Part shown: piece after piece, positions 1-64,000 of the stretch | Layout: every line of letters starts with the position of its first letter | Position numbering within the stretch: the stretch's first letter is position 1 | Source: Planctomycetota bacterium | Lineage (GTDB): Bacteria > Planctomycetota > SZUA-567 > H5-PLA8 | DNA length: 64,000 nt | NCBI GenBank assembly: GCA_027493525.1 | Contig: JAOSKN010000003.1 | Span: 1,178,001 to 1,242,000, forward strand | Direction: 5' to 3' | Notes under the pieces: model-generated | Databases searched by the model: none | What the model was told of the DNA's origin: nothing | The model's input: the letters and a program-made list of their open reading frames with translations, nothing else | Program-made: the position numbers and the translations under genes

Positions 1-1412
1 AGGTTGCCGCCGCACACCCAAGCCAAGGGCTTGCCGGTGACCGCTTTCTTCCAAGCCCAGTTGATATGCGCGCGGTAGGGCTCTGGCATAAAAAGATTGT
101 TCTTGATCAAGTTATCCTTGAACTCGAAACGTTTGTGAAATTGGCGGCTGTCCTTCCGGTTTTCCAAGGGCGGTGGATCGAGGAAGCCTTCCATGGCCTT
201 GTCCGAGGGCGTACCCACGCAGCCGTTGTCGTAGCCGTGGAATGTATTGTGATAGATGCGATTGCCCGAGACGAAACCGGCCTCGTGCCCCTCGCCCATC
301 CAGAAGCCCGTGCCGTCCGAGCGCTGGTGCCAGCCTTCCCAGGAGCCGCCCCAGCGAAACCCGATGGCCATCCCGCCGGCGACGCCCTCCGGATAATCGG
401 CATCGGGTTTCTCGAGTTGGGGATTGCTGAAAATGTTGCGTCGAATCAGGCCGTGCTGCCCCGAGTATTGCAGGGCCGACGGCTGAGCGCCGGCATCCGG
501 GCGGAACGGGGTGTACCCGAAGTAGTTCGCCTCGAACAGATTGAAGCGCGCGCTGTCGTAGGCCGCTTCGGGCATGTAGGAAGGATTGTCCGGACCGCGC
601 CGGTCGGGCTTGATGTCGTAGACCTCGACCAGCTTCTCCGCGCGCGCCTTGACGTAGTAGGCATTGGTCAGGTGGTTGCGCCGGATCACGTTATAGCTGC
701 CGCCTCGGATGGCGATCAGCGCGTGCGCCGCGATCTCGAAGGTACAGTACTCCACCACATTCCGGTCGCTCTTCTCCAGGATCAAGCTGTCGAAGCCCGA
801 ATTCCGAAACAGGCAGTCCTCGAAACGGCAGCGTTCGCATTCAATCAGCTTCACGCATCCCTTCCCCGCGTTTCGGCCGTCCTTGAATACGCAGCGCTTG
901 AAGGTCAGGTGCTGGCACTTGCGGGCAAAAACCCAGCCTTCCACCTCCTCGAAGGTCAGGTTCTCGAATGTCAGATACCCTATTTCGCGCAGGACCAGCA
1001 CGCAGCGCGTGGGCGATATCTCGTCCGTCGGGTATCCGGAGTCGCCGCCCAGGACCACCTTCTCGTCCTTGAAGGCCTGGAACCGAATGGGCGCCCCGGG
1101 TTTGCCGGAATGCCGAGGTTGCAAGACGTCGTGCTCCTCGGCGCTCTTCCGCGAGTGGTACACGCCCTCCCGAATCAGCACCGTATCGCCGGAGACGGCG
1201 ACGGCCGCGGCCTTGGAAATGCAGGTGAAGGCGTCGCCGTCCGCTCCCGAGGCGTCGCGCTTGGCGATCGAGTACGTGCCCTTGCAGTCCGCCGCCAGCT
1301 TGCCGTCCACGTACATCGTCGCGGCGCCGGCATCGCATGCGGCGGCCAGCACGGCCAGTGCAAGCCAGCATCCAGAACTTGCTGCACTCGTGCCCTTGGG
1401 TCGGCTTGTCAT
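1..1412 (-). CDS. Secreted right-handed parallel beta-helix protein (C-terminus outside window)
   Basis: The gene runs off the left edge, so the ORF track missed the true frame; I read it directly. The start is ATG at 1412, preceded by a GGAAAGGGCG-type ribosome site. Residues 1-30 form a signal peptide (hydrophobic 'CWLALAVLAAACDAGAA'). A DUF1565-like opening follows ('AFTCISKAAAVAVSGDTVLI', 'REGVYHS'). After that come many short Asn/Gly-rich coils ('FENLTFEEVEGW', 'YNVIRRNHLTNAYY', 'GNRIYHNTFHGYDN') typical of right-handed beta-helices in polysaccharide lyases and related surface proteins. At least 470 residues are visible. It is divergent from an AraC regulator, so a role in regulated polysaccharide breakdown is likely. 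The enzyme activity cannot be assigned. Confidence 0.8.
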   Translation of the reverse strand, partial: MTSRPKGTSAASSGCWLALAVLAAACDAGAATMYVDGKLAADCKGTYSIAKRDASGADGDAFTCISKAAAVAVSGDTVLIREGVYHSRKSAEEHDVLQPRHSGKPGAPIRFQAFKDEKVVLGGDSGYPTDEISPTRCVLVLREIGYLTFENLTFEEVEGWVFARKCQHLTFKRCVFKDGRNAGKGCVKLIECERCRFEDCLFRNSGFDSLILEKSDRNVVEYCTFEIAAHALIAIRGGSYNVIRRNHLTNAYYVKARAEKLVEVYDIKPDRRGPDNPSYMPEAAYDSARFNLFEANYFGYTPFRPDAGAQPSALQYSGQHGLIRRNIFSNPQLEKPDADYPEGVAGGMAIGFRWGGSWEGWHQRSDGTGFWMGEGHEAGFVSGNRIYHNTFHGYDNGCVGTPSDKAMEGFLDPPPLENRKDSRQFHKRFEFKDNLIKNNLFMPEPYRAHINWAWKKAVTGKPLAWVCGGN

Positions 1413-1502
1413 CTTTCGCCCTTTCCATGTAATACGAATTATGCTGCTCCTTGTCGCATACCGGACTTGCCCCTTCAAAGCTTGCAGAGTACATATCTTA
1501 TT

Positions 1503-2381
1503 ATGCAATTCTTGCCGGACGCCACGCTGAAGGCCGCCGTGCACCGCGCCAAGCCCCGCTTGCGCCCCAGCGGCGTCTGGCTCACGCGCGTCTGCCATCC
1601 CACCTGGGTGCTGGATTACTGCGGGCTGGAAGGCGAGTCCTGCCGGATCGAACGAGAGGGCGCGGAAGGGCCGCCGTTTGCCTGGCGCCCCGGCACCTGG
1701 CACCTCTACGCGCCTCACACGCCCTATCGCCTGCGCATGGACCGCACGGACCTGCCCTCGCAGGACCTGTGGCTGCTCTTCGAATTGCGCCAGCCGCCGC
1801 TTGAACTGAAAGCCCGCGATTTCGCGGTGCTCGCCGACCCGGAGGATCAGCTCGGCGCGGACGTGCGCGCGATGGGGCTGCTGCAGGAACGCGGCCTGCC
1901 GGGGAGCGAGTGGACGCTGCACGGCTACCTGCTCTGCGTGCTGGGCCGGATTCTGACGGCGGCGCGCGCCGGGGCCGCCGGCACTCCGGAAGATCCTTGG
2001 CGCGTGCTGGCTCCGGATTCGCTCGAAGCCGACGCCCAGGGCCGGCTGCTGCATCAGGTGGACCGGCACGTGACGCGCGCGCTGAAATCCCCGCCCACGC
2101 TGGAGCAGCTCGCGGCGCTGCTCAACATGTCGGTCTCGTCGCTCGCGCACCGTTTCAAGGCCGAGACCGGCCTGACGGTCGTGCAGCGCATCCGCTGGCT
2201 GCGCGTCCGAGAGGCTCGCCGTCTGCTCGCGCAGCCTTCCGCGACGGTCAAATCGGTGGCGCGAAGCCTCGGCTTTCCCAACGCATTCTACTTCTCGCGC
2301 GTCTTCACCCAGGTGGCGGGCCTCTCGCCGACCCTTTACGCGCGGCGCTTCAAACAGGCGGCCGACCGGAGTATGGAATAG
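1503..2381 (+). CDS. AraC/XylS-family transcriptional regulator
   Basis: This 292-residue protein starts at ATG 1503 (MQFLPDATLK); the longer ORF from 66 is antisense read-through of the beta-helix gene. The N-terminal half (about 30-110) is a cupin-like ligand domain ('WRPGTWHLYAPHTPYRLR'). The C-terminal ~100 residues carry the two helix-turn-helix motifs of AraC proteins ('TLEQLAALLNMSVSSLAHRF' and 'TVKSVARSLGFPNAFYFSRV'). It is transcribed away from the beta-helix gene across a ~90-bp divergent AT-rich region and probably regulates it. The inducer is unknown. Confidence 0.88.
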   Translation: MQFLPDATLKAAVHRAKPRLRPSGVWLTRVCHPTWVLDYCGLEGESCRIEREGAEGPPFAWRPGTWHLYAPHTPYRLRMDRTDLPSQDLWLLFELRQPPLELKARDFAVLADPEDQLGADVRAMGLLQERGLPGSEWTLHGYLLCVLGRILTAARAGAAGTPEDPWRVLAPDSLEADAQGRLLHQVDRHVTRALKSPPTLEQLAALLNMSVSSLAHRFKAETGLTVVQRIRWLRVREARRLLAQPSATVKSVARSLGFPNAFYFSRVFTQVAGLSPTLYARRFKQAADRSME

Positions 2382-2411
2382 CCTGCGTTGCGGTCGAACG
2401 CCGTCATGAGC

Positions 2412-2581
2412 CTCAGTACCGCGCCGCGGAAGTAACTGGCCCAATGCGCCGGGCATTTTGTCCCGGATCGAGGCGCGCCGAGGGAGCATATCGGGACGAA
2501 GATCTGAGACCGAGACGCAACGAAGAGCCGGGGCAAAAGGCCCCAGCATTGGGTCAGGAACTTCCGCGGCGCGGTACTCAG
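2412..2581. repeat. 160-bp MITE-like inverted-repeat element, copy 1, with CTCAG target duplication
   Basis: The element is 2417-2576, flanked by CTCAG at 2412-2416 and 2577-2581. The ends TACCGCGCCGCGGAAGT and ACTTCCGCGGCGCGGTA are exact inverted repeats, and the arms continue inward to about 50 bp (CTGGCCCAATGC against GCATTGGGTCAG). A second 160-bp copy lies at 20965-21124 with its own CTAAG duplication. This copy sits exactly at the 3' end of the dioxygenase gene, whose TGA stop lies in the duplicated CTGAG. It encodes no transposase, so it would move in trans or be a fossil. Confidence 0.85.
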
Positions 2582-3414
2582 GGCTTCGGCCAGAGCATCG
2601 GGAACTGCGGGCCGCGCCACGACTCTCCAGGTTGCGGGTACTCCGCGCAGCGCTTCATCCACGTTTCGTTGGGGTGCCCGCGCGGATGCAGGCGATACGT
2701 GCAGGCGCTCGAGATCGCGTGCGAGACCAGGCCCTTGCGCCAGCGCGGGCTGTGGTTCATGCCGCTCCCGTGCAGGGTCTTGCCGTGATGAAAGCTCACC
2801 TCGCCGGCCTTCAGCAGCGCGGGGACCTCCCGCAGCCCCAGTTCCTCCGGCAGATCCGGCTTCTCCTCGTTATTCCCGCTGATGTGCCTGGGCAATTCGA
2901 AGAGGCCGAGCCGGTGGCTGCCGGCCATGAAAACCATCGGCCCCTGGTCGGCCGTCACGTCGTCGAGCGCGATCCAGCAGGTGACCGTCTCGCACTCGGC
3001 GACGACCTGCCAGTAGGCCCAGTCCTGGTGCCAGGTGACGACGTGCCCGCCGCCGGGCGGCTTGTAGGCGATCTGGTCGTGCCAGAGCCGGATACCCGGC
3101 GCGCCGAGCAACTGCGCGCAGATCCGCCCCAGCCGTTCGCTCGTGACGCAGGCCTCGATCGTGCGGTCGGCTTTCCACGCGTTGTCGAACTTGCGCACCG
3201 CCAGAGGGTGGCTCGCCTGCCGCCAGTAACTGCCGTCCGGCGGGGAGCCGGTCTCGTGCCGCCCGTCGATGACGCCCTCGCAGGCCGCGCGCAGGACCTC
3301 GAGTTCCGCGTCGTCGAAGAGCTTGCCGTGGACATGGAAGCCATCCTTCTTCCAGGCGGCGAGTTCTGCGGGGCTCAGTTCGGTCGAGGCGAGCGTCTCG
3401 GCGGCGGCGGGCAT
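2578..3414 (-). CDS. Phytanoyl-CoA dioxygenase (PhyH)-family Fe(II)/2-oxoglutarate oxygenase
   Basis: This 278-residue protein is the usual length for bacterial PhyH proteins. The iron-binding triad is visible: 'TWHQDWAYW' supplies H and D of HxD, and 'EVSFHHGKTLHGSG' supplies the distal His. 'NHSPRWRKG' supplies the Arg expected to bind 2-oxoglutarate. There is no signal peptide, so it is cytoplasmic. Family members hydroxylate a wide range of small molecules, so the substrate cannot be stated. It is divergent from the AraC gene at 3540, the probable regulator. The stop codon lies inside the target duplication of the 160-bp palindromic element, so the C-terminus is probably unchanged by that insertion. 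Confidence 0.9.
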   Translation of the reverse strand: MPAAAETLASTELSPAELAAWKKDGFHVHGKLFDDAELEVLRAACEGVIDGRHETGSPPDGSYWRQASHPLAVRKFDNAWKADRTIEACVTSERLGRICAQLLGAPGIRLWHDQIAYKPPGGGHVVTWHQDWAYWQVVAECETVTCWIALDDVTADQGPMVFMAGSHRLGLFELPRHISGNNEEKPDLPEELGLREVPALLKAGEVSFHHGKTLHGSGMNHSPRWRKGLVSHAISSACTYRLHPRGHPNETWMKRCAEYPQPGESWRGPQFPMLWPKP

Positions 3415-3539
3415 GGCGAGGTCTCCGGGGTCCAGGCGACGATTGCATCCCGAGCGGTTCGCCGGAAGATTACGCCCTGCGGGCGCCGGCCCGCGTTCAG
3501 GATCCTTCGATCGGCGTTCGAGATTCCGGGATCGCCGCC

Positions 3540-4502
3540 ATGCGCCGTCACTTCGGACCCGCCCTGCCCCAAGCCGCGCATCTTCACGCGCTGGAGCAGC
3601 CGCTGCAGGAATTCCCGGCGCTCACCCATGTCCACGAGGCCATCTGCGCGCCCGCGCACCAGCTCCTCCCGCATACGCACGAGAGCTTCGAGATCTGCTA
3701 CATCCACGCCGGGCGCGGGACCTGGTTCGCCGGCGGGCGCGAGTGGGACCTGAAGCCCGGCGACCTCTACATCACCAAGCCCGGCGAGGTCCACGGCGGG
3801 CGCACCGATCCGCGCGACCCCTATCACCTGTACGTGGTGGGGCTCGACCCGAGCGCGCTGCCGCCGATGGGACCGCGCGCCCTCGACGCGCCCGCCCGCG
3901 ACGTGGCGCAGGCCGTGGACGAGGCCGCGGCGCTGGAACGCGGCTGGGCCGCGCTGGACCAGCGCGTGATCCCCGGCGCGCAGGGCATCGAACGGATCTA
4001 CCGGCGGCTGCTGGCGGAACTGGACCCGCCCGCCCCCGCCGAGCCGGCCGCGCGCGCCCTGCGGCTGCTGATGACCCAGGCCTTGCTCGTGGAATTGCTG
4101 GTGGGCGTCGCGCGCCTCTACGCGGCGAAACAAGGCCCCGCGGAACCCAGGCCCCTCGCGGCCGGCGCCCGCCCGCTCGACGACCGCTTCCGCGAGCTGA
4201 CGCTCTGGCTGAGCACCCGCCTCGCCGACCCGCCTTCGCTCTCCGAGATGGCCGCGCGCGCCGGGCTTTCTCCCGCCCACTTCGCCGTCCGCTTCAAGCA
4301 GCAGACCGACCGCACGCCGCTGGAGTACCTCACCGCCGCGCGCATCGGCGAGGCCGCCCGGCGCCTGCGCCGCGCGCCGGACCTCGACGTCGGCGCCGTC
4401 GCGCTGGAACTGGGCTTCTCCAGCGCGCAGTACTTCAGCGTGGTCTTCAAGAAGCACATGGGCATGACGCCGAGCGAGTTTCGCGAGCAGGCCGGAATTT
4501 GA
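3540..4502 (+). CDS. AraC-family regulator with cupin sensor domain
   Basis: This 320-residue protein has an N-terminal cupin ('LLPHTHESFEICYIHAGRG', 'LKPGDLYITKPGEVHGG') with the His-rich strands that bind ligand or metal. The C-terminal AraC domain carries 'SLSEMAARAGLSPAHFAVRF' and 'DVGAVALELGFSSAQYFSVV'. It lies divergently 125 bp from the PhyH dioxygenase gene and convergently 7 bp from the beta-propeller gene. The most economical reading is that it controls the dioxygenase. The start at 3540 has only a weak ribosome site. Confidence 0.9.
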   Translation: MRRHFGPALPQAAHLHALEQPLQEFPALTHVHEAICAPAHQLLPHTHESFEICYIHAGRGTWFAGGREWDLKPGDLYITKPGEVHGGRTDPRDPYHLYVVGLDPSALPPMGPRALDAPARDVAQAVDEAAALERGWAALDQRVIPGAQGIERIYRRLLAELDPPAPAEPAARALRLLMTQALLVELLVGVARLYAAKQGPAEPRPLAAGARPLDDRFRELTLWLSTRLADPPSLSEMAARAGLSPAHFAVRFKQQTDRTPLEYLTAARIGEAARRLRRAPDLDVGAVALELGFSSAQYFSVVFKKHMGMTPSEFREQAGI

Positions 4503-4509
4503 GACGCGC

Positions 4510-6207
4510 CTACGGCGCGCGCAGGTCGTAGCAGGCCACCGTGTCCTTGCAGCGCAGGTACAGCCTGCCGGCGGCGATCGAAGGCGAACTGTAAGGATTG
4601 AACGCCTTCCCGCTCAGCCGCCCCAGTTCCTCGTATTTCTCCGGCGTAGCACGGTACATGATGCAGATGCGCGGCTTTTCCTTCGCCTCGGATCCGACGT
4701 CCGGGGCGAAGGCGATGAGCTTCCCGTCCGCGAGGATCGGCGAGCCGGTCTCGTGTTTCTGCATCTCCTCGATCCACTTCGTCTCCCCCGTCTTCAGGTC
4801 GTGGCAGTGCGCGCCCGAGGTCCGGTATCCTCCGCCCAGGGAGTAGACGTAGCCGTCGTGGACGACCACGCTGCCGCCGCGTTCGTCGTAGCGTTCCTTG
4901 CTGACCCAGGCGCGGGCGCCCTGGTCCAGGCCGAGCCGGATCGCCGCGATGTTACCCTTGTTGAACAGCACCGCCAGATTCCCGTCGATCGCCGGCGAGG
5001 TGTAGGCATCGAAGACGCCTTGGTCGCATTGCCAGAGCACGCTCCCGTCCCGCGCGTTCACCCCGGCCACCGCCGTATACCGGCGGCCCTCGGGGTACGT
5101 GCCCACGATCAGGACGAGGTTGCCGCCCTGTTCCCAGGGCGTGGCGGAGCCGAACCCGTTCCGCACCTGCTCCTGCTTCCAGCGCACCGCGCCGGTCTGC
5201 GCGTCGTACGCCACCAGGCCGTTCTTGTAGCCGATGACGACGAGGCCCTGCAGCACCAGCGGCGACGAGTTGGTGAAGTTCGTGGCGGCCTTCCAGAGCT
5301 CCTTGCCGTCCTCGGCCGCAACGCAGTACGTGCCCGCGCTCCCCGCGACGTAGACCTTGCCGTCCGCGACGGCAGGCGTCCCGGAGGCCGGAAAGTGGTA
5401 CTGCCCGTCGGTCTGCCCGCCCGGGAACTCGGTCCGCCAGAGCTGCTTGCCGGTCTTCGCGTCCAGGCAGAAGATCAGATCGGCGATCCGTTCGCCCGTG
5501 GCATCGACCTTGTCGATGATCCGCGCGCCTTCCGCATGCGGGTTCAGGCTGACCTGGGCCTCCCGCGCCAGTTCCTGCACCGAGCCGAAGGGCTTGTCGC
5601 GTACCGCCGCCAATTGCCCCAGCAGCTTCCAACTTAGCAATTGATTGACGCCGGCCCCCTTGCCCAAGGCGTCGCCCTTGAGATGCCGCGCCACGAAGTC
5701 CGCGTGCGCCTTGGCCTCGGACGGGTCCAAGGCGGCCAGAAAATTCTTGAGATACGCCTCCTGCTCGGCCTCCGAGACCGGCCGCTTGCTCCGCGCCTCG
5801 CGGACCTTATTGGAAAGCTCTTCCGTGACCCCCTCGCCCCAGCCCCACCGTTCGAGCATCCCGGTGGTCACGCTCACGTTGCCCGTTTTGAACTGGCAGT
5901 GCGCGAAGTAGTAGGCGCGCTCGCCAACCACGCTGACGCTTCCGCAGCCGCCGACGATCGAGTTGTTGCTGTAGCCGCCCTTGGCCAGGCCGGGGAACTT
6001 CTCGCTCTCCCAGAGCAGCTTCGGCCCTTCCTCCGGCCAGCGCTCCAGCAGCTTCGGGCCGGGCGAGGCGATCCCGCTGCGCCGAGGCCCGCGCCACTGC
6101 GGCCAATCCCCGCCCCCGGCGTCCTGCGAGGCCCGAGATCGATCCGTAACCCCAATAGAAATAATAAGTAGTGCGATCAGAGCCAACCGGTCGCGGGTCT
6201 CAGGCAT
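4510..6207 (-). CDS. Secreted PQQ-like beta-propeller repeat protein
   Basis: The start is ATG 6207 (MPETRDRLAL), chosen because GGAGGAG lies 6 nt upstream; the longer ORF to 7203 is antisense to the GntR gene. The 565-residue protein has a signal peptide, then 'GGDWPQWRGPRRSGIASPG', the typical opening of bacterial PQQ_2 propellers. Blade motifs follow ('GKVYVAGSAGTYCVAAEDGK', 'GLVAYDAQTGAVRWK', 'GSVLWQCDQGVFDAYTSPAI'). An insert around residues 90-200 is atypical and helical. Such proteins are often periplasmic scaffolds or dehydrogenase-like. No catalytic calcium or PQQ site can be confirmed. It is divergent from the GntR/LacI-type regulator. Confidence 0.85.
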   Translation of the reverse strand: MPETRDRLALIALLIISIGVTDRSRASQDAGGGDWPQWRGPRRSGIASPGPKLLERWPEEGPKLLWESEKFPGLAKGGYSNNSIVGGCGSVSVVGERAYYFAHCQFKTGNVSVTTGMLERWGWGEGVTEELSNKVREARSKRPVSEAEQEAYLKNFLAALDPSEAKAHADFVARHLKGDALGKGAGVNQLLSWKLLGQLAAVRDKPFGSVQELAREAQVSLNPHAEGARIIDKVDATGERIADLIFCLDAKTGKQLWRTEFPGGQTDGQYHFPASGTPAVADGKVYVAGSAGTYCVAAEDGKELWKAATNFTNSSPLVLQGLVVIGYKNGLVAYDAQTGAVRWKQEQVRNGFGSATPWEQGGNLVLIVGTYPEGRRYTAVAGVNARDGSVLWQCDQGVFDAYTSPAIDGNLAVLFNKGNIAAIRLGLDQGARAWVSKERYDERGGSVVVHDGYVYSLGGGYRTSGAHCHDLKTGETKWIEEMQKHETGSPILADGKLIAFAPDVGSEAKEKPRICIMYRATPEKYEELGRLSGKAFNPYSSPSIAAGRLYLRCKDTVACYDLRAP

Positions 6208-6247
6208 CGTCGCTCCTCCAACGGTCCGCTCCCACATACACCAAAAC

Positions 6248-6280
6248 ATGCATGTAATAAATAAAAACTTGCATGTAATA
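6248..6280. promoter_or_regulatory. Candidate operator: two direct GCATGTAATA repeats 21 bp apart
   Basis: In the AT-rich divergent region between the beta-propeller gene and the GntR gene, GCATGTAATA occurs at 6250-6259 and 6271-6280, exactly two helical turns apart. The first copy overlaps the self-complementary ACATGCATGT. Position and symmetry fit a binding site for the adjacent regulator controlling both directions. Confidence 0.45.
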
Positions 6281-6327
6281 TGGAATGCTTTAGAACGATA
6301 CCTGCTTGCGCATCCAGGGAGCCAGTC

Positions 6328-7533
6328 ATGCCTCGCGCCGCGGCGTTGCCCAAATACGAGAAGGTCCGCGAGAAGCTCCGCGCCCGGATCCTGGACGGCC
6401 AGTACGCGCCGGGGATGCGCCTGCCCACCGAGATCGAACTCTTCCGCGAGTTCCGCGCCAGCGACTCCACCGTGGTCCGCGCCCTGAACGACCTCGCGCG
6501 CGAGGGGCTGATCGTCCGCCGGCGCGGGAGCGGGACCTTCGTGGCCGAACAGGCCAACCCGCCGCTCCTCCCCGGCCGGCGCCTGAAACTCGGCATCCTC
6601 TGGTATCACTCGGTCCGCGCGAGCCTCTTCGGCGGCCTGTGCCACGAACTCTCGAGAGGCGCCTTGGATGCCTGGGGCCTGGGGTCGCTCGAACCCGAAT
6701 TCGAAGAAAACCGCGCCGGGACCTACACCCGCGCCGCCTGGCGCCAGCAGGCGCGGAACCTGGTCGTGGAATGCCTGGGCAACGAGTGGGGCGGCCAGTC
6801 GCGCGCGCCCGCGCTGAAGGTCGTGCGCGACGCCGGGTACGACGGCCTCATGACCTTGGGCATCATCGAGGAGGCCTGGCTCGGGGAACTCCTGAACCTG
6901 GGCCTGCCCGCGGTGATCGTGGACTGTCCATCGCAGCGGCTGGGGCGCCGCGCCGACCTCGTCTATGCCGACCCGCAGATCGGTTACCGCGACGCGGTGG
7001 ACGCCTTCGTCGCGCGCGGCCTGACGCGGATCCATTTCGTCACCGCGTACGTCTGGGACCCGCACAAGAAGATAAACGATCCCAGCCGGAAGAGCGGTTT
7101 CCGCTACGGCAAGCGGACCGATCCGGATTCCTTTCTCCGCCTGAGCACCTTCCGGCAGGCGATGGACGCGCACCGCCTCGAGGTCCAGGACGCGCACATC
7201 CACAGGTTCGACGGCGCTGCGGCGCCGGAACTGGCCGCCCGCCTCGCCGCGCTACCCGAGCTTGAACGCCCGCAGGCGCTCGTTTGCCATGGCCTGGATC
7301 ACGCCAACGCGCTGGTCGCCGCCTGCGCCGCGCAGGGCCTGCATCTGGAAGCGGCGGGCGCCACCGACCGCCGCGTTGCGGGGCCGGCGGTGAACATCCT
7401 TCTGAATACCCGCGAGATGGGCTCGGTCGCGGGCGAACTGCTCCTGCGCCGCCTGAAGCAGCCGGATCGCCCCTACCTGAACGTGGGGATTCAAATGGAC
7501 TGCCTGCCCAGTCCGGCCGCCGTCAACGGCTGA
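6328..7533 (+). CDS. GntR-family winged-helix regulator with LacI-type sensor domain
   Basis: The start is ATG 6328 (MPRAAALPKYEK) after AGGGAG; 401 residues. Residues 1-75 are a GntR wHTH ('ILDGQYAPGMRLPTEIEL', 'STVVRALNDLAREGLIVRR', 'GSGTFV'). Residues ~90-400 resemble the periplasmic-binding-protein-like sensor of LacI proteins ('LKLGILWYHSVRASLFGG', 'VYADPQIGYRDAVDAFVARG', a 'NILLNTREMGSVAGELLLRR' terminus). Such chimeras are frequent in Lentisphaerae and planctomycetes and usually sense sugars. It is divergent from the beta-propeller gene and probably regulates it and itself through the repeats at 6250-6280. Confidence 0.88.
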   Translation: MPRAAALPKYEKVREKLRARILDGQYAPGMRLPTEIELFREFRASDSTVVRALNDLAREGLIVRRRGSGTFVAEQANPPLLPGRRLKLGILWYHSVRASLFGGLCHELSRGALDAWGLGSLEPEFEENRAGTYTRAAWRQQARNLVVECLGNEWGGQSRAPALKVVRDAGYDGLMTLGIIEEAWLGELLNLGLPAVIVDCPSQRLGRRADLVYADPQIGYRDAVDAFVARGLTRIHFVTAYVWDPHKKINDPSRKSGFRYGKRTDPDSFLRLSTFRQAMDAHRLEVQDAHIHRFDGAAAPELAARLAALPELERPQALVCHGLDHANALVAACAAQGLHLEAAGATDRRVAGPAVNILLNTREMGSVAGELLLRRLKQPDRPYLNVGIQMDCLPSPAAVNG

Positions 7534-7548
7534 CCGGACGGGAGGGTT

Positions 7549-7857
7549 TCACGCCCGCGCGCTCAGGGTCTTCGTCTCCAGCGCGTTCAGCGAGCCGCGC
7601 AGGTGGACCACGACCAGGCGCAGGAACTCGCGCACGTCCTCTTCGGGCGGATCGCAGGCCAGCGGCAGCGTGTGCCGGATCTCGCAGCTCGGCTGCCGCA
7701 GTTCCTTCTCGATTTTCTCGATCAGCGCGTCCAACTCCCGCACCGACTTCTGCATCAGCAGCAGCCGCGCCACGCGCGGCGCGTCCTTCTGCGGGCGCAG
7801 GGAGTAGATCACCGGAAAAAGCACGGTGCTGAAACTGGTCAAGTCGCAGAGTTCCAT
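7549..7857 (-). CDS. Small hypothetical protein, possible coiled coil
   Basis: This 102-residue ORF starts at ATG 7857 and is convergent with the GntR gene (16-bp gap). The centre is a helical, charged stretch ('LLLMQKSVRELDALIEKIEK') that looks like a coiled coil. There is no signal peptide and no recognised domain. I prefer this frame because its amino-acid composition is balanced, unlike the Arg/Ala-rich overlapping frames. Confidence 0.5.
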   Translation of the reverse strand: MELCDLTSFSTVLFPVIYSLRPQKDAPRVARLLLMQKSVRELDALIEKIEKELRQPSCEIRHTLPLACDPPEEDVREFLRLVVVHLRGSLNALETKTLSARA

Positions 7858-8069
7858 GGTGAATCCGCCTTTCTCCGCCCATCACTTGGTGCATATTTCG
7901 CGTACCCGCGTTTACCGAACTCGCCCGTTTACCCGAGCGCCTCCATCGCACTGGGCCTATGTCGCCAACAGGCCTCGACATTCCGCCAGGTAGACGTCCG
8001 CGTTTCAGCCCGCTTCAAACCCTTGCGCAGTCTTGGCGCGCACGTGCGCATCGGATAACTTGCTATCGA

Positions 8070-9299
8070 ATGCAAGCTCTCCGGTTCATCCGTTCGGTCC
8101 CGCGCTGGCTGCTGGTGCGCGGACTGGGGCCTTATGTGCCCAGCCTGGCGACGGGGTCGCTCTCGTGCATCCAGCTTGCCCAGGTCGATCCGCCGGTGCG
8201 CCCCGCGCCCGAGTGGGTCCGCATCAAGCCGAAGCTCAGCGGCATCTGCGGTTCCGACCTGAGCGCCATCGCCTGCAAGGGCAGCCCGTACTTCTCGCCC
8301 TTCGTCTCGACGCCGTTCACGCTGGGGCATGAAGTCGTCGGCGCCATCGAGGAACTCGGACCCGCGACGCCGCCGGAATGGAAGGTCGGGCAGCGCGTGG
8401 TCCTGGAGCCGGCGCTCGGCTGCGCGGTCCGCGGGATCGAACCGCCCTGCGCGTATTGCGCGCGCGGGCAATACGCGCATTGCGTGAACATCCTCAAAGG
8501 CTCCATCGCCGGCGGGATCCAGACGGGCTACTGCGCGAGCACCGGCGGCGGCTGGAGCGGCGGGCTGGTGGCGCATCCGTCGCAGCTTCACGCGGTGCCG
8601 GATGGACTAAGCGACGACGCGGCGGTGCTCGCCGAGCCCTTCGCCTGCTCGCTCCACGCGGCGCTGCTGGCCCCGCGCGAGCCCGAGGCCACGCTGCTGG
8701 CGATCGGCTGCGGCTCGATCGGCCTGCTGGCCATCGCCGGCTACCGCGCCGTGGGCGGGCGCGGACGCGTGCTGGCCCTCGCGCGTTACGACCATCAGGC
8801 TCAGATGGCGCGCGAACTGGGCGCCGACGAGGTCTGCCGCGAGCGCGAGACCGAAGCCGTCTACCGCTGGGTCCTCGAACGGACCTCCGGCAGCCTCCAC
8901 CGCCCGGAACTCGGAAAGCCCGTCCCGCTCGGCGGCGCGCCGGCGGTCCTCGATTGCGTCGGTTCCTCGCAGAGCATCGACGACGCGCTGCGCCTCGCCG
9001 CGCCCGGCGCCCTGGTGCTGATGGTTGGGATGCCCGGCATCCCCAAGGGCGTGGACATGACGGCGCTCTGGTACAAGGCCCTGCGCCTGCACGGAACCTA
9101 CGCGTACGGCTGGGAGGCGCACGGCGGGCGGACGGTCAAGACCCTGGCGCTGGCGCTGGAGATTCTTGCGAGCGACGCCGGCGCGAAGCTGGCCAAGCTC
9201 GTCAACCGCCGCTACCCGCTCCACGCCTACGCCCGCGCGCTCGACGACGCCTTCCGCGCCGGAACCAGCGGCGCGTTCAAAGTGGTCTTCGAGCTGTGA
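8070..9299 (+). CDS. Zinc-dependent medium-chain alcohol/sugar dehydrogenase
   Basis: The start is ATG 8070 (MQALRFIRSV); the ORF opens earlier at 7959. It has 409 residues. MDR features: the catalytic zinc site 'GICGSDLSAI' and 'TLGHEVVGAI'; a four-Cys structural zinc lobe (Cys in 'EPALGCAVRG', 'CAYC', 'QYAHC'); and a nucleotide-binding turn 'LAIGCGSIGLLAIAGYRAVG'. The rest matches threonine/sorbitol dehydrogenase-like proteins. The substrate is unknown; the carbohydrate-utilisation neighbourhood suggests a polyol or sugar. It is cytoplasmic. Confidence 0.88.
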   Translation: MQALRFIRSVPRWLLVRGLGPYVPSLATGSLSCIQLAQVDPPVRPAPEWVRIKPKLSGICGSDLSAIACKGSPYFSPFVSTPFTLGHEVVGAIEELGPATPPEWKVGQRVVLEPALGCAVRGIEPPCAYCARGQYAHCVNILKGSIAGGIQTGYCASTGGGWSGGLVAHPSQLHAVPDGLSDDAAVLAEPFACSLHAALLAPREPEATLLAIGCGSIGLLAIAGYRAVGGRGRVLALARYDHQAQMARELGADEVCRERETEAVYRWVLERTSGSLHRPELGKPVPLGGAPAVLDCVGSSQSIDDALRLAAPGALVLMVGMPGIPKGVDMTALWYKALRLHGTYAYGWEAHGGRTVKTLALALEILASDAGAKLAKLVNRRYPLHAYARALDDAFRAGTSGAFKVVFEL

Positions 9300-9432
9300 G
9301 ATCACTCGTCCAGGGGTGTACCGCGGGCGTCGCGCCCGCAGCGGCGGCGCAGCCGCCGGTAAGGTCGCGGCGAAGGCGGCGTTAACCGGGCGTTTGCCGC
9401 ATGCGGTGCGGTGGGAGGAAGTGAACGGCTGA

Positions 9433-9626
9433 GAGTGAACCGTAAACAGTAAACGGTTAACAGTAACGGCTCGGACATCCTGATTTCGCGATGAGCGAAG
9501 AACTCAAGACAGACTTGACTCAATAATAGCCCTTCAAGCCCTCATTCAGTTCTGTTGCCTGTTGACTGTTCACTGTTCGCTGTTCACTGTTCACTGTTCA
9601 CTGTTCACTGTTTACCGTTTACTGCT
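9433..9626. repeat. Heptanucleotide repeat tracts arranged as an inverted pair
   Basis: The 319-bp gap between the dehydrogenase and heparinase genes holds no gene. At 9433-9466 GTAAACA/GTAAACG-type heptamers run one way. At about 9557-9626 CTGTTCA/CTGTTTA heptamers run as the complement (at least eight units), so the two tracts can pair. The right tract reaches the stop of the heparinase gene. The same design recurs at 45264-45470 and 51927-52070. Confidence 0.75.
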
Positions 9627-11735
9627 TCACCCCAACCTTGTCCCCCGCCCCCACCTCCACCTTCGTCCCATCCTTCCGCGTCAACGTTAGCGCCGCCGGG
9701 GTCTCGCCATCGGCGGCGGCTTCCCAGGTCCAGGTGTCGTCCACGCCCTGGCCGGTCACGCGGAGCGTTGTCTTCGCGCCGTCGAGCCCTCGGCGCTCAG
9801 CTTCAGGTCGCCCTTCGCCCACGGGTCGAAGACCGCGGCCACGCGCCATTGCGCGGTCTTGGCCGTGTAGTGCAGCTTCTGCCCGCGCGGCGACTTCTTG
9901 CCCTTCTTGTCCTCCTCGTCGGCGAGGATTTCCGCCGTCCCGGCGGGCGCGCTGAGCAGTTGCATGGCGCAGGCGGCCTCGCCTTTCTTGAGCCGGTACG
10001 TCCCGGCGGCGGCGTCCACGGCGCTCAACTCGGGGCTGTGCAGCAGCCAGGCGATCTCGGCCTCCGCCTTCGCGCCGATCTCGTCGAGAACCAGCACGTA
10101 CCCGCCGCGCACCCAGACGAAGCCGCGCCGGAAGCGGGTCAGGCCCTGGTAGAGCCCCGCCGCCTCGCCCTGCGCGACCACCACGTTGCCCGCGTCCTTG
10201 AAGGCCACCGTCCGCGCCAGCGTCGTCAGGTCCACGCCTTTCGGCGGCTGCGTCCAGCCGCCGCTTTCGCCAAGCTGTCCCTTTCCGTCGACGAGGATCG
10301 TATTGTGCGGCTCGGTCCACTTCCCCTGCGGGTAGCCGTCGTCGGTCGCGAGCATCTCGCCGCCGGCGAAGAGCTGGAACGAGTTGGCGTCCGGGTGATC
10401 GTGCGCGATGTTGATGTAGTGGAAGTCGTTCTCGTTGCGGTAGCGGTTCAGCGTGTACCCGCCGTACGGCCCGCACTTGAACATCGCGGCCACGCTTTTT
10501 TCCTTCCAGCCGTCGCGCACGAAGGCCAGCCCCAGGTCGGGATACAGCTTCGTCTTCGCCACCGCGTCCAGCGAACCGCTCTCCAGCGCGGGGTCGGACC
10601 AGAGGATCGAGAACCACTTGAACTCCGCCGCGTTCGCCTGGGCCTTGAAGAATTCCAGGATCCCCGCGTACACGTCCTTGTCGCGGTGCTTCGCCGCGCA
10701 GCGCAGGAGATAGTTGTTATAGCTGCCCATCGCCGTCAGGCCCGAATCCCCGTAGCAGAAGAGCTGCTTGAATCCCGGCGCGAGCGTCTGGAGCCGGAAG
10801 AGCGCGTTGTTCGCGAAGAATCCGTGGTCGAGGTAGTCCGTCCCGAAGCAGCGGTCCGCCGCGTCGAAGGCCAGCACCAGGTATTGCACGCCGAAGGGCA
10901 TGTACGAAGGCGAATCGTGGTACGAGCCGTCCGGCGAATGCCAATCGGCGACGAACTTCAGTTCCTCCCAGGTCTTCGTGACGATCCAATCTTCTTCGGG
11001 TTTGCCTTCCGCGCTCGCCAGCGCGCAGAGGGCCAGCCCCGCGAGCCGGTGGTGCCGGTGGTTGTTCTGCGGATCCTGCTGCCAGTAGTGCGTCGCGTCG
11101 GCCTTCTGCAGGTGCCCGAGGTGGTACATTCGCCGCGCGCGCAGCAGCAGATTCGTGCGGTACGCCTCGCGGAACTCCGGCTCCAGGTCCTCGTAAAGCC
11201 AGTCGTAGGCCAGCGCCGCGCCGATCATCACGTTCGCCGCGCCCATCCCGCTATCGACTTCGGGGCAATCTTCCCAGACCGGCAACTTCAGCAGCAGCTC
11301 CATGTAGCCCTTCGTCTTCTCGAACGAGGACTTCTCACCCGTCAGCGCGTAATGCAGCGCCGCCGTCGGCAGCCGCCAGAGCCCGTGCCGCTGCGCGTCG
11401 GTCGCGTCCTTCGTGAACTTCACCTCCTCCAGCTTCGGCGGGTTGCAGGCCTTGAGGTACGCCAGCAGGCCCTCGTAGTCGGCCTTGCCCGGGCCGGCGA
11501 TCTTCTCCTTCAGCTTCGCGAGTTCGTCCTTCGAGAAGAGCAGCCGCGGATGCTGGCCCAGCACGTCCTTGAGCAGCCGCTTCGGCTCGGAGACTTCCGG
11601 GTCGCGCGCGGGGACCTTCTTGAGCTGGATCTCCGGGTCGGCGTCGTTCCCTTTGTCCTTCGCGCCCTTGCCCCAGGCGGGCAGGGCGAACGTCAGCATC
11701 GAGACCAAGACAAAAGCGGCGTGTGCGCGGCGCAT
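9619..11735 (-). CDS. Heparinase II/III-family protein, secreted (single-base frameshift near the C-terminus)
   Basis: The start is ATG 11735 (MRRAHAAFVL) with AAGGAGG upstream, followed by a signal peptide ('FVLVSMLTFALPAWG'). About 700 residues after correction. The N-terminal half is an alpha/alpha toroid ('HPRLLFSKDELAKLKEKIAG', 'ALAYDWLYEDLEPEFREAYR'). The heparinase II/III beta-sandwich contains 'INIAHDHPDANSFQLFAGGE' and 'EPHNTILVDGKGQLGESGGW'. The reading frame slips near 9797 in a GGG run (…LSAEG then LDGAKTTLRV in another frame). One missing G restores the last ~55 residues ending at 9619. Probably a periplasmic polysaccharide lyase; the substrate is unknown. Confidence 0.85.
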
Positions 11736-12043
11736 ACGAGCCTCCTTGCGTGACGTATCTGCATACCCCCGCTCGGCGCGCCGGAGTCCCAATAATTTTC
11801 AATCTTTAGCAAAGCACAAGCTCTATGGTACCCGACCCACGCGGAGCCCTGTTTTGCTAATAATATGAGTGGCCTGGGGGCTCAAACTTCTTGTCCCCTC
11901 CGCGTCTTCTGCGCCCCTGCGGTGTAAGACCGTGCCCGGAATACCGCGCGCGCCGCCGCACATGGATCGGAGGACCGCGCGCCCGGACTTCCATCCCGAG
12001 CGCGCCCGGCTACGATACGTGCGAGGCCAAAGGGAGCGCGACG
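11736..12043. other. Intergenic region without a gene
   Basis: The region is divergent between the heparinase and msrA genes. The stretch 11805-11862 is AT-rich and contains AGCAAA and TTTGCT near its ends, possibly promoter sequence. At 11897-11925 there is a variant of the 'CCGCGTCTTCTGCG' intergenic phrase seen again near 54660. No convincing ORF. Confidence 0.4.
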
Positions 12044-12164
12044 ATGCGAAGCATGCTCACCGCCCTGGCAATGCTGGCGCTGGCCGGCTGCGGCGGCGCG
12101 CAGCGCCGACGAACCGAAACCCGGGGACTCGGAGAAGCCGAAGGATCCCCCCAAGGAGGCCCAC
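12044..12164 (+). other. Lipoprotein signal peptide out of frame with msrA
   Basis: ATG 12044 (GGGAG 7 nt upstream) opens 'MRSMLTALAMLALAGCGG' with an LAGC lipobox, but in frame +2 relative to msrA. The msrA frame itself reads sensibly upstream of its ATG ('ADEPKPGDSEKPKDPPKEAH'), like a lipoprotein linker. One indel near 12100-12108 (GGCGGCGCGCAGCGCC) would join them. So MsrA here may be an exported lipoprotein with a frameshift, or the cytoplasmic start at 12165 is used. Confidence 0.5.
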
Positions 12165-12704
12165 ATGGAGACCGCCACCTTCGGCGCGGGCTGCTTCTGG
12201 TGCGTGGAGGCGATCTACCAGCGCGTCGACGGCGTCGCGTCGGTTACCTCCGGCTACATGGGCGGCAGCGTCGAAAATCCCACCTACAAGCAGGTCTGCA
12301 CCGGCGAGACCGGACACGCCGAAGTCTGCCAGATCGTCTTCGACCCGGCCAAGGTCGGCTTCGGGAAGCTCCTGGAGGTTTTCTTCCACAGCGCCCACGA
12401 CCCGACGACCCTCAACCGCCAGGGCGCCGATGAAGGCACCCAGTACCGCAGCGTGATCTTCTATCATTCCGAAGCGCAGAAGAAGGCCGCCGAGGAGGCC
12501 AAGCGGAAGCTCAACGACGAAAACGCCTTCGGCAAGCCGGTCGTCACCGAGATCAGCCCCGCCAAGACCTACTACAAGGCCGAGGACTACCACCAGGACT
12601 ACTTCGACCTTCACGGCGAGCAGCCCTACTGCCGCAGCGTCATCGCGCCGAAGGTGGAGAAGTTCGAGAAGAAGCTGAAAGAAGAGAAGGCCGCCGGAAA
12701 GTAA
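12165..12704 (+). CDS. msrA: Peptide-methionine (S)-S-oxide reductase MsrA
   Basis: This 179-residue protein reduces methionine-S-sulfoxide in proteins. It has the diagnostic active site 'FGAGCFWCVEAIYQ', the family motifs 'GYMGGSVENPTYKQVCTGET' and 'GTQYRSVIFYH', and 'YHQDYF'. The ATG at 12165 has AAGGAGG 6 nt upstream, so it can be a genuine start. However, a lipobox signal peptide lies just upstream in another frame, so the native protein may be an exported lipoprotein. Recycling would need an external Cys donor (thioredoxin-like). No msrB is fused or adjacent. Confidence 0.95.
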   Translation: METATFGAGCFWCVEAIYQRVDGVASVTSGYMGGSVENPTYKQVCTGETGHAEVCQIVFDPAKVGFGKLLEVFFHSAHDPTTLNRQGADEGTQYRSVIFYHSEAQKKAAEEAKRKLNDENAFGKPVVTEISPAKTYYKAEDYHQDYFDLHGEQPYCRSVIAPKVEKFEKKLKEEKAAGK

Positions 12705-12724
12705 GCCAAGAACAACCGCCTGGA

Positions 12725-12808
12725 TCAGGCCATTTTCTTTTTGAGAAACTTTAGTTCGAATGCATCTCCATTGGCGAATTCCTTGAACCTTTTGAATTTA
12801 TAAACTTT
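12725..12808 (-). pseudogene. 3' fragment of an ORF split by the IS66 element
   Basis: Joining the sequence left of the IS (12725-12808) to the right flank after one target duplication (from 14290) gives a minus-strand ORF. It ends '…GKLQERQKVYKFKRFKEF…ELKFLKKKMA' at the stop 12725-12727. About 60 codons are open, with no standard start before a TAA near 14385. This may be a degraded gene; the product is not recognised. Confidence 0.3.
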
Positions 12809-14289
12809 GTAACCGTTCAGTTCCCTACCGATGCAAGGAATGCCGGAGCCTTTGCGCCGGTGCGGTGAGCAGCCAAGGCCCTGCGCAGATAGTCAAGGAT
12901 GGGACGCTTTTGCAAACGCAAGGTCTGCACGGTGGTCAAGATCCGTTCGGTGAAACGGCAGCCTGCGGTACTGTGATTGCCGAAGCTCCCTTTGCGCCAC
13001 AGCACCGCCGGACGCAACATCCGTTCGGCGTGGTTGTTGGTCGGTTCGATGCCTTCGACGGCCGCGAAGGTCCACAGCGCGTCGTAGACTTTCAGCACGC
13101 GTCTGCAAAAGCGCTTGGTTTTGGGGTCCGCGCCCCTGCTTCCGAGCCGGAGCGTTCTCTGGAAACGCAGGCGTATCGGTTGCAACCGCACGTGTAGCGC
13201 GGCACGGTCGCAACGCCGGTCTTTGAAATCCTTCCAGGCCGCAAAGACCGCTCGGGCGGTCTTGCGGCCCGCTCGGCCGAGCGGTTGTGTCGCGGATCCC
13301 AGGTCGATCAACTTCTGAAAATCGCGCTTGAGGTGCGCCCAGCAAATTTGCCGCTGCCGCGGCGGCAGGTGCGCGTAGGCGCCCCAGCGGTCGGAGCCGA
13401 GGATGCCGCAACACGCCCCCAGCAACGCCTTCAGGCCGTCCTTACCCCGGTGGGCGTGAATTTGAAAGGCTGCGACGCTCCGCGTGGCTGCCACCCACAG
13501 CCAACACAGCTTGCCACCCTTCGCCCAGCCGGTTTCATCCACGTTTTTGAAAGCCGCCCCACGCACGGCCGCCAGCGCCTGCGCGTGAGGCCCTTCCAGC
13601 GCGCCGCTCATCTCGTGTTCGAGCTTGATCACCGTGCCCAGGGATAGCGGGACCCCAAAGACGGTCTCGGCGAGTTCCTGGACGTTGCGCTTGCTGGCGT
13701 GGCCACGCCCACTCAGATACGACAACGCCGCCGCCAGGTTGGGACCCAGCGCATGGGCTTGAATCTCCGGCGGAATCTCCGCGCGGGTGCGGCAGCCGCA
13801 GCACGGACAGGTGCGTGCGTGCCCCTGGTATTCGGTGATTTCGGCCGGCTGCGGCGGCAACTCCGCGACTTGATGCCAAGTCGGAGGCGGATCGTGTGGC
13901 CCTGGCCGCTTAGACAAGGGGGCTTGGCATTCCGCACATACGTGCGGCACGTAATGGACCACGTGCGTGACCCGTTCGGGCGGCAAACGTACACGGTGAT
14001 GGCCCGGATGTCCGGGTTGTCCGCCGGGTTTGCGGCCGCTCGGCTTCTTGGCGGCTGGAGGCTTCTGCCAGGGCGCATCGGACGACGGTGGTTTGGAAGA
14101 GTTCGAGGCATTCTGGTTCAAGCGCTCGGAAAGCCGCTCCAGCTTGGCTTCCAATTCTTCGATCCGCGCCAGGAGCACCGCGCAATTCGGACAAGCCGGG
14201 TTGGGTTTAAGCTCGCGCACACATACAGTATCGGATGGCGTGACGTAAAAAATGAGCCTTCATAGGGGACTGAACGGTTACTAAACTTT
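12801..14289 (-). mobile_element. Complete IS66-family insertion sequence (1473 bp) with 8-bp target duplication
   Basis: The element is 12809-14281. The ends are GTAACCGTTCAGT(T)CCC and GGGACTGAACGGTTAC, imperfect terminal inverted repeats beginning with the GTAA typical of IS66. TAAACTTT is duplicated at 12801-12808 and 14282-14289, the 8-bp duplication expected for this family. It carries a single transposase gene without tnpA/tnpB accessory genes, as in the compact (ISBst12-like) subgroup. Confidence 0.93.
12817..14220 (-). CDS. IS66-family transposase (TnpC type)
   Basis: This 467-residue transposase has an N-terminal leucine-zipper helix ('LARIEELEAKLERLSERLNQ'), a 'NSSKPPSSDAP' linker and a zinc-finger region ('HVCAECQAPL', 'ARTCPCCGCRTRAE'). 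The DDE catalytic core has D in 'FKNVDETGWA', D in 'GILGSDRWGAYAHLP' and E in 'GIEPTNNHAERMLRPAV'. It appears full length and intact, so the element may be active. Its 3' end lies 8 bp inside the left IS terminus. Confidence 0.95.
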   Translation of the reverse strand: MRELKPNPACPNCAVLLARIEELEAKLERLSERLNQNASNSSKPPSSDAPWQKPPAAKKPSGRKPGGQPGHPGHHRVRLPPERVTHVVHYVPHVCAECQAPLSKRPGPHDPPPTWHQVAELPPQPAEITEYQGHARTCPCCGCRTRAEIPPEIQAHALGPNLAAALSYLSGRGHASKRNVQELAETVFGVPLSLGTVIKLEHEMSGALEGPHAQALAAVRGAAFKNVDETGWAKGGKLCWLWVAATRSVAAFQIHAHRGKDGLKALLGACCGILGSDRWGAYAHLPPRQRQICWAHLKRDFQKLIDLGSATQPLGRAGRKTARAVFAAWKDFKDRRCDRAALHVRLQPIRLRFQRTLRLGSRGADPKTKRFCRRVLKVYDALWTFAAVEGIEPTNNHAERMLRPAVLWRKGSFGNHSTAGCRFTERILTTVQTLRLQKRPILDYLRRALAAHRTGAKAPAFLASVGN

Positions 14290-14415
14290 TTGGCGCTCTT
14301 GAAGCTTGCCTAGCGCCGCTTCATCCCCGGAGTGCCTGTAGCATCCATCGCGACACTTACAATTCCTCCCGAGCGCACTTTCGATGACTTAAACCCATGC
14401 GTCTCTCACGATTCG

Positions 14416-14769
14416 CTACGTTCGCTTCGCGAAACGAACTTGAGAATCGGTAACCACCACAAAGTGATCGCGAAGGTTCCCCGCATGATGCGCCAGAAGG
14501 CGCGTGAGTGCGCCGATTGCGTTCGCTGCCCGCTCATCGTCCAGGCGCAGCAACACTACGCCTTTGTGAGGCATGCGTTCCCGAAATACCTTCTCACCGA
14601 AATCCTTGTCGTTCGTTATCAGAATCCAGTCTTCCGCATGGGCCTTCCGCAGCACCTCTTCATCTGTAATGCCGCGCGAATGTTCGTACACAGACCAGAC
14701 TTCATGGCCTTGACTCACAAGCCAGCGCGCGACCGTTGGGCCTGTGCTTTCATCCACTAGAAATCGCAC
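14416..14769 (-). CDS. DUF5615 (Mut7-C/PIN-like) protein, putative toxin of a two-gene system
   Basis: This 117-residue protein starts with GTG 14769, directly after the TGA of the upstream DUF433 gene, which implies translational coupling. The fold signature 'MRFLVDESTGPTVARWLVSQ' and 'WILITNDKDFGEKVFRE' carries the Asp residues typical of PIN/Mut7-C-like nucleases. The pair with DUF433 is a recurrent toxin-antitoxin-like arrangement in planctomycetes, cyanobacteria and archaea. Activity is inferred from the family only. Confidence 0.85.
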   Translation of the reverse strand: MRFLVDESTGPTVARWLVSQGHEVWSVYEHSRGITDEEVLRKAHAEDWILITNDKDFGEKVFRERMPHKGVVLLRLDDERAANAIGALTRLLAHHAGNLRDHFVVVTDSQVRFAKRT

Positions 14770-15018
14770 TCAGGCACTTTCCTTCGCGAGCGGCACGAAA
14801 GATGTGCTTTCCAGCGAACGAGAAGCGAACAACAGGCAGGCGCGAACGTCCTCGGAAGTCAAGCCCTCGTATTCTCCCAGGATCTCAGCTTCCGAAACGC
14901 CGTGCGCGAGCAGATTCAGGATGCGTTCGACCGTCAGGCGCGTCCCACGTATCACCGGCTTGCCCACCATAATGCCGGGGTCCAAGGTAATTCGATTGAG
15001 AAGTTCGAGATCCGACAT
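14770..15018 (-). CDS. DUF433 domain protein, putative antitoxin
   Basis: This 82-residue protein has the DUF433 signature 'ITLDPGIMVGKPVIRGTRLT', 'VERILNLLAHGVSEAEILGE' and 'YEGLTSEDVRACLLFAS'. The fold is a helix-turn-helix, and these proteins sit upstream of DUF5615/PIN-like genes as probable autoregulatory antitoxins. It is first in the two-gene operon, with a zero-base gap to the next gene. Confidence 0.88.
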   Translation of the reverse strand: MSDLELLNRITLDPGIMVGKPVIRGTRLTVERILNLLAHGVSEAEILGEYEGLTSEDVRACLLFASRSLESTSFVPLAKESA

Positions 15019-15108
15019 GTCCGTCCGCCTCCGGGGCCGCCTCTCTGCTTATTCTAAGCGCTCGCCGGCCTAAAACACAAGACCGTGGATTCCACGATGC
15101 CCGCCCCC

Positions 15109-16911
15109 TTACTCCTCACCGTCCTCCGTCTTCGCCTCCACCGGCGCCTTCTTCTCCTCCGCCGGCGCGGGAACCGGAGCGGGAGCCTCCAGCGGAATCG
15201 CCGCGACAGGCCGCCGCGTCAGGTCGAAGACCTGCGACGGATATTGGAACACGATCGGCACGTAACTCCAATCCATCAATTCTTGAAGCCGATTCGGGTC
15301 CAAATGCGCCTTCGGATCGTCGCCGCCCGTCATCCCCTTCTTGAAGATCGGGTAGAAGACCACCCCCGGCGAGAGCCACTCCGCGTACTCCGGCTTGCCC
15401 CGGGGAATGAAGCGCTCGGGGAAGATCGACGGCCCCCACAGATGCGTGAAGTCGCACGCCGCCGTCTCGATGGGGAATTCGTGGTCCGGGTATTTCCCAC
15501 GGATATACGGAAAGAATTTCCGCGCCATCTCGACGTTCGACGGCGCCCATTTCGTGCGCTGCCCGTGGCTCGTATCGTCCAGTCCGGTGAGCCGGATGCC
15601 CCACGCGCGGACCAGGTCCAGCTCCCGCTCCCAGATCGCGCGGTCCTCGGCCTTCTCCGTATCGATCGGCCAGCGCTCCCCGCTGTCGAAGCCCGCCGAG
15701 AGGCTCGCCGCGCGACCCATCCACAGCCCCACCGTCACGTCCCGCTCGTAGAGCCGCTTCAGTTCGCCGGCCGTCTCCCGCCCCTTCTCGCAGACGCCCG
15801 TCCCGATCTCGAAGACCATGTTCGCCCCGCGGTGCTCGGCGTACGAGCCCGCCACCTGCCAGATCATCGTCTTGCGCCAGCCGCGCGGGTGCTGCTCGCG
15901 CAGGAACCGGTCCACCCAGTCCTTCCAGCCGAGCAGGTCCAGCCGGTAGGAGTGCCCCTTGGGATTCGCCGCGCCGATCAGCTCCTGGATCCCGAAGCTG
16001 AACGCCGCGATCGGGCGTGGGTCGCGTTCGTAGCGCACCTCGCCCCAGCTCGCGTGCAGGAAGCGCTTGTACGCCTCGAACGCCGTGTACCAGCGCTCCA
16101 GCGGCGCGGCGCCGAAGGCCAGCGCGTAGCGCCGCGAAGCGCCTGGCGCGAGCTTCAGCGCCGGCGGGTTCTGCTTGGGCACGGATTTTCCGTCAGGCCA
16201 CGGTCCCAGCGGCGCGTACTCCGCCACCCAGCGCTCGCCGTCCCGGTAATTGCGCACCCCGACGAGATGGTCCAGGTTCGCCGCGTCGTACAGGAACGCC
16301 GCGCCAACAAACAACCCGTGCTCGCCGAAGCCCGCGATTGGAGAGTACGCCACCCCGGGGTACGCGTCGCGCGGATGGTTCGTGCGCTGGCCCCCCTGCG
16401 AGAGCCGCGGACAGCGCGCCGGGTTGACGTACTTCGCCTCCGGCCCGAAGCCGCACGTCCAGCGGAACGCCGGGACGGCTTGCGCCTCCTCCGTCTCGTT
16501 GCGCAGGTCGAAGACCGCCAGCCCGCCCTGCTCCAGCGCCACGCTGCGGACGCGCACGCTCAGCTTCGTCTCCGTCCACAGCGGCTCGCCGTTCGTGTTG
16601 AGCGCGTCCACGCCGCCGGCGCTCAGCCGCAGCGCCGCCGCCGCGCCTGCGCCGTGGAGCGTCAGCCGCACCGGCGCGCTGCTCCAGTCGAGCCGCTCCA
16701 GCGCCGCGGCGTCCGGCGCGGCCTGGGCGGACGGTCCGCCGGCCGGGAGCGCCGGCGCCGGCGCCGGCTCCGGCTCCCGCAATCGTTCGTCGGGGATCGC
16801 GAGGTCCACCGGCACGGCGAAGCCTGCGCCGCCGCCTTCCGAACTTCGCGCCGGCCCCGGCAGGCACAGTGCCGCCAGCACCGCGAGGCCTAGCCGTAAA
16901 CGCATCGTCAT
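15109..16911 (-). CDS. Secreted TIM-barrel glycosidase-like protein
   Basis: This 600-residue protein has a signal peptide ('LRLGLAVLAALCLPGPARS') and a Pro/Ala-rich linker. Residues ~75-270 look like an N-terminal beta-sandwich ('APVRLTLHGAGAAAALRLSA', 'FGPEAKYVNPARCPRL'). A putative barrel follows ('GWRKTMIWQVAGSYAEHRGA', 'DVTVGLWMGRAASLSAGFD', 'WGIRLTGLDDTSHGQRTKWA', 'EFPIETAACDFTHLWGPS'). Carboxylates at strand ends ('GLDDT', 'PIETA') could be catalytic, but I cannot name the family. The C-terminus is Pro/Ala/Glu low complexity. Its ATG overlaps the stop of the GntR-SBP fusion gene upstream by 4 bp, so the two form an operon. Confidence 0.65.
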   Translation of the reverse strand: MTMRLRLGLAVLAALCLPGPARSSEGGGAGFAVPVDLAIPDERLREPEPAPAPALPAGGPSAQAAPDAAALERLDWSSAPVRLTLHGAGAAAALRLSAGGVDALNTNGEPLWTETKLSVRVRSVALEQGGLAVFDLRNETEEAQAVPAFRWTCGFGPEAKYVNPARCPRLSQGGQRTNHPRDAYPGVAYSPIAGFGEHGLFVGAAFLYDAANLDHLVGVRNYRDGERWVAEYAPLGPWPDGKSVPKQNPPALKLAPGASRRYALAFGAAPLERWYTAFEAYKRFLHASWGEVRYERDPRPIAAFSFGIQELIGAANPKGHSYRLDLLGWKDWVDRFLREQHPRGWRKTMIWQVAGSYAEHRGANMVFEIGTGVCEKGRETAGELKRLYERDVTVGLWMGRAASLSAGFDSGERWPIDTEKAEDRAIWERELDLVRAWGIRLTGLDDTSHGQRTKWAPSNVEMARKFFPYIRGKYPDHEFPIETAACDFTHLWGPSIFPERFIPRGKPEYAEWLSPGVVFYPIFKKGMTGGDDPKAHLDPNRLQELMDWSYVPIVFQYPSQVFDLTRRPVAAIPLEAPAPVPAPAEEKKAPVEAKTEDGEE

Positions 16912-18386
16912 GCTCCAGGCTCCCCATTGGCGGCGCGCGCGCCGCCTCGCTTCGCATCCGCTTCACGGCACGCGCGCACGAGCCGCTCCAGGTCGGCCAG
17001 CGCGTCGCCCGCCCCGCGCAGGCCGCGCAGGAACGGCGCGTGCAGCGCGGCGACCCGCTCCTGCAAGGCCACCTTGGCCGGCGTATCGCCGACGCGCGCC
17101 GTCGCCCCGGCCAGCCCCGCGCGCAGGTACGCCTCGGGCGCCGGATGCCCCGGCGCGTACGACTCTTCGAAGGCCGCGCGCGAGACCGGCAGGTTTCCGT
17201 GCAGCGCCGCCATCGCGCGCTGGACTTCCGGCGTGCAGAACGCGCGGGCCAGTTCCAGCGCCTCGCCCGGATGAGGCCCGTCCCGCCGCACGCCGACGCT
17301 CATCAGGCGCAGTTCGTCGCAGCCGTCCGCGCCAAGGGCCAGCGGCCAGACCGTCCAGGGAAAGGAGACCGTGTGCGGCAGCGCCAGCGCCAGATAGCTG
17401 CCCATCGGAAAGGCCAGCAGCCGCCCCGCGCGAAACTCCGGCAGCGCGAAGTCCGGCGCCCAGCGCCGGTCCCCGCGCAGCGGTCGCTTCGCGCGCCATT
17501 GGAGATACGCCCCGGCCCGCGCGGCATCCAGTTCCATGCGCCCGCAGGCCCCCGCGCGCAGCGCTCCCGCCCGTGTCAGCTCGTCGAAGAGCGAGCCCGG
17601 CGAGTAGCCCAGCGGCGCGCCGTCCGGCGCGGCCTCCGCGGCCTCCGCGCGCGCATAGAGTGCCTCCCAGTCCCGCGGCGCGTCCGCCGCAAGCCCCGCG
17701 CGCGAGAGAAGCTCCGAATTGACGTAGACCCAGCGCAGGTTCGCCAGCACCGCCGCGCCCACGGCCGGTTCGGCGTGCGCCGTCCAATGCGCGACTTCGG
17801 GCAGCGGGTCGTCCACCCCGACGCCCTGCCGCTTCAGCTCCGCCGCCGTGAGGAACCGCTCCGCGCCCAGCGCCCCCAGCACCGCGCTGCCCGCCACCGC
17901 CACGTCAAAAGGCGACTCGGCGTGCAGATCCTGCACGTGCCCGGCCTGGCCCGTTACAAGTTCCACCCGGACCCGCGCCTGGCGCGCCTCGAAGCCCGCG
18001 ACCGCCCGCCGCCACGCTTCCACCTGCGGCGGATACGCGTCGGCGACGTACACCCGCAGCGTCGCCGCGCGCCGGGGCCGATCCAGCGCCGCGCGGTCGA
18101 CCTCGTACCCGCCTGAGGACGGCCCTCCGGCTTCCGGCTTCCCGCGGCCTACGCGCACGAAGAATCCGCTCCGCGCGCGCCCTTCGAGCGCGCCGGACTC
18201 GGCCAGCTCATGCAGCGCGGCCAGGACCTCGCGCGGCGCCGTGCGGAACTGCCTCGCCAGGACCCGCACCGAGACCAGCCGGTCCCCGGGCGAAAGCCGC
18301 CCCGTCGCGAGCTGCGCCTCAAGGTATGCGCGGACGCGCTCGCGCTTGCCGGGTCGTTTGAGGGTTGGGGTTGCCAAGGGCCGCAT
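16908..18386 (-). CDS. GntR winged helix fused to an ABC-type solute-binding domain (one-component sensor)
   Basis: This 492-residue protein has a GntR-like wHTH at residues 1-75 ('LATGRLSPGDRLVSVRVLAR', 'ALHELAESGALEGRARSGFF'). After a linker comes a ~390-residue module like the SBP_bac family of sugar-binding proteins ('ATLRVYVADAYPPQVEAWRR', 'AAVLANLRWVYVNSELLSRA', 'RAGRLLAFPMGSYLALALPH', 'FCTPEVQRAMAALHGNLPVS'). There is no signal peptide or membrane segment, so the binding domain is cytoplasmic and probably acts as the effector sensor. The stop overlaps the start of the glycosidase-like gene, its likely target. Such fusions occur in the PVC group but are little studied. Confidence 0.82.
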   Translation of the reverse strand: MRPLATPTLKRPGKRERVRAYLEAQLATGRLSPGDRLVSVRVLARQFRTAPREVLAALHELAESGALEGRARSGFFVRVGRGKPEAGGPSSGGYEVDRAALDRPRRAATLRVYVADAYPPQVEAWRRAVAGFEARQARVRVELVTGQAGHVQDLHAESPFDVAVAGSAVLGALGAERFLTAAELKRQGVGVDDPLPEVAHWTAHAEPAVGAAVLANLRWVYVNSELLSRAGLAADAPRDWEALYARAEAAEAAPDGAPLGYSPGSLFDELTRAGALRAGACGRMELDAARAGAYLQWRAKRPLRGDRRWAPDFALPEFRAGRLLAFPMGSYLALALPHTVSFPWTVWPLALGADGCDELRLMSVGVRRDGPHPGEALELARAFCTPEVQRAMAALHGNLPVSRAAFEESYAPGHPAPEAYLRAGLAGATARVGDTPAKVALQERVAALHAPFLRGLRGAGDALADLERLVRACREADAKRGGARAANGEPGA

Positions 18387-18531
18387 CCTGATACCAAACT
18401 GCTCTCATTCTAATACACTTCTGATGCCGACATGTCACCGCCTGCCGCGGAATTTTCGCCGCCGCGTTCGATACAAAACCATAACCCATTCAAATAAAAT
18501 AAGATGCGCAATCGACCGCGAATCGACTCGG
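18387..18531. other. Intergenic region with AT-rich promoter-like stretch
   Basis: It lies upstream of the GntR-SBP operon and downstream of the STN protein gene. 'ATTCTAATACACTT' near 18408 and the AT-rich segment 18474-18502 are the only promoter-like features. No ORF. Confidence 0.35.
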
Positions 18532-21195
18532 CTACGGCTGGGTCGCCCGTTGACGCTCCTTAACAAGCCATGCTTCGAGTGCGGCATGGACCTCCGGAGT
18601 TTGTACCACCACCAGTTTGCCCATGCTCAAGTGGAGCTGCGCGCCGGTCTCGATCATCCAAAACTCCGGGGCAACCTCCTTCTTGACGCGCGCCAGCAGT
18701 TCGTCGCTGAGGATTCGCAGGCCGTCCAAGTCGTACACGCGCACTTTCAGGGGCAGGCCATCGCAGCTCGACTTCAGCGCGACCCAGACGGCCTCGTCGC
18801 CAAGCACGTAATCCAAGGCCAGGGGCTTGAGCGCCTCGCGGAGCACCTCGCCGCCGGGCCGCTCCCGCGCCGCCAGCGCGATCCGGCGATCGTGCAGGTT
18901 CGCGCCGGCGCCGGGATCCAGCACGATGGGCGCGCCCAGGACTTTGCCGTACTCCTCGAAGGCTTGCGCGAGCGGCGCTTCGGCGACGTCAGGCGAGACC
19001 GGCAGGGCCAGCTTCTTGCGCAGCGCCTCGCGATCGAGGCAGGCCGGCGCCGCCGCGGCCTCGGGTCCGTCGCTCACCTCGTGGCTGCGGCCGGCGGCGG
19101 GGCGGCGCAGGGCCTCGAGCAGCCGGCCCAGCCGCGCGTGCCCTTCGGCCTCGGCCATCACGATCAGGTTGCCGTCGTGCTCCTGAAGCGACGTGGCAGG
19201 GTCCGCGAAGTCGCCATTCAATGGGCCTTCCACGATCCAGGTGGCGAGCATATAAACGTTCTTCAGATCGCGCGTGTAATGAATGCCCACCTCGAGGCCG
19301 GCGTGCGCGTCGCCGCGCTTGGTGAGGCAGACGCCCCCGTCGCGCAAGTCCACGGCCAATTGGGATATCCGCGCCAGCAGGTTCAGGACGCTCGCGGCCC
19401 GCAGGTTCTCCGCGCGCAGCGTGACCGCCAGTTGGCCGACGCCTTCGGTATGCCGGCGCGGATCGAGCCCGACGACGAGTCCGGTCTGCTCCGCCACCTC
19501 GTCCAGCGCCTCGCCGAGCGGCGTCTCCCTGAAATCCACGTGGATGCGCTTCTCGTCCAGCTTCGCGCGCAGTTCGTCCCGCCAGGCCCGGTCCGCGCCG
19601 CTGCCTATCCAGGGCGTCGGAACGCGCTTCGGATCGAGCGGGCGTTCCGGGCGCTTCCCCTCCGGCTCCACGGCGCGGACCCGCTTTTGCCAGGCTTCCA
19701 ACTCCCCCAGCAGGCGAACAATCCCCGCGTGGACCTCCGCCGACTGCATGACAACGAGCTTCCCTCCACGTTCCTGGATCGTCGTGCCTTGGTTGGGATC
19801 CCACGAATCGGGCCGCACCCGGTTGCGGATCAGGTCGGTGATCGAGGCCGTCGTCAGCGGCATGCCCGGGCCTTTCGTCAGGCGCTCCACCGAGTAGATG
19901 TGAAGCTCGATCGCCCAGGCGCAGACGTTCACCTGGTTGCTGATGAAGACCGCCTCGTCGATCAGGCTGTAATCCAGGTCGGCGCAGCGCAGGACCCACT
20001 CCAGCGCCGTGACCAGCGGCAACTCCTTCACGCGCAGGCTGATGATCGGTATCCCCCCTTCCAGAACGCCTGGATCTATCAGCAGCGGCGCGTCGGTGTG
20101 CCGGCGCAGCAAGGCGATGCACTCCGTAAGCGGGCGATTCTCGAACTCGAAACTGACTTTCGGTTCGGCGAGCTGCCGCTTTAAGCGCGACATCCAGGCC
20201 GGCGGTTCCTCTCGCAGGATCACGACCTGCTCGGCCGCCTGCTTCCGCCAGCATCCAAGGAAGCGCTCCACCTCCTCGTGGGACTGGGCCGGGCCGCGAA
20301 TCGCCAGCTTGCCCTCATGGGTCGCGACGGAAGCGGTGGGGTCGGCCGCCAGCAGCCGCTCCTCGAAAAGCTGGGCGACATCCGCCAGCGGCAGGCCCAG
20401 GTTCCCGGCCTCGTATAAGCGCGTCTCGTAGTGCCGAAGCTGGTAAGCCTGCTTCGTCAGCGCGATGCGCCGGGGCTCGATGCTCTGGACCAGTTGAGCG
20501 CATCGGCACAACCAGTTCAGCGCGTGCTCCCCGCTCATGGACTTGGCTTCCAAGTCGATGGGGATCTCGCGCGCGTCCTCGGATTCGGGCCCCAGCGCCA
20601 GCGGCAGGCCGACCTGGCGGGCGAGGTCCGCCAAGGCCTCTTCGAGGGGCGTCTCGCGGTAGTTCAGGGTGACCGGCTTCTCCAGCTTGGCGCGATAGTC
20701 GAGCAGGGCGAAGCGCACCGCGATGCGTTCGAGCCGCAGGGCGACCTCCTGGTCCTGCGTCGCGCGCCGCGCCTCCTCGAGCTGCGGCAGGACCCGAAGG
20801 CCCTGCGCCAGCAACTCCGCATGCGCCTTTTCGCGGGTCTCGTACCGGTCGCTGCCCAAGTCCTCGATCCGTTGCCGCACCTGTGCCGGGTCGAGGGGCG
20901 TCGGCGCTTCCCCTGAGTGCGCCGCGGCGGCCAGCGCCGTTAGGCCCAGGACACAGGCGCTAAGTACCGTGCCGTTGAAGTAACTGGCCCAATGCGCCGG
21001 GCATTTTGCCCCGGATCGAGGCGCGCCGAGGGAGCATATCGGGACGAAGATCTGTGACTGAGGCGCAACGAAGAGCCGGGGCCAAAGGCCCAAGCAGTGG
21101 GTCAGGAACTTCTGCGGCGCGGTACTAAGGAAGCATCGATTCGAGGGCACGGGCGCGCCTCCGCTCGCGGCGGCAAGGGGTCGTTCGATTCTCAT
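18532..21195 (-). CDS. Secreted STN/secretin-like repeat protein carrying an in-frame palindromic-element insertion
   Basis: I place the start at ATG 21195 (MRIERPLAAA), giving 887 residues; the ORF upstream is antisense to the creatininase gene. After the element comes 'LSACVLGLTALAAAAHSG', a signal peptide core, then a HEAT-like module ('IEDLGSDRYETREKAHAELL'). Three or four STN-like modules follow ('TLNYRETPLEEALADLARQV', 'VSFEFENRPLTECIALLRRH', 'HVDFRETPLGEALDEVAEQT'), each followed by a 'GKLVVMQSAEVHAGIVRLL' secretin N-domain-like strand. There is no C-terminal secretin barrel, so it is a periplasmic adaptor of unknown partner. Residues 24-78 are encoded by the 160-bp element plus its 5-bp duplication (55 codons, in frame). 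Confidence 0.75.
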   Translation of the reverse strand: MRIERPLAAASGGAPVPSNRCFLSTAPQKFLTHCLGLWPRLFVAPQSQIFVPICSLGAPRSGAKCPAHWASYFNGTVLSACVLGLTALAAAAHSGEAPTPLDPAQVRQRIEDLGSDRYETREKAHAELLAQGLRVLPQLEEARRATQDQEVALRLERIAVRFALLDYRAKLEKPVTLNYRETPLEEALADLARQVGLPLALGPESEDAREIPIDLEAKSMSGEHALNWLCRCAQLVQSIEPRRIALTKQAYQLRHYETRLYEAGNLGLPLADVAQLFEERLLAADPTASVATHEGKLAIRGPAQSHEEVERFLGCWRKQAAEQVVILREEPPAWMSRLKRQLAEPKVSFEFENRPLTECIALLRRHTDAPLLIDPGVLEGGIPIISLRVKELPLVTALEWVLRCADLDYSLIDEAVFISNQVNVCAWAIELHIYSVERLTKGPGMPLTTASITDLIRNRVRPDSWDPNQGTTIQERGGKLVVMQSAEVHAGIVRLLGELEAWQKRVRAVEPEGKRPERPLDPKRVPTPWIGSGADRAWRDELRAKLDEKRIHVDFRETPLGEALDEVAEQTGLVVGLDPRRHTEGVGQLAVTLRAENLRAASVLNLLARISQLAVDLRDGGVCLTKRGDAHAGLEVGIHYTRDLKNVYMLATWIVEGPLNGDFADPATSLQEHDGNLIVMAEAEGHARLGRLLEALRRPAAGRSHEVSDGPEAAAAPACLDREALRKKLALPVSPDVAEAPLAQAFEEYGKVLGAPIVLDPGAGANLHDRRIALAARERPGGEVLREALKPLALDYVLGDEAVWVALKSSCDGLPLKVRVYDLDGLRILSDELLARVKKEVAPEFWMIETGAQLHLSMGKLVVVQTPEVHAALEAWLVKERQRATQP
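20960..21129. repeat. 160-bp MITE-like element, copy 2, inserted in frame in a coding sequence, CTAAG target duplication
   Basis: The element is 20965-21124 with CTAAG at 20960-20964 and 21125-21129. Length is identical to copy 1, with about 90% identity by eye. Removing the element and one CTAAG joins 'VPSNRCFLS' directly to 'ACVLGLTALA' in the same frame, giving a normal signal peptide. The inserted 165 bp is an open frame on the minus strand, so the host gene stays open. Confidence 0.88.
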
Positions 21196-21254
21196 GACGG
21201 GGCGAAGGACGAGTTGGTGCCGGAAAATGGGCTTTATTCCGAACCGGCGCGCGC

Positions 21255-22007
21255 TCACGCACCCTTCAGCTTCGCCGCAACCTTCGCCGCGAGCGCGTCG
21301 CAGAGCGCGCTCAGCGCGGCCTCGCCGGCCTCCGCCGTCGCCGTCCCGCGCGGGTCCTCCCCGACCTGGCTGAAGAGCGCATGGCCTGGATCGAGTTGCA
21401 GCTTGGGCACGTCTTCCGGCCGCGGCCGCTTGTGCGGGTTCGGCCAGTCTGCGCTCGTGCGGCCTTCGCGGAGCGCCGCCATCTCGACGTGCTCCGGCAG
21501 CAGCGCCAGCCCGTAGCTCGTCTCCCAGCGCGCCGCGTGGTCCCCGGAGACCGGCACGTCCAGCGCGCGCCCCAGCGCCATCTCGTTGCCGGCCAGGATC
21601 AGCACGTCCGGATGCCGGTGCTCCACGACCGGCACGACCGAATTCAGCAGCGGCTGCCACGGATAATGCCCGGCGACCACCACCAGCGCCTTGAAGCCCT
21701 GCAGCGCCGCGCGCTCCAGCGTCTCGCGCAGGATCTTCTTCGCCGCCTCCGCGTCCTGATAGAAGGTCCACGCGAACTCGCCGTGCCCGCCCCCGGCGCC
21801 CCACCACATCACCGGCAAGAGCAACCCGCCGGTCCGCTCGGCCATCCGGATGCAGAGCCGCTCCGCCTTCAACCCGTCGAAGCCCACCGGCAAATGCCAG
21901 CCGTGGTGCTCCAGCAGCCCCAGCGGCCAGTACAGCACCGGCGCCTCGTCCACCGCCGCGCGAAGCTGGTCGGGCCGGAGGGTCTCGTAGCGCTGCCAGG
22001 CAGACAT
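21255..22007 (-). CDS. Creatininase-family metal-dependent amidohydrolase
   Basis: The start is ATG 22007 (MSAWQRYETL), because GGAG lies 6 nt upstream and the longer ORF uses a TTG. It has 250 residues, the usual family length. Motifs: 'WPLGLLEHHGWHLPVGFDG', matching the E-x-HG-x-HLP...D metal-binding loop; 'GAGGGHGEFAWTF'; and 'KALVVVAGHYPWQPLLNSV', in the place of the usual NGHGGN. Family members hydrolyse creatinine, formamides or lactams, often in cofactor or sugar metabolism. The N-to-A/Y changes in the last motif suggest an altered substrate. Confidence 0.85.
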   Translation of the reverse strand: MSAWQRYETLRPDQLRAAVDEAPVLYWPLGLLEHHGWHLPVGFDGLKAERLCIRMAERTGGLLLPVMWWGAGGGHGEFAWTFYQDAEAAKKILRETLERAALQGFKALVVVAGHYPWQPLLNSVVPVVEHRHPDVLILAGNEMALGRALDVPVSGDHAARWETSYGLALLPEHVEMAALREGRTSADWPNPHKRPRPEDVPKLQLDPGHALFSQVGEDPRGTATAEAGEAALSALCDALAAKVAAKLKGA

Positions 22008-22044
22008 GGGAAGCTCCAGGATCCACAGGCTCAAGCACGCCGTT

Positions 22045-22144
22045 CAGAAACGTAAAACGTGGAGCGTGAAAGGACCAGCCTTCGGTTGCCTCTTGGTGAA
22101 GGTGCGCGCCATACCGTCTTCACGTTTTACGTTTTACGTTTCTG
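22045..22144. repeat. Inverted pair CAGAAACGTAAAACGT / ACGTTTTACGTTTCTG
   Basis: Two exact 16-bp complements (22045-22060 and 22129-22144) bracket a 68-bp spacer. The right copy has two ACGTTTT heptamers. This is a short member of the heptad inverted-pair class seen elsewhere in the window. No gene lies between. Confidence 0.7.
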
Positions 22145-22176
22145 CCGTTGCCTACTGCAACAAAACACCTGGCCAA

Positions 22177-22261
22177 GCGTCCTTAATACTAAGGACGCGG
22201 TGACTTATGAAGGGTAGCTCAGTATAGGAGTCAGGGCCATAGGCGAGAGCCCTGGAACCCT
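22177..22261 (+). promoter_or_regulatory. Structured leader upstream of the VWA gene (two hairpins)
   Basis: The first hairpin is GCGTCCTTA / TAAGGACGC (22177-22185 with 22190-22198, 4-nt loop). Next is a nested stem: AGGGT (22211-22215) with ACCCT (22257-22261) around CAGGGC (22232-22237) with GCCCTG (22249-22254). It ends 19 bp before the VWA ATG. It contains GGTAGCTCAGT, reminiscent of a tRNA D-arm, but no tRNA fold. It could be a cis-acting RNA; no known riboswitch class is recognised. Confidence 0.4.
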
Positions 22262-22280
22262 AGAGAGCGCACGCATCTAG

Positions 22281-23726
22281 ATGCCAGCCGGCCTTCGATG
22301 TACTCAGCTCCTCCCGCAGGCCAGCCTGCTGGCACTGCTCGTCCTCACATGTGCAACTTTTTTTGGCCCCCTGCGAGCCGCCGAAGACCCCATCGTCCTC
22401 CCGGATGCCGGCTCGGCGGCGCTGGGACCCGACGACACGCTGGAGCTGACCCTCACCGCGCAAGCACTTGGAGAAGAAGGTCTTAAACGAGCAGCCTTCG
22501 GCGCCACAAACCCCGCTCTCCACGCCTGGCTCCTCGAATCCGGCCAGGCTCCCGCCGCCGGGAACTCCGGCGACGGCCGCGCCTTCGTCTGGCCTTCTCC
22601 GACCCGCCTGGGCGAGTGGTTAGTGCACCTGCGCGGTCTGGACGCGCCGCGAACCGGCCCGGACGCCCCGAAGGCCTGGGATCTGCTCCTGCGCTGGACC
22701 TGGCCGGACGCTCCCGGCGGCGAGGTCCGCCTCAAACAGGCCGTCCGTTTCCGGGTCGGGCTCCCCGACGTCGTCCTGCTCCTCGACGGCTCGCTCTCCA
22801 TGGGCCGCAACGACCCGCAGCGGCTGCGCGTCGAGGCCGCGCGGACCTTCGTGAACCTCGCGCTCCGCTCCGGCGGGATCGGGCGCGTCGCGGTGGTCCA
22901 GTTCGACGACAAGCCGCGCCTGCTTCTGCCGCTGACGCCGGTGGCCGAACGCGGGCGCTTCGAGCTCACCTTCAGCGAACTGCGCGAACTGGGCATGACC
23001 GACATCAACGGCGGCATCCGCACCGCCGTGGACCTGCTGGCCGGGCGCGAGGCCGAGGCGCGCGCGGCGGTGGTGCTCCTCACCGACGGCAAGCAGGAAC
23101 CCGGCGAGTACGCGGAGGCGCACCAGGCCGCGAAGCAGGCCGGCATCCCCATCCACACCGTCGCGCTGGGCCAGTCCGCCGACCGCGCGCTGCTCCAGCG
23201 CATCGCCGCCGACACCGGCGGCACGTGCAGCGACGCCGAGAGCGGGCAGGACCTGCTCCATCTCTACGGCACGATCGCCGGGCGCATCCTGGGCGGGCGC
23301 ACGCTCTGCGAGGCCGCCCTCGAGCCCGGCGCGGCCGGCGCGGGCTTCCCCGTCGACGGCTCCATCCGTTCGCTCGCCGCGAGCGCGAAGTCCGAAGCCC
23401 CCCGGCGCGCTGCTGCTGAAAGAACCGGCGGGCCACGAGACCCCCAGCGAGGCGCGCGAGCACGCCGTTCTTTTCCGCCAGATGCCGCCCCTGGGCGCGT
23501 GGCTTGCGAGCTGGAGCGGCCCGCGGAGCGCGCGCTTCGAGGCCGCCGCCCAGACCCCGCTCTACCCGCTCTTCTTCCGCGCCCGCCCGCACCCCGGCGC
23601 GCCCGTCGAACTCGACCCCGACGACCCCCGTGTCGCCCTCTCCCTGGCCGAAGGAATCGCGCTCCAGCCCGGCGCGGCCGTGCGGCTCGAACTCGCGCGC
23701 GAGGGCGACCCCGGCGCGCTCATTGA
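22281..23726 (+). CDS. VWA-domain segment (5' part) of a giant VWA...DUF4159 membrane protein
   Basis: This is the first of four reading-frame segments that together look like one gene, 22281-28663. It has a signal peptide ('PQASLLALLVLTCATFFGPL') and a beta-sandwich. A complete von Willebrand A domain follows, with the MIDAS residues visible: 'VVLLLDGSLSMGRND' (DxSxS), 'LGMTDINGGIRT' (Thr) and 'AAVVLLTDGKQEPGEY' (Asp). The meaningful frame ends at the C6 run 23398-23403. Removing one C continues as 'PGALLLKEPAGHETPSEARE' in the next frame; the residues after ~373 of this ORF are out-of-frame Arg/Pro noise. Probably a surface or periplasmic adhesion/metal-dependent binding protein. Confidence 0.75.
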   Translation: MPAGLRCTQLLPQASLLALLVLTCATFFGPLRAAEDPIVLPDAGSAALGPDDTLELTLTAQALGEEGLKRAAFGATNPALHAWLLESGQAPAAGNSGDGRAFVWPSPTRLGEWLVHLRGLDAPRTGPDAPKAWDLLLRWTWPDAPGGEVRLKQAVRFRVGLPDVVLLLDGSLSMGRNDPQRLRVEAARTFVNLALRSGGIGRVAVVQFDDKPRLLLPLTPVAERGRFELTFSELRELGMTDINGGIRTAVDLLAGREAEARAAVVLLTDGKQEPGEYAEAHQAAKQAGIPIHTVALGQSADRALLQRIAADTGGTCSDAESGQDLLHLYGTIAGRILGGRTLCEAALEPGAAGAGFPVDGSIRSLAASAKSEAPRRAAAERTGGPRDPQRGARARRSFPPDAAPGRVACELERPAERALRGRRPDPALPALLPRPPAPRRARRTRPRRPPCRPLPGRRNRAPARRGRAARTRARGRPRRAH

Positions 23727-24474
23727 AATCCAGCTTCACGACGACGGGCGGCACGGCGACGGCGCGCCCGGCGACGGCGTCTTCGCCGCCGACCTCCCCG
23801 AGTTCGCCGAACGCGGCTGGCCCGACGACGCGCGCGGCACGCTCCGCATCCTCGCCAGCGGCGCGCGGATGGGAACCGAGTCCTTCCGCCGCGAAGCCGC
23901 GGCCCCCTGGATCCTCCGCCGCTCCGGCGCGCGCGCCCTGGCCGCCTCCGGGCCGCTCGATCTCGGGACGCACTGGTCGGGCTCCGACGCGCGGGGCCTC
24001 GTCGCGCTCAGGCTCCGCGGCCCCGGCGGCGCGTTGCAGGCGGAACTCCTCCCCGCTCCGGAAGGAGAAGGCTTGCTCGCCCCGCCCGCGCCCCCGCGGC
24101 TCGATGGCGTGCCGGCGTCCCTGGAGCCGCGCCAACCCGCCGAACTGAGCTTGAGCCTCGCGCTTCCCGAGGGCCTCGCGCCCGGACGCTACGGCGGGAC
24201 GCTCCGCCTCCGCGTCGCCGGCGCCGGCCGCGAGCCCGTCGCCGCCGAGGTTCCCTGGCGCGTGGAGGTCCGCGCGCCGGAACTCCGCGCCGAGCCCCTC
24301 GACCTCGGCGCGCTCTGGCCGGGGCAGCGCGCGCTCAAGACCCTTCGTCTCGCCACCCGCGGCGGGCGCACGCGCCTTTTGCCGTTCGAACTGCGTGCCA
24401 ATAAGCCCTCCCCCTTCCCCTCCCCCTCCCGCAGGGAGAGGGGGTACATGTGCACGAACTTCTGCCCGCCCTGA
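23404..24474 (+). CDS. Middle segment of the VWA...DUF4159 protein (beta-sandwich repeats)
   Basis: This frame becomes meaningful right after the C-run (the ORF track lists its ATG at 23482). It encodes a choice-of-anchor/Ig-like region ('DPDDPRVALSLAEGIALQPG', 'LHDDGRHGDGAPGDGVFAAD', 'APGRYGGTLRLRVAGAGREP', 'AEPLDLGALWPGQRALKTLR'). It ends prematurely where a C-rich palindromic stretch (24402-24452) interrupts it, adding 'NKPSPFPSPSRRERGYMC' and shifting the frame. Downstream homologous sequence resumes in a different frame ('ELLPALKLSGGPERLAPLDA'). Confidence 0.6.
   Translation, partial: GALLLKEPAGHETPSEAREHAVLFRQMPPLGAWLASWSGPRSARFEAAAQTPLYPLFFRARPHPGAPVELDPDDPRVALSLAEGIALQPGAAVRLELAREGDPGALIEIQLHDDGRHGDGAPGDGVFAADLPEFAERGWPDDARGTLRILASGARMGTESFRREAAAPWILRRSGARALAASGPLDLGTHWSGSDARGLVALRLRGPGGALQAELLPAPEGEGLLAPPAPPRLDGVPASLEPRQPAELSLSLALPEGLAPGRYGGTLRLRVAGAGREPVAAEVPWRVEVRAPELRAEPLDLGALWPGQRALKTLRLATRGGRTRLLPFELRANKPSPFPSPSRRERGYMCTNFCPP
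24405..24450. repeat. C-rich palindromic stretch interrupting the VWA...DUF4159 gene
   Basis: Runs of CCCTCCCCC-type sequence are followed by CTCCCGCAGGGAG (stem CTCCC/GGGAG) and GGGGG. The composition is unlike the surrounding coding sequence. It looks like one of the CT-rich intergenic palindromes common in bacterial genomes, inserted inside a gene. The frame changes across it. Confidence 0.5.
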
Positions 24475-24851
24475 AACTGAGCGGCGGACCGGAACGCCTC
24501 GCGCCGCTCGACGCCGAGGGCGCTGCGTTCGAACTGGCCTTCGAGGTCTCGCCGCGCGCGCGCGCCGGCGCGCTCGATCGGGAGATCCTGGTCCGGGACT
24601 TCGATGGGCGCGAACTCGGCCGCATCCCCCTCCGCGCCTCGGTGCGCGCCATGGCCTTGATCGTGGACGAGCGCCTCGATTTCGGTGTCCTGGAGCCCGG
24701 CGACCTGGCCGAGCGCGACCTGGTCTGGACCGCCACCGCCCCCGCCGACATCCTCGACGCCCTGCCGCCGCCGCGCCTCGCCGCCGCCGCCGACCGGCCC
24801 GAGGAAGCCGCCGTCGAGGCCGCCGCCGCGCCCCGGGCGCGCCTCAGCTGA
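24450..24851 (+). CDS. Third segment of the VWA...DUF4159 protein
   Basis: A 133-residue open segment ('EVSPRARAGALDREILVRDF', 'LIVDERLDFGVLEPGDLAER') continues the beta-sandwich repeats; 'LDFGVLEPGDLAERDL' parallels 'LDLGALWPGQRALKTL' and 'LDFGSLLPGQLKLIRL' in the neighbouring segments. It stops at 24851 after another frame change near a CCCC run (~24833-24836). I treat it as part of the same gene, not an independent protein. Confidence 0.5.
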   Translation: MHELLPALKLSGGPERLAPLDAEGAAFELAFEVSPRARAGALDREILVRDFDGRELGRIPLRASVRAMALIVDERLDFGVLEPGDLAERDLVWTATAPADILDALPPPRLAAAADRPEEAAVEAAAAPRARLS

Positions 24852-27800
24852 CCCTCTCCGAGCGCGCCGCCGGCGGGCCGCTCGAAGGCGGCTACGCGCT
24901 CGACTTCGGCCCCGCCCTCGCCCGCGGGCGCTGGCACGTCGAGGTCATCCCGCCCAAGCTCAGCCTCGACCCGCTCGAACTCGACTTCGGCTCGCTCCTC
25001 CCCGGTCAGTTGAAGCTGATCCGCCTCACGGGCCGCCTCACCGCCGCGCGAAGCGTGAACCTGACTCTCCGCGTCCCGCACCCGCCGGCCAAGCCCCGCT
25101 TCGAAGCCACCGCCTTCCCCGAAGGCGCCTTCGCGCTCTCCGCCGGCCCCGAGGAACTGGGCCCCGGGCAGGACGCCGGCTGGGAAGCCCGCCTCGCCGT
25201 GCCCGAGAGCGCCGAGGACGGCCTCTACGCGACCGCCCTGCTGGTCCGCTCCCGGCTCGGCGAGCAGCGCGTCCCGGTCCGCGTCCGCGTCGTCAGCCCC
25301 ATTCCCATCCCGCCCTTCCATGTCACGCCCACCGCGCTCACCCTTCGCATCGTCGACGGCATCCCCGAGCCCGCGAGCCGCGTCGTCGTCACCTCGCACC
25401 GCGACCACGACCTGCCTCTCTCCGCGCTCGTCCGCCCCGGCGCGGGCTACGCGCAGGGCTGCGGCGTGCTGCTCGACGAAGCCGGCCTCCCCGCGCGGGC
25501 CGCCGAATGGAACCTCCCCGGACGCGGGCAACTGAGCCTGTACGTCCGCGCGCACCCCGACGCCGTCCACGAGGAGTTCGGCGCGCTCGTGCTCCGCGCG
25601 GAGCAGGAAGAGCAGGCCGTCGCCCTCGCCATCGAGAAAGTCGACGCGGCGCCCAAGGGCGCGGGGCTGCCCCAACCCGGCGGGCTCAGCTACTTCGACT
25701 GGCTCCGCCTGCTCCTGCTCCTGATTCTGCTCCTGCTCGTGCTCCTCATTCGCGCGCTGCTCCGCAAGCGCTGGGTCCGCTACCTCGCCTACGCCTGCCT
25801 GCTCCATGCCGCCTTCTTCCTGATCGCCGTCCCGCCCGGCGAACTCGTCGCCGCGCTCCCCGACTCCGTCCAGCTCACGCTCCTCCAGGCGGAGGAACAG
25901 TGGAGCGGCGAACTCTCCCCCGAGCAGCAGCGCCGCCTCGACGAACTGGGCGCCACCGCCGACGCCGGGCAGGCCGGCGCGAAGGCCGCCGGCTCCGGCA
26001 TGGAAGCCCCCGGCGGCGGCGCGCCCGAGCTTGCCGGGGACCTGCTCCAAGCCGCCGACGCCGCCCCTGCGGCGGCCGCCGCGATGCAGGATCCGCGGCT
26101 CGAAGAGCAGCGCCCCGGCGCGCCCGCTCCGGAGACGCAGCGCGCCGAGCCCGCGCAACCCGTCGAAGACCGCCCGCTGAGTTCCGAACCGCTCGAAGTT
26201 CCCGCGCCCGCGCGCCCCGCCCCCGCGCCCGAGCCCCGCCGCGCCCCGGAGGCCGGCAGCGTGGCCGCCGCGAGCGCGCCCGAGTTCCCCGCCTTGACCG
26301 CGCCGCTCGCGACCCCCGAGCGCCAGCCGGCCGCCGCCGCCGCGCTCGCCGATCCGCGCCCCGCTCAGCCCGCCCAGCCGGCGGCGGCCTCGCGCCCCGC
26401 CGAATCTCGCCCTACCCGCGAAGCCCCCGCCGCCAGCGATGCGCCGCTCGTCGACGCCCCGCTCGTCGCGAACCCTGTTGCCGCGCCGCGGCCCGCCACG
26501 CCCGATGCCCAGGTCCCCACCGCGCCCGCCCGCGCCAACGCCAGCGCGCTGCTGGATGAGAACATCGAGCCCGTCGTCGCCGCGCCGGATGGCGCGGACT
26601 CCGCGCATTCCGCGCAACCCGCGCAACCCGCGGCCGCCGCCGCGCCGGGCCAGCCGAGCACGCCGGTGAATTGGGGCGCTGCGCTGGCGCAGGGCGGGCG
26701 CGCGCGCGGCGGCGCGGACGCCCGCGTCGCCGGCGGGCTGGCCTTCGGCGACGGGACCGACGTCGCGCTCGATGCCGGACCGCTTGCCGGAGGCGCCGGG
26801 AGCGCCGGCGCGGCCCGGAAGACCGGCGGCGCGAACGGGACCGGGAACCATCCGGCCGCGCGCGGCGGCGGCGCGCCCTCCGCCAGCGGCATCGGCGGCG
26901 CGGGCGCGGGACGCGACGGTCTGGCGGAGCTTGGACGGGCGGGACAGGGCGATCGCAGCGCCGGCCCGCGCGCGGGGCGCGGCGGCCTGGGCGAACTCGA
27001 TGGCGCGGGTTTCGGCTCGGAGAAATTCGGCCCCGGCGCGGGCGCTGGCGATGGGCTCGCCCGGGGCGCGCGCGAAGACGGCGCGGGACTCGGCGACGCC
27101 CCGCTGGACCTCGGCGGGAGCGGCGCGGGCGCGAAGCCCGGTCCCGGCGCGGGACAGGGCGCGGCCGAGGCCGGCGCCGGCCCCGGGCGCGCGCACGCCG
27201 CCGGCTCGGGACTCGGCTACGCCGGAGAAGGGCCGGGCGCCGGCGGCCTCGCCGAACTCGGCGCGCTCGGCGGAACCGGCGGCGCGGGCGGGCCGCGCCC
27301 CGAACGCGGCGCCGCCGCGCTCGACCCGGACCTCGCCTGGCGGCCGGCCTTCGCCACCGACCCCGGCCTGCGCGGGGCCTTCACCGCCCGCGAGACCGGC
27401 AGCCGCCCGCTCTGGGGCTACCCGCGGCAGGCCGCGCTCCGCCTCACCCTTGGCCTCGCACGGCACGGCGGCGACTGGAACTCCTCCCCCACCGCGCTCT
27501 ACCACCTCGCCACGGCCTTCCGTGAGCGCTGCGGGCTCCCGGACGCCGAAGTCTCCGTCCGCCAAGTCGAACTCGACCGCGCCGAGTCCCTCGCCGAGTG
27601 CCGCGTCGTACTGATGACCTCCAACGAGCCGATCCCCTTCACGCCCCGCCAGGAGCGCGCCCTGGCCGCGTACCTCAAGCAGGGCGGGACGCTCTGGGTC
27701 AACGACTCCAGCGCCAGCGAGGACGAACGCTTCGACACGGCCTTCCGCGCGATGCTTGCCCGCGCGCTCCCCGAACGCGGCCTCGAACGCCTCCCGCCCG

Positions 27801-28663
27801 ACCACCCGTATTTCCGCGCCGCCTACGACCTCACCCCCGGCTACAAGGGCTACCGCATCCCGCCCGGCGACAAGTACCGCGAGGAGCACCTCCGCGGCGT
27901 CGTCTACCCCTCCGCAGATGGACGCGGGCGCCTCGCCCTGCTCTATACGCGCAACGACTACGCCGACGGGCTCGAGATCGACCCGCGCATGACCGCCGGG
28001 CGCATGTCCCTCACCGACCTCACCCCCGACGAGATGCTGGAAGGCTCGCTCCGCTTCGGCATCAACCTGCTCGCGCTGGCCCTGGGCGCCGAAGCCCCCG
28101 TCTTCCCCAGGCCTCCGGAAGGCTCCGCCGAGGCGCTCAAGCTCTACCGCTACCACGGCCCGCCGCTGCGCGTCTTCGACGACTTCGTCTCGGCCGGCGC
28201 CGAGGCCGGCGGGAAGGCCTGGCGCGTCGAGGAATGGAGCAACCCGGCCGCCGCCGAACCCGCACAGGCCGCCGGCGAACCCGTCCTGCGCGTGCGCTTC
28301 AAGGGTGGGGATAAAATGAAAGCCGCCGTCGGCCGCGCCGTCGAACTGAACCTCGCCCAGGCCCGCGCGCTCGTCCTGGACCTCCACTCCGGCCTGCCCA
28401 ACGGCTTCAACGTCGCGCTGCTTCTTCAGACCGGCCCCGATTGGAGCAGCTTCGAGACCCGCCCGGTCTACGTCCGCCCCGGCTGGAACCGCGGCATCCG
28501 CTTCCCGCTCGACCTCGACGATTTCAAGAGCGACAAGACCGAGTGGAAAGCCTACGACACCCCCTTCCGCCCCCGCGAACAGGTCGTCCGCGTCGTCGTC
28601 CTCCTCTACAACCTGCGCGAAGACGGGACCGTGCTGTTGAAGGATCTGCGCATCGAGAAGTAG
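24836..28663 (+). CDS. C-terminal part of the giant protein: membrane anchors, low-complexity linker, DUF4159
   Basis: The frame is open from GTG 24395, but meaningful sequence starts ~24836 ('QLTLSERAAGGPLEGGYALD'). Order: beta-sandwich repeats to ~25680; two membrane segments ('FDWLRLLLLLILLLLVLLIR', 'YLAYACLLHAAFFLIAVPPG'); a ~500-residue Ala/Pro then Gly/Ala low-complexity region (~25900-27300); and a DUF4159 domain ('AECRVVLMTSNEPIPFTPRQ', 'GGTLWVNDSSASEDERFDTA', 'RIPPGDKYREEHLRGVVYPS', 'LLYTRNDYADGLEID'). It ends with a carbohydrate-binding-like beta domain ('RVFDDFVSAGAEAGGKAWRV', 'WNRGIRFPLDLDDFKSDKTE'). VWA/DUF4159 proteins cluster with AAA MoxR ATPases in planctomycetes; none is adjacent here. 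Confidence 0.75.
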   Translation, partial: GAPQLTLSERAAGGPLEGGYALDFGPALARGRWHVEVIPPKLSLDPLELDFGSLLPGQLKLIRLTGRLTAARSVNLTLRVPHPPAKPRFEATAFPEGAFALSAGPEELGPGQDAGWEARLAVPESAEDGLYATALLVRSRLGEQRVPVRVRVVSPIPIPPFHVTPTALTLRIVDGIPEPASRVVVTSHRDHDLPLSALVRPGAGYAQGCGVLLDEAGLPARAAEWNLPGRGQLSLYVRAHPDAVHEEFGALVLRAEQEEQAVALAIEKVDAAPKGAGLPQPGGLSYFDWLRLLLLLILLLLVLLIRALLRKRWVRYLAYACLLHAAFFLIAVPPGELVAALPDSVQLTLLQAEEQWSGELSPEQQRRLDELGATADAGQAGAKAAGSGMEAPGGGAPELAGDLLQAADAAPAAAAAMQDPRLEEQRPGAPAPETQRAEPAQPVEDRPLSSEPLEVPAPARPAPAPEPRRAPEAGSVAAASAPEFPALTAPLATPERQPAAAAALADPRPAQPAQPAAASRPAESRPTREAPAASDAPLVDAPLVANPVAAPRPATPDAQVPTAPARANASALLDENIEPVVAAPDGADSAHSAQPAQPAAAAAPGQPSTPVNWGAALAQGGRARGGADARVAGGLAFGDGTDVALDAGPLAGGAGSAGAARKTGGANGTGNHPAARGGGAPSASGIGGAGAGRDGLAELGRAGQGDRSAGPRAGRGGLGELDGAGFGSEKFGPGAGAGDGLARGAREDGAGLGDAPLDLGGSGAGAKPGPGAGQGAAEAGAGPGRAHAAGSGLGYAGEGPGAGGLAELGALGGTGGAGGPRPERGAAALDPDLAWRPAFATDPGLRGAFTARETGSRPLWGYPRQAALRLTLGLARHGGDWNSSPTALYHLATAFRERCGLPDAEVSVRQVELDRAESLAECRVVLMTSNEPIPFTPRQERALAAYLKQGGTLWVNDSSASEDERFDTAFRAMLARALPERGLERLPPDHPYFRAAYDLTPGYKGYRIPPGDKYREEHLRGVVYPSADGRGRLALLYTRNDYADGLEIDPRMTAGRMSLTDLTPDEMLEGSLRFGINLLALALGAEAPVFPRPPEGSAEALKLYRYHGPPLRVFDDFVSAGAEAGGKAWRVEEWSNPAAAEPAQAAGEPVLRVRFKGGDKMKAAVGRAVELNLAQARALVLDLHSGLPNGFNVALLLQTGPDWSSFETRPVYVRPGWNRGIRFPLDLDDFKSDKTEWKAYDTPFRPREQVVRVVVLLYNLREDGTVLLKDLRIEK

Positions 28664-28679
28664 CGGCTAAGAGGCGCCG

Positions 28680-28740
28680 GTTGCTGGTTTGCAGTTTGCA
28701 GTTTGTTTGGTTCTTGGTTCTTGAGCACTTGGGATTTCAA
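28680..28740. repeat. TTTGCAG/TTTGGTTCTTG repeat tract
   Basis: GGTTTGCAGTTTGCAGTTTG continuing to GGTTCTTGGTTCTTG occupies the short convergent gap between the DUF4159 and PilZ genes. Similar tracts occur at 58188-58260 and 59318-59400. Confidence 0.6.
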
Positions 28741-28749
28741 GAAGCCCCG

Positions 28750-29580
28750 CTACGCCTTCGCGTCCTTCGACGCCTTCACGCACAGCGCCAGGAGCGCCTG
28801 CTGGTACGCGGGCTTGATCTCCACGATCTCCAGCCCGGCCTGAAAGCGGTGGCTCTCCTGGTCGGGCTTCTCCTGCTCGCGGATCCAGCGCACCTGGCAG
28901 ACCGCGCGGACCTCGTGCTCGGGATCCTGCAAGGTCACGTCGGCGTAGACGTCGCTGGGCTGGGCCTCCGAGATCGCCACCGGCACGCGCGGGACGTCCA
29001 TCACCGCCAGGCCGCCCTGCGAGATGTCCAGCGTCGTCACGAAGCGGATCTCGTCCTCGATCGGCGAACCGATCCGCGTGCAGAATTGCAGGCTCACCGG
29101 GATCCGCGCGCGGAAGCGCGAGAACTTGCGCGGGATGCGCCCGCGATACAGACGGTCGCGCCGCGCCTCCACGTGGTCCTCGCGCGCCACGAAGAGCTTG
29201 ACGGCCCGGCGGCAGCCGTACTCCAGCTCGCGCACCGCGCCCGGCTTGAGCGGCTCGGCGACGGCCAGGCAGACGTACCCCGGCGTCTCCTCGAAGGGCA
29301 CGCAGCGGTGGTCCTTCAGCGCGCGGTACGGGAAGATCCGGCTGTACTCGTCGGGGATCGCGCGCGCCTCCAGGTCCACCGTCGGCAGGTTCGCCAGCAG
29401 CGCCAGCGCGTCGCGGAGCTGCTCCGGCGTGAGGTCCCCGGCGGCCACGAGGTACGCGCCCAGCCGCATCCCGTGCTGCTTCGCCCCGCCGGCGGCCGCT
29501 TCGAGCTGCGCCGCCGTCGCCTGCCGCCGGTGCAGCAGAATCTCGCCGAGTTTGCGGTCGTCGCCCGTCAGCTTCGCCAT
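28750..29580 (-). CDS. MshEN-like N-terminal domain plus PilZ domain protein
   Basis: This 276-residue protein. Residues ~1-140 match the N-terminal module of type II secretion/type IV pilus ATPases ('KLGEILLHRRQATAAQLEAA', 'GDLTPEQLRDALALLANLPT', 'PYRALKDHRCVPFEETPGYV', 'CLAVAEPLKPGAVRELE'). Residues ~150-270 are a PilZ domain with the c-di-GMP motifs RxxxR ('RKFSRFRARIPVSLQF') and D/NxSxxG ('TTLDISQGGLAVMDVP'). There is no ATPase domain. Both modules bind c-di-GMP in other systems, so a dinucleotide-responsive adaptor of secretion or motility is a reasonable inference. It is cytoplasmic and monocistronic. Confidence 0.85.
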   Translation of the reverse strand: MAKLTGDDRKLGEILLHRRQATAAQLEAAAGGAKQHGMRLGAYLVAAGDLTPEQLRDALALLANLPTVDLEARAIPDEYSRIFPYRALKDHRCVPFEETPGYVCLAVAEPLKPGAVRELEYGCRRAVKLFVAREDHVEARRDRLYRGRIPRKFSRFRARIPVSLQFCTRIGSPIEDEIRFVTTLDISQGGLAVMDVPRVPVAISEAQPSDVYADVTLQDPEHEVRAVCQVRWIREQEKPDQESHRFQAGLEIVEIKPAYQQALLALCVKASKDAKA

Positions 29581-30073
29581 GCGCGCGCCCTTTCGCCCCG
29601 GCGTACGATAGGGCCGTATCTTAACACGCCCGCCCCCGCCCCGCCGAACCGCAATCCTGCCCGCGCGGAACGCGGACGGGGTGCTTCACCGCAGAGAACA
29701 CAGAGCACACGGAGGTGAAGAGGGATTGGGGCTATGAATCAGACCCCTTCCTTCATTCCCCATCCCGCATTCCGCATTCGCAAGGTCTCATTTTGCCGTT
29801 GACATCCGCGCCGCCAGCCGGTTTATTGACCCGATCATGTGCGCCGCACCCCAGACCCACGCTTCCCGCGCCCCCTCGGCGCCTGGAGGGTTCAACGTCC
29901 GCGGAGCCTTTGCCGCGGACGTGGTGCTCCCGCTGTAACCCCGCCGTGCCTTGCGCCTCGACCCTGACGAACCGAATCCAAGCCGTGCCCCGAGCCGCGC
30001 GAACGTGCGCGCGACGACCGAACTTTGACCGGCGCTTCACGCGCCTTGCGACGAAGAACAGGAACCTGAACCC
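29581..30073 (+). promoter_or_regulatory. leuA upstream region: promoter, short leader ORF and strong hairpin
   Basis: TTGACA (29799-29804) and TTTATT (29822-29827) are 17 bp apart, a good sigma-70-type promoter. A 33-codon ORF follows (ATG 29837, TAA 29936-29938), ending 'AADVVLPL'. Inside it is a perfect 10-bp hairpin, ACGTCCGCGG (29895-29904) with CCGCGGACGT (29913-29922). Val/Leu codons end the ORF, as in branched-chain attenuator peptides, but there are few of them. Upstream, 29690-29715 has an AGAACACAGAGCACACGG intergenic repeat and 29755-29782 has CATTCCGC-type heptamers. Confidence 0.45.
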
Positions 30074-31705
30074 ATGAGCACCGCCAAATCCGCCCGCGCC
30101 AAGGCCGTCAAGCCCGGCGCCGATCCCAACCGCCTCGTCGTCTTCGATACCACCCTTCGCGACGGCGAGCAGTCCCCGGGCGCGACCATGAACCAGGAGG
30201 AGAAGATCCAGGTCGCCCGCGCGCTCTACCGGCTGAAGGTCGACGTCATCGAGGCCGGCTTCCCCATCGCCAGCCCCGGCGACCACGACGCGGTGAAGGC
30301 CATCGCCGAGGACCTCGACGAGAAGGACGCGCCCATTATCTGCGGCCTCGCGCGCAGCCTCGAGAAGGACATCCGCTCCGCCGCCAGCGCCGTCAAGAAC
30401 GCGCGCCGGCCGCGCATCCACGTCTTCCTGGCCACCAGCGCCATCCACCGCCAGTTCAAGCTCAAGAAGGCCAAGGACGAGATCGTCAAGCAGGCCGTCG
30501 AGGCCGTGACCTTCGCCCGGAGCCTCGTGGAGGACATCGAGTTCAGCCCCGAGGACGCCAGCCGCACCGAGCCCGAGTTTCTCTGCGAGGTCACCGAGGC
30601 CGTCATCGCCGCCGGCGCCTCCACCGTCAACATCCCCGACACCGTCGGCTACGCCATCCCCGACCAGTTCGGCTCCGTCATTCGCACGCTCAAGGAGAAG
30701 GTTCCCAACATCGAGGACGCCGTGATCAGCGTGCACTGCCACAACGACCTGGGCCTCGCCGTCGCCAACAGCCTCGCCGGCGTCCGCAACGGCGCGCGGC
30801 AGGTCGAATGCACCATCAACGGCATCGGCGAACGCGCCGGCAACGCCGCCCTGGAGGAACTGGTCATGGCGCTGCGCACACGCCACGACTTCTTCCCCTA
30901 CGTCACCGGGATCGACTCGCGCCGCATCCTGCCCACCAGCAAGCTCGTCAGCAACATCACCGGCATCCACGTCCAGCGCAACAAGGCCGTCGTCGGCGAG
31001 AACGCCTTCGCCCACGAATCCGGCATCCACCAGGACGGCGTGCTCAAGGAGCGCACCACCTACGAGATCATGCGCCCCGAAGACGTCGGCGTCGAGAAGT
31101 CCATGCTGGTCCTCGGCAAGCACAGCGGGAAGCACGCCTTCAAGAATCGCCTGAAGGACCTGGGCTACGACCTGGAGGAGAAGCCGCTCGTCGACGCCTT
31201 CGAGAAGTTCAAGACCCTCTGCGACAAGAAGAAGACCATCTACGACGCCGACCTGATCGCGCTCGTCGAGGACCAGCTCGTCTCGTCCGCTCCCGTCTGG
31301 GAACTGGAACTGCTGCAAGTCGCCAGCGGCAACAAGGCCGTGCCCACCGCCACCGTGATCCTGCGCCGCGAAAAGGCCGTCTACCAGGACGCCGCCACCG
31401 GCGACGGCCCCATCGACGCGCTCACCAAGGCCATCGACCGCATCACCGGCGTCTCGGGCAAGATCCTCGATTACCAGGTCCGCGCCGTCAGCGAAGGGCG
31501 CGAGGCCCAGGGCGAGGTCGACATCAAGTGCGACTTCGACGGCGAGGTGCTCTACGGGCGCGGCTTCAGCACCGACATCATCGAAGCCAGCGCCAAGGCC
31601 TACCTCAACGCCGTCTGCCGCGCCTGCGCCAAAGGCGATACCGCCGTCAAGAAGACCGAGCGGCCCGGCCACGTCGCGCCCAAGCCCGTGGGGGCCACGC
31701 CGTAG
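30074..31705 (+). CDS. leuA: 2-isopropylmalate synthase
   Basis: This 543-residue enzyme catalyses the first committed step of leucine synthesis (2-oxoisovalerate plus acetyl-CoA). The HMGL-like barrel shows 'FDTTLRDGEQSPGATMNQEE', 'EFSPEDASRTEPEFL', the metal-binding 'ISVHCHNDLGLAVANSLAGV' and 'CTINGIGERAGNAALEELVM'. 'NAFAHESGIHQDGVLK' is the flexible domain. The C-terminal ~130 residues are the leucine-binding LeuA_dimer domain ('DAATGDGPIDALTKAIDRIT'). Citramalate or homocitrate synthase are alternatives, but length and motifs fit LeuA best. A rho-independent terminator follows. Confidence 0.95.
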   Translation: MSTAKSARAKAVKPGADPNRLVVFDTTLRDGEQSPGATMNQEEKIQVARALYRLKVDVIEAGFPIASPGDHDAVKAIAEDLDEKDAPIICGLARSLEKDIRSAASAVKNARRPRIHVFLATSAIHRQFKLKKAKDEIVKQAVEAVTFARSLVEDIEFSPEDASRTEPEFLCEVTEAVIAAGASTVNIPDTVGYAIPDQFGSVIRTLKEKVPNIEDAVISVHCHNDLGLAVANSLAGVRNGARQVECTINGIGERAGNAALEELVMALRTRHDFFPYVTGIDSRRILPTSKLVSNITGIHVQRNKAVVGENAFAHESGIHQDGVLKERTTYEIMRPEDVGVEKSMLVLGKHSGKHAFKNRLKDLGYDLEEKPLVDAFEKFKTLCDKKKTIYDADLIALVEDQLVSSAPVWELELLQVASGNKAVPTATVILRREKAVYQDAATGDGPIDALTKAIDRITGVSGKILDYQVRAVSEGREAQGEVDIKCDFDGEVLYGRGFSTDIIEASAKAYLNAVCRACAKGDTAVKKTERPGHVAPKPVGATP

Positions 31706-31767
31706 GGCGGCGGTAATCTGTAATCTGTATTCTGTATTTTCTGTATTCTGTAATCAGTGAACGGGAG
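31706..31767. repeat. GTAATCT/GTATTCT heptad tract after leuA
   Basis: Seven-base units (GTAATCT, GTAATCT, GTATTCT, GTATTTT, then CTGTATTCTGTAATCAGTGA) fill the space between the leuA stop and its terminator. They belong to the same heptamer class as the arrays at 9.6, 45.3 and 53.4 kb. Confidence 0.65.
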
Positions 31768-31801
31768 AGGCGGGGCGCGCGATGGCGTGCCCCGCCTTTT
31801 T
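31768..31801 (+). terminator. Rho-independent terminator of leuA
   Basis: AGGCGGGGC (31768-31776) pairs perfectly with GCCCCGCCT (31789-31797), followed by TTTT. It lies about 60 bp downstream of the leuA stop. Confidence 0.85.
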
Positions 31802-31980
31802 GATCACGGGCCAAGGCAGGTAAAGCGCGGCAAAGAGTATGGCTGTCGCGGTGAAGAATCTATAATCCCGATACCTTCCGTCTCCCCCGCCAACCAAGCC
31901 CTGTAGCACCTGCGGCAGTCAATCGCCAGAACCCAGAACCCGAATTCTCCGGCCTCCGTGCCTCCGTGGTGAAACAAGCT

Positions 31981-32412
31981 TCAAGCGCAGCGCGCCGCCA
32001 ACCCCTGCACCGCCGCCCAGTCGTGCGCCGCGGCCCGCTGCACGGCCGCGTGCAGCACTTCCATATCGATCGGCTTGTGGAAGACCGCCGTCACCAGCGG
32101 CATCCGGCGCAGCGCCTCCACCTGCCGGTCCTCCGGCGCAAGCCCCGTCAACACCAGCACCGGCGGCGGAGGATCAAACTTCAACGCCGGATGCCGCAGC
32201 AGCGCCCGCGCCAGCGCCGTTCCGTCCATGTTGGGCATCACCACGTCCACCAGGATCACCCCCACGCGCGCCCCGGCCAGCACGTCCAGCGCCTCCTCGC
32301 CGTCCTCGCAGGCATACACCTGAAAGCCCTCGGAAAGGCGGTAGCTGACCAGCGTGCGCCACGCGAAGTCGTCTTCGACAAGCAGGATAGAAGGGAGGTC
32401 CGCAACCAACAT
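31981..32412 (-). CDS. Single-domain response regulator
   Basis: The start is ATG 32412 (MLVADLPSILLVEDD); a GTG at 32439 is an alternative. It has 143 residues. The receiver fold has acidic residues 'LLVEDDFAWR', the phospho-acceptor Asp in 'GVILVDVVMPNMDG', Thr/Ser in 'VLVLTGLAPEDRQ' and Lys in 'VFHKPIDME'. There is no output domain and no adjacent kinase, so it is an orphan CheY-like regulator. It is divergent from the hypothetical gene at 32592. Confidence 0.9.
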   Translation of the reverse strand: MLVADLPSILLVEDDFAWRTLVSYRLSEGFQVYACEDGEEALDVLAGARVGVILVDVVMPNMDGTALARALLRHPALKFDPPPPVLVLTGLAPEDRQVEALRRMPLVTAVFHKPIDMEVLHAAVQRAAAHDWAAVQGLAARCA

Positions 32413-32591
32413 GAGGATGTACTCCAAACGACTATGCACAAAATATAGTCGGCTTTCGTTCGGATGCCAATAGGAATATTATCTAAATTAAAGCCAAGGC
32501 GTTATAGATCATGGTCGTTGTGGTACACTGAATACATAAGCATATGCACGTAGCGTGCATGGCTGTCGTATTGGGGCTGGGTGCTAAACGT

Positions 32592-33134
32592 ATGCAGCGC
32601 TTCGCCATCTACTTCGAAGCCCCTCCCGAACCCGGAACCCGACCCGTCCAGATCGTGCGCATGTCCATGCGCGCGCTCTTCCATCACGGCGTCAAATACT
32701 GGCCCTTCGCCGCTTCGCTCAACGACCTCCGCGACATCATGAAGACGCTCCAGGCGCGCGGGCAGAAGCCCGACCTCTTCGTCGTCAACACCTTCGGCTC
32801 CATGAAGCTCCTCCCGTCGCTGGACTTCCTGATGGGCGAGACGCCCGTCTTCTTCTTCCGCCGCACCCTCTTCTGGCTCAAGGACGGCGGCGGCGAAGCG
32901 GACGCCGGCAGCACCCACTTCTCCACCATCCTCAAGCAGATGACCCCGCGCCTCACCACCGTCTGGCGCTACGGCGGCGCCAACGCCGAGGACGTCGCGA
33001 TCGACTGCGCGCGCCGGATCGCCCTGTTCCTCGCGGATGGAAAATTCCGCAACCTCGAGCATTCCGGGCACACCGACTTCGACCTCGGCAACGAACGCCA
33101 GGCCTGGCGCAAGATGCTCGGGACCGCCGACTGA
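32592..33134 (+). CDS. Hypothetical cytoplasmic protein
   Basis: I prefer ATG 32592 (MQRFAIYFEAPP) over 32544. It has 180 residues. 'KPDLFVVNTFGSMKLLPSLD' and 'ETPVFFFRRTLFWLK' alternate strands and helices in a way that resembles a degenerate receiver or Rossmann-like fold, but no phosphorylation Asp is evident. It is divergently paired with the orphan response regulator, with which it may act. The family is not recognised. Confidence 0.6.
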   Translation: MQRFAIYFEAPPEPGTRPVQIVRMSMRALFHHGVKYWPFAASLNDLRDIMKTLQARGQKPDLFVVNTFGSMKLLPSLDFLMGETPVFFFRRTLFWLKDGGGEADAGSTHFSTILKQMTPRLTTVWRYGGANAEDVAIDCARRIALFLADGKFRNLEHSGHTDFDLGNERQAWRKMLGTAD

Positions 33135-33353
33135 CCCCCGTGCCGCGCGCGTCTCGACCGCCGGCCGCGCCGTCGTCACGTCCCTTCGCCCCGCGCTTTC
33201 CGCCCAACCCGCTCGAATGCCGGCCCCGTTCGCGCGTCTTCCATGGGGAGCCCCGGCTCCCGCGCCCCGCCATGGCGTGAAAGCGCGGAAACCGTTACAG
33301 TAAGTACCCTGTAGAAGGTTGGGACTCGAACTCAAAGAGGAGCGCCCCATCGC

Positions 33354-35214
33354 ATGAAGCGCCTTAACCTGCCGCGCAAGACCGCGGCGCTGCTGGTGTT
33401 GCTCGCCGTGAGCGGCCTGGCCCGCGCCGAGGAAGACGTCCCGTCCGCCGGGCAGATCCTCCCCGAGGACACCATCCTCGCCATCCGTTTGGGCGAATGG
33501 AGCCGCTGGGCGCAGGACTGGGACAAGACCAGCCTCGCGAAGATCTGCGCCGAGCCGGAGATCCAGGCCTTCATGGCCGGCCCGCTGGCGCGCTGGCGCG
33601 ACCTGACCAAGGATCCCGCCAACCCCGCGCAGCCCGCCCCAGCCGGCGGCGGCGCGGCCGGCATCGTCGCCAACGTCCTCAACACCCTCCAGGCCTTCGT
33701 GCCCGGGCCGGTCACGCTCGCCGTCTGCCGCGGCGGCGAACCCGCCGCCGGCGCCCCGCCCAAGCCCCCCCGCCCTCGCCGTGATCATGCGCAGCACCAG
33801 CGTCGGGCAGTGGGTCAAGGTCGTCCAGATCCTCCAGGACCAGTTGCCCTTCAAGGTCCTGCAGAAGGAGGACTACCAGGGCGCGCTGATCCTCGTCGCC
33901 CCCACCGAGCAATACTCCTTCTCGATCACCGAGTACGGCAAGCACCTCGTCTTCACCACCGACAGGGAACTCTGCAAGCAGATCGTCGACGGCATCGGCG
34001 GCATCCTGCCCAAGAAACTCGCCGACAATCCGCGCTTCCAGGCCAGCGGGCTCACCGGCGCCGAGCCCATGGGCGCGTTCCTCAATGTCGCCGCCCTCCG
34101 CGAGATGCTCGGCGCGCAGCCCGGCGCCGACGCCGGCCGCATCAGGGAGACCCTCGACTTCCTGGGCCTCGAAGACCTCCACTCCATCGCCTGGTCCATG
34201 CGCCTCGACGGGCAGGCCTTCGCCTCCCGCGCGGCCTTCCTGACCAAGGACAAGCGCGGCGGGCTGCTCGCGGCCCTCGACAACGAACCGCTCGGCCCCG
34301 AAGCGCTCAAGATCTGCCCGCCCCATACCCCCTTCATCGTGGGCCTCAAGGCCAAGCCCGAGTACCTCTCGCGCCTGCTCCGCGGCGGCATGGGCGCGGG
34401 CAGCGCCGCCAGCGAGCGCATGCGCAAGGTCTTCGAGCAGGCCAAGGCCGACGGCCGCGACCTGGGCAAGGAACTGGCCGAGGCCTTCGGCAACGAGCTG
34501 ATCGTCACCAGCTACAAGGACCCCGGCAGCCCCACCCTCGGCGCCTCCAGTTCGCTCGTCTTCAGCCTCTCCGTCAAGGATCCGGCCAAGGCCGAAGAAC
34601 TCCTCGCGCAGGTCCTCGAGCGCGCCGTCAAGGTCCACAACGCCGAAGGCGCCGGGCAGGTCGCGCTCCAGTCCGTCGACGTGGAAGGCAAGAAGGTCCG
34701 CTACATCCGCGGCGTCCAGTCCGGCAGCGGCACCGAACCCAAGTACGTCCTCACCGCCGAACGCCTGATCGTGGCGATGGACATGCTGGTCCTCAAGAGC
34801 GCCCTCAAGAACCTGAAGGAAGACGGGCTGCTCCAGATGGCCCACTACAAGGAGGCTGTGAAGGGCACCGACGGCCGTCTCGGCAGCATGTTCGTCTACG
34901 TGGACTGGGCGCAGTGGTATTCGTCGGCCTTTAACCTCGGCGCGACCGCGCTGAAACTCATCGCGCCCGAAGCCCTGCTCAAGGAAGTCGGCGTGGACCT
35001 GAACCTGCTGCCCGCGCCCGACGCCGTCACCCGGCATCTCTTCCCGGCCATGGCGGTGATCGAAGCGACGGAGCAAGGCGTGGTCATGACCAGCCGCAGC
35101 CCATTGCCCTCGCTGGAAGTCGTCGCGCCGCCGGTCGCGGCCTTCTCCGCCGTCCTCGCCACCTTCGGCGCGCAGTTGGGCGGGGAAGAAAAGCCGGCGG
35201 AAAGACAGAAGTAG
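33354..35214 (+). CDS. Secreted DUF3352-like protein (frameshift in a C7 run)
   Basis: It starts at ATG 33354 with GAGGAG upstream and a signal peptide ('KTAALLVLLAVSGLARAEED'). The opening 'GQILPEDTILAIRLGEWSRW…LAKICAEPEIQAFMAGPL' is typical of large secreted planctomycete proteins of unknown role. The frame slips at the seven-C run 33765-33771; with six C the protein continues 'PALAVIMRSTSVGQWVKVVQ' to 35214 (about 619 residues in all). The second part ('YSFSITEYGKHLVFTTDREL', 'VLTAERLIVAMDMLVLKSAL') repeats a propeller- or BamE-like pattern I cannot name. The function is unknown. Confidence 0.7.
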
Positions 35215-35427
35215 AACGCCGGGTGCTGGGTTCTGGGGTCTGGGGTCTGGTAGCGCGCGGCGGCCCTTGACCTGAGTGCGCATCGAGGCGCGCCGGTGCT
35301 TCAGCGGCGGGTTATCGGGTCAATATTCAACAGACGGCCGGGCACCGAGCCGCGTTGCAATCACGAGGACAGTTCGACCCGGAAAGTCCGTTGCAGTGCG
35401 TGGTTATCCGGCTGGCCGGCGGCCAAG
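35215..35427. other. Intergenic region at the right end of the cassette cluster
   Basis: GGGTTCTGGGGTCTGGGGTC repeats at 35220-35250, then GGTTATCGGG (35311-35320) and GGTTATCCGG (35401-35410). On the minus strand these read CCGATAACC and CCGGATAACC, each resembling an attC R'' core. No gene is seen. Confidence 0.35.
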
Positions 35428-35763
35428 TCACTGCAACTCGATCCACACGCTCCTACCGCGCCCGGTCTGATGCCAATGAACGACGATGATGCCGCACGCC
35501 ACGGCCGCGATGAGCAGCACGATGTTGTTCAGGGTCAGGCCGGCGCCCTTTACCATGAACAGGACTGCGAACGCTCCCCAAGCGAGGCACAAAAGCACCG
35601 CCGGGACAACAGCCCATTTCCGACGCAATAGGATGCCGATTCCCGCGGGGATGGCGAGGACGGCCGTGGTAATCCCGAACAGCCCAGGCGAGAGACGGCT
35701 GGCCACGAGGATGTAAGTGGCGCCGAGCAACCAGATAATCGCGATAAGCCGGGCAGCGAACAT
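35428..35763 (-). CDS. Small integral membrane protein (cassette gene)
   Basis: This 111-residue protein has four predicted membrane segments ('LIAIIWLLGATYILVA', 'GLFGITTAVLAIPAGIGILL', 'VVPAVLLCLAWGAFAVLFMV', 'NIVLLIAAVACGIIVV'). The ATG directly follows an attC-like site on the same strand, with almost no 5' untranslated sequence, as is usual for integron cassettes. The function is unknown. Confidence 0.65.
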   Translation of the reverse strand: MFAARLIAIIWLLGATYILVASRLSPGLFGITTAVLAIPAGIGILLRRKWAVVPAVLLCLAWGAFAVLFMVKGAGLTLNNIVLLIAAVACGIIVVHWHQTGRGRSVWIELQ

Positions 35764-35820
35764 TGTTAATGGGCAAGCCTCGAAGCCGGATAGCGACCGA
35801 GGCTCAGCCGCTGGTTAGGC
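35764..35820 (-). other. attC-like recombination site
   Basis: On the minus strand it begins GCCTAAC (35820-35814). Internal arms AGCCTCG and CGAGGCT are separated by a short asymmetric loop, and it ends …CATTAACA just before the ATG at 35763. The R' end does not match GTTRRRY well, so the site is degenerate. Confidence 0.5.
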
Positions 35821-36086
35821 CGCTTGCCACGGTTCAGGCTGGACACGGGCATTCAGTTGGGCATAAGCTGAAATCGAAGCCATTCCTTACGCTGAAAGCT
35901 TAGATCCGCAACCCACTGGTCGACCCATGTTCCAAAAAGTGAACACAGGAATCCTATCTACCGGAGCATTTCCCGGCAAGGCTGGCGGCACGATCGCCCA
36001 TCGCATCGCCTTGCGCCTTTCAGGATCGGGCGCCGCTGGCCGCGGCCGTTGGCAGCCAGTGCCACGCGCGCCAACTTGCGCGGCCG
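35821..36086 (-). other. Cassette-cluster spacer, possible 39-codon ORF
   Basis: It lies between the stop of the gene at 36087 and the attC-like site. A minus-strand ORF from ATG 36003 (MRWAIVPPALPGNAP…) reaches a stop at 35887. The composition is unconvincing and there is no ribosome site. Nothing else is seen. Confidence 0.25.
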
Positions 36087-36677
36087 CTAAATTGCGCCAT
36101 TCGGTTTTTCGCGCGAGTTGAACCCGGGGCACGCGCCTCGCACTTCCATTTGTGATTCGTCGAGATGGAAGACGAGATATTCACGGTCGGCAAGGAAATC
36201 GTATTCAGCGCCCAGCCGTTTCGCGATTTCCAGCACGTCGTCCTCCCAAGCTTGGCTCCAATCCATTTCCGACTCTTCGGGGAGCGGCTTCCCATTGTTG
36301 ACGCCGACCTCGCCCTCACCGCTGAATACTTCGCGTCGCTTGCTCCCTGAATCGAAAACTGTTAAACCGTATGAGCCCGAAGCGCCTTCGCACACCCAGC
36401 CAACAACCCGAGTATTCCATTTCTGGGAATATTTCAGCCACACGTCGTCTACCATCAGAACGAGTTCAGGATCGACGATGAACGTCCAACCGTCGGCGAC
36501 GTACGCCACCTTGGCTACTCGATTGCAATCGGGATTCCAGTCGAGTTCACGCGATGCCTGGTCGCCGGTCGGCACCGTGAAGGAGTCCTCGATGACGTAC
36601 TCGCATTTCCGGAGAATGTCGGCGATTTCATCGAGGTGCTCGCCCTCAATCGAAACGACGCTGATGTGCATGCTCAT
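36087..36677 (-). CDS. Hypothetical protein (cassette gene)
   Basis: This 196-residue acidic protein ('ADILRKCEYVIEDSFTVPTG', 'EMDWSQAWEDDVLEIAKRLG', 'AEYDFLADREYLVFHLD') has a lower GC content than its chromosomal neighbours. It lacks a signal peptide and has the soluble alpha/beta character often seen in cassette-encoded or immunity-like proteins. It lies head-to-tail with the 36759 gene, separated by an attC-like site. No family is recognised. Confidence 0.7.
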   Translation of the reverse strand: MSMHISVVSIEGEHLDEIADILRKCEYVIEDSFTVPTGDQASRELDWNPDCNRVAKVAYVADGWTFIVDPELVLMVDDVWLKYSQKWNTRVVGWVCEGASGSYGLTVFDSGSKRREVFSGEGEVGVNNGKPLPEESEMDWSQAWEDDVLEIAKRLGAEYDFLADREYLVFHLDESQMEVRGACPGFNSREKPNGAI

Positions 36678-36702
36678 GGGAACCCACCGGTCAGAGACGA
36701 AG

Positions 36703-36764
36703 CGGCATGAAGCTTGAGCTAAGCCGAACCGCGAAGCGGCTTCGGCTTGAATGAATTGTTAGGC
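36703..36764 (-). other. attC recombination site (integron cassette)
   Basis: On the minus strand GCCTAAC (36764-36758) contains the TAA stop of the preceding gene. It is followed by AATTCATTCAAGCCGAAGCC, a CGCTTCGCG loop and GGTTCGGCTT. The arms AAGCCGAA/TTCGGCTT pair with an unpaired extra G, the extrahelical-base signature of attC. The distal R' core is altered (TTCATGCC instead of GTTAGGC). It resembles the short attC class common in proteobacterial integrons. Confidence 0.75.
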
Positions 36765-37091
36765 GGAGGGCCCGGGAGGCTCAACGCCCACGTCCTTCAA
36801 TCGCTTGGTGGCTATTGCCAGCTGCTCTTCGGAGAACAGTGCCCGCCAAGGCTCTTGTAGGACAAGGTACTCGACACTGAGTTTTAACTGCTCTCGGCCA
36901 CGAAGGAATAGCTCCGTGAAGCCAGCAGAGGGATTGGCGGACGCCAGTAGCTGATCTGCAGCGGCCTTGCCGCCGCTGCCTTGGACCATCTGAAGAAAGC
37001 GGGTAGCGCGGTACGGCGGGCTAAGACGAGCCGCTGACTCATAGATGTGGAGCATAGTCGCGTGGAACTGCTCTTCGAGATGCGATGGCAT
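36759..37091 (-). CDS. Hypothetical protein (integron-cassette-type gene)
   Basis: This 110-residue helical protein ('LEEQFHATMLHIYESAARLS', 'PYRATRFLQMVQGSGGKAAA', 'FLRGREQLKLSVEYLVLQE'). The 5' end is GTTAGGC (37109-37103 on the minus strand), then GGAGGGATCGA and ATG. The stop codon lies inside the next attC core. This geometry, an attC half-site on both sides and a minimal leader, is that of an integron gene cassette. The function is unknown. Confidence 0.75.
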   Translation of the reverse strand: MPSHLEEQFHATMLHIYESAARLSPPYRATRFLQMVQGSGGKAAADQLLASANPSAGFTELFLRGREQLKLSVEYLVLQEPWRALFSEEQLAIATKRLKDVGVEPPGPSA

Positions 37092-37109
37092 TCGATCCCT
37101 CCGCCTAAC

Positions 37110-37406
37110 ATGTATTCGACCACCTTATTGCGGCCTGGCAAATCCAGAGGCTAAGACGATGGCCGCAACACGTCAATCGGCATCTTTTCCATATCTTCTT
37201 TCGCCCAGTATGGCGGGAATCTTTAAGACAAGAAATTTGACCTCCAAAGTGCGGTACTATTATTTCTTCGTTCGCGCGCTTTGCCGCGCGAGGGCGACAC
37301 CCAATCCGGCCTCTGCGCCGCGAGCATGAACCAGCCGAAACATCTTCGGCAAATTATCCCTAAATCCCATCTCTGTGTTCTCTGTGCCCTCTGTGGTTAA
37401 TCCTTC
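37110..37406. other. Region between the cassette cluster and the WD40 remnant; no gene
   Basis: It contains 'CTCTGTGTTCTCTGTGCCCT' at 37371-37390, another copy of the CACAGAG-type intergenic repeat seen at 29690. An AT-rich part at 37185-37265 shows no convincing ORF. No integron integrase is present here or elsewhere in the window. Confidence 0.4.
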
Positions 37407-37496
37407 CTACGCGGCCCTTAAAGCCCGGAAATCCCCACGGTCCCGCCACAAGCTCACCAGGAAGCCCAGCGCCACCGTGACCAGCGCCCAGAACTC
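37407..37496 (-). pseudogene. C-terminal fragment of the WD40 membrane protein (split by IS256 copy 1)
   Basis: In the frame of the WD40 gene, after removing the IS and one target duplication, it reads 'PEFWALVTVALGFLVSLWRD' and ends '…FRALRAA' at a TAG (37407-37409). It contributes a C-terminal membrane segment. Confidence 0.8.
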
Positions 37497-38887
37497 GGGG
37501 TATTGTCAAAAGTTGTGGATGGCGAGAGGAGAATCATGCGGCGTTTTCCTTGATGCCGTCCACGAAACGGATGCCTCGAATCACGTCTTCCAGCAGCTTA
37601 TGGCCGTTTAGTTTCCGCCAGCGCTTCTCGGCAACCTGAGCGAGTTTGAACACCATCGCCAGCGTGGCTTGGCGCGTGCCGCAGCCTTTGGTCTTGTGCG
37701 TCCGCAAGCGCACCGTGGCGAAGGCGGACTCGATCGGGTTCGTCGTTCTCAGATGCGCCCAATGCTCGGCGGGGAAATCGTAAAACGCCAACAGCGCGTC
37801 TTGGTCCTTGAGCAGACACTCGACCGCCTTGGGATGCTTGGCTTGGTACGTCGCCACGAACGCATCGAACGCTGCCTGCGCATCCTTGCGCGTCTGGGCC
37901 ATCCAGATCTGATGCAATTTCTCCTTGGCTGAAGGCTGTAATTTCTTGGGCAGGCCGTTCAGCACATTCATCGTCTTGTGAACCCAGCAACGCTGCACCC
38001 GGCACTTGGCAAAGGCTTTCGGAAGCGCCGCCCAGAAGCCCAACGCACCGTCGCCGATGGCCAGGTCCGGGCCGTTCTTCAAGCCGCGCGCTTTCAGGTC
38101 CGTCAAGACCTCAAGCCAGGACTGTTCGCTCTCCCGCACGCCGTCATGCACGGCGACCAGTTCCTTCTTGCCGTCGGCCGTGGCCCCCATGACCACCAGG
38201 ATGCACGAGCGGTCTTCCTCCAGGCGGACGTTGAAGTAGATGCCGTCCACCCACAGATACACGTAGCGCTTGCCCGCCAAGGACCGCCGGTTCCAGCTCG
38301 CGTACTCGGAGGCCCAGACGTCCTTGATCCGCGTGATCGTATTGGCCGAAAGCCCCTTGGCTTGCGGCCCCAACAGCGCGCTCAGCGCCTCCGGAAAGTC
38401 CTGCGTGGAGATGCCCTTCAAATAGAGCCACGGGATCAGGTCTTCCATGCTCTTGGTCCGGCGCAAATAGGGCGGCAGAATCTTGCTCGTAAAGGGCTCT
38501 CGCTCGTCCGAGGGGCGCCGGTCTTCCACGCGCGGCTGCGCTACGCGTACGGCGCCGATGCCCGTCTGGATCGTTCGTTCCGGCAGGTAGCCGTTGCGCA
38601 CCACCACGCGATGCCCGCGCTCGTCCCGCGCCCGCTCGAAACGCTGGAGGTATTCTTCCACCTCCGCGTTCAGCGCCGCGGCTAGCAAGCGCTGCGCGCC
38701 TTCGTTCAGGATGTGAGTAAGCACGTCCCGGCTGGACGCTTGCGGATCGAGCGAAACCGTCGTACCCTGGCTCATGTGGCGTATCCTCCTGCCCTTGTGG
38801 GCGTGGTGGCCTTAGATCTCCACCAAGGATACGCCGCACTTTTCTTTCTCGCTCATCCACAACTTTTGACAATACCCCCCAGAACTC
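37488..38887 (-). mobile_element. IS256-family insertion sequence, copy 1 (1382 bp)
   Basis: The element is 37497-38878. The ends GGGGTATTGTCAAAAGTTGT and ACAACTTTTGACAATACCCC are perfect inverted repeats (continuing to GGATG/CATCC). CCAGAACTC is duplicated at 37488-37496 and 38879-38887 (9 bp). It interrupts the WD40 membrane protein gene. Copy 2 at 62187-63568 has identical length and almost identical sequence. Confidence 0.96.
37534..38775 (-). CDS. IS256-family (Mutator-type) transposase
   Basis: This 413-residue transposase. The DDE residues sit in 'YVYLWVDGIYFNVRLEED', 'DLAIGDGALGFWAALPKAF' and 'TTNPIESAFATVRLRTHKTK'. The N-terminal region contains the usual 'LNAEVEEYLQRFERARDERG'. It appears intact. 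It differs from copy 2 only near the N-terminus ('DPQASSRDVLTH' against 'DPQAASRDGLTH'), so one transposed from the other (or both from a third copy) recently. Confidence 0.96.
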   Translation of the reverse strand: MSQGTTVSLDPQASSRDVLTHILNEGAQRLLAAALNAEVEEYLQRFERARDERGHRVVVRNGYLPERTIQTGIGAVRVAQPRVEDRRPSDEREPFTSKILPPYLRRTKSMEDLIPWLYLKGISTQDFPEALSALLGPQAKGLSANTITRIKDVWASEYASWNRRSLAGKRYVYLWVDGIYFNVRLEEDRSCILVVMGATADGKKELVAVHDGVRESEQSWLEVLTDLKARGLKNGPDLAIGDGALGFWAALPKAFAKCRVQRCWVHKTMNVLNGLPKKLQPSAKEKLHQIWMAQTRKDAQAAFDAFVATYQAKHPKAVECLLKDQDALLAFYDFPAEHWAHLRTTNPIESAFATVRLRTHKTKGCGTRQATLAMVFKLAQVAEKRWRKLNGHKLLEDVIRGIRFVDGIKENAA

Positions 38888-40096
38888 CGGCAGGCGCAGG
38901 TAGCCGTTCGGTTCGGAAGCCGCCAGTTGCGCGTCCAGTTCGACCGGCGCGCCGCCGGTGGCATAGACGCGCACGAGCCGCTTCGAATCCGGCGTAAAGC
39001 CAAGGTGCGTCGTACTCGGCAGGTCGCGCAGTTTGCGTCCATCCGCGGCGTCCCAGAGCGCGCCGTCGTAGCCCTTCTTGCCCACCGCCGTCAGCATCTT
39101 TCCGTCCGGCGACCAGAGCGGTCCTGCGTAAAGGTCCGGCGCCGCGCCCTCCAGCTCGAAAAGCCGCTTCCCGCTGGCAACATCCCACACGCCCACAGCC
39201 CGGGCGTCAGCCTCGACGTTCCCGGTATCCGCGGCGATGCGCGCGCCGTCGGGCGAGAATTGCGCCCAGACGTACCAATTGAATGGACCTTCGAGCTTCG
39301 AGATTTTCGTCCCGGTCTCCGCTTCAAATACCGTAAGCTCGCAAAGGTAGGAGGCGGAATCGTAATTCAGCGCCAGCACCTTGCGCCCGTCCGGCGAAAA
39401 GCTGACGAAACTCCCCCGCTTCCCTTCCAGCGTCGCGTGCGGCTGGAGGTCCGCCGTGCGGAGGATCACGCCCGCCGAGCTGGGATCCGGCACGGCCACG
39501 AACTTCCCATCGGGCGAGAACGCCGCCGGCGCCGCGCGCGAATGCTGGACGGCGATGCGCGCGCGCTCGGCGCCCGAAGGCAGGTCCCAAAGCCGCAGCG
39601 TCTCGTCGTCGCCGCCCGTCAGCGCCAGCTTCCCGTCCGGCGAGACCGCCACGTAGTTCACGGCATCCGTGTGCCCCTTCAGCCACGCCACGCTCGCGCC
39701 CGTCTTCACGTCCCAGACCCCCGCCGTCCCGTCGTCGCTGGCGGTCAGGTAGTACGCGCCGTCGGGCGAGAAGCCGCAGTAGCGGATCGAAGCGGCATGG
39801 CCGGCGTTGAAATGGAGCAGCTCGCCCGTCGCCGCGTTCCAGACCGCGGCCTGCTCCCCGCTCGCGACGACCATGGAGCCGTCCGGCGAGACCTCCGCGC
39901 GCCACAGGCTGTGGCTGAAGCCCGCGTTCAGGCGCGTCAGGTTCTGGCTCAACCGCGCCTGGTACGCCCAGTACGTGCCCAGCAGGATCGCCGCCAGGAG
40001 CAGCGAACGCAGCGAAAACCGGAACCGCCGGCGCGGCGGCGCGGACGCCTCCCGCGGAGCGCGCACCGCGGTTCGAGGGTCGGACACTCGGGACAT
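38879..40096 (-). pseudogene. WD40-repeat membrane protein, interrupted by IS256 copy 1
   Basis: It starts at ATG 40096. Residues ~23-46 are a membrane anchor of the planctomycete 'RFRFSLRSLLLAAILLGTYW' type. Then come about eight WD40-like repeats ('FSPDGAYYLTASDDGTAGVW', 'VSPDGKLALTGGDDETLRLW', 'FSPDGARIAADTGNVEADAR', 'WSPDGKMLTAVGKKGYDGAL'). Coding sequence ends at 'YLRLPEFWG' where the IS begins. The 3' end is at 37407-37496. Rejoined it would be about 430 residues with a second membrane segment at the C-terminus. The propeller is presumably periplasmic or cytosolic between two anchors; the role is unknown. Confidence 0.85.
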
Positions 40097-40132
40097 ACGT
40101 GGGTTTACGGAATTCGTCCGGAATCTTTCGCG

Positions 40133-40750
40133 CTACCGCGCTTCCAGCGCCGCCGACACATCCACCTCGAAGCCCTTGAGCAGCGCGGAGCTGGCCGTTT
40201 TGCCTTTCTTGAACTCGCCGTGAACGACGTACGCTTTGCGGCGCTTGGGCAGGGTCAGGACCGTGATGGACCCGCGCGCGGGATCGACGATCCAATATTC
40301 GGGAATGCCCGCGCGAGCGTACTCAGCGCGCTTGGTTTTCAAGTCGAGCGTCTTATTGGAAGAGCTGACGACCTCCACGACCAGATCCGCCTGCTCCCAG
40401 AAGCGGCCTTTGCACCGGCTCAGGTTTTCCTGCCGCATGAAGAGCGCGTCCGGCTCGCGAAACTTCTCGCCCCACAACCGCATCGGAAAAGGAGCATGCG
40501 CCGCCCGGCCCCCATGGCCGCGGGCATACGCTTTCAGCGCCGAGGTGAATTGAAATACGATATCCTGGTGCTCGTTATCGGGCATGGGCAGGAACTCCAG
40601 GAAACCGCGATCGAACTCGACGTGCCGTCCCACGTCCAAGCCTAGGTAGTCCTCAAGGGTCCAGCCTCCTTGATCGGGATAGAGCAGCGCCATGCCCCAC
40701 GTGGGCTTGCGGCCTTCGCGCTTGGCCAATTCCAAAGGCAGCGTTCCCAT
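40133..40750 (-). CDS. Uma2-family (DUF820) putative endonuclease
   Basis: The start is ATG 40750 (MGTLPLELAK), chosen because GGGAGG lies 8 nt upstream. It has 205 residues. The Uma2 fold of PD-(D/E)XK nucleases is visible: 'KFREPDALFMRQENL' (catalytic D), 'QADLVVEVVSSSNKTLDLKT' (E...K) and 'KRAEYARAGIPEYWIVDP'. The family is greatly expanded in planctomycetes and cyanobacteria. The biological role is unsettled; nuclease activity is inferred from the fold. Confidence 0.9.
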   Translation of the reverse strand: MGTLPLELAKREGRKPTWGMALLYPDQGGWTLEDYLGLDVGRHVEFDRGFLEFLPMPDNEHQDIVFQFTSALKAYARGHGGRAAHAPFPMRLWGEKFREPDALFMRQENLSRCKGRFWEQADLVVEVVSSSNKTLDLKTKRAEYARAGIPEYWIVDPARGSITVLTLPKRRKAYVVHGEFKKGKTASSALLKGFEVDVSAALEAR

Positions 40751-40806
40751 ATTCGCGCCTCCCATTCGACGAAGCGAGTATACCTCAAGAAGCCGCAGCC
40801 TGGAAC

Positions 40807-41637
40807 CTACAACCCCGCCACCAGCCGCTCGACCAGCTTCGTCACCTTCGGCTCGGCCTCGTTCGCGGTGGCGATGATCGACTTGATCTCCGCCGGCTCC
40901 AGCGCGTCGGGGAGGCACAGGTCCGTCACGATGCTCGCCCCGAAGACCTTCAAGCCCGCGTGAACCGCCGCGAGCGTCTCCGGCACGGTGCTCATCCCCA
41001 CCACGTCGGCGCCCATGACCTGGAGCATCCGGTACTCGGCGCGCGTCTCGAGGTTCGGCCCCAGCACCCCGGCGTAGACGGCGCGGTGCGCGCGGATCCC
41101 CTCGGCCAGGCAGATCTTCTCGGCTCGTGCGAGCAGTTCCGGGTCGTAGGGCCGGCACATGTCGGGGAAGCGCGGGCCGAGCCGCTCGTCGTTGGGCCCC
41201 GCCAGCGGATTGACGCCCATCAGGTTGATGTGGTCGTCGAGCAGCGCCACGTCGCCCTTGCGCTGGAACTTGTTCAGCCCCCCGCACGCGCCGGAAAGGA
41301 ACAGGTACTCCGCGCCCAGCGCCTTGCCCACGCGCACCGGGAGCGTCACCTGCTCCAGCGACCAACCCTCGTACAGATGGAAGCGCCCGCTGAAGGCGAC
41401 CACCGGCACGCCGCCCAGCGTCCCCGCGACCACCTCGCCGGCGTGGCTCGTCACGGTGCTGGAAGGGAAGTGCGGGACCTCGCCGAATGGCAGCGCCTTG
41501 CGCGCCTCCAGCCTCCCGCTCAAGCCCCCCAACCCCGTCCCCAGCACGATGGCGGCCCTCGGCGGCTGCGGCAGCAGGGCCTTCTTGATCGCGGCGGCGG
41601 CTTCCTGAATCCGGTCGAAGAGGGAAGTGGTCGGCAT
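40807..41637 (-). CDS. punA: Purine-nucleoside phosphorylase (trimeric type)
   Basis: This 276-residue enzyme phosphorolyses inosine/guanosine nucleosides. Motifs: phosphate loop 'AIVLGTGLGGLSGRL', 'HAGEVVAGTLGGVPVVAFSG', 'RFHLYEGWSLEQVTLPVRV', and the base/ribose site 'GVLGPNLETRAEYRMLQVMG' and 'ADVVGMSTVPETLAAVHAG'. The Glu and the family's Asn/Met contacts are as in human-like PNPs. MTA phosphorylase is the closest alternative. It is monocistronic or paired with the upstream nuclease-like gene (28-bp gap). Confidence 0.93.
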   Translation of the reverse strand: MPTTSLFDRIQEAAAAIKKALLPQPPRAAIVLGTGLGGLSGRLEARKALPFGEVPHFPSSTVTSHAGEVVAGTLGGVPVVAFSGRFHLYEGWSLEQVTLPVRVGKALGAEYLFLSGACGGLNKFQRKGDVALLDDHINLMGVNPLAGPNDERLGPRFPDMCRPYDPELLARAEKICLAEGIRAHRAVYAGVLGPNLETRAEYRMLQVMGADVVGMSTVPETLAAVHAGLKVFGASIVTDLCLPDALEPAEIKSIIATANEAEPKVTKLVERLVAGL

Positions 41638-41665
41638 GTGCGAGCCTCGGATCGGTGAGCGGCGA

Positions 41666-43171
41666 TCATGCCAGGCTCAAGAGTATCTCGACCTTCTCCT
41701 TGTCTATGATCTCGGTACGGTTCAACAACTTGATCGGGAACGGCTTTTCCGTATCTATGGCGCTCCAGCGTTCGGCCAAGAGCTTCAATGCGTCAGCCTG
41801 TACGAGAGCAATATCCCAATTCGTCCGGGCCTTATACTGGAATGCGGTTGCGAGGGACTGCTGAGTAAAACCAGGGCCTATGACCAAGAATGCGAGAGGG
41901 ACAAGGCCCTTTTCCCTCTCCTTCCTCAAGTACCCGTCGAACTGTGACTCAATATGATCCTGTAGATTTACCTGCTTCTCGTCCGTCTTGCAGTCCCACA
42001 ATATGATTTCCTTATTCTCCAAGAGTATTCGACCGTCTGCTTTCGATATTTTTCTGCTGTTGTCAATGTCTACTCCCAACAACTCGTCAATCAGGAAATC
42101 AGTAGCCTTCTCGAACTGGTGTTCGATATCCAAGTCTTTCGTTATGATCTTCTTGGCCTTCAAATCAGCGTACGCCCTTGAGGCGAGGAGTTCATAATTA
42201 TTGTACCATTCCTCACGCTCGTCTTGGGTCGTTCGCTCTTCAAAAGTTAGGTCGTCATAAAACTCCAGGAGCCGCAAAATGGTTTCGGCCTTCGAGCCGC
42301 TTCCCTTCAACCCAACAAGGCGGCACATTTCAGACAACTTTGCGCCGCCTAAGACTTCCAAAACTTGAGAGGGAAGCACGTCGCCGTTGACGATCCTCTC
42401 TATTACGTCTGGCTTATTGCCGCCCTTGTCCATTTTCTTAGAGTCGAGAACGTTCCTTAGGTCCGCCAAAGTAATACTGTCATGCTGAAGAATGCGCCGA
42501 TAGTTCATCCGCTGAAGTTCCATGCTGGTTATATCCTTCCGGAGTATGGCTACGATCTCCGTAGGAATAATGTCTATGTTCTTATTGTTCTCGTCCCGGT
42601 AGCTCCAAAGGATTCCCTCTCGTTGAAGGGCCTTGCGAGCCTCATTTATATCGTCTGCTGTATGCAGCTCGCATTTAGGCCGAGGAAACCTCTTAATATA
42701 GGCACCAATAAGCCAGTGCTCCTCCCTGGAAATGCTCAAGTAGTTACGCAGAGCGAGCAGGAGGTTTGCTTCGTCCTCGGAGACATTGTCATTCCTCCAT
42801 GCGGCCTCAAGGACGATCCTGTATGTATCGTAATGGTGCCAGCGGATCGGGTCATGTTTCTTGGGGTCGAAGAAATCTAGGTCCTTTGCAGCCTTAATGA
42901 GGTTCTTTTCATAATTGATTACCTTCTCGTCGAGTTTCGACTCCTCAAGTCCGTATGACTCCTCTTGGAGGAGGATCTCGTAGAGAATAATCTCTTTGAG
43001 ATTGCGCCTGTTTACGTCGGGGTCAGTTTCCTTGATTGCGGCGAGAACTCTATCCTTTGCTGTTAGTTTCTTGGCGTCCTTTACTATCGTTGCTTCGAGT
43101 GCTTTGTCGTCCAGCCCCCTGGTTGACTCAAGATAGTTGCCGAGAATCCTGAGCATGACCGTCTTTAACAT
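41666..43171 (-). CDS. TerB-like/SAP/PD-(D/E)XK-like protein of unknown function (AT-richer, possibly acquired)
   Basis: This 501-residue protein. An N-terminal helical region contains a TerB-like segment ('AAWRNDNVSEDEANLLLALR', 'NYLSISREEHWLIGAYIKRF'). Residues ~255-310 look like a SAP-type DNA-binding helix pair ('LGGAKLSEMCRLVGLKGSGS', 'KAETILRLLEFYDDLTFEER'). Residues ~360-460 look like a restriction-endonuclease fold: 'DGRILLENKEIILWDCKTDE' gives a D-x(n)-DxK-type signature, then 'HIESQFDGYLRKEREKGLVP'. Base composition is visibly lower in GC than its neighbours, pointing to horizontal transfer. The combination suggests a DNA-targeting, possibly defence-related nuclease. This is inference; no partner genes identify a known system. 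Confidence 0.6.
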   Translation of the reverse strand: MLKTVMLRILGNYLESTRGLDDKALEATIVKDAKKLTAKDRVLAAIKETDPDVNRRNLKEIILYEILLQEESYGLEESKLDEKVINYEKNLIKAAKDLDFFDPKKHDPIRWHHYDTYRIVLEAAWRNDNVSEDEANLLLALRNYLSISREEHWLIGAYIKRFPRPKCELHTADDINEARKALQREGILWSYRDENNKNIDIIPTEIVAILRKDITSMELQRMNYRRILQHDSITLADLRNVLDSKKMDKGGNKPDVIERIVNGDVLPSQVLEVLGGAKLSEMCRLVGLKGSGSKAETILRLLEFYDDLTFEERTTQDEREEWYNNYELLASRAYADLKAKKIITKDLDIEHQFEKATDFLIDELLGVDIDNSRKISKADGRILLENKEIILWDCKTDEKQVNLQDHIESQFDGYLRKEREKGLVPLAFLVIGPGFTQQSLATAFQYKARTNWDIALVQADALKLLAERWSAIDTEKPFPIKLLNRTEIIDKEKVEILLSLA

Positions 43172-43184
43172 GTGAGATGCGATG

Positions 43185-43436
43185 TCAGCGACCCCTTTGC
43201 ATAGAGCATGACGCCCGAGGAGTCTCTGCTCGGCAGCGTCCTTTTTTTGCTCGCCTGCGCCTCCGGGCCTTTTGCGGCTCGCTCGGTCTTTCTATGATTG
43301 GTTCTGAGGTAGGCGCCGGATCGGTCTGGGGCGGCGAAGGTTGCGCTTGAGGTTCGCTGGCCTTCTGCTGGACGGAAACTCCCTCAGGATTGGGGGTTTC
43401 GGGTGCCGGTTCTTCGCCCTTCGGCTCGTTTTCCAT
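43185..43436 (-). CDS. Small Pro/Glu-rich protein with basic tail
   Basis: It starts at ATG 43436 with GGGAGGGGAG upstream, giving 83 residues. Low-complexity Pro/Gln/Glu ('PAPETPNPEGVSVQQKASEP') leads to a basic tail ('PQKARRRRRAKKGRC'). It ends 13 bp before the TerB/SAP gene on the same strand, so the two are probably co-transcribed. It could be a nucleic-acid-binding accessory or disordered linker protein. Coding status is moderately sure. Confidence 0.5.
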   Translation of the reverse strand: MENEPKGEEPAPETPNPEGVSVQQKASEPQAQPSPPQTDPAPTSEPIIERPSEPQKARRRRRAKKGRCRAETPRASCSMQRGR

Positions 43437-43622
43437 ACTCCCCTCCCGACTAGAAAAACGCATTGAAGCATGGAACTCTTTGAGGTCAAGGAAAACAAAG
43501 GATCGACGCAAAAAGGCCCAATTGCAGCATGCCTCGTAGGAAGCGCCGTGGGCTTGCTCCGTGCCACCCTTCACGTACTTCCAGTCCACCCGACGGCTAC
43601 CAGCCCCCACAACCCCAGCCCC

Positions 43623-43991
43623 CTACTCAAACCCCAACTCCGCCAGCCGCTCCTCGTCCAGACCGAAGTGGTGCCCGATCTCATGCAGCACCGTCACCTG
43701 GATCTGATGGGTCAAATCCGCCTCGTCCGGGTAGTCCGCCAGCAGCGGCTCAAAATACAGGAAGATCCGCGGCGGCAGCGCCGGCGCGTCGTCCACCGAA
43801 CGCTCCGTCAACGGATCCCCCTCGTACAGCCCGTAGACCTCCTCGTCGGGCGCAAGCCCCAACCCCTCCCGCTGCGCGGCCTGGATGCGCGGCTGGATCT
43901 GCAGCACGCACTCGTCCACGTAAGGCCGAAACTCCGCCGGAATCCCGTTTAACGCGCGCTCGGCGATCAATCGAAATCTCTTAGAATTCAA
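43623..43991 (-). CDS. Metallopeptidase-family protein (minimal zincin)
   Basis: This 122-residue protein has 'VTVLHEIGHHFGLDEERLAE', the HExxHxxGxxD/E zinc-binding signature of the small PF06262-type metallopeptidases, and 'PPRIFLYFEPLLADYPDEAD' typical of that family. It lacks a signal peptide. Substrates are unknown. It is complete. Confidence 0.9.
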   Translation of the reverse strand: MNSKRFRLIAERALNGIPAEFRPYVDECVLQIQPRIQAAQREGLGLAPDEEVYGLYEGDPLTERSVDDAPALPPRIFLYFEPLLADYPDEADLTHQIQVTVLHEIGHHFGLDEERLAELGFE

Positions 43992-44099
43992 TCCTTCGCC
44001 CTCGCTCCCATCGCCAACCCACCGGCGCCGGCCGCTTTAGCCCGCAAAGCAAGCCTAGCCAGTAAATCCTACGGAATCCTTGTGAAATCAAGAAATTCG

Positions 44100-44113
44100 A
44101 AGTATACATACTT
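44100..44113. promoter_or_regulatory. Candidate GntR operator AAGTAT-AC-ATACTT
   Basis: A perfect 6-bp palindrome with 2-bp spacer lies 26 bp upstream of the GntR start, within an AT-rich promoter region. This suits autoregulation by the downstream regulator. Confidence 0.5.
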
Positions 44114-44139
44114 AGGTACTTAACTCGGATCTCGCCGCC

Positions 44140-45267
44140 ATGAACACCAGCCCCCTCCAGCGCCCGCGCCTCTGGAACCTCCCCAAAGAATCCGTAGCGC
44201 CCCTCTACCTTCAGATCCAGGACCTGATTCTTTCCCACATCGAAGCCGGCCGAGCCAAGCCCGGCGATCTGCTCCCTTCTTATCCCTGGCTCTCGCGGAC
44301 CCTCCAGGTCGCCGACAAGACCGTCCGGCAAGCCTACGCCGAACTGGAACGCCTGGGCGTCGTCGAGATCCACCGCGGCAGGGGTACCTTCGTCACCCGG
44401 GGCTCCGCCGAAAGCGCCGCCGACCTGCCCCGGACGGGTGTTATCGGCCTTCTCCCCCCCGGCCTGCCCGTGGACCTCTCCGAAGAAACCTTCTTCTGGC
44501 GCGCCATGCGCGCGGTACAGGAAGCCGCCTGGGCCGAGCGCCTCGACACCCTGGTCCTGGCCCGCGCCGGCGATCTCCGCGCCCCCGGCGCCGCCGAAAA
44601 GATCGCCGACCGCCGCCGCCTGGACGGCGTGGCCCTGCTGGGTTCGGCCGTGGAGGAGTTCGTCCGCCGCCTCCACGCCCTGCGTTTCCCGGCCGTGCTG
44701 GTGGACGTGCAACTCGAGAGCGTCCCCGTCGACGGGGTCGTCTTCGACAACGCCGGCGCCGCCCGCGACCTCACCTACAAGCTCATCGGGCTCGGGCACC
44801 GCAAGATCGGCTTTGCCGGCATCCCCCGCGGGCAGAGCAGCCCCGAGCGCGAAGCCGGCTACCGCCACGCCATGGGCGCCGCCAGCCTTCCCGTCCGCCC
44901 CGAATGGATCGCCCGCGTGGACGTCGATCTGGGTGAGACCGGGCACAGCGCCCTCGACCTGCTCCTTGGGCAGGGCCTCACCGCCCTGGTCTGCTTCAAC
45001 GGCGCGCTGGCCCTGACCGCCGCCGAGGTCGCCGCGCGGCGCGGCCTGCGCGTCCCCGAGGACCTGTCCCTCGCCGCGACCACCGCCGAGGGCCTCTGGA
45101 GCCTCCCGGGCGGGCGGGCGCTGGAACGGATGAGTTTCGACCCCAAGGCGCTCGGCGCGTCCGCCCTGCGCCTCCTGAACGAACGCATCGCCGATCCCGG
45201 CCGCGAAGTCCGCCGGGAAGTCCTAGCCGCCGTAGCCGTGCAAGGAGAAAGCGTCGCCGGCCAGTGA
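44140..45267 (+). CDS. GntR-family regulator with LacI-type sensor domain
   Basis: This 375-residue protein has an N-terminal wHTH ('LYLQIQDLILSHIEAGRAKP', 'VADKTVRQAYAELERLGVVE', 'IHRGRGTFVTR'). A periplasmic-binding-like sensor follows ('TGVIGLLPPGLPVDLSEETF', 'RRRLDGVALLGSAVEEFVRR', 'LIGLGHRKIGFAGIPRGQSS', 'GLTALVCFNGALALTAAEVA'), close to LacI/PurR sensors. It lies upstream of and co-oriented with the GH18-like and heparinase genes, probable targets. The gene ends in a long heptamer array. Confidence 0.9.
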   Translation: MNTSPLQRPRLWNLPKESVAPLYLQIQDLILSHIEAGRAKPGDLLPSYPWLSRTLQVADKTVRQAYAELERLGVVEIHRGRGTFVTRGSAESAADLPRTGVIGLLPPGLPVDLSEETFFWRAMRAVQEAAWAERLDTLVLARAGDLRAPGAAEKIADRRRLDGVALLGSAVEEFVRRLHALRFPAVLVDVQLESVPVDGVVFDNAGAARDLTYKLIGLGHRKIGFAGIPRGQSSPEREAGYRHAMGAASLPVRPEWIARVDVDLGETGHSALDLLLGQGLTALVCFNGALALTAAEVAARRGLRVPEDLSLAATTAEGLWSLPGGRALERMSFDPKALGASALRLLNERIADPGREVRREVLAAVAVQGESVAGQ

Positions 45268-45475
45268 ACAGTGAACAGTGAACAGTGAACAGTGAACAGT
45301 GAACAGTGAACAGTGAACGGTGAACGGTGAACGGTGAACGGTGAACGGTGAACGGTGAACGGTGAACGGTGAACGGCAGGTGCTCTAAGACACTTTACTG
45401 TTTCTTGCAGTTACTATTTACCGTTCACTGTTTACTGATCACTGTTTACTGATCACTGTTTACCGATCAACCATC
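45264..45475. repeat. Long heptanucleotide array (AGTGAAC)n plus complementary tract
   Basis: From 45264, GTGAACA repeats about six times, then GTGAACG about nine times, to 45376. The complementary units (CCGTTCA, CTGTTTA, CTGATCA) occupy 45418-45471. The two tracts can fold into a long imperfect hairpin. The array begins 3 bp before the stop codon of the GntR gene and ends just before the next gene. Confidence 0.88.
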
Positions 45476-45489
45476 TCAAGGATGCGCCC

Positions 45490-46658
45490 ATGTCCAACCT
45501 GACCTCCGCACTCCTTCCCCTACTCCTCCTTGCGGCCTGCGCCGCGGCCCGCGCCGGCGACGGGGAGGCTCCGCCGAAGCCCGAGCGCGTCGTTTACGCC
45601 TGGTTCCCGGCCGACATGAACGACTGGAGCACCGCCGCGGTGGACTGGTCGGCGCTCACCCATATCTGCTTCCGCTCCGCCGTCGTCCAGGCCGACGGCA
45701 CGCTCAAGATCGGCGGCGGCTGCGACCCCGAGAAGATCAAGGCCCTCGTCGCCGAGGCCCACGCGCACAAGGTCAAGGTCTGCGTCCTCGTCTGGGGCAG
45801 CGGGCGCAAGGCCGCCGACGCGTACCTCGCCGAGCACGCCAAGACCTTCGCCGACGAGGTCCTCAAGTTTCTCAAGGAGTACGGCCTGGACGGTGTCAAC
45901 CTCGACGACGAGACCTGGCAGGAGCACAACGAGGTCGCCGGCGACTCCAACCGCGACCGCGTCAACCTGCTCTTCAAGACCCTCCACGACACGCTCAAGG
46001 CCGCTAACCCCGCCTACCACATCAGCTACGCCGCCCCGCCCGTCATCTCCGCCGACGACAAGTACGGCGCGGCCTGGCTCGACTTCAAGACCATCGTCCG
46101 GCACGTCGATCACATCACCTTCATGTCCTACTGCATGTTCACCCCCACCATCGGCTGGACCGGCAGCGCGCAGCCCGTCCGCGGCGGCGGCAAGGTCGGC
46201 GCCCACGCGCGCGACTACGACACCGTGATCAAGGACTACCTCGAAGCCACCGGCGGGGCGAAGGAGAAGCTCGTCCTGGGCCTGGGCCTCCACCGCGGCG
46301 GCAACGAGTGGACCGTCTCCAGCGACAAGCCCCTCGCCGGCATCTATCCGCTTCTCGCCAAGCCCCGCAAGCTCACCGCCGCCGAGGCCGCCGAGCAGGC
46401 CAAACGGCACGGCCGCCGCTTCGACCCCGAGCAGCAGGCCCCTGGTACTGCTACAAGGATAACGACGTCTTCGTGCAGGGCTGGTACGAGGACGACGAGT
46501 CCCTCGCCGCCAAGCTCAAGCTCGCCCGCGAACACGGCCTCCCCGGCGTCTGCCTCTGGGTCCTCGACGGCAAGGCCGAGCCCGCCTCCACCTTCAAGCT
46601 CCTGAAGGAGCACGTCCTCGACGCGCCCGCCCCCGCCGCCGCCCCCGCGGAAAAGTGA
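45490..46658 (+). CDS. Secreted GH18-family (chitinase-like) protein, frameshift near the C-terminus
   Basis: It has a signal peptide ('SALLPLLLLAACAAARAGDG'). The barrel opens 'PERVVYAWFPADMNDW'. The GH18 active-site strand is 'KEYGLDGVNLDDETWQEHNE', giving DGxxxDxE with Glu as the presumed proton donor; the sheet continues 'HISYAAPPVISADDKYGAAW' and 'HVDHITFMSYCMFTP'. The reading frame changes near 46440 in a CCCC run; five C restores 'QQAPWYCYKDNDVFVQGWYE' to the stop at 46658 (389 residues). The C-terminal 'LPGVCLWVLDGKAEPASTFK' is the final barrel strand. It probably hydrolyses a beta-1,4-linked amino-sugar polymer outside the cytoplasm. Confidence 0.82.
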
Positions 46659-46693
46659 ACCGCGCGCACGGCGCTAACTCGATCACGCCCTGA

Positions 46694-46758
46694 AATTCCC
46701 CCGGGAATTCTATTGTCTTACAAATGCCGCAGGGGTATTATAAGTGTACTAGTTCACT
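46694..46758. promoter_or_regulatory. Candidate regulatory palindromes upstream of the second heparinase gene
   Basis: AATTCCC-CC-GGGAATT (46694-46709) is a perfect palindrome. AGTGTACTAGTTCACT (46743-46758, one mismatch) lies directly before the AGGAGG ribosome site of the heparinase gene. The second resembles the AAGTATACATACTT site of the nearby GntR gene. Confidence 0.4.
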
Positions 46759-46769
46759 AGGAGGCCCCC

Positions 46770-48692
46770 ATGCCCGAACCCCGCAGCCTCTTCGGCCAGG
46801 CGCTCCTCGAACGCAAACACGCGCCCGGCCTCGAGTTCTTCCGCGAGCACCTGCGCGCGCGCTGCGAAGCGATCCGGACCCCCGGCTCGCGCTACCACCT
46901 CGACTGGCGCGCGTGCGAGCTCCCCATCTGGAAGCAGCGCATGGGCTGCCGCGCCATCCCCGCCGCCCTCGAACAGTTCAGCTTCGCCGCCGTGCTCCTC
47001 GACGAAGCCCACGCCGCGCACGCCCGCGACCTCTTCATGACCCTGGTCGACCGCCGCATCGACGAGGAGATGGAGACCCTCAACCCGCACGGCGTACTCC
47101 ACAAGGGCTGGCGGCACACCCCGCTCGATGCCGGCGCCAGCTCCGTCGCCCTGGGCCTGGCCTTCGACGCGCTCCACCCGTTCCTCGCCGCCGCCGAGCG
47201 CGTGAAGATCGGCGCGTGGCTGCGGCCCTTCATCGAGTACCTCTTCGAGCATGCCCCGGATCCCGACGAGCTGAAGCCCGAATGGAACATCGCCAGCACC
47301 GCGACGACCGGCCTCGCCCTCCTCGCCCTCGCGCTCCACGACGCCGGCCTGCTTGACGAGGCGCGCTGCGAGCGCGCGCAGCGCATGGCCCTGCATCGCG
47401 CGAAGGTGCTCCTCGGCCGCTGCGTGGACGCCGGAGGCGCGCTCTTCGAGGGGCCCTGCTACGGCGCCAGCGCCCTCGAGTACGTCGCCGCCTACGCCTA
47501 CGCCCGCGCGCGCCTCGGCGACCGCGAACTCCTCGGCCACCCCGCCTGGGCGCTCGCCGTCCGCGGGCTCGTCCACGAACTCGTCCCCGCCACCGGCGTC
47601 CCCAACCACCTCAACGACTGCAACGAACCCCACGCGCTCCCCTGGCTGGCCCTCGCCGCCTCCAGCGCCCGCGACGGCCTCGCCCAGTGGCTCTGGCAGC
47701 GCATGACCAACTTCCCCGAAGCGCCGCGCATCCAGCCCGATGAACGCGACGTCTGGCGCGCCTTCGAGACCCGCTACCTGCTCTACTGCGACCCCGCGCT
47801 GAAGCCCGTCCCGCCCCGCGAGGCCGGCCTGCCGCTGCGCATGCGCTTCCCCGAACGCGACCTCGTCGACCTCCGCACCGGCTGGGACCGCGACGACGCC
47901 TTCCTCTCCTTCGTCTGCGACCACTCGCCCCGCGGCGGGCACCGCCAGGCCGACCGCGGACACTTCGCCTTCCACGCCCTCGGCGAAGCCTTCGCCGTCG
48001 ACACCGGCTACGGCAAGGTCGCCGTCCACGGCGCGGGAACCCTGCGCATGGGCGCCCTCGGCGAAGCGCACAACCTGCCCCTGATTCACGGCGAAATGCA
48101 GCATGAAATGCCCGCCCCCGGCGGCATCCGCAAGCTGGACTTGGACGCCGAGATTCCCCGCGTCGAAGCCGAAATCGGCGCCAGTTGGCGCTCCCTGAAC
48201 CGCTTCACCCGCCGCCTCGCCTGGCTCCCCGGCGCCCCCGGCGAAGCGCCGTTCCTCCTCGTCGCGGACCTCGCCGAGTGGGACGCCGAAGGCCCCGTCC
48301 TCACCTCCTGGCTGCTCCACACCCACGCCCGCAACAGCGCCGAGTTCGACGGCCCCCAGGCCGTCCTCACCGGCGGGAACGCCGGCCAGCGCTGCCTCGT
48401 GCGGATGCTCGCCCCCGGTATCGGGCACTGGCGGCAAGAGGCCTTCCTCGGCCATCCGCGCCTGCGCTACGACCGCATCGCCCAGCCGCTGCTTGCCCTG
48501 GTCCTCCTCGCGCCGTTCAAAGCCGGCGCCGAACCGCCGCGCGTGGAAACCCACGCCGAACCCGAAGGCTGCGCCCTCCGCGTCCGCAACGGCCCGCATG
48601 CCTACGCCGCCGCCCTCGCCCTCCCCGGGCGCAGCCTCGAATGGAATGGGATGAAGACGGATGGAGAATTCTCGGTAAAAATCGAGCGCTAA
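46770..48692 (+). CDS. Heparinase II/III-family protein, no signal peptide
   Basis: This 640-residue protein has a strong AGGAGG ribosome site. It has an alpha-helical toroid ('PEWNIASTATTGLALLALAL', 'GRCVDAGGALFEGPCYGASA', 'LEYVAAYAYARARLGDRELL') and a heparinase II/III beta-sheet domain with 'RQADRGHFAFHALGEAFAVD', where the catalytic-type His/Tyr surroundings sit, and 'LPLIHGEMQHEMPAPG'. Absence of a signal peptide suggests it acts on imported oligosaccharides. The GntR gene two genes upstream and the palindromes at 46694-46758 suggest inducible expression. Confidence 0.85.
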   Translation: MPEPRSLFGQALLERKHAPGLEFFREHLRARCEAIRTPGSRYHLDWRACELPIWKQRMGCRAIPAALEQFSFAAVLLDEAHAAHARDLFMTLVDRRIDEEMETLNPHGVLHKGWRHTPLDAGASSVALGLAFDALHPFLAAAERVKIGAWLRPFIEYLFEHAPDPDELKPEWNIASTATTGLALLALALHDAGLLDEARCERAQRMALHRAKVLLGRCVDAGGALFEGPCYGASALEYVAAYAYARARLGDRELLGHPAWALAVRGLVHELVPATGVPNHLNDCNEPHALPWLALAASSARDGLAQWLWQRMTNFPEAPRIQPDERDVWRAFETRYLLYCDPALKPVPPREAGLPLRMRFPERDLVDLRTGWDRDDAFLSFVCDHSPRGGHRQADRGHFAFHALGEAFAVDTGYGKVAVHGAGTLRMGALGEAHNLPLIHGEMQHEMPAPGGIRKLDLDAEIPRVEAEIGASWRSLNRFTRRLAWLPGAPGEAPFLLVADLAEWDAEGPVLTSWLLHTHARNSAEFDGPQAVLTGGNAGQRCLVRMLAPGIGHWRQEAFLGHPRLRYDRIAQPLLALVLLAPFKAGAEPPRVETHAEPEGCALRVRNGPHAYAAALALPGRSLEWNGMKTDGEFSVKIER

Positions 48693-48752
48693 GCGGTGCG
48701 GATAAGAGGGCGTCCTAAGCGGCTTCGGAGCGCCGGGCAAGCGAGGCGAGCC

Positions 48753-49478
48753 TCAGGCCTCATCTCTTGCGTCTTGCCCCTCACATTCCGCATTTCGAAT
48801 TCCGCATTCCGCATTTTCCGCTCCCCGGCCGCCCCTCCTCACCCACCACAACAACCCCTGCCCCGCCAGCAGCCCCAGCGCGCCGTAAAAGCCGGCGATC
48901 CGGAGCGGCGCGGTCTCGTAATCCGTCAGGCGCTGGAGGAAGACCGCCCACGAGGTGAAGAGCGGCGTCACGAGGCAGTAGAAGGCCAGCAGCGACGCGC
49001 AGCCCAGCCCGAGGTAACTCAGCGCGTACCCCAGCGCGAAGGCCCAGCGCGGCCTGAAGCGGAAATGCCCGCGCCGCGAAGCGTGCAGCAGGCTGATCAC
49101 CAGCGCCCCGGCCCACGCCGCGCCGCCCAGCACGCCGTACGGCACGAAATTCGGCTCGTACAACGCCAGGAAGCCCGCGAAGTAGCCGGCCACCAGGAAG
49201 CTCCCGGCCAAGAGGTCGGTCGTGAAGAGCTGCGCCTTGAGGTCCCGCTCCGCCCGCCGCCGGCGCGCCTCCAGGACCATCAGCCGCCACGACGCGAGCG
49301 CCGCGACGGCCAGCAGCGCGCCGAAGACCGTCCAGTTCAGCCCCGCGCGAGGTATCCGCCCGCCGAAGAGCGCCCAGCCGAACATCACCAGCCCCGACGA
49401 AGAGAGCGCGATCAGCGTCCAGATCAGCCCGCGTTCCAACGCCGCCGGCCGGTTCGTTGAAGCCTCGCCCTCGCCCAT
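48753..49478 (-). CDS. Hypothetical integral membrane protein
   Basis: This 241-residue protein has about six membrane helices ('LIWTLIALSSSGLVMFGWAL', 'TVFGALLAVAALASWRLMVL', 'LLAGSFLVAGYFAGFLALYE', 'LGGAAWAGALVISLLHASR'). No transporter motif is recognised. Its last ~20 residues ('ENAECGIRNAECEGQDA') are translated from the GGAATGCGGAAT heptamer repeat, so the natural C-terminus is probably earlier and the stop has been lost into the repeat. Confidence 0.7.
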   Translation of the reverse strand: MGEGEASTNRPAALERGLIWTLIALSSSGLVMFGWALFGGRIPRAGLNWTVFGALLAVAALASWRLMVLEARRRRAERDLKAQLFTTDLLAGSFLVAGYFAGFLALYEPNFVPYGVLGGAAWAGALVISLLHASRRGHFRFRPRWAFALGYALSYLGLGCASLLAFYCLVTPLFTSWAVFLQRLTDYETAPLRIAGFYGALGLLAGQGLLWWVRRGGRGAENAECGIRNAECEGQDARDEA

Positions 49479-49488
49479 CCCTCGCCCT

Positions 49489-49640
49489 CGCGTGCCACGG
49501 GTCGGCGATGCCGCTGTAGCGCCGGCGTCCTCGCCGGCTCGCGTGGGCGTCCCGCCCGCGCGTCTTTTCGTTCTCCCGTACCGCGAACATCCGGGCCGCC
49601 CGCCGCGCCACGGGTCAGCGAAGCTGCCCCGTGCCTCCCC
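49489..49640. repeat. Composite intergenic palindromic repeat, copy A
   Basis: One unit: the CCACGGGTCGGCG palindromic start, then GTAGCGCCGGCGTCCTCGCC, a GGGCGTCCCGCCCGCGCGTC segment, CGTTCTCCCGTACCGCGA, and a closing CCACGGGTCAGCGAAGCTGC-CCCGTG palindrome (49607-49634). Copies B-E lie at 51172, 55503, 59186 and 60479. Confidence 0.8.
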
Positions 49641-49659
49641 TCCTCCGTACCCCCCCGCT

Positions 49660-49790
49660 CCGCCCTACATCCTATACCGAATTCCCTGTATGCTCGCGAC
49701 GGATTGGTGAAGCTCGGCGCGCATGAGCGCGTCCTTTGAAATCCGCGCGGCGCCGGGCGGCCTCGAGTTCGCCGTCCACGTGAGCCGTAC
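49660..49790 (+). repeat. Duplicated promoter and 5' end of the DUF167 gene
   Basis: TATACCGAATTCCCTGTATG then CTCGCGA, the ATG (49723) and the first ~20 codons ('MSASFEIRAAPGGLEFAVHV') match the promoter and start of the DUF167 gene at 51470-51580 ('MSAAFEIRAAPGGVEFAVHA'). After that the sequences diverge. This piece lies in frame with, and upstream of, the CNNM transporter gene. Confidence 0.82.
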
Positions 49791-49848
49791 GATGTCGCGG
49801 AATGCTTCGTTCCAGTCGTCTGGCTCGCGTACCGGAGGTCCGAAGCGC

Positions 49849-51210
49849 ATGCTCATCCTGACGGAACTGGCCATCGTGCTGGCCCTGGTTGGCGTCAACG
49901 GGCTCTTCGCGATGTCCGAAATGGCGCTCGTTTCGGCTCGCCGCGCGCGGCTCCAGCGCCTGGCCGCCGGCGGCAGGGGCGGCGCGGACGCCGCGCTCAA
50001 GCTCAAGGACAACCCCGACGACTTCCTGGCCGCCGTGCAGATCGGGATCACGCTGATCGGGATCGTCGCCGGCGCGTTCGGCGGGGCGAGCCTCGCGACG
50101 AAGCTCGCCGAATGGATCGGCCGCATCGAGCCCCTGGCGCCTTACGGCCAGCCGCTCGGTTTCGGGCTCACCGTGGGATCGATTACCTACCTCTCGCTGG
50201 TGCTCGGCGAGCTGGTGCCCAAGCGGCTGGCGCTGGCGCATCCGGAGGTCCTGGCCGTGTGGCTCGCGCGCCCGATGCGGGTCCTTGCGCGCCTGACGCA
50301 TCCGGCGGTGCGCGTGCTGAGCTTCTCGACGAGCCTGCTGCTCAAGCTGCTTCCCGTCCCGCACGCCAGCGAACCCGCGGTGACGGAGGAGGAATTGAAG
50401 CTGCTCATGGACCAGGCGGCCCAGTCGGGCGTGCTCAAGCGCGGCGAGCAGGCGCTGCTGAACAACGTCCTGCGCCTGGACGATCTGCCCGTCGGCCGGC
50501 TCATGACGCCGCGCGACGAACTGGTCTGGATCGACGCGTCCGACCCCGCCGCGATCGACTGGATCGCCCTCGGGCAATCCCGGCACACCCACTTTCCCGT
50601 CTGCCGGGGAAGCCTGAATCACATCCTGGGCATGCTGGCCGTGAAGGACATCTGGGCCGAGGGCATGTCGGGGAAAGCGCCCGACGTGGCCAGCAGGCTG
50701 TCCGCGCCCCTGTACGTGCCCGAGACCAGCACCGGGGCGCGGCTCCTGGAACTCTTCAAGCAGATGAACCTGCGCCAGGCGCTGGTCATCGACGAGTACG
50801 GACTCGTCCTGGGCATCGTGACCCTCAACGACATCCTCAAGGCCATCGTGGGCGGGCTGCCGGCGGCGCCCGCGGTGGAACCGGACATCGCGAAACGGCC
50901 CGACGGCTCCTACCTCGTCGACGGCCTGGTCTATCTCGACCGCCTGAAAGACGTGCTCGAACTGGGCGCGCTCCCCGGCGAAAACGACGCCGGGTATAAG
51001 ACGGCCGGCGGACTCGCCATGCACGTGCTCCAGAAGGTCCCGCGAGCGGCCGAACGCTTCGACCTCCAGGACTGGACCTTCGAAGTCGTGGACATGGACG
51101 GCAACCGCGTGGATAAGCTGCTGGTGACCCCGAAAAAAAGGGAACGTGATACGGAGCCGCGCCCGCCCGCGTGCCACGGGTCAGCGAAGCTGCCCCGTGC
51201 CCGCCCGTAG
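49849..51210 (+). CDS. Hemolysin C/CNNM-family transporter with CBS domains
   Basis: The start is ATG 49849 (MLILTELAIVLAL) with GGAGG upstream; the ORF extends in frame to 49723 through a copy of the DUF167 5' end. It has 453 residues. The DUF21/CNNM membrane domain ('VLALVGVNGLFAMSEMALVS', 'VQIGITLIGIVAGAFGGASL', 'GSITYLSLVLGELVPKRLAL') is followed by two CBS motifs ('LPVGRLMTPRDELVWIDASD', 'ALVIDEYGLVLGIVTLNDIL') and a CorC_HlyC domain. The family includes Mg2+/Co2+ efflux proteins. The last ~20 residues ('PACHGSAKLPRA') are translated from the intergenic palindromic repeat. Confidence 0.92.
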   Translation: MLILTELAIVLALVGVNGLFAMSEMALVSARRARLQRLAAGGRGGADAALKLKDNPDDFLAAVQIGITLIGIVAGAFGGASLATKLAEWIGRIEPLAPYGQPLGFGLTVGSITYLSLVLGELVPKRLALAHPEVLAVWLARPMRVLARLTHPAVRVLSFSTSLLLKLLPVPHASEPAVTEEELKLLMDQAAQSGVLKRGEQALLNNVLRLDDLPVGRLMTPRDELVWIDASDPAAIDWIALGQSRHTHFPVCRGSLNHILGMLAVKDIWAEGMSGKAPDVASRLSAPLYVPETSTGARLLELFKQMNLRQALVIDEYGLVLGIVTLNDILKAIVGGLPAAPAVEPDIAKRPDGSYLVDGLVYLDRLKDVLELGALPGENDAGYKTAGGLAMHVLQKVPRAAERFDLQDWTFEVVDMDGNRVDKLLVTPKKRERDTEPRPPACHGSAKLPRARP

Positions 51211-51445
51211 CGCCGGCGTCCTCGCCGGCTCGCGTGGGCGTCCCGCCCGCGCGTCTGTTCGTTCTCCCGTACCGCGAGCATCCCGCCTCCCCCGCCGTGC
51301 CACGGGTCGGCGAAGCCGCCGTAGCGCCGGCGTCCTCGCCGGCTCGCGTGGGCGTCCCGCCCGCGCGTCTTTTCGTTCTCCCGTACCGTGAGCATCCCGC
51401 CCGCGTGCCACGGGTCGGCGAAGCCGCCCCGTGCCGCGCCTCCGT
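51172..51445. repeat. Composite intergenic palindromic repeat, copy B (two units plus closing palindrome)
   Basis: Two tandem units of the same composite (CCACGGGTCAGCGAAGC..., GTAGCGCCGGCGTCCTCGCC..., CGTTCTCCCGTACCG...) lie head to tail, closed by a third CCACGGG...CCCGTG palindrome. The repeat overlaps the end of the CNNM gene and leads into the DUF167 promoter. No gene. Confidence 0.85.
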
Positions 51446-51466
51446 GCCCCCGCCCCGCCCTACACT

Positions 51467-51500
51467 CCATACCGGATTCCCGGTATGCTCGCGAAAGGTC
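51467..51500 (+). promoter_or_regulatory. DUF167 promoter region with CATACCGG-ATTC-CCGGTATG palindrome
   Basis: A perfect 8-bp inverted repeat with a 4-base loop (51468-51487). The right arm runs into TATGCT, a -10-like element. The related GGTATGCT lies before both Rhs-tip modules (55892, 60759). Confidence 0.4.
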
Positions 51501-51517
51501 GGCGAGGAGTAACGCGC

Positions 51518-51814
51518 ATGAGCGCAGCCTTCGAGATCCGCGCGGCGCCGGGCGGCGTCGAGTTCGCCGTCCACGCAAGCCCCGGCAGCTCGAAGGCCGG
51601 CGTGCGCGGCCTCCACGGCGCGGCCCTCAAGGTCGCCGTCAACGCCCCGCCGGAGAAAGGAAAAGCCAACGCCGCGCTCGAACGGCTCCTCGCCGAGGTC
51701 CTCGGCGTACCCCCGAAGGCCGTAACCGTCGTCGCCGGCCTCGCGTCACGCCAGAAGCGCGTCCGCGTCCAGGGCCTCGACGCCCAAACCGCCCGCAAGC
51801 GCCTGGGCATCTGA
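51518..51814 (+). CDS. DUF167 (YggU-like) family protein
   Basis: The start is ATG 51518 with GAGGAG 8 nt upstream, giving 98 residues. The family signature 'FAVHASPGSSKAGVRGLHGA', 'ALKVAVNAPPEKGKANAALE' and 'VTVVAGLASRQKRVRVQG' is complete. The YggU fold is known structurally but has no firm function; it is often located near yggS and proC, as it is here (about 2-4 kb). Its 5' end is duplicated in front of the CNNM gene. Confidence 0.92.
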   Translation: MSAAFEIRAAPGGVEFAVHASPGSSKAGVRGLHGAALKVAVNAPPEKGKANAALERLLAEVLGVPPKAVTVVAGLASRQKRVRVQGLDAQTARKRLGI

Positions 51815-51835
51815 GCCCGTCGCCCCTGCCTCAAG

Positions 51836-51882
51836 CGTTTTCCCCTGCTCCTCGAGAAGGGGCAGGGACGGCGCCCCAAGAA
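51836..51882. repeat. GC-rich palindromic element (TCCCCT...AGGGGCAGGG), copy 1
   Basis: TTTTCCCCTGCTCCTCGAGA continues to AGGGGCAGGGACGGCGCC. It can form a hairpin around CTCGAG. A similar element is at 54547-54594 (TTTCCCTTCCTCCCCGAGGA…). Possibly a bidirectional terminator or REP-like repeat. Confidence 0.45.
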
Positions 51883-51926
51883 TCCGGCGGGGAACCGCGG
51901 AGAAGACAAAGCGCGCGGAGAGGGGA

Positions 51927-52070
51927 TTTAGGATTGCGGATTGCGGATTGCGGATTGCGGATGCACTTTCAAACCGCATTACACAGTTCAAAGAATTAAT
52001 TTACGAGCCAGCGGCTGGAAATGTGATCAAAGAAATCGGCTGATTAATTCCGCAATCCGCAATCCGCAAT
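51927..52070. repeat. GGATTGC / CCGCAAT heptad tracts as an inverted pair
   Basis: About five GGATTGC units at 51927-51961 are matched by about three complementary AATCCGC units at 52048-52070, separated by an AT-rich ~85-bp spacer. The tract lies convergently between the DUF167 and kinase genes. Confidence 0.75.
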
Positions 52071-52074
52071 GAGC

Positions 52075-53340
52075 CTACTTCTTGTCCCCGAACAGCCCGA
52101 AGAACCGGCTCCGCCGGTTGCGCCGCCGCGACGACGAACGATGCACCGCGCTGATCGCGCCGCTCGGGCTGCGGTACGACGTCGTGTCCGTGTCCTTCAC
52201 CCCGCTGCGGATCTGGTCCAGCGCCCGCTCCAGGTCCCGCACCAGCGTCGAGGCCGTCTGCTGCCGCTCGCCGGGCTTCTTGCGCATCATCCGGTCCACC
52301 ACGAAGTACACCATCGGCGCCTGCCCCGGCACCAGCCGCTCGATCGGCTCCGGGTCCTCGAAAACCTGCTTCTCCATGATCTCCTTCGCGTCCTTGCCCG
52401 TGAAGGGGACCTTCCCCGTCAGCATCCGCCAGTAGCTCACGCCCAGGCTGTAGATGTCCGCGCGGTGGTCCAGCGGCAGCCCGCGCGCCTGCTCCGGCGC
52501 CATGTAGTGCGGGCTCCCGAAGACGCCCTCGCTCTGGTCGGCCTTGCCCTTCTCGTTCAGCGTCTTCGCGATCCCCAGGTCCGCCAGCCGCACCTCGCCC
52601 GACTCCGTCAGCATCAGGTTGTCCGGCTTGATGTCGCAGTGCACGATCTTCGACTTCTCGGCGTACTCCAGCGCCCGCGCCGCCTGCAGGACGATCTCCG
52701 TCGCGCGCACCGCCTCCAGCTTCCGCCCGCGGCTGATCAGGTCCTGCACCGAACCCCCGCCGACGAACTCCATCGAGAGGAAGTAGACCCCGCCCTCCTC
52801 GCCGACCTCGTGCACCCCGATCACGTTCGGATGGTTCAGCCGCCCCGCCGCGCGCGCCTCCGAAAGGAACCGCTCCACGAACGAGCGGTCGCGGACCAGC
52901 TCCGGCGCGAGGATCTTCAGCGCCACCGTCCGCCCCAGCGAGATCTGCGTCGCCTTGTAGACCTCGCCCATCCCGCCCACGCCGATCCGCGTCTGCAGGT
53001 GGTATCCGCCGATCTTCTGTCCCGCCAGCGAGCCCTCGCTCTTGTCGCTGTCCGAAAGAAAACTCAGCAGCGTCTCGCCCAGCCGCACCGTGTCGCCCAC
53101 GCACAGCATCGTGTCCTTCGCGATCTTCATCCCGTTCACGAGCGTGCCGTTGTGGCTTTCCAGGTCGGTGATGACGTAAAGTTCCTTCTGCCGCTGGATC
53201 TGGAAATGCGTCCGCGAGACCAGGAAGTCCGTGAGGATCAGATCGCACTGCGCCGAACGCCCGATCACGTAGGCGCGATCTTCCTCAAGATTGAGGCTCA
53301 CGCCCTTCTCGTTGCCGCGTTCGACGATCAGGCGAGGCAT
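52075..53340 (-). CDS. FHA domain-containing Ser/Thr protein kinase
   Basis: This 421-residue protein. Residues ~1-95 are an FHA phosphothreonine-binding domain ('YVIGRSAQCDLILTDFLVSR', 'TDLESHNGTLVNGMKI'). Residues ~110-370 are a Hanks-type kinase: 'IGVGGMGEVYKATQISLGRT', 'VALKILAPE' (Lys), 'VHCDIKPDNLMLTESGEVRL' (catalytic loop with HCD instead of HRD), 'ADLGIAKTL' (DLG), and 'FGSPHYMAPEQARGLPLDHR'. A Ser/Arg-rich basic tail ends it. There is no membrane segment, so it is soluble. Planctomycetes are rich in such kinases; targets are unknown. Confidence 0.94.
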   Translation of the reverse strand: MPRLIVERGNEKGVSLNLEEDRAYVIGRSAQCDLILTDFLVSRTHFQIQRQKELYVITDLESHNGTLVNGMKIAKDTMLCVGDTVRLGETLLSFLSDSDKSEGSLAGQKIGGYHLQTRIGVGGMGEVYKATQISLGRTVALKILAPELVRDRSFVERFLSEARAAGRLNHPNVIGVHEVGEEGGVYFLSMEFVGGGSVQDLISRGRKLEAVRATEIVLQAARALEYAEKSKIVHCDIKPDNLMLTESGEVRLADLGIAKTLNEKGKADQSEGVFGSPHYMAPEQARGLPLDHRADIYSLGVSYWRMLTGKVPFTGKDAKEIMEKQVFEDPEPIERLVPGQAPMVYFVVDRMMRKKPGERQQTASTLVRDLERALDQIRSGVKDTDTTSYRSPSGAISAVHRSSSRRRNRRSRFFGLFGDKK

Positions 53341-53346
53341 TCGTAA

Positions 53347-53530
53347 CTCCGTAGTAATCAGTAATCAGTAATCAGTAATCAGTAATCAGTAATCAGTAAT
53401 CAGTAATCAGTAATCAACCACTGCCACTGCATGTCAAGAAATCCCAATTCTGTTCACTGTTCACTGACCACTGATCACTGTTCACTGTTCACTGACCACT
53501 GTTCACTGTTCACTGATCACTGATCACTGA
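53347..53530. repeat. (AGTAATC)n array and CTGTTCA/CTGATCA tracts before the kinase gene
   Basis: About nine AGTAATC heptamers (53353-53416) lie just upstream of the kinase start. After a ~35-bp spacer, TTCACTG/ATCACTG heptamers fill 53451-53530 up to the stop of proC. The tract occupies the whole 190-bp gap. Confidence 0.85.
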
Positions 53531-54355
53531 CTACGGTCCCTGCCCCAGTTCCCGGCTCCGCTCCGCCGCGCGCCGGATCGCCGCGGTGAGCTTCTCCTTC
53601 ACCCCGTCGGCCTCCAGCCGCTCCACCGCCGCCTGCGTGGTGCCGTTGGGACTCGTCACGCGCCGGCGCAGTTCCTCCGGCGCCAGGCCCGTCTCCTCCA
53701 GCAGCTTCGCCGCGCCCAGGCACGTCCGCGTGCTCAATTGCAGCGCCTGCTGCGGCGTGAAACCCTCGCGAATCCCCGCCTCGACCATCGCCTCGACCAG
53801 GTAGAACAGGTACGCCGGGCCGCTCCCCGAAAGCCCCGTCACCGCGTCCATCATCCGCTCTTCGACGCGCAGCACGACCGCGGAACTCGAAAGCAGCGTC
53901 TCGATCGCGCGCAGGTCCGGCTCCGTCGCGTGCCGGCCCGCGCACAGGCACGCCGCGCCCAGGCCCACCAGCATCGGCGTGTTCGGCATCACCCGCACCG
54001 TCCGCGCGCCCGCCGGAAGCCCCGCCTCCAGCCGCCGCGTCGGCACCCCCGCCGCGATCGACGCCAGCAGGTGCCGCTTCACCTCGAAGAACGCGCCGAT
54101 GTCCTTCAAGACCTCTTCGATCGTCTGCGGCTTCACGCACAGCACCAGCACGTCCGCCGCCTCGAGCACCTCGCGGTTGGTCCGCGCCGCGCGCACCCCG
54201 AGTTCCTTCGCGAAGAGCTCCCGCCGCGCGTCCGATACGTCGCTGGCGATCACACGGTCTTTCGGCAGCAGATTGCTCTTGATTACACCGCGCGCCAGCG
54301 CCTCGGCCATGTTGCCCGCGCCCAGCAGTCCCAACGTCCGGCTCGCCAATTCCAT
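53531..54355 (-). CDS. proC: Pyrroline-5-carboxylate reductase
   Basis: This 274-residue enzyme catalyses the last step of proline synthesis. The Rossmann N-terminus is 'TLGLLGAGNMAEALARGVIK', followed by 'VLVLCVKPQTIEEVLKDIGA' and 'VRVMPNTPMLVGLGAACLCA'. The signature region is 'DAVTGLSGSGPAYLFYLVEA…LSTRTCLGAAKLLEE', with 'RVTSPNGTTQAAVERLEADG' near the end. It is upstream of the kinase gene and downstream of yggS, the common proC-yggS neighbourhood. Confidence 0.95.
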   Translation of the reverse strand: MELASRTLGLLGAGNMAEALARGVIKSNLLPKDRVIASDVSDARRELFAKELGVRAARTNREVLEAADVLVLCVKPQTIEEVLKDIGAFFEVKRHLLASIAAGVPTRRLEAGLPAGARTVRVMPNTPMLVGLGAACLCAGRHATEPDLRAIETLLSSSAVVLRVEERMMDAVTGLSGSGPAYLFYLVEAMVEAGIREGFTPQQALQLSTRTCLGAAKLLEETGLAPEELRRRVTSPNGTTQAAVERLEADGVKEKLTAAIRRAAERSRELGQGP

Positions 54356-54709
54356 GAAGCGTCAACCCGTCCGTGCGCGGCACGCCAACTCGAAGGTGAA
54401 CCCGTCCCGTCCGCCCCGCGTGCTCTGGCCCTCTGCGGTTGGAAGAGGTCGATGCAAATGCTAACGCACCTTGCGTAGTTGCCAACTGGGAAAAGGAACC
54501 CGCCCCGCGCTCGTCTCCATGCCTTCCTACTTATCCTTGTCTCCTGCGCCTTGATCGCTTTCCCTTCCTCCCCGAGGAGGGGCAGGGGCGGCGCCGAACC
54601 AATCCGCGCGAAGCGCGCCCCAATTCCGAATGGAGTTCAGACTAAAATTGCTCGGCGTTCTCCGCGTCTTCTGCGGTTCAAGCCGTGTGGTCGTGTGCGG
54701 AAGGCGGGA
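54356..54709. other. Intergenic region between yggS and proC
   Basis: No gene. At 54547-54594 it holds the second GC-rich palindrome (CTCCCCGAGGAGGGGCAGGG), and at 54652-54676 a 'CTCCGCGTCTTCTGCGGTTC' phrase like that at 11897. The stretch 54596-54615 has CGCGCGAAGCGCG, a small hairpin. Confidence 0.45.
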
Positions 54710-55438
54710 CTACGCAAAGAGCGCCGATCCCACCCGCACCATCGTCGCGCCTTCCTCCACCGCCGCCTCATAGTCCTGCGTCATGCCCATCGATAACTCG
54801 AGCAGCGGCGCCGGCGCCCAGCCTTGCGCGTTGGCCTCCTCCAGCAGCGCCCGCAGCCGCGCGAAGACCGGGCGCGCAACCCGCTCCGCGTCGTCCCCGT
54901 GCGGCGCCATCGCCATCAAGCCCGCCACGCGGCACGGCGCGCACGCCGCCGCCTCGCCCAGAAACCCGCGCAGTTCGCCCGGCGCCAGCCCGTGCTTCTG
55001 CGCCTCGCCGCTCACGTTCACCTCCGCCAGGCAGGGGACCTCCGCCAGCCCGCGCTTGCGCGCCTCCCGCGCGATCTCGCGGAGCAGCCGGCTCGAATCC
55101 ACCGCGCCCAGCCAGGCGTAGTCGCGCAATGCGTATTTGACTTTGTTCGTCTGGAGGTGCCCGATGAAGTGCCAGCGCGCCCCGGCCGCGGCAACCTCGC
55201 CGCGCAGCGCCTCGAGCTTCTCCCGCGCGTCCTGGATCCGGTTCTCCCCCAAGTCGCGCACGCCCCCGGCCAAGAGCGCCCGGACCTCCGCCGCGCCGAC
55301 GTACTTCGTCACCGCGATCAGCCGCACCCCCGCCGCGTCGCGCCCGGCCCGCGCCGCCGCCGCGCCGATCCGCGCCCGCACCTCCGCCAGGTTCCGCGCG
55401 ATCCGCTCGGGTTCGATCGAAGGAAGCCGCTCCGCCAT
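54710..55438 (-). CDS. yggS: YggS-family pyridoxal-phosphate homeostasis protein
   Basis: The start is ATG 55438 (MAERLPSIEP), giving 242 residues. It is a single-domain alanine-racemase-fold PLP carrier. The Lys-bearing motif is 'VRLIAVTKYVGAAEVRALLA'; also 'DLGENRIQDAREKLEAL', 'RWHFIGHLQTNKVKYAL' and 'LLELSMGMTQDYEAAVEEGA'. It affects PLP and amino-acid balance rather than catalysing a reaction. The longer ORF to 55723 is read-through of the intergenic repeat. Confidence 0.94.
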   Translation of the reverse strand: MAERLPSIEPERIARNLAEVRARIGAAAARAGRDAAGVRLIAVTKYVGAAEVRALLAGGVRDLGENRIQDAREKLEALRGEVAAAGARWHFIGHLQTNKVKYALRDYAWLGAVDSSRLLREIAREARKRGLAEVPCLAEVNVSGEAQKHGLAPGELRGFLGEAAACAPCRVAGLMAMAPHGDDAERVARPVFARLRALLEEANAQGWAPAPLLELSMGMTQDYEAAVEEGATMVRVGSALFA

Positions 55439-55502
55439 GCTGGGAAGGTAATCGCTCGTCCGTACACGGCAAACGGTGGATTCGGAATCGTACCGCGAGC
55501 GT

Positions 55503-55812
55503 CCCGCCCGCTCCACGTGCCACGGGTCAGCGAAGCCGCCCCGTGCCTTTCGTAGCGCCGGCGTCCTCGCCGGCTCGCGCGGGCGTCCCGCCCGCCGTGC
55601 CACGGGTCGGCGAAGCCGCCCCGTGCCTTTCGTAGCGCCGGCGTCCTCGCCGGCTCGCGCGGGCGTCCCGCCCGCGCGTCTTTTCGTTCCCCCATACCGC
55701 GAGCGTCCCGCCCGCCGTGCCACGGGTCAGCGAAGCTGCCCCGTGCCCCCGTAGCCCCGGCGTCCTCGCCGGCCTTCTTCCGTACCGCTCCCCGCCGTGC
55801 CACGGGTCGGTT
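55503..55812. repeat. Composite intergenic palindromic repeat, copy C (three units)
   Basis: Three tandem, nearly identical units (CCACGGGTCAGCGAAGCCGC..., GTAGCGCCGGCGTCCTCGCC..., GGGCGTCCCGCCCGC...) end in a truncated CCACGGGTCGG. It fills most of the divergent gap between yggS and the first Rhs-tip module. Confidence 0.88.
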
Positions 55813-55900
55813 GCGTCGTAGCCGAAGTAGAGCGTCGTACGCGTAGTAGAGGGGCATCGTACCCATAGTCTGGACTGGCGCGCCGGACTTGGTATGCTGC
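55813..55900. repeat. CGTAGTAG/CGTCGTA-rich tract and shared 5' flank of Rhs-tip module 1
   Basis: Imperfect repeats of GTCGTAG/CGTAGTAG (55815-55850), then GGTATGCTGC (55891-55900) just before ATGGTGGC. The same succession precedes module 2 (60652-60770), marking a homologous 5' junction. Confidence 0.65.
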
Positions 55901-55904
55901 CGTC

Positions 55905-57122
55905 ATGGTGGCGCGAGCCGAACCCCTGCGCAGGCGTGAACTTGAGTCCGCTGAGTGGCTCCCTTGGCGTCGTAAGCGAAGCGCTGAAATCCACCACTCA
56001 AGCACAATCTATCAGGCCAACTGGTTGACCTTTACCATCGGCGGGCGCAGGTTCTTCCTGTCGCGGTATCGTATCCAATGCCCCGAGTTGGGCATCTTCC
56101 TGAGCCGAGACTTCCTGCCGTACCCAAACAAGTACAGGGCGTGGTCGAATAATCCCGTGGGGCAGGTGGATAGGGACGGATTGGCTTCAACTGATACACT
56201 TACAGGATATCACCTTGACATATCGTTGTCTGGATTGCGGCCAGAAGTCAGAATCGAAATTGCCAAGAGATGGCTAGATTCTGCCGAACAATGGATCAAT
56301 TTTTATAAGGACGACCTAGAACAAGCAACCAAATTTGGCATAACTAACTTGACAAGCCATCAAGAATCACTTCATCAAGCAGAATTAGAGTACGCCAGAA
56401 GAAGGCAGAAATTCCGAGAAATCTTAAGGGATGCTCTCAATGACTTTGCCCAAAGCGAGGATAAGCGTGTACGCGACGAATACGAAAGAATAAGATGCAA
56501 GAAGGTTTGTGAGTGCATGGAGGACGCTCTCTTGCTATTCTTTGAGGCTAATAGGGCAAGGCGTAACGACCCTGAATGGAACAATGTTCTCCAAGAATTC
56601 TTGACTGCCGGAGGGGATAAAATTCGCAATGACTTTATTGTGGCAGTTGCGCTGACAGTGGTTTCAGCAGGGGTACTTGCATTTGCAAAAGCACCAGTTG
56701 TTCTAGAATCGACCATTGCCGTCGGGAGTACGGTTACGAGAACTGCCTTATTGGGCCACAAAGCTGCGCTTGCGGCTGAGGCGTTAGAGATTGGCCTGGG
56801 AGGCCTTAAAATCTACAATATGCAGGATCTAACTCGTACCATTTCGTCGGTTGAAGATTTGGGGACATTGGATACAGGAGTTATAAACAAACTTAATGGA
56901 ATAAAGCCAGGCCTCGGTGATAGATATAATGCCTATTGGCGTAAGTCAATCCATGGAGGTGTTTTCAATCTTAAGCAATTGCGGGAGCGTCTACGGGATT
57001 GCGACAATAGTCCAAGTCGATTACTTGGCGACGATAGACGGAGCGAAATTATACGCAATCTCACGGAGGCCGAACAGTCCGAGTTGAGAGATTTGCGGAA
57101 GGAGTACGGATGCGATAGGTAG
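55905..57122 (+). CDS. Orphan Rhs-tip protein (Rhs core remnant plus unique C-terminal domain), module 1
   Basis: This 405-residue protein. Residues ~35-95 correspond to the end of an Rhs repeat-associated core: 'TIYQANWLTFTIGGRRFFLS', 'ELGIFLSRDFLPYPNKYRAW' and 'SNNPVGQVDRDGL', in place of the usual 'LGRFLSRDP…NNPVxxVDPxGL'. Everything after (~310 residues, clearly AT-richer) is variable. It is long-helical ('AEQWINFYKDDLEQATKFGI', 'LEYARRRQKFREILRDALND') with a hydrophobic stretch ('FIVAVALTVVSAGVLAFAKA') and a Lys/Arg-rich C-terminus ('DRYNAYWRKSIHGGVFNLKQ'). The Rhs body, YD repeats and any secretion signal are missing. It is probably a displaced Rhs C-terminal toxin; its activity is not recognised. 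Confidence 0.7.
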   Translation: MVARAEPLRRRELESAEWLPWRRKRSAEIHHSSTIYQANWLTFTIGGRRFFLSRYRIQCPELGIFLSRDFLPYPNKYRAWSNNPVGQVDRDGLASTDTLTGYHLDISLSGLRPEVRIEIAKRWLDSAEQWINFYKDDLEQATKFGITNLTSHQESLHQAELEYARRRQKFREILRDALNDFAQSEDKRVRDEYERIRCKKVCECMEDALLLFFEANRARRNDPEWNNVLQEFLTAGGDKIRNDFIVAVALTVVSAGVLAFAKAPVVLESTIAVGSTVTRTALLGHKAALAAEALEIGLGGLKIYNMQDLTRTISSVEDLGTLDTGVINKLNGIKPGLGDRYNAYWRKSIHGGVFNLKQLRERLRDCDNSPSRLLGDDRRSEIIRNLTEAEQSELRDLRKEYGCDR

Positions 57123-57141
57123 GCTAATGAGAAATTGATAC

Positions 57142-57603
57142 ATGCCCGAGCTTGGGAAGGTGCTTTTTCTTGTGGTGGTAACAGGAGCAATTGTTCTGAT
57201 TGCTTATGGATTATATGAGGGATCGAATCTTATAATTGCATTGGGTCTCGTTTACCTGTTCAGGTCCATCTATCGTTTGGGCACAAGAAGAGACTTAAGT
57301 AAAGAGCATGATACTTCTCGGGTCAAGAGCATTTCGCCTAAGTTTCATCTTTCAACTCTACTTGCGTGTGTTTGTGCATCTGCATTTTTCCTTGGAGTTG
57401 GGGTTTGGTATTGGAAGAAGATTACCTTTCAGGAAAACGTGGCTGATATTTTAGTGGTAATAATCCCAGGGGTATCGATAGTCATATTATTGGGGGTTTA
57501 CCTTGAAAAACGTGTGACGGCCCTGCATCGCCCCAGCGACCCGCCTGTAGGGGATGTAGCGGCCCAGGCGACTGTAAAGGATGAAAAGGAGTCGAAAGCG
57601 TGA
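57142..57603 (+). CDS. Small membrane protein, candidate immunity partner of module 1
   Basis: This 153-residue protein starts 20 bp after the Rhs-tip gene and shares its low GC. It has four membrane segments ('VLFLVVVTGAIVLIAYGLYE', 'LIIALGLVYLFRSIYRLG', 'FHLSTLLACVCASAFFLGVG', 'ILVVIIPGVSIVILLGVYLE') with the planctomycete 'KFHLSTLL' motif in the middle. Small proteins directly downstream of Rhs/CDI toxins are usually immunity proteins, but membrane localisation and the motif do not prove it. Its last ~16 codons lie in the direct repeat at 57555. Confidence 0.6.
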   Translation: MPELGKVLFLVVVTGAIVLIAYGLYEGSNLIIALGLVYLFRSIYRLGTRRDLSKEHDTSRVKSISPKFHLSTLLACVCASAFFLGVGVWYWKKITFQENVADILVVIIPGVSIVILLGVYLEKRVTALHRPSDPPVGDVAAQATVKDEKESKA

Positions 57604-57663
57604 AGATGTGGAACGGACGAAACAACTGCGGCCGCACTTCTCACGCACGGATACGGCGAAGGG
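57555..57663. repeat. Direct repeat a (109 bp) after Rhs-tip module 1
   Basis: TGTAGCGGCCCAGGCGACTG … TCACGCACGGATACGGCGAA matches 63687-63796 with about three substitutions and one single-base indel. It covers the end of the module 1 membrane gene and following sequence, and lies after the membrane gene of module 2. Confidence 0.92.
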
Positions 57664-57745
57664 CGTATGTGTCAAAAATGTTCGTGAGGCGTAAACAGTC
57701 GTCGTCGCAGGAGGTTGAACGAGATTGCCCCAAGGACCCCGCCCC

Positions 57746-58219
57746 ATGACCCCGCCGCCCATCGAGACGGTCTCGGTCGAGCGGCAGGACGGGCGGTGCG
57801 TCGTGGTCGTCAGGCGCGGCGGGATCGAGGCCACGGGCGCGGACCAGGACGAGCAGACGGCGCTCTTCGCGGCCCCTGGGTTCCGGCGCTCATCCTGCGC
57901 GGGCCGCTTCGAGCGCGTCCTGGACCTGGGGGGCTGTTCCGGGCGGGTGGCCGGGAGGAAGGGCGCCAAACAGCAAGCGACCGTTCACTTGCTCCTTGCC
58001 GATGCGCGTTCGATGGAGCTGGAATCTTCCGCAAGCACGGAGGCTTTCGAGACCGGGAACTCCTGCGCGCGAACGATTGGATGGAAGCGTGAGCGCGAGC
58101 GGACGCCTCCCAGCACGGAGCAAGTCAACCGCCCTTGCTCCGTCGCACCCGCTCCTGGCCACCCGCAGTTCGTCTCTTGCTGTATTCCGTTTGCAGTTTG
58201 CCGTTTGTTTGGAATTTGA
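57746..58219 (+). CDS. Doubtful hypothetical ORF, possibly a gene remnant
   Basis: The first ~45 residues ('PPPIETVSVERQDGRCVVVV', 'RRGGIEATGADQDEQTALFA') look like real protein. The rest is composition-poor and the ORF ends inside the TTTGCAG repeat tract ('IPFAVCRLFGI'). An AGGAGG at 57710 lies too far from this ATG. No homology is recognised. It may be a truncated gene. Confidence 0.25.
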   Translation: MTPPPIETVSVERQDGRCVVVVRRGGIEATGADQDEQTALFAAPGFRRSSCAGRFERVLDLGGCSGRVAGRKGAKQQATVHLLLADARSMELESSASTEAFETGNSCARTIGWKRERERTPPSTEQVNRPCSVAPAPGHPQFVSCCIPFAVCRLFGI

Positions 58220-58262
58220 TTCTTGCCGTTTGCAGTTTTCCGTACGCAGCTTGAATCTATTA
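58188..58262. repeat. TTTGCAG/TTTGCCG/TTTGGTTCTTG repeat tract
   Basis: GTTTGCAGTTTGCCGTTTGT and related units (GGAATTTGATTCTTGCCG). The same phrase recurs at 59318-59400 on the other side of the HEAT gene in the same orientation. Confidence 0.65.
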
Positions 58263-58268
58263 AACTCG

Positions 58269-59114
58269 TTACTCTTTCGCCTCCGGCGCCAGCACCTTCG
58301 CGCCCTCCTTGATCCGGTGGTTGAACGGCGGCCGCGCCAGGATCTTCTCGAGCGCCTGCCGCACCAGCGGCTCGGCCTCCGCGCGCCACGCCGCCTCCAG
58401 CGCCGCCTGGTGCTCCTTCCGCGCGACCTTGTCCAGCGCGTCGGCCGCCATCCGCCGCACCAGCGGGACCGCGGCGCTGCGCAAGCACCCCAGCAGCGCC
58501 GGCGCGGCGGCCGGCGTTCCCGTCTCGCCCAGCGCGCCGAGGTACGGCAGCAGCGCCCCGGCGTCGGCCGCCTGCAGCGGCGCGCGGAGCTTCTTCTGCT
58601 CGTTCTGCAAGCCCAGCGCGATCCGTTCGGCCGCCCTGACCCGCTGCTCCTCCGGCAGCCCCGCGGCCAGTTGCGCCAGCGTCACCGCCGCCTTCCGCCG
58701 CACGCTCGGCTCCTCCGAATCCAGCAGCCCGAAGACCGCCTCGTACGCCCCGCCCGCCTTCGCCAGCCCCGCCGCGTGCAGCGCCGCCAACTGCGCGCCC
58801 GGATCGGCCTCCCGCTTCAGCAGCTCCGGCAGCCGCTCGGCCGCAAGCTTCGGGTCCAGCGCCGCCAGCAGCTCGACCGCCTCTTTGCGTACCTTCGGAT
58901 CCGCGTGCCCCAGCAGCCGCGCCACCCCCGCCGCCGTCCCCGCCTCGTCCGGGATTTTCGGCGCGGGCGCGGGCGCCGGCGCCGGATCGAGCGGCCGCTC
59001 CGGCGCCCCCGAACCCGCCCCGCCCGCCGCCCCGCCCCGCAGCCACAGCAGCGCGAAGGCCAGCGCCAGTATGAAGCCGAACCCCGCCGCCGCCTTCCAG
59101 ATGTTCGCGTCCAT
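58269..59114 (-). CDS. Membrane-anchored HEAT-repeat protein
   Basis: The start is ATG 59114 (MDANIWKAAAGFGF), giving 281 residues. It has an N-terminal membrane helix ('AAAGFGFILALAFALLWLRG'), a Pro/Ala linker and about five HEAT repeats ('LLGHADPKVRKEAVELLAAL', 'LLDSEEPSVRRKAAVTLAQL', 'CLRSAAVPLVRRMAADALDK', 'AWRAEAEPLVRQALEKILAR'). It is a protein-protein interaction scaffold at the membrane; partners are unknown. It lies between the two Rhs-tip modules but in the opposite orientation and at chromosomal GC. Confidence 0.85.
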   Translation of the reverse strand: MDANIWKAAAGFGFILALAFALLWLRGGAAGGAGSGAPERPLDPAPAPAPAPKIPDEAGTAAGVARLLGHADPKVRKEAVELLAALDPKLAAERLPELLKREADPGAQLAALHAAGLAKAGGAYEAVFGLLDSEEPSVRRKAAVTLAQLAAGLPEEQRVRAAERIALGLQNEQKKLRAPLQAADAGALLPYLGALGETGTPAAAPALLGCLRSAAVPLVRRMAADALDKVARKEHQAALEAAWRAEAEPLVRQALEKILARPPFNHRIKEGAKVLAPEAKE

Positions 59115-59470
59115 CCGTGCCCCCTTGCACCTTCGTTCGCAGTATGCCACGCGCCCCGAGCCTGTCGAATGCCTCAGCGCCCAACCCCGCGTGCCACGAG
59201 TCGGTACTCCGCCCCGTGCCCCGATTCCACGTCATGCCACGGGTCGGTACTCCGCCCCGTGCCCCGATTCCACGTCGTGCCACGGGTCGGCGCAGCCGCC
59301 CCCTGCCCCGCCTTTCCAGCCGTTTGCCGTTTGTTTGGAATTTGGTTCTTGCCGTTTGAAATTTGTTTGGCTCTTGGTTCTTCTAATTTGGTTCTTCCCG
59401 CCTCCCTGGTTCTCGCCGCCGCCCCGCGCCCCCGATTCGCAATTTGCCCTGTACGTCCCCCGGCCACCGG
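59115..59470. repeat. Composite palindromic repeat copy D and TTTGCCG tract
   Basis: 59186-59310: three CCACGGGTCGG(TACTCC/CGCAGC)CGCC...CCCGTGCC palindromes with a GATTCCACGTC linker, a variant of the composite repeat. 59318-59400: TTTGCCGTTTGTTTGG / GGTTCTTG tract. No gene. Confidence 0.75.
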
Positions 59471-59506
59471 TGTATGTACTACAATACTGGTAGTATGCTA
59501 CATACA
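59471..59506. promoter_or_regulatory. Candidate operator upstream of the SGNH-like gene
   Basis: TGTATGTA (59471-59478) and TACATACA (59499-59506) are exact complements, enclosing a second inverted repeat, TACTAC-aatactg-GTAGTA (59477-59495). It is AT-rich, 26 bp before the start codon, with AAGGA upstream of ATG 59532. Confidence 0.5.
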
Positions 59507-59531
59507 GGACTTCATAAGGAACTAACATACC

Positions 59532-60467
59532 ATGCCTTACAAGATCACATTCATCGCGTGCGGCCTCGCCGCCGCCCCCCTCTTCGCCGGCCAAGCTGCC
59601 TCTTCTATGCCGGCCCTCAAGCCGTTTCCCGAACAAGGCGTCTACGAGCGCGACGGGAAGCGCTACGAATGCGGCCTCTATCCCGGCGGCAAGAACGAGA
59701 TGCCCGAGGCCCATCGCAAGGCCGGCGAACGCCTCGCCGCGCAGATCGTCCCGCTCAGCCCGGCGGGCCAGCCTGACCCCAACGGCAGGATCGCGCTCCT
59801 CGCCGCCGGCCATTCCAACCCGCGCGAATACTTCGGCGCCTACGCGCCGTTCATCGCCGCCGAAGTCCAGAAGGGCGCGCTCCATCCCAAGGTCGCGCTC
59901 GCCTCGATCTGCAAGGGCGGGAAAATGTGCCAGGATTGGGCCAAGGAATGCCGCGCCCAGACGCCCGCCGGCGGGCCGAAGGAGACGCAGGTGCTCTTCC
60001 TGCTCACCTCCTATCACAACGCCTCCCGCGGCGCGACCGAGAAGAAGCAGCCCGAGGCGCTCAAAATGAACTTCGAGGCGCGCACGCAGGCGATGAAGGA
60101 GGATCTCAAGGTCATCGTCCAGGCCTTCGCCAAGACCTATCCCCAGCTCAAACTCGCCTACCTGGGGTGCGACACCTGGCGCGGAAACTCCGGCCTCGAA
60201 CCGATGGTCTGGGAAGAAGCGTTCGCCTTCAAAGCGCTCATCGAAGAGCAGCTCAAAGGCGATCCCGAACTGGCCTTCGAAGGCCCCAACCGCAAAGCGC
60301 CCTGGCTGGCCTGGGGCGGCTACATCTGGGAGCACAATCCGCCCAAGGATCGCTTCGCCGCCGACGGCGTCCATCCCAGCGGCTCCGGCAAAGCCTTCGC
60401 CTACGGCCGCTGGCACGAGCTCCTGACCAAGGACAGCACCGCCGCGCCGTGGTTCCTCAAACGCTGA
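59532..60467 (+). CDS. Secreted SGNH-hydrolase-like protein
   Basis: This 311-residue protein has a signal peptide ('TFIACGLAAAPLFAGQAASS'). The C-terminal 'FAADGVHPSGSGKAFAYGRW' is the DxxH block of SGNH/GDSL esterases. 'RIALLAAGHSNPREYFGAYA' is at the position of the nucleophile block, but I cannot identify the Ser with certainty, so catalysis is not assured. 'WEHNPPKDRFAADGVHPSG' makes sialate O-acetylesterase- or carbohydrate-esterase-like function plausible. It is alone in its transcription unit behind a palindromic operator-like site. Confidence 0.65.
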   Translation: MPYKITFIACGLAAAPLFAGQAASSMPALKPFPEQGVYERDGKRYECGLYPGGKNEMPEAHRKAGERLAAQIVPLSPAGQPDPNGRIALLAAGHSNPREYFGAYAPFIAAEVQKGALHPKVALASICKGGKMCQDWAKECRAQTPAGGPKETQVLFLLTSYHNASRGATEKKQPEALKMNFEARTQAMKEDLKVIVQAFAKTYPQLKLAYLGCDTWRGNSGLEPMVWEEAFAFKALIEEQLKGDPELAFEGPNRKAPWLAWGGYIWEHNPPKDRFAADGVHPSGSGKAFAYGRWHELLTKDSTAAPWFLKR

Positions 60468-60478
60468 ACCCCGCGCCC

Positions 60479-60615
60479 CGCCGTGCCGCGGGTCGGTACT
60501 CCGCCCCGTGCCCCCGCACCGCCTCGTCCCATGTCGTGCCACGGGTCAGCGAAGCTGCCCCGTGCCAGCGCAGCCGCCCCGAGCCTTTCGTAGCGCCGGC
60601 GTCCCGCCGGCCATA
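60479..60615. repeat. Composite intergenic palindromic repeat, copy E
   Basis: Two CCRCGGGTC...CCCGTGCC palindromes and a GTAGCGCCGGCGTCCCGCCG segment, variants of copies A-D, directly after the SGNH gene. Confidence 0.75.
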
Positions 60616-60651
60616 CCGCCCCGTCCCGGCGGCAAGTGCCATCTCGCCCTG

Positions 60652-60770
60652 GCCTCGTAGCCGTAGTCGCGTCGTATGCGTAGTAGCGCCGTAGACGTAG
60701 TGGCATCGTAGGCGTAGTAGCGTCGTAGCCAAAGTATGGCATACGGCCGGTAACAGGGTATGCTGCGCGC
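60652..60770. repeat. CGTAGTAGCGTCGTAG-type tract and shared 5' flank of Rhs-tip module 2
   Basis: About eight imperfect repeats of GTAGCGTCGTAG / CGTAGTAG (60655-60735), then GGTATGCTGC (60757-60766) and ATGGTGGCC (60771). It corresponds to 55813-55904 before module 1. The ATG at 60771 is not in frame with the Rhs core, so the module 2 5' end is probably frameshifted. Confidence 0.65.
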
Positions 60771-60799
60771 ATGGTGGCCGTGGCCCAACCCGAGCGGGC

Positions 60800-61771
60800 G
60801 TGGAGCGTTACCCGCGCCGAGCGGCGCCCAGCAAGCGCCCCCGTCCCGTCCGCGCCCAGTCCGGCGCATGGGCCGGCGAGCTCATCTACCAGGCCAACTG
60901 GTTGACCTTTACCATAGGGGCCAAGCGGTTGTGTTTGAGTCCTACTCGTGTTTATGACCCGGAGACAGGGAGGTTCCCAAGTAGAGATCCGCTCGATACT
61001 TATATACTTCTTAGTGGCCACAGCCCAAATGATTCATCCGCTATATTTGAGGGTGGCATTCCTGGAGCAATGCTATTAGCCCGAAGGACTCAATTATTGC
61101 AAAAATATGTTTTCGTAGATAATTCACCAGTTCTCTTAGTTGACCCGGTGGGATTGTACTGCTGTGTAACTGATTTTACCATAATTGATACAGGGTATAT
61201 CAAGTATCCGCCTGCTCAGCCTGGACAAACGTACCCTTATCCCCTTCGTAATTGGGCAGGAGGAAGTATTAATTTTGTTGGAATTGTTGCGGCCGGAAAA
61301 AATAAGGGAAAGCTTTACTATGAATCTACCGTGCTGTTTAAGGTCTTAGTCAAACTGAGCGATGGATCAGATCCCGAAGACTGTTCATTTGTGCGTGAAT
61401 GGAAAAACGAAATTATTGCGGAAAACAACATTGTCAAGAAGGATCCATATGGCATTGAGATTCCACTAAAGGCTATAGTTGTGGGAAAGACAATTGAAAT
61501 TTATGATAACCCTGGAATTATTTTTGTGGGGAGGCGTGCCGTTGGCTTGGAGCTAACTAGTGATTGGCGTTTAACCGTAAAGGATAAAACTGGGCGAATA
61601 CCGGAATCCTGGATTGATTATAGATTGGCGATATATAATACAATTCTTGCAAAAAGTTCTGGAATTGAGGAAAAGGGAAAGAAGACAAGTGAACCCTGCC
61701 CATTATCCATTAAAGAAGCCTTTGGATGTGACGTAAACCGAATCGTTAATGTTCCAGAATACGGGAAATGA
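60800..61771 (+). CDS. Orphan Rhs-tip protein (Rhs core remnant plus unique C-terminal domain), module 2
   Basis: This 323-residue ORF from GTG 60800; an ATGGTGGCC matching module 1 is at 60771, out of frame. The core part 'LIYQANWLTFTIGAKRLCLS', 'PTRVYDPETGRFPSRDPLDT', 'QKYVFVDNSPVLLVDPVGLY' is a clear Rhs repeat-associated core ending in VDPxGL. The ~190-residue C-terminal domain is different from module 1. It is AT-rich and beta-rich ('SINFVGIVAAGKNKGKLYYE', 'AIVVGKTIEIYDNPGIIFVG') with several Cys. No Rhs body or secretion signal precedes it. It is probably an orphan toxin tip; the activity is unrecognised. Confidence 0.72.
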   Translation: MERYPRRAAPSKRPRPVRAQSGAWAGELIYQANWLTFTIGAKRLCLSPTRVYDPETGRFPSRDPLDTYILLSGHSPNDSSAIFEGGIPGAMLLARRTQLLQKYVFVDNSPVLLVDPVGLYCCVTDFTIIDTGYIKYPPAQPGQTYPYPLRNWAGGSINFVGIVAAGKNKGKLYYESTVLFKVLVKLSDGSDPEDCSFVREWKNEIIAENNIVKKDPYGIEIPLKAIVVGKTIEIYDNPGIIFVGRRAVGLELTSDWRLTVKDKTGRIPESWIDYRLAIYNTILAKSSGIEEKGKKTSEPCPLSIKEAFGCDVNRIVNVPEYGK

Positions 61772-61774
61772 GCG

Positions 61775-62186
61775 ATGAAGCTTCAATATCGCCTGAGTAC
61801 GCTAATTGGAATTGTCATTACTGCGGGGGTGGCGATTGGAATTACGGTCTATATTTATCCGTATTATTTGGCTAAGAAATCAATAGATAGGTATTGCGCT
61901 ATGCCTTTGGATACATTAGTCACTGGCTATGTATTGCGCAATAGTCAATCTAGAAGGGAGCCCATGGGATCTAAGTTTAGAGACGAAGTTGGAGCCATAA
62001 ATAAATATTCGCTATGGTCTTTAGAGTGTGCCCTGCAAAGTAAATCTCCTCAGGTTAGACGAAATGCTGCATACATTATTGCATGGGCGGGCTCCGTTGA
62101 TCCTGAGACTCTTCAATTCTTGAACGCCAGGATACAAAGTGAGAATGATAGCTTGGCTCGAGGTTTGATGGTTTGGGCATATATGC
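61775..62186 (+). pseudogene. Small membrane-anchored protein after module 2, interrupted by IS256 copy 2 (5' part)
   Basis: ATG 61775 lies 3 bp after the Rhs-tip stop, so translation is likely coupled. The anchor 'MKLQYRLSTLIGIVITAGVA' is of planctomycete type, then a soluble domain with a HEAT-like helix pair ('LECALQSKSPQVRRNAAYII'). It is cut after '…GLMVWAYM' by the IS. With the IS and one 9-bp duplication removed the gene reads on to 63660 (164 residues). By position it is the candidate immunity gene of module 2. Confidence 0.7.
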
Positions 62187-63577
62187 GGGGTATTGTCAAA
62201 AGTTGTGGATGGCGAGAGGAGAATCATGCGGCGTTTTCCTTGATGCCGTCCACGAAACGGATGCCTCGAATCACGTCTTCCAGCAGCTTATGGCCGTTTA
62301 GTTTCCGCCAGCGCTTCTCGGCAACCTGAGCGAGTTTGAACACCATCGCCAGCGTGGCTTGGCGCGTGCCGCAGCCTTTGGTCTTGTGCGTCCGCAAGCG
62401 CACCGTGGCGAAGGCGGACTCGATCGGGTTCGTCGTTCTCAGATGCGCCCAATGCTCGGCGGGGAAATCGTAAAACGCCAACAGCGCGTCTTGGTCCTTG
62501 AGCAGACACTCGACCGCCTTGGGATGCTTGGCTTGGTACGTCGCCACGAACGCATCGAACGCTGCCTGCGCATCCTTGCGCGTCTGGGCCATCCAGATCT
62601 GATGCAATTTCTCCTTGGCTGAAGGCTGTAATTTCTTGGGCAGGCCGTTCAGCACATTCATCGTCTTGTGAACCCAGCAACGCTGCACCCGGCACTTGGC
62701 AAAGGCTTTCGGAAGCGCCGCCCAGAAGCCCAACGCACCGTCGCCGATGGCCAGGTCCGGGCCGTTCTTCAAGCCGCGCGCTTTCAGGTCCGTCAAGACC
62801 TCAAGCCAGGACTGTTCGCTCTCCCGCACGCCGTCATGCACGGCGACCAGTTCCTTCTTGCCGTCGGCCGTGGCCCCCATGACCACCAGGATGCACGAGC
62901 GGTCTTCCTCCAGGCGGACGTTGAAGTAGATGCCGTCCACCCACAGATACACGTAGCGCTTGCCCGCCAAGGACCGCCGGTTCCAGCTCGCGTACTCGGA
63001 GGCCCAGACGTCCTTGATCCGCGTGATCGTATTGGCCGAAAGCCCCTTGGCTTGCGGCCCCAACAGCGCGCTCAGCGCCTCCGGAAAGTCCTGCGTGGAG
63101 ATGCCCTTCAAATAGAGCCACGGGATCAGGTCTTCCATGCTCTTGGTCCGGCGCAAATAGGGCGGCAGAATCTTGCTCGTAAAGGGCTCTCGCTCGTCCG
63201 AGGGGCGCCGGTCTTCCACGCGCGGCTGCGCTACGCGTACGGCGCCGATGCCCGTCTGGATCGTTCGTTCCGGCAGGTAGCCGTTGCGCACCACCACGCG
63301 ATGCCCGCGCTCGTCCCGCGCCCGCTCGAAACGCTGGAGGTATTCTTCCACCTCCGCGTTCAGCGCCGCGGCTAGCAAGCGCTGCGCGCCTTCGTTCAGG
63401 ATGTGAGTAAGCCCGTCCCGGCTGGCAGCTTGCGGATCGAGCGAAACCGTCGTACCCTGGCTCATGTGGCGTATCCTCCTGCCCTTGTGGGCGTGGTGGC
63501 CTTAGATCTCCACCAAGGATACGCCGCACTTTTCTTTCTCGCTCATCCACAACTTTTGACAATACCCCCATATATGC
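62178..63577 (-). mobile_element. IS256-family insertion sequence, copy 2 (1382 bp)
   Basis: The element is 62187-63568, with the same terminal repeats as copy 1. CATATATGC is duplicated at 62178-62186 and 63569-63577. It interrupts the membrane-protein gene of Rhs module 2. Only a few base differences from copy 1 are visible, clustered near 63413-63427. Confidence 0.96.
62224..63465 (-). CDS. IS256-family transposase, copy 2
   Basis: This 413-residue protein is identical to copy 1 except 'DPQAASRDGLTH' for 'DPQASSRDVLTH'. The DDE residues are preserved ('WVDGIYFN', 'IGDGALGFW', 'NPIESAFAT'). It is probably functional. Confidence 0.96.
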   Translation of the reverse strand: MSQGTTVSLDPQAASRDGLTHILNEGAQRLLAAALNAEVEEYLQRFERARDERGHRVVVRNGYLPERTIQTGIGAVRVAQPRVEDRRPSDEREPFTSKILPPYLRRTKSMEDLIPWLYLKGISTQDFPEALSALLGPQAKGLSANTITRIKDVWASEYASWNRRSLAGKRYVYLWVDGIYFNVRLEEDRSCILVVMGATADGKKELVAVHDGVRESEQSWLEVLTDLKARGLKNGPDLAIGDGALGFWAALPKAFAKCRVQRCWVHKTMNVLNGLPKKLQPSAKEKLHQIWMAQTRKDAQAAFDAFVATYQAKHPKAVECLLKDQDALLAFYDFPAEHWAHLRTTNPIESAFATVRLRTHKTKGCGTRQATLAMVFKLAQVAEKRWRKLNGHKLLEDVIRGIRFVDGIKENAA

Positions 63578-63660
63578 GTAACTCTAGTAGCGATGCTGGA
63601 GCGACTCCCTATATTGACATAGAAGGAAATTGGCACGTGGAAGAGCTACCGAATTTTTAA
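63578..63660 (+). pseudogene. 3' part of the module 2 membrane-protein gene
   Basis: Continuing the frame after the target duplication gives 'RNSSSDAGATPYIDIEGNWH' and '…VEELPNF' with TAA at 63658-63660. Confidence 0.75.
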
Positions 63661-63686
63661 CGACAGTAATTTGTTGCTGTAGCGCG

Positions 63687-63796
63687 TGTAGCGGCCAAGG
63701 CGACTGTAGAGGATGAATAGGAGTCGAAAGCGTGAAAGATGTGGAACGGACGAAACAACTGCGGCCGCACTTCTCACGCACGGATACGGCGAAGGG
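63687..63796. repeat. Direct repeat b (110 bp) after Rhs-tip module 2
   Basis: About 96% identical by eye to 57555-57663. It follows the stop of the module 2 membrane gene by 26 bp, in the same orientation as repeat a. Confidence 0.92.
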
Positions 63797-64000
63797 TTTT
63801 CGAATTGCCAAAGAGCCACGACTTGCGAAAAGATCACGGGCGGGTGGCACGGGCGCCGAGAAGACACACGATGAAGGCAAGACTCCTTGATTGTGGTGCC
63901 ACTGCGCTGCGGTACTCCGCAGCCAGTGCGAGGCGCGCACCCCGGATTCAACTCGCACGTAGACCCGAATGAAGTAACTTGAGTGGGCCACGCGACCCGG
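63797..64000. other. Terminal region without a recognisable gene
   Basis: The sequence has mixed composition; short ORFs on both strands lack ribosome sites and look non-coding. CTGCGCTGCGGTACTCCGCAGCC near 63903 can form a hairpin. Confidence 0.3.

What the first reader, a model, noticed from the sequence alone, without database searches (positions are those of the whole stretch)
2412..2581. First copy of the same element abuts the dioxygenase stop codon; CTNAG target preference
Copy 1 is flanked by CTCAG twice and copy 2 by CTAAG twice, so the target looks like the palindrome CTNAG. In copy 1 the duplicated CTGAG (gene strand) contains the TGA stop of the PhyH gene, so the insertion leaves the protein unchanged. 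Both copies are exactly 160 bp, and an open 55-codon frame is kept on the same element strand (9 of 55 residues differ).
Basis: seen in the sequence. Interest (0 to 1): 0.55.

Follow-up and report, generated by a model that had tools for sequence, protein, structure and literature searches.

The report
Transposon hairpins sharing an RNA-like core
The 160-base repeat is a transposase-less jumping element, present about 40 times in this planctomycete, whose ends match an IS630-type transposon but whose middle is an unnamed folded RNA-like module that also sits inside small jumping elements with quite different ends in several other bacterial phyla.

Summary
Window 2417-2576 is a 160-bp element between direct CTCAG repeats, and the second repeat contains the TGA stop of a PhyH gene. 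The genome holds about 40 copies. In 23 of 26 intact copies both flanks are the same CTNAG, with N unrestricted. The ends match a 1.25-kb IS630-family IS in a same-family genome (also CTTAG-flanked), so the element is an IS630-type MITE. The 55-codon frame is not a gene (dN/dS 0.93; stops in 9 of 26 copies; 10 of 26 have other lengths).

The unexpected part is the middle. An 86-nt core (window 2455-2540) recurs in MITE-like hairpins with unrelated arms in other Planctomycetota, Verrucomicrobiota, Acidobacteriota, Myxococcota, Gamma- and Betaproteobacteria and Desulfobacterota. In four genomes those arms match an IS1182-like IS instead. The core shows strong compensatory change (score 0.52 against 0.14 shuffled), an invariant internal loop, and 21 G.U but no A.C mismatches in its basal stem. 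Selection therefore acts on one single strand, most likely RNA. No Rfam family matches, and none of the autonomous ISs examined contains it.

I conclude that this is a conserved structured module carried as cargo by non-autonomous elements of at least two unrelated transposase families. What the module does remains inferred.

The parts
2412..2416 (.). left target duplication CTCAG
2417..2576 (+). 160-bp MITE, copy 1; core reads on the + strand
2577..2581 (.). right target duplication CTCAG; 2578-2580 is the TGA stop (minus strand) of the PhyH gene
2417..2447 (+). left terminal inverted repeat TACCGCGCCGCGGAAGT..., 28 of 31 positions match the right one
2546..2576 (-). right terminal inverted repeat
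2455..2540 (+). conserved structured core (R2 score 87.7 bits)
2456..2466 (+). 5' strand of basal stem P1
2467..2475 (+). conserved 5' loop motif RTCGAGGCG (C-RAG-G)
2518..2527 (+). conserved 3' loop motif CAACGAAGAG, least variable part of the element (1.3% against 5-8% in the arms)
2528..2538 (+). 3' strand of basal stem P1
20965..21124 (+). MITE copy 2, 160 bp, between CTAAG 20960-20964 and CTAAG 21125-21129
21003..21088 (+). structured core of copy 2 (R2 score 87.8 bits)
2578..3414 (-). PhyH-domain gene whose stop codon lies in the right CTCAG
1503..2381 (+). AraC-type regulator gene converging on the element

Best explanation
The 160-bp repeat is a non-autonomous transposable element (MITE). 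Its inverted ends are those of an IS630-family insertion sequence that inserts at CTNAG and duplicates TNA or the whole 5 bp. Its interior is not a deleted transposase gene but a conserved, folded, strand-specific module of about 86 nt. The same module rides in MITE-like hairpins with unrelated ends, mobilised elsewhere by IS1182-like transposases. SHOWN: the ends, duplications and copy number; the matching IS630 and IS1182-like ISs; the shared core with compensatory changes; selection on one single strand. INFERRED: that transposases act in trans on the MITEs; that the core works as RNA after read-through transcription from neighbouring genes; that it binds a widely conserved host factor through its invariant C-RAG-G / C-AAC-G internal loop; and that this makes insertions tolerable or helps the element spread, which would explain why the core stays while the ends change. 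Insertion on stop codons follows from the target: TNA is always a stop codon on one strand, and the duplication restores it.
For: About 40 copies; 23 of 26 flank pairs identical. Autonomous IS630 in same-family genome G003 with the same ends between two CTTAG (NF033545 E=1e-52, above its cut-off). Core in 15 of 392 sampled genomes of the phylum, nearly always multicopy in the listed hits, and in other phyla, in hairpins with lineage-specific arms. Arms equal to the ends of an IS1182-like IS in the same genome in four cases. Covariation score 0.520 against 0.142 shuffled and at most 0.122 slid; all 11 P1 pairs change on both sides. One sequence per lineage: 21 G.U and 0 A.C in P1, p=1e-6; in copies found by blastn without any RNA model 25:3 and 4:0. 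No core inside the autonomous ISs. No Rfam match. Two MITE families of one genome (L061, L069) have unrelated arms but inner cores 81% identical.
Against: No transcript data. The core strand is not consistently sense to the entering gene (about 14 sense, 9 antisense, hand count), which gives no sign of a role as 3' UTR. Core-less MITEs with the same ends occur in G003, so the core is not strictly required for transposition. The window genome shows no intact IS630 with these ends, only two remnants with other ends. A G.U excess could also come from single-stranded DNA. The larger alignments were fitted to the model, which favours the structure somewhat.
Confidence: 0.72

Rival explanations
1. 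The core acts at the DNA level: when the hairpin extrudes or is single-stranded during replication, the core is a binding site that helps transposition or protects the long palindrome from cleavage.
For: All core-bearing elements are long palindromes with DNA-transposon ends; DNA also tolerates G.T better than A.C; no expression data.
Against: Arms and core behave differently: G.U to A.C is 122:92 in the arms but 21:0 in P1 across lineages. One fixed strand is selected, which a double-stranded cruciform would not need. Core-less MITEs with the same ends exist.
Confidence: 0.2
2. An ordinary MITE by internal deletion of an IS; the core is a leftover of the ancestral IS and its conservation is recent common descent.
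For: The ends do belong to ISs, and most bacterial MITEs arise this way.
Against: No core in the IS630 or IS1182-like ISs with the same ends. The core is shared by elements of unrelated transposase families and several phyla with compensatory changes, which recent descent does not give.
Confidence: 0.05
3. The element encodes a 55-residue peptide.
For: The frame is open in both window copies.
Against: dN/dS 0.93; stops in 9 of 26 copies; 161-162 bp length in 10 of 26.
Confidence: 0.02
4. The element is kept for the host as a transcription terminator or mRNA-stabilising 3' hairpin between genes.
For: Very stable fold (z=-10.5); 7 of 26 copies sit exactly on a stop codon and coding insertions are depleted.
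Against: Any long palindrome would serve, so it does not explain the conserved loops. No orientation bias to genes (hand count). Orthologous sites of two copies in the same-genus genome lack the element, so insertions are not old shared features.
Confidence: 0.08

Closest known systems
RUP of Streptococcus pneumoniae (MITE proposed to be mobilised by IS630-Spn1)
   Same: about 100-160 bp, no transposase, ends shared with an IS630-family IS (PMC2229807)
   Different: RUP has TA targets and no other reported functional motif (PMC2229807); here the target is CTNAG and a conserved structured core is present
IS630 family, e.g. ISY100
   Same: the partner transposase is IS630 by NF033545 and DDE_3; the target resembles CTAG with one extra base
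   Different: canonical IS630 duplicates TA only (PMC2170065); here the duplication includes N, so TNA or CTNAG
CIR repeats of Caulobacter and other alphaproteobacteria
   Same: about 110-bp repeats with RNA structure described as conserved between species (PMC2229807)
   Different: alphaproteobacterial, GANTC in a loop, no link to IS ends; different sequence and fold
IS1182 family MITEs
   Same: four other genomes have core-bearing MITEs whose ends match an IS1182-like IS, with YTAR duplication
   Different: the transposases score below the IS1182 cut-off (178 against 270 bits), and the window element does not have these ends
REPINs / REP-RAYT systems
   Same: short palindromic elements, sometimes two inverted modules (L166, L188, L157)
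   Different: DDE-type ends with direct target duplications; no RAYT link seen (RAYT not searched)

Membership tests
MITE (non-autonomous DDE transposon) | short, no transposase, terminal inverted repeats | tested here: met
   160 bp, 28 of 31 terminal positions paired, no coding frame
MITE (non-autonomous DDE transposon) | direct target duplications in many dispersed copies | tested here: met
   23 of 26 copies
MITE (non-autonomous DDE transposon) | ends shared with an autonomous IS | tested here: met
   IS630 in same-family genome G003
MITE (non-autonomous DDE transposon) | interior derived from the parental IS | tested here: not met
   core absent from the IS; not required by most definitions of a MITE
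IS630-mobilised element | partner transposase of the IS630 family | tested here: met
   NF033545 179.5 bits, cut-off 100
IS630-mobilised element | 2-bp TA target duplication | tested here: not met
   the duplication includes the variable N of CTNAG; the IS itself is flanked by CTTAG twice
IS630-mobilised element | transposition by that transposase shown | not testable with these tools
   needs an assay
Known Rfam RNA family | covariance-model match to the core | tested here: not met
   no credible match; the only strong scores are microRNA-precursor models fitting long hairpins
Protein-coding repeat (Rickettsia palindromic element type) | conserved open frame fused to genes | tested here: not met
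   dN/dS 0.93, stops, length changes
REPIN / REP | associated RAYT transposase | not tested
   DDE-type ends and direct duplications make it unlikely

The most novel reading that the evidence does not exclude
A mobile structured RNA module that is independent of any one transposon: an ancient RNA, unnamed in Rfam, that keeps its fold and invariant loop while changing its transposon ends, borrowing unrelated transposases (IS630, IS1182-like and probably more) in several phyla. It would be a bacterial counterpart of SINEs, with a conserved RNA head for a host factor and borrowed mobility.
Probability: 0.4. Interest if true: 0.85.

Novelty: new variant of a known kind. Interest (0 to 1): 0.72.

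Why it matters
MITEs are usually seen as transposon ends around meaningless filler. Here the filler is the conserved part and the ends are exchangeable, across unrelated transposase families and several phyla. If the core is a functional RNA, it is a new RNA family spread by transposition, and its conserved loop should lead to a widely conserved binding partner. The IS630-type IS with a TNA/CTNAG duplication in place of TA also extends what that family is known to do, and its target always contains a stop codon on one strand, a simple way to insert at gene ends without harming the protein.

Tried and rejected
Coding function of the 55-codon frame: rejected. Known RNA family: none. IS4-like IS of the window genome (L073-L076, DDE_Tnp_1) as partner: different ends, unrelated. 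IS1182 as partner in the window genome: no matching transposase there, although it is the partner in four other genomes. Core in the viral contig collection: no exact match to the pattern. One member against plasmids: no match. Base-exact empty sites in the same-genus genome: two orthologous sites lack the element, but the flanks are too diverged for a base-exact comparison. Chance pattern hits in Microvirga, Bradyrhizobium, Pseudomonas and others were discarded because they lack a covariance-model score and a hairpin. Literature searches for the element or for CTNAG with IS630 found no description; only open-licence papers are held.

Full report
What is there. The window element is 2417-2576, exactly 160 bp, flanked by CTCAG at 2412-2416 and 2577-2581. 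Between it and the convergent AraC-type gene lie a few dozen bases; on the other side the minus-strand PhyH gene ends with its TGA inside the right CTCAG. The second copy is 20965-21124 between two CTAAG, near a creatininase gene. A whole-genome search finds about 40 copies or fragments. In 26 copies with both ends intact, 23 pairs of flanks are identical CTNAG, and N is about evenly A, C, G or T. Since N agrees on both sides, the duplication must include it: TNA at least, CTNAG at most. Smaller derivatives of 25-92 bp keep the ends and have lost the middle.

The peptide idea. In the 16 copies of equal length the 55-codon frame has dN/dS 0.93, as the other frames do (0.71-0.94). It carries stops in 9 of 26 copies, and 10 of 26 copies have other lengths. 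There is no selection for a peptide.

Insertion at stop codons. With a simple codon-usage gene caller, and the empty site rebuilt by joining the flanks, 7 of 26 copies lie exactly on the stop codon of a gene, against 18 of 337 CTNAG sites in the surrounding sequence (p=8e-4). Against non-coding sites only, the excess is 7 of 19 to 18 of 114 (p=0.05). Coding insertions are depleted, 7 of 26 against 223 of 337. TNA is TAA, TGA, TTA or TCA and so always a stop codon on one strand. The likely reading is target specificity plus loss of harmful insertions. The gene caller is crude: copy 2 was called coding because of an over-long frame.

The ends. A pattern search of nine genomes of the same order found, in same-family genome G003, a 1.25-kb IS with ends TACAGCGCCGCAGAAGT between two CTTAG. 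Its transposase is IS630 (NF033545 E=1e-52 above cut-off; PF13358), in two frames around TTTTCCCCC. IS630 elements duplicate TA, preferably in CTAG (PMC2170065), so the extra base is a departure. G003 also has MITEs with these ends and no core. The window genome has two IS630 remnants with other ends.

The core. A search of relatives with the element hit only its middle in genomes G004 and G005, inside elements with quite different arms. Aligned, these share the stem TTTYG.../...CRAAA and the motifs RTCGAGGCG and CAACGAAGAG. A covariance model found the core in 15 of 392 genomes of the phylum, and a pattern scan of GTDB genomes found it elsewhere. The scan also fixed the phylum: genome G001, of the same genus, matches record JABTUM010000001.1, Planctomycetota bacterium H5_PLA8. 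True members, by model score and hairpin, occur in Planctomycetota, Verrucomicrobiota, Acidobacteriota, Kofleriaceae (Myxococcota), Lysobacterales, Sedimenticola, Chromatiaceae, Nitrosospira, Desulfobacteraceae and Desulfobacterales; the Chromatiaceae, Nitrosospira and Desulfobacterales matches are weak. The true members lie in long hairpins with lineage-specific arms, flanked by TNA-, YTAR- or CTAG-type sites. Some elements carry two cores head to head.

Structure. On 51 sequences 87.9% of cells pair, the covariation score is 0.520 against 0.142 in shuffles and at most 0.122 when partners are slid, and all 11 pairs of the basal stem change on both sides. The C-G pair closing the internal loop is invariant in 51 of 51. 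With one sequence per lineage, the basal stem has 21 G.U and no A.C mismatches (p=1e-6). Copies found by blastn alone, with no RNA model involved, give 25:3 and 4:0. The arms show almost no such asymmetry (122:92). The core is thus selected as a single strand of fixed polarity, the arms mainly as DNA ends. Within the window genome CAACGAAGAGC is the least variable part (1.3% against 5-8% in the arms).

Two unrelated transposase families. In G354, G250, G004 and the acidobacterium G400, the arms of core-bearing MITEs equal the ends of an IS1182-like IS in the same genome, with YTAR duplication where both ends are present. Those transposases fall below the IS1182 cut-off and form a related group. 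In G005, two MITE families with unrelated arms have inner cores 81% identical, which shows ends exchanged around a common core. None of the autonomous ISs contains the core.

Mechanism. Best reading: a MITE whose ends are served in trans by whatever transposase is present, and whose conserved cargo is a structured RNA that probably binds a conserved host factor. Mobility in trans, transcription and the factor are inferred. A DNA-level role of the core, for example in single-stranded hairpins, is the main rival.

Limits. E-values from the home-made models are rough; the larger alignments were fitted to the model; genome G000 is 88% complete; many host records are metagenome bins. Novelty rests on Rfam 15 and open-licence papers only.

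Noticed in passing
L166, L188, L157, L097, L081, L147: Larger elements of about 300 bp carry two cores in head-to-head orientation joined by a linker like GCGCAACCCTTCGGGCAGCC; predicted as a three-way junction on one long stem.
   Followed up: partly
L051:2126-2150, L042:2763-2787, L043:2834-2863, L046:2693-2722, L048:2466-2535, L050:2497-2588: Core-less derivatives of 25-92 bp that keep only the inverted ends of the window element, in several sizes (two of 25, two of 30, one of 70 and one of 92 bp); probably palindrome deletions after insertion.
   Followed up: partly
L233:1498-2748: IS630-family IS with CTTAG on both sides, a duplication larger than the usual TA; transposase split in two frames around TTTTCCCCC, possibly a programmed frameshift.
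   Followed up: partly
L024 and L011, flanks of the element: The MITE is nested in another palindromic repeat (CGTTTTAGGAYGCACT...AGTGCRTCCYAAAACG) of the same genome.
   Followed up: no
L011, L029, L041, L042, L053: Another dispersed repeat, AGCGGTCTTNC..AGTTTCTTGC, lies next to several copies or broken ends.
   Followed up: no
L073-L076: Four copies, 99% identical, of a 1472-bp IS4-like IS with ends GTGGCACNCAATACTGTTCGGC in the window genome; not related to the MITE.
   Followed up: partly
L206-L212: Multicopy IS1182-like IS in an acidobacterial genome, ends CAGCCCGTGGCAAAAGTC, 4-bp TTAA/TTAG duplications where both ends are complete.
   Followed up: partly
basal stem P1 across lineages: Nearly all wobble pairs have U on the 5' side and G on the 3' side; cause unknown.
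   Followed up: no

What the first reader, a model, noticed from the sequence alone, without database searches (positions are those of the whole stretch)
20960..21129. A 160-bp inverted-repeat element adds 55 in-frame codons to a secreted STN protein
Element plus 5-bp target duplication is 165 bp (3 x 55), with no stop on the coding strand. It interrupts 'SNRCFLS|ACVLGLTALA', the region just before the signal-peptide core. Removing it restores a normal signal peptide in the same frame. This recalls the Rickettsia palindromic elements that insert in frame in proteins, but here with clear CTNAG duplications. It should lengthen the signal peptide n-region by 55 residues.
Basis: partly seen in the sequence, partly recalled or inferred. 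Interest (0 to 1): 0.75.

Follow-up and report, generated by a model that had tools for sequence, protein, structure and literature searches.

The report
Mobile hairpin with swappable transposon ends
A 160-bp jumping DNA hairpin sits in frame inside a secreted protein's signal peptide, and it belongs to a large, apparently undescribed family of mobile hairpins in planctomycete bacteria that share one conserved core but carry many unrelated transposon ends, often landing exactly on stop codons.

Summary
An IS630-type non-autonomous element (MITE) lies at 20960-21129 with a matching CTAAG duplication. It adds 165 bp (55 open codons) to an STN-domain gene, inside the signal peptide read from GTG 21150. 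In-frame, protein-lengthening insertion is a small minority outcome. Of 30 full-length copies of this type in the genome, 13 sit exactly on a stop codon, because the target C-TNA-G contains one and the duplication rebuilds it; 12 are intergenic; five touch genes, all near an end. One other copy (C2:840495, a porin-like gene) repeats the in-frame signal-peptide insertion.

The larger result: the ~100-nt core is a conserved hairpin with near-invariant purine-rich internal loops and strong covariation, absent from Rfam. It occurs about 100 times in this genome under at least nine TIR families, and in 60 of 392 sampled Planctomycetota genomes. TIR and core are inherited independently (35% TIR with 82% core identity; 90% TIR with 53% core). 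One element is a TIR hybrid. A relative has an intact IS630 element with this TIR but no core. The core's function is unknown; G·U pairs far outnumber A·C in its main helix, which points to selection on one folded strand.

The parts
20960..20964 (.). left target copy CTAAG
20965..21124 (+). 160-bp MITE (core reads on + strand)
   Evidence: 30 full-length copies of this type in the genome
21125..21129 (.). right target copy CTAAG
20964..20989 (+). left terminal inverted repeat GTACCGTGCCGTTGAAGTAACTGGCC
   Evidence: same TIR family as the IS630 element in L102
21100..21125 (-). right terminal inverted repeat
20988..21103 (+). conserved structured core (covariance model R2, 110 bits)
18532..21150 (-). 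host gene: STN-domain secreted protein, GTG start 21148-21150, open through the element
   Evidence: Pfam STN is sub-threshold (19.4 bits, cut-off 28.4)
21158..21162 (-). GGAGG Shine-Dalgarno-like sequence for the GTG start
21255..22007 (-). upstream creatininase-family gene
2412..2581 (+). second copy of the element in the window with CTCAG target copies; core 2440-2555
2578..3414 (-). PhyH-family gene whose TGA stop lies in the right target copy of the second element

Best explanation
It is a non-autonomous IS630-type transposon (MITE) that carries a conserved hairpin core. Shown: it has TIRs GTACCGCGCCGCGGAAGT and a duplicated CTNAG target, and an intact IS630-family element with the same TIR type and target exists in a related genome. 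Shown: CTNAG contains TAA, TGA or TAG on at least one strand and is duplicated, so copies can land on stop codons without changing the protein, and this is the commonest single position. Shown: the core is a separate module that occurs with at least nine TIR families in this one genome and across the phylum. Inferred: IS630-type transposases move it in trans by the TIRs; cores exchange TIRs through recombination between core arms or through nested and adjacent insertions at shared CTAG targets; and the core is kept because one strand of it works as a folded single strand (RNA, or DNA extruded during replication). In the window the insertion happened to be in frame within a signal peptide; translation from GTG 21150 would give a protein with 55 extra residues before the main hydrophobic segment. 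Whether it is made or exported is not known.
For: Copies and targets. IS630 partner: L102 1412-2661 has TIR GTACAGCGCCGCAGAAGT, CTTAG on both sides, NF033545 E 4e-52 and DDE_3 E 1e-24. Stop codons: 13/30 against 55/941 genomic CTNAG sites (p 1e-8) and 13/25 against 55/305 non-coding ones (p 3e-4); ten of the genes have Pfam domains; 9 of 23 short or solo TIR sites also sit on stops. Core: absent from Rfam; covariation score 0.567 against 0.167 shuffled and 0.05-0.10 slid, and 0.327 against 0.121 on own-genome elements of other TIR types. Specificity: in 800 kb the four hits of at least 41 bits all have TIR-like ends, next best 17 bits. Modularity. One strand favoured: helix-2 G-U 25 to A-C 2, and 38 to 10; 26 of 26 cores from other genomes fold better on the core strand.
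Against: No autonomous element with this TIR was found in the genome itself (88% complete). Core presence is not associated with IS630 DDE_3 genes across genomes (23/60 of core-bearing against 139/392 overall, p 0.66), so the mover of most TIR families is unproven. Element orientation relative to the stop-codon gene is unbiased (5 same, 7 opposite), which argues against a cis role in the host mRNA. For CTAG-type elements the stop-codon excess is not significant against non-coding sites (14/51 against 18/112, p 0.14). No G-U excess in helices 4+5 of the own-genome set (19 to 22). Alignments A2-A5 were fitted to the model.
Confidence: 0.8

Rival explanations
1. An RPE-like element specialised for in-frame insertion in protein genes, adding a tolerated 55-residue peptide.
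For: Two signal-peptide insertions in the same frame (window and L008), both open; two more copies (L005, L015) add LSTAPQK and a stop to C termini.
Against: Only 5 of 30 copies touch genes, none in a gene interior; 9 of 30 are net +166 and would shift the frame.
Confidence: 0.07
2. A REP-type palindrome moved by a RAYT (Y1 tyrosine) transposase.
For: Palindromic, mostly extragenic, asymmetric conserved mismatches; GTAG REPs are reported to supply TAG stops to flanking ORFs (PMC3733652).
Against: Direct target duplications with matching N; TIRs shared with an IS630 element; no association with Y1_Tnp, and G005 with 14 or more copies has no match.
Confidence: 0.04
3. An ordinary old MITE lineage: TIRs drift fast with their transposases and the core is merely inherited, without any function.
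For: The types use TA or TNA targets, and several TIRs share a loose GAAGT/AAAGT inner motif.
Against: Near-invariant loop boxes and compensatory changes; TIR and core similarities are discordant in both directions; hybrid L308.
Confidence: 0.15

Closest known systems
IS630-type MITEs (for example RUP of Streptococcus pneumoniae, Nezha of cyanobacteria)
   Same: Short, no transposase gene, TIRs matching an IS630-type element, TA-containing target, palindromic
   Different: Target is CTNAG with N duplicated for this type; a structured core is shared across different TIR families
GTAG REP elements moved by RAYTs
   Same: Extragenic palindromes; can supply stop codons to neighbouring ORFs (PMC3733652)
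   Different: True target duplications, TIRs and a DDE-type relative instead of a RAYT; 160 bp, not 20-40 bp
Rickettsia palindromic elements (RPE)
   Same: Can lie in frame in protein genes
   Different: Gene interiors avoided; length often frame-shifting; clear target duplication
Coxiella QMITE1
   Same: Described as having variable ends and a conserved core (PMC5896051)
   Different: There within one species; here distinct complete TIR pairs around a covarying core across a phylum

Membership tests
IS630-type MITE | TIRs shared with an autonomous IS630 element | tested here: met
   L102 element, TIR 85% identical over 20 nt, IS630 transposase
IS630-type MITE | TA-containing target that is duplicated | tested here: met
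   CTNAG with identical N in 23 of 26; classic IS630 duplicates TA only (own knowledge), so this type differs by one base
IS630-type MITE | autonomous partner in the same genome (usual, not obligatory) | tested here: inconclusive
   none with this TIR found in an 88% complete genome; IS630 relative L107 has no such ends; partner-like IS is in G003
IS630-type MITE | mobilisation by the IS630 transposase | not testable with these tools
   needs a transposition assay
Rickettsia palindromic element | frequent in-frame presence inside protein genes | tested here: not met
   5 of 30 touch genes, all at gene ends
REP/RAYT | no target duplication; RAYT gene association | tested here: not met
   target duplicated; no association with Y1_Tnp
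known Rfam RNA family | match above gathering score | tested here: not met

The most novel reading that the evidence does not exclude
The core is a new class of mobile structured nucleic-acid module: a hairpin with fixed purine-rich internal loops, selected as a folded single strand (RNA or ssDNA), that travels through Planctomycetota by taking on the ends of whichever IS630-type transposon is present and parks preferentially on stop codons.
Probability: 0.4. Interest if true: 0.85.

Novelty: new variant of a known kind. Interest (0 to 1): 0.7.

Why it matters
MITEs are normally defined by their ends, with little attention to what lies between them. Here the middle is the conserved part and the ends are exchanged, which suggests a passenger with its own selected function. 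The stop-codon habit gives a simple mechanism by which an element can multiply in a gene-dense genome without harming genes. The family also creates spurious ORFs and possible real in-frame extensions, so it matters for annotation.

Tried and rejected
A gene model trained from random ORFs converged on the antisense frame (exposed) and was discarded; the accepted one is. A search for an autonomous partner among DDE_Tnp_1 genes of four genomes gave no matching ends. Plasmid and phage collections: no match. Viral contigs: none for one pattern, two hits for the other that look like chance matches in coding DNA. Association of the core with DDE_3 or Y1_Tnp genes: none. Literature searches for the core, a TIR, CTNAG, and planctomycete MITEs found no description of this family; the library holds open-access papers only. 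A kink-turn was considered for the internal loops but the register does not fit.

Full report
What is there. The element at 20960-21129 is real: CTAAG, 160 bp of imperfect palindrome, CTAAG. The genome (7.46 Mb, same family as a Lac Pavin Planctomycetota MAG) holds 30 full-length copies of this type and about ten partial ones. Both ends read CTNAG in 26 of 30, and N agrees between the two ends in 23 of these as a direct repeat, so at least TNA is duplicated. There are two main lengths: net +165 (19 copies) and +166 (9 copies). Shorter relatives exist, down to a bare 25-bp TIR-TIR palindrome.

The host gene. On the minus strand the likely start is GTG 21150, 7 nt after GGAGG; the pre-insertion protein would begin VPSNRCFLSACVLGLTALAAAAHSG, a normal-looking signal peptide (judged by hydropathy only; Pfam STN is sub-threshold). 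The insertion gives VPSNRCFLS + 55 residues + ACVLGLTALAAAA, open throughout. A second copy (L008, C2:840495) does the same in a porin-like Alginate_exp gene: VKSVLS + 55 residues + ALALAACLGLG. L005 and L015 gain a short LSTAPQK tail. Whether any extended protein is made is unknown.

Where copies sit. A codon-usage gene caller, checked on Pfam-supported genes, places 13 of 30 copies with the stop codon of a gene inside the target, 12 between genes, and 5 inside genes but within 13 codons of the start or about 4 of the stop. In an 800-kb sample of the same genome, 636 of 941 classified CTNAG sites are inside genes and 55 on stops. The stop-codon excess is significant against all sites (p 1e-8) and against non-coding sites (p 3e-4). 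Ten of these genes match Pfam families. Nine of 23 short or solo TIR sites, a separate set, also sit exactly on stops. The mechanism is simple: CTNAG contains TAA, TGA or TAG on at least one strand, and duplication rebuilds it. Selection against other positions probably explains most of the bias; target preference is not excluded. For the CTAG-target types the excess is weaker (14/51) and not significant against non-coding sites. In other genomes, 20 of 72 element ends, against 31 of 230 control sites, close an ORF of at least 100 codons.

The mover. A TIR pattern scan of the genome collection hit only two contigs, both of one Pavin MAG (G003). One holds a complete IS630-family element of about 1.25 kb with the same TIR type and CTTAG on both sides, its transposase apparently split over two frames; the other a 125-bp MITE. 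Neither shows the core. No such autonomous element was found in the window's genome.

The core. Elements in G005 and G004 matched only the middle of this element and had other ends. A covariance model from 13 sequences (R1), then from 30 (R2), found the core in 12 and then 60 of 392 Planctomycetota genomes (copy numbers are lower bounds because few candidates per genome are scored, and E-values are rough). In this genome R2 finds 100 matches. In 800 kb the four strong hits all proved to have TIR-like ends of other types, and the next hit scored 17 bits. Covariation exceeds both controls on the cross-phylum set (0.567 against 0.167 and 0.05-0.10) and on own-genome elements of other types (0.327 against 0.121). 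The boxes C(G/A)AGG(C/A)G and GC(A/G)ACG(A/C)AG are highly conserved; their substitutions are compatible with tandem sheared G-A pairs (inference). G-U strongly exceeds A-C in helix 2 (25:2 and 38:10), and the core strand folds better than its complement in 26 of 26 elements from other genomes. This points to selection on one single strand; the model scores G-U above A-C, so part of the bias may be methodological.

Modules. In this one genome at least nine TIR families surround the core, most with matching pairs of ends. TIR and core similarity disagree in both directions: t3-t4 TIR 0.35, core 0.82; t5-t7 TIR 0.90, core 0.53. Between genomes: G000-G106 TIR 0.80, core 0.64; G000-G005e TIR 0.35, core 0.75; G003 TIR 0.85 with no core. 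Random TIR identity is about 0.35 (95% at most 0.50). L308 has one TIR of type 10 and one of type 6 (single case, core decayed). Types 5 and 6 occur back to back sharing one CTAG (L284, L286), and some elements hold two inverted cores (L291, L297, L298, L300), giving plausible routes to exchange.

Known relatives. The mobile part is an IS630-type MITE in all tested features. Supplying stop codons is known for GTAG REPs (PMC3733652), and a conserved core with variable ends was noted for Coxiella QMITE1 (PMC5896051). I found no description of this family or of a structured core shared by different TIR families.

Limits. Function of the core is inferred, not shown.

Noticed in passing
L041 about 2063-2087, L055 about 2026-2050: Bare 25-bp palindromes of the form NTNAGTACCGCGCCGCGGTACTNAG: element ends with nothing between them.
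   Followed up: partly
L284 and L286 (G000 C2:1281095-1281374, C1:917532-917812): Type-6 and type-5 core elements back to back sharing one CTAG, as if one element used the other's end as target.
   Followed up: partly
L291, L297, L298, L300; L184, L196: Composite elements with two inverted core copies behind CAGCCCGTTGAAA ends, in two genomes of the genus.
   Followed up: no
L308 1598-1716: Hybrid element: left TIR of type 10, right TIR of type 6.
   Followed up: partly
L102 1443-2630: IS630 transposase split over two frames near TTTTCCCCC; possibly programmed frameshifting or a mutation.
   Followed up: no
L007, L021, L024: Full copies whose two CTNAG flanks differ in N, perhaps through recombination between copies.
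   Followed up: no
G000 C1, C2, C3: About ten near-identical Y1 (IS200/IS605-type) transposase copies in the genome.
   Followed up: no
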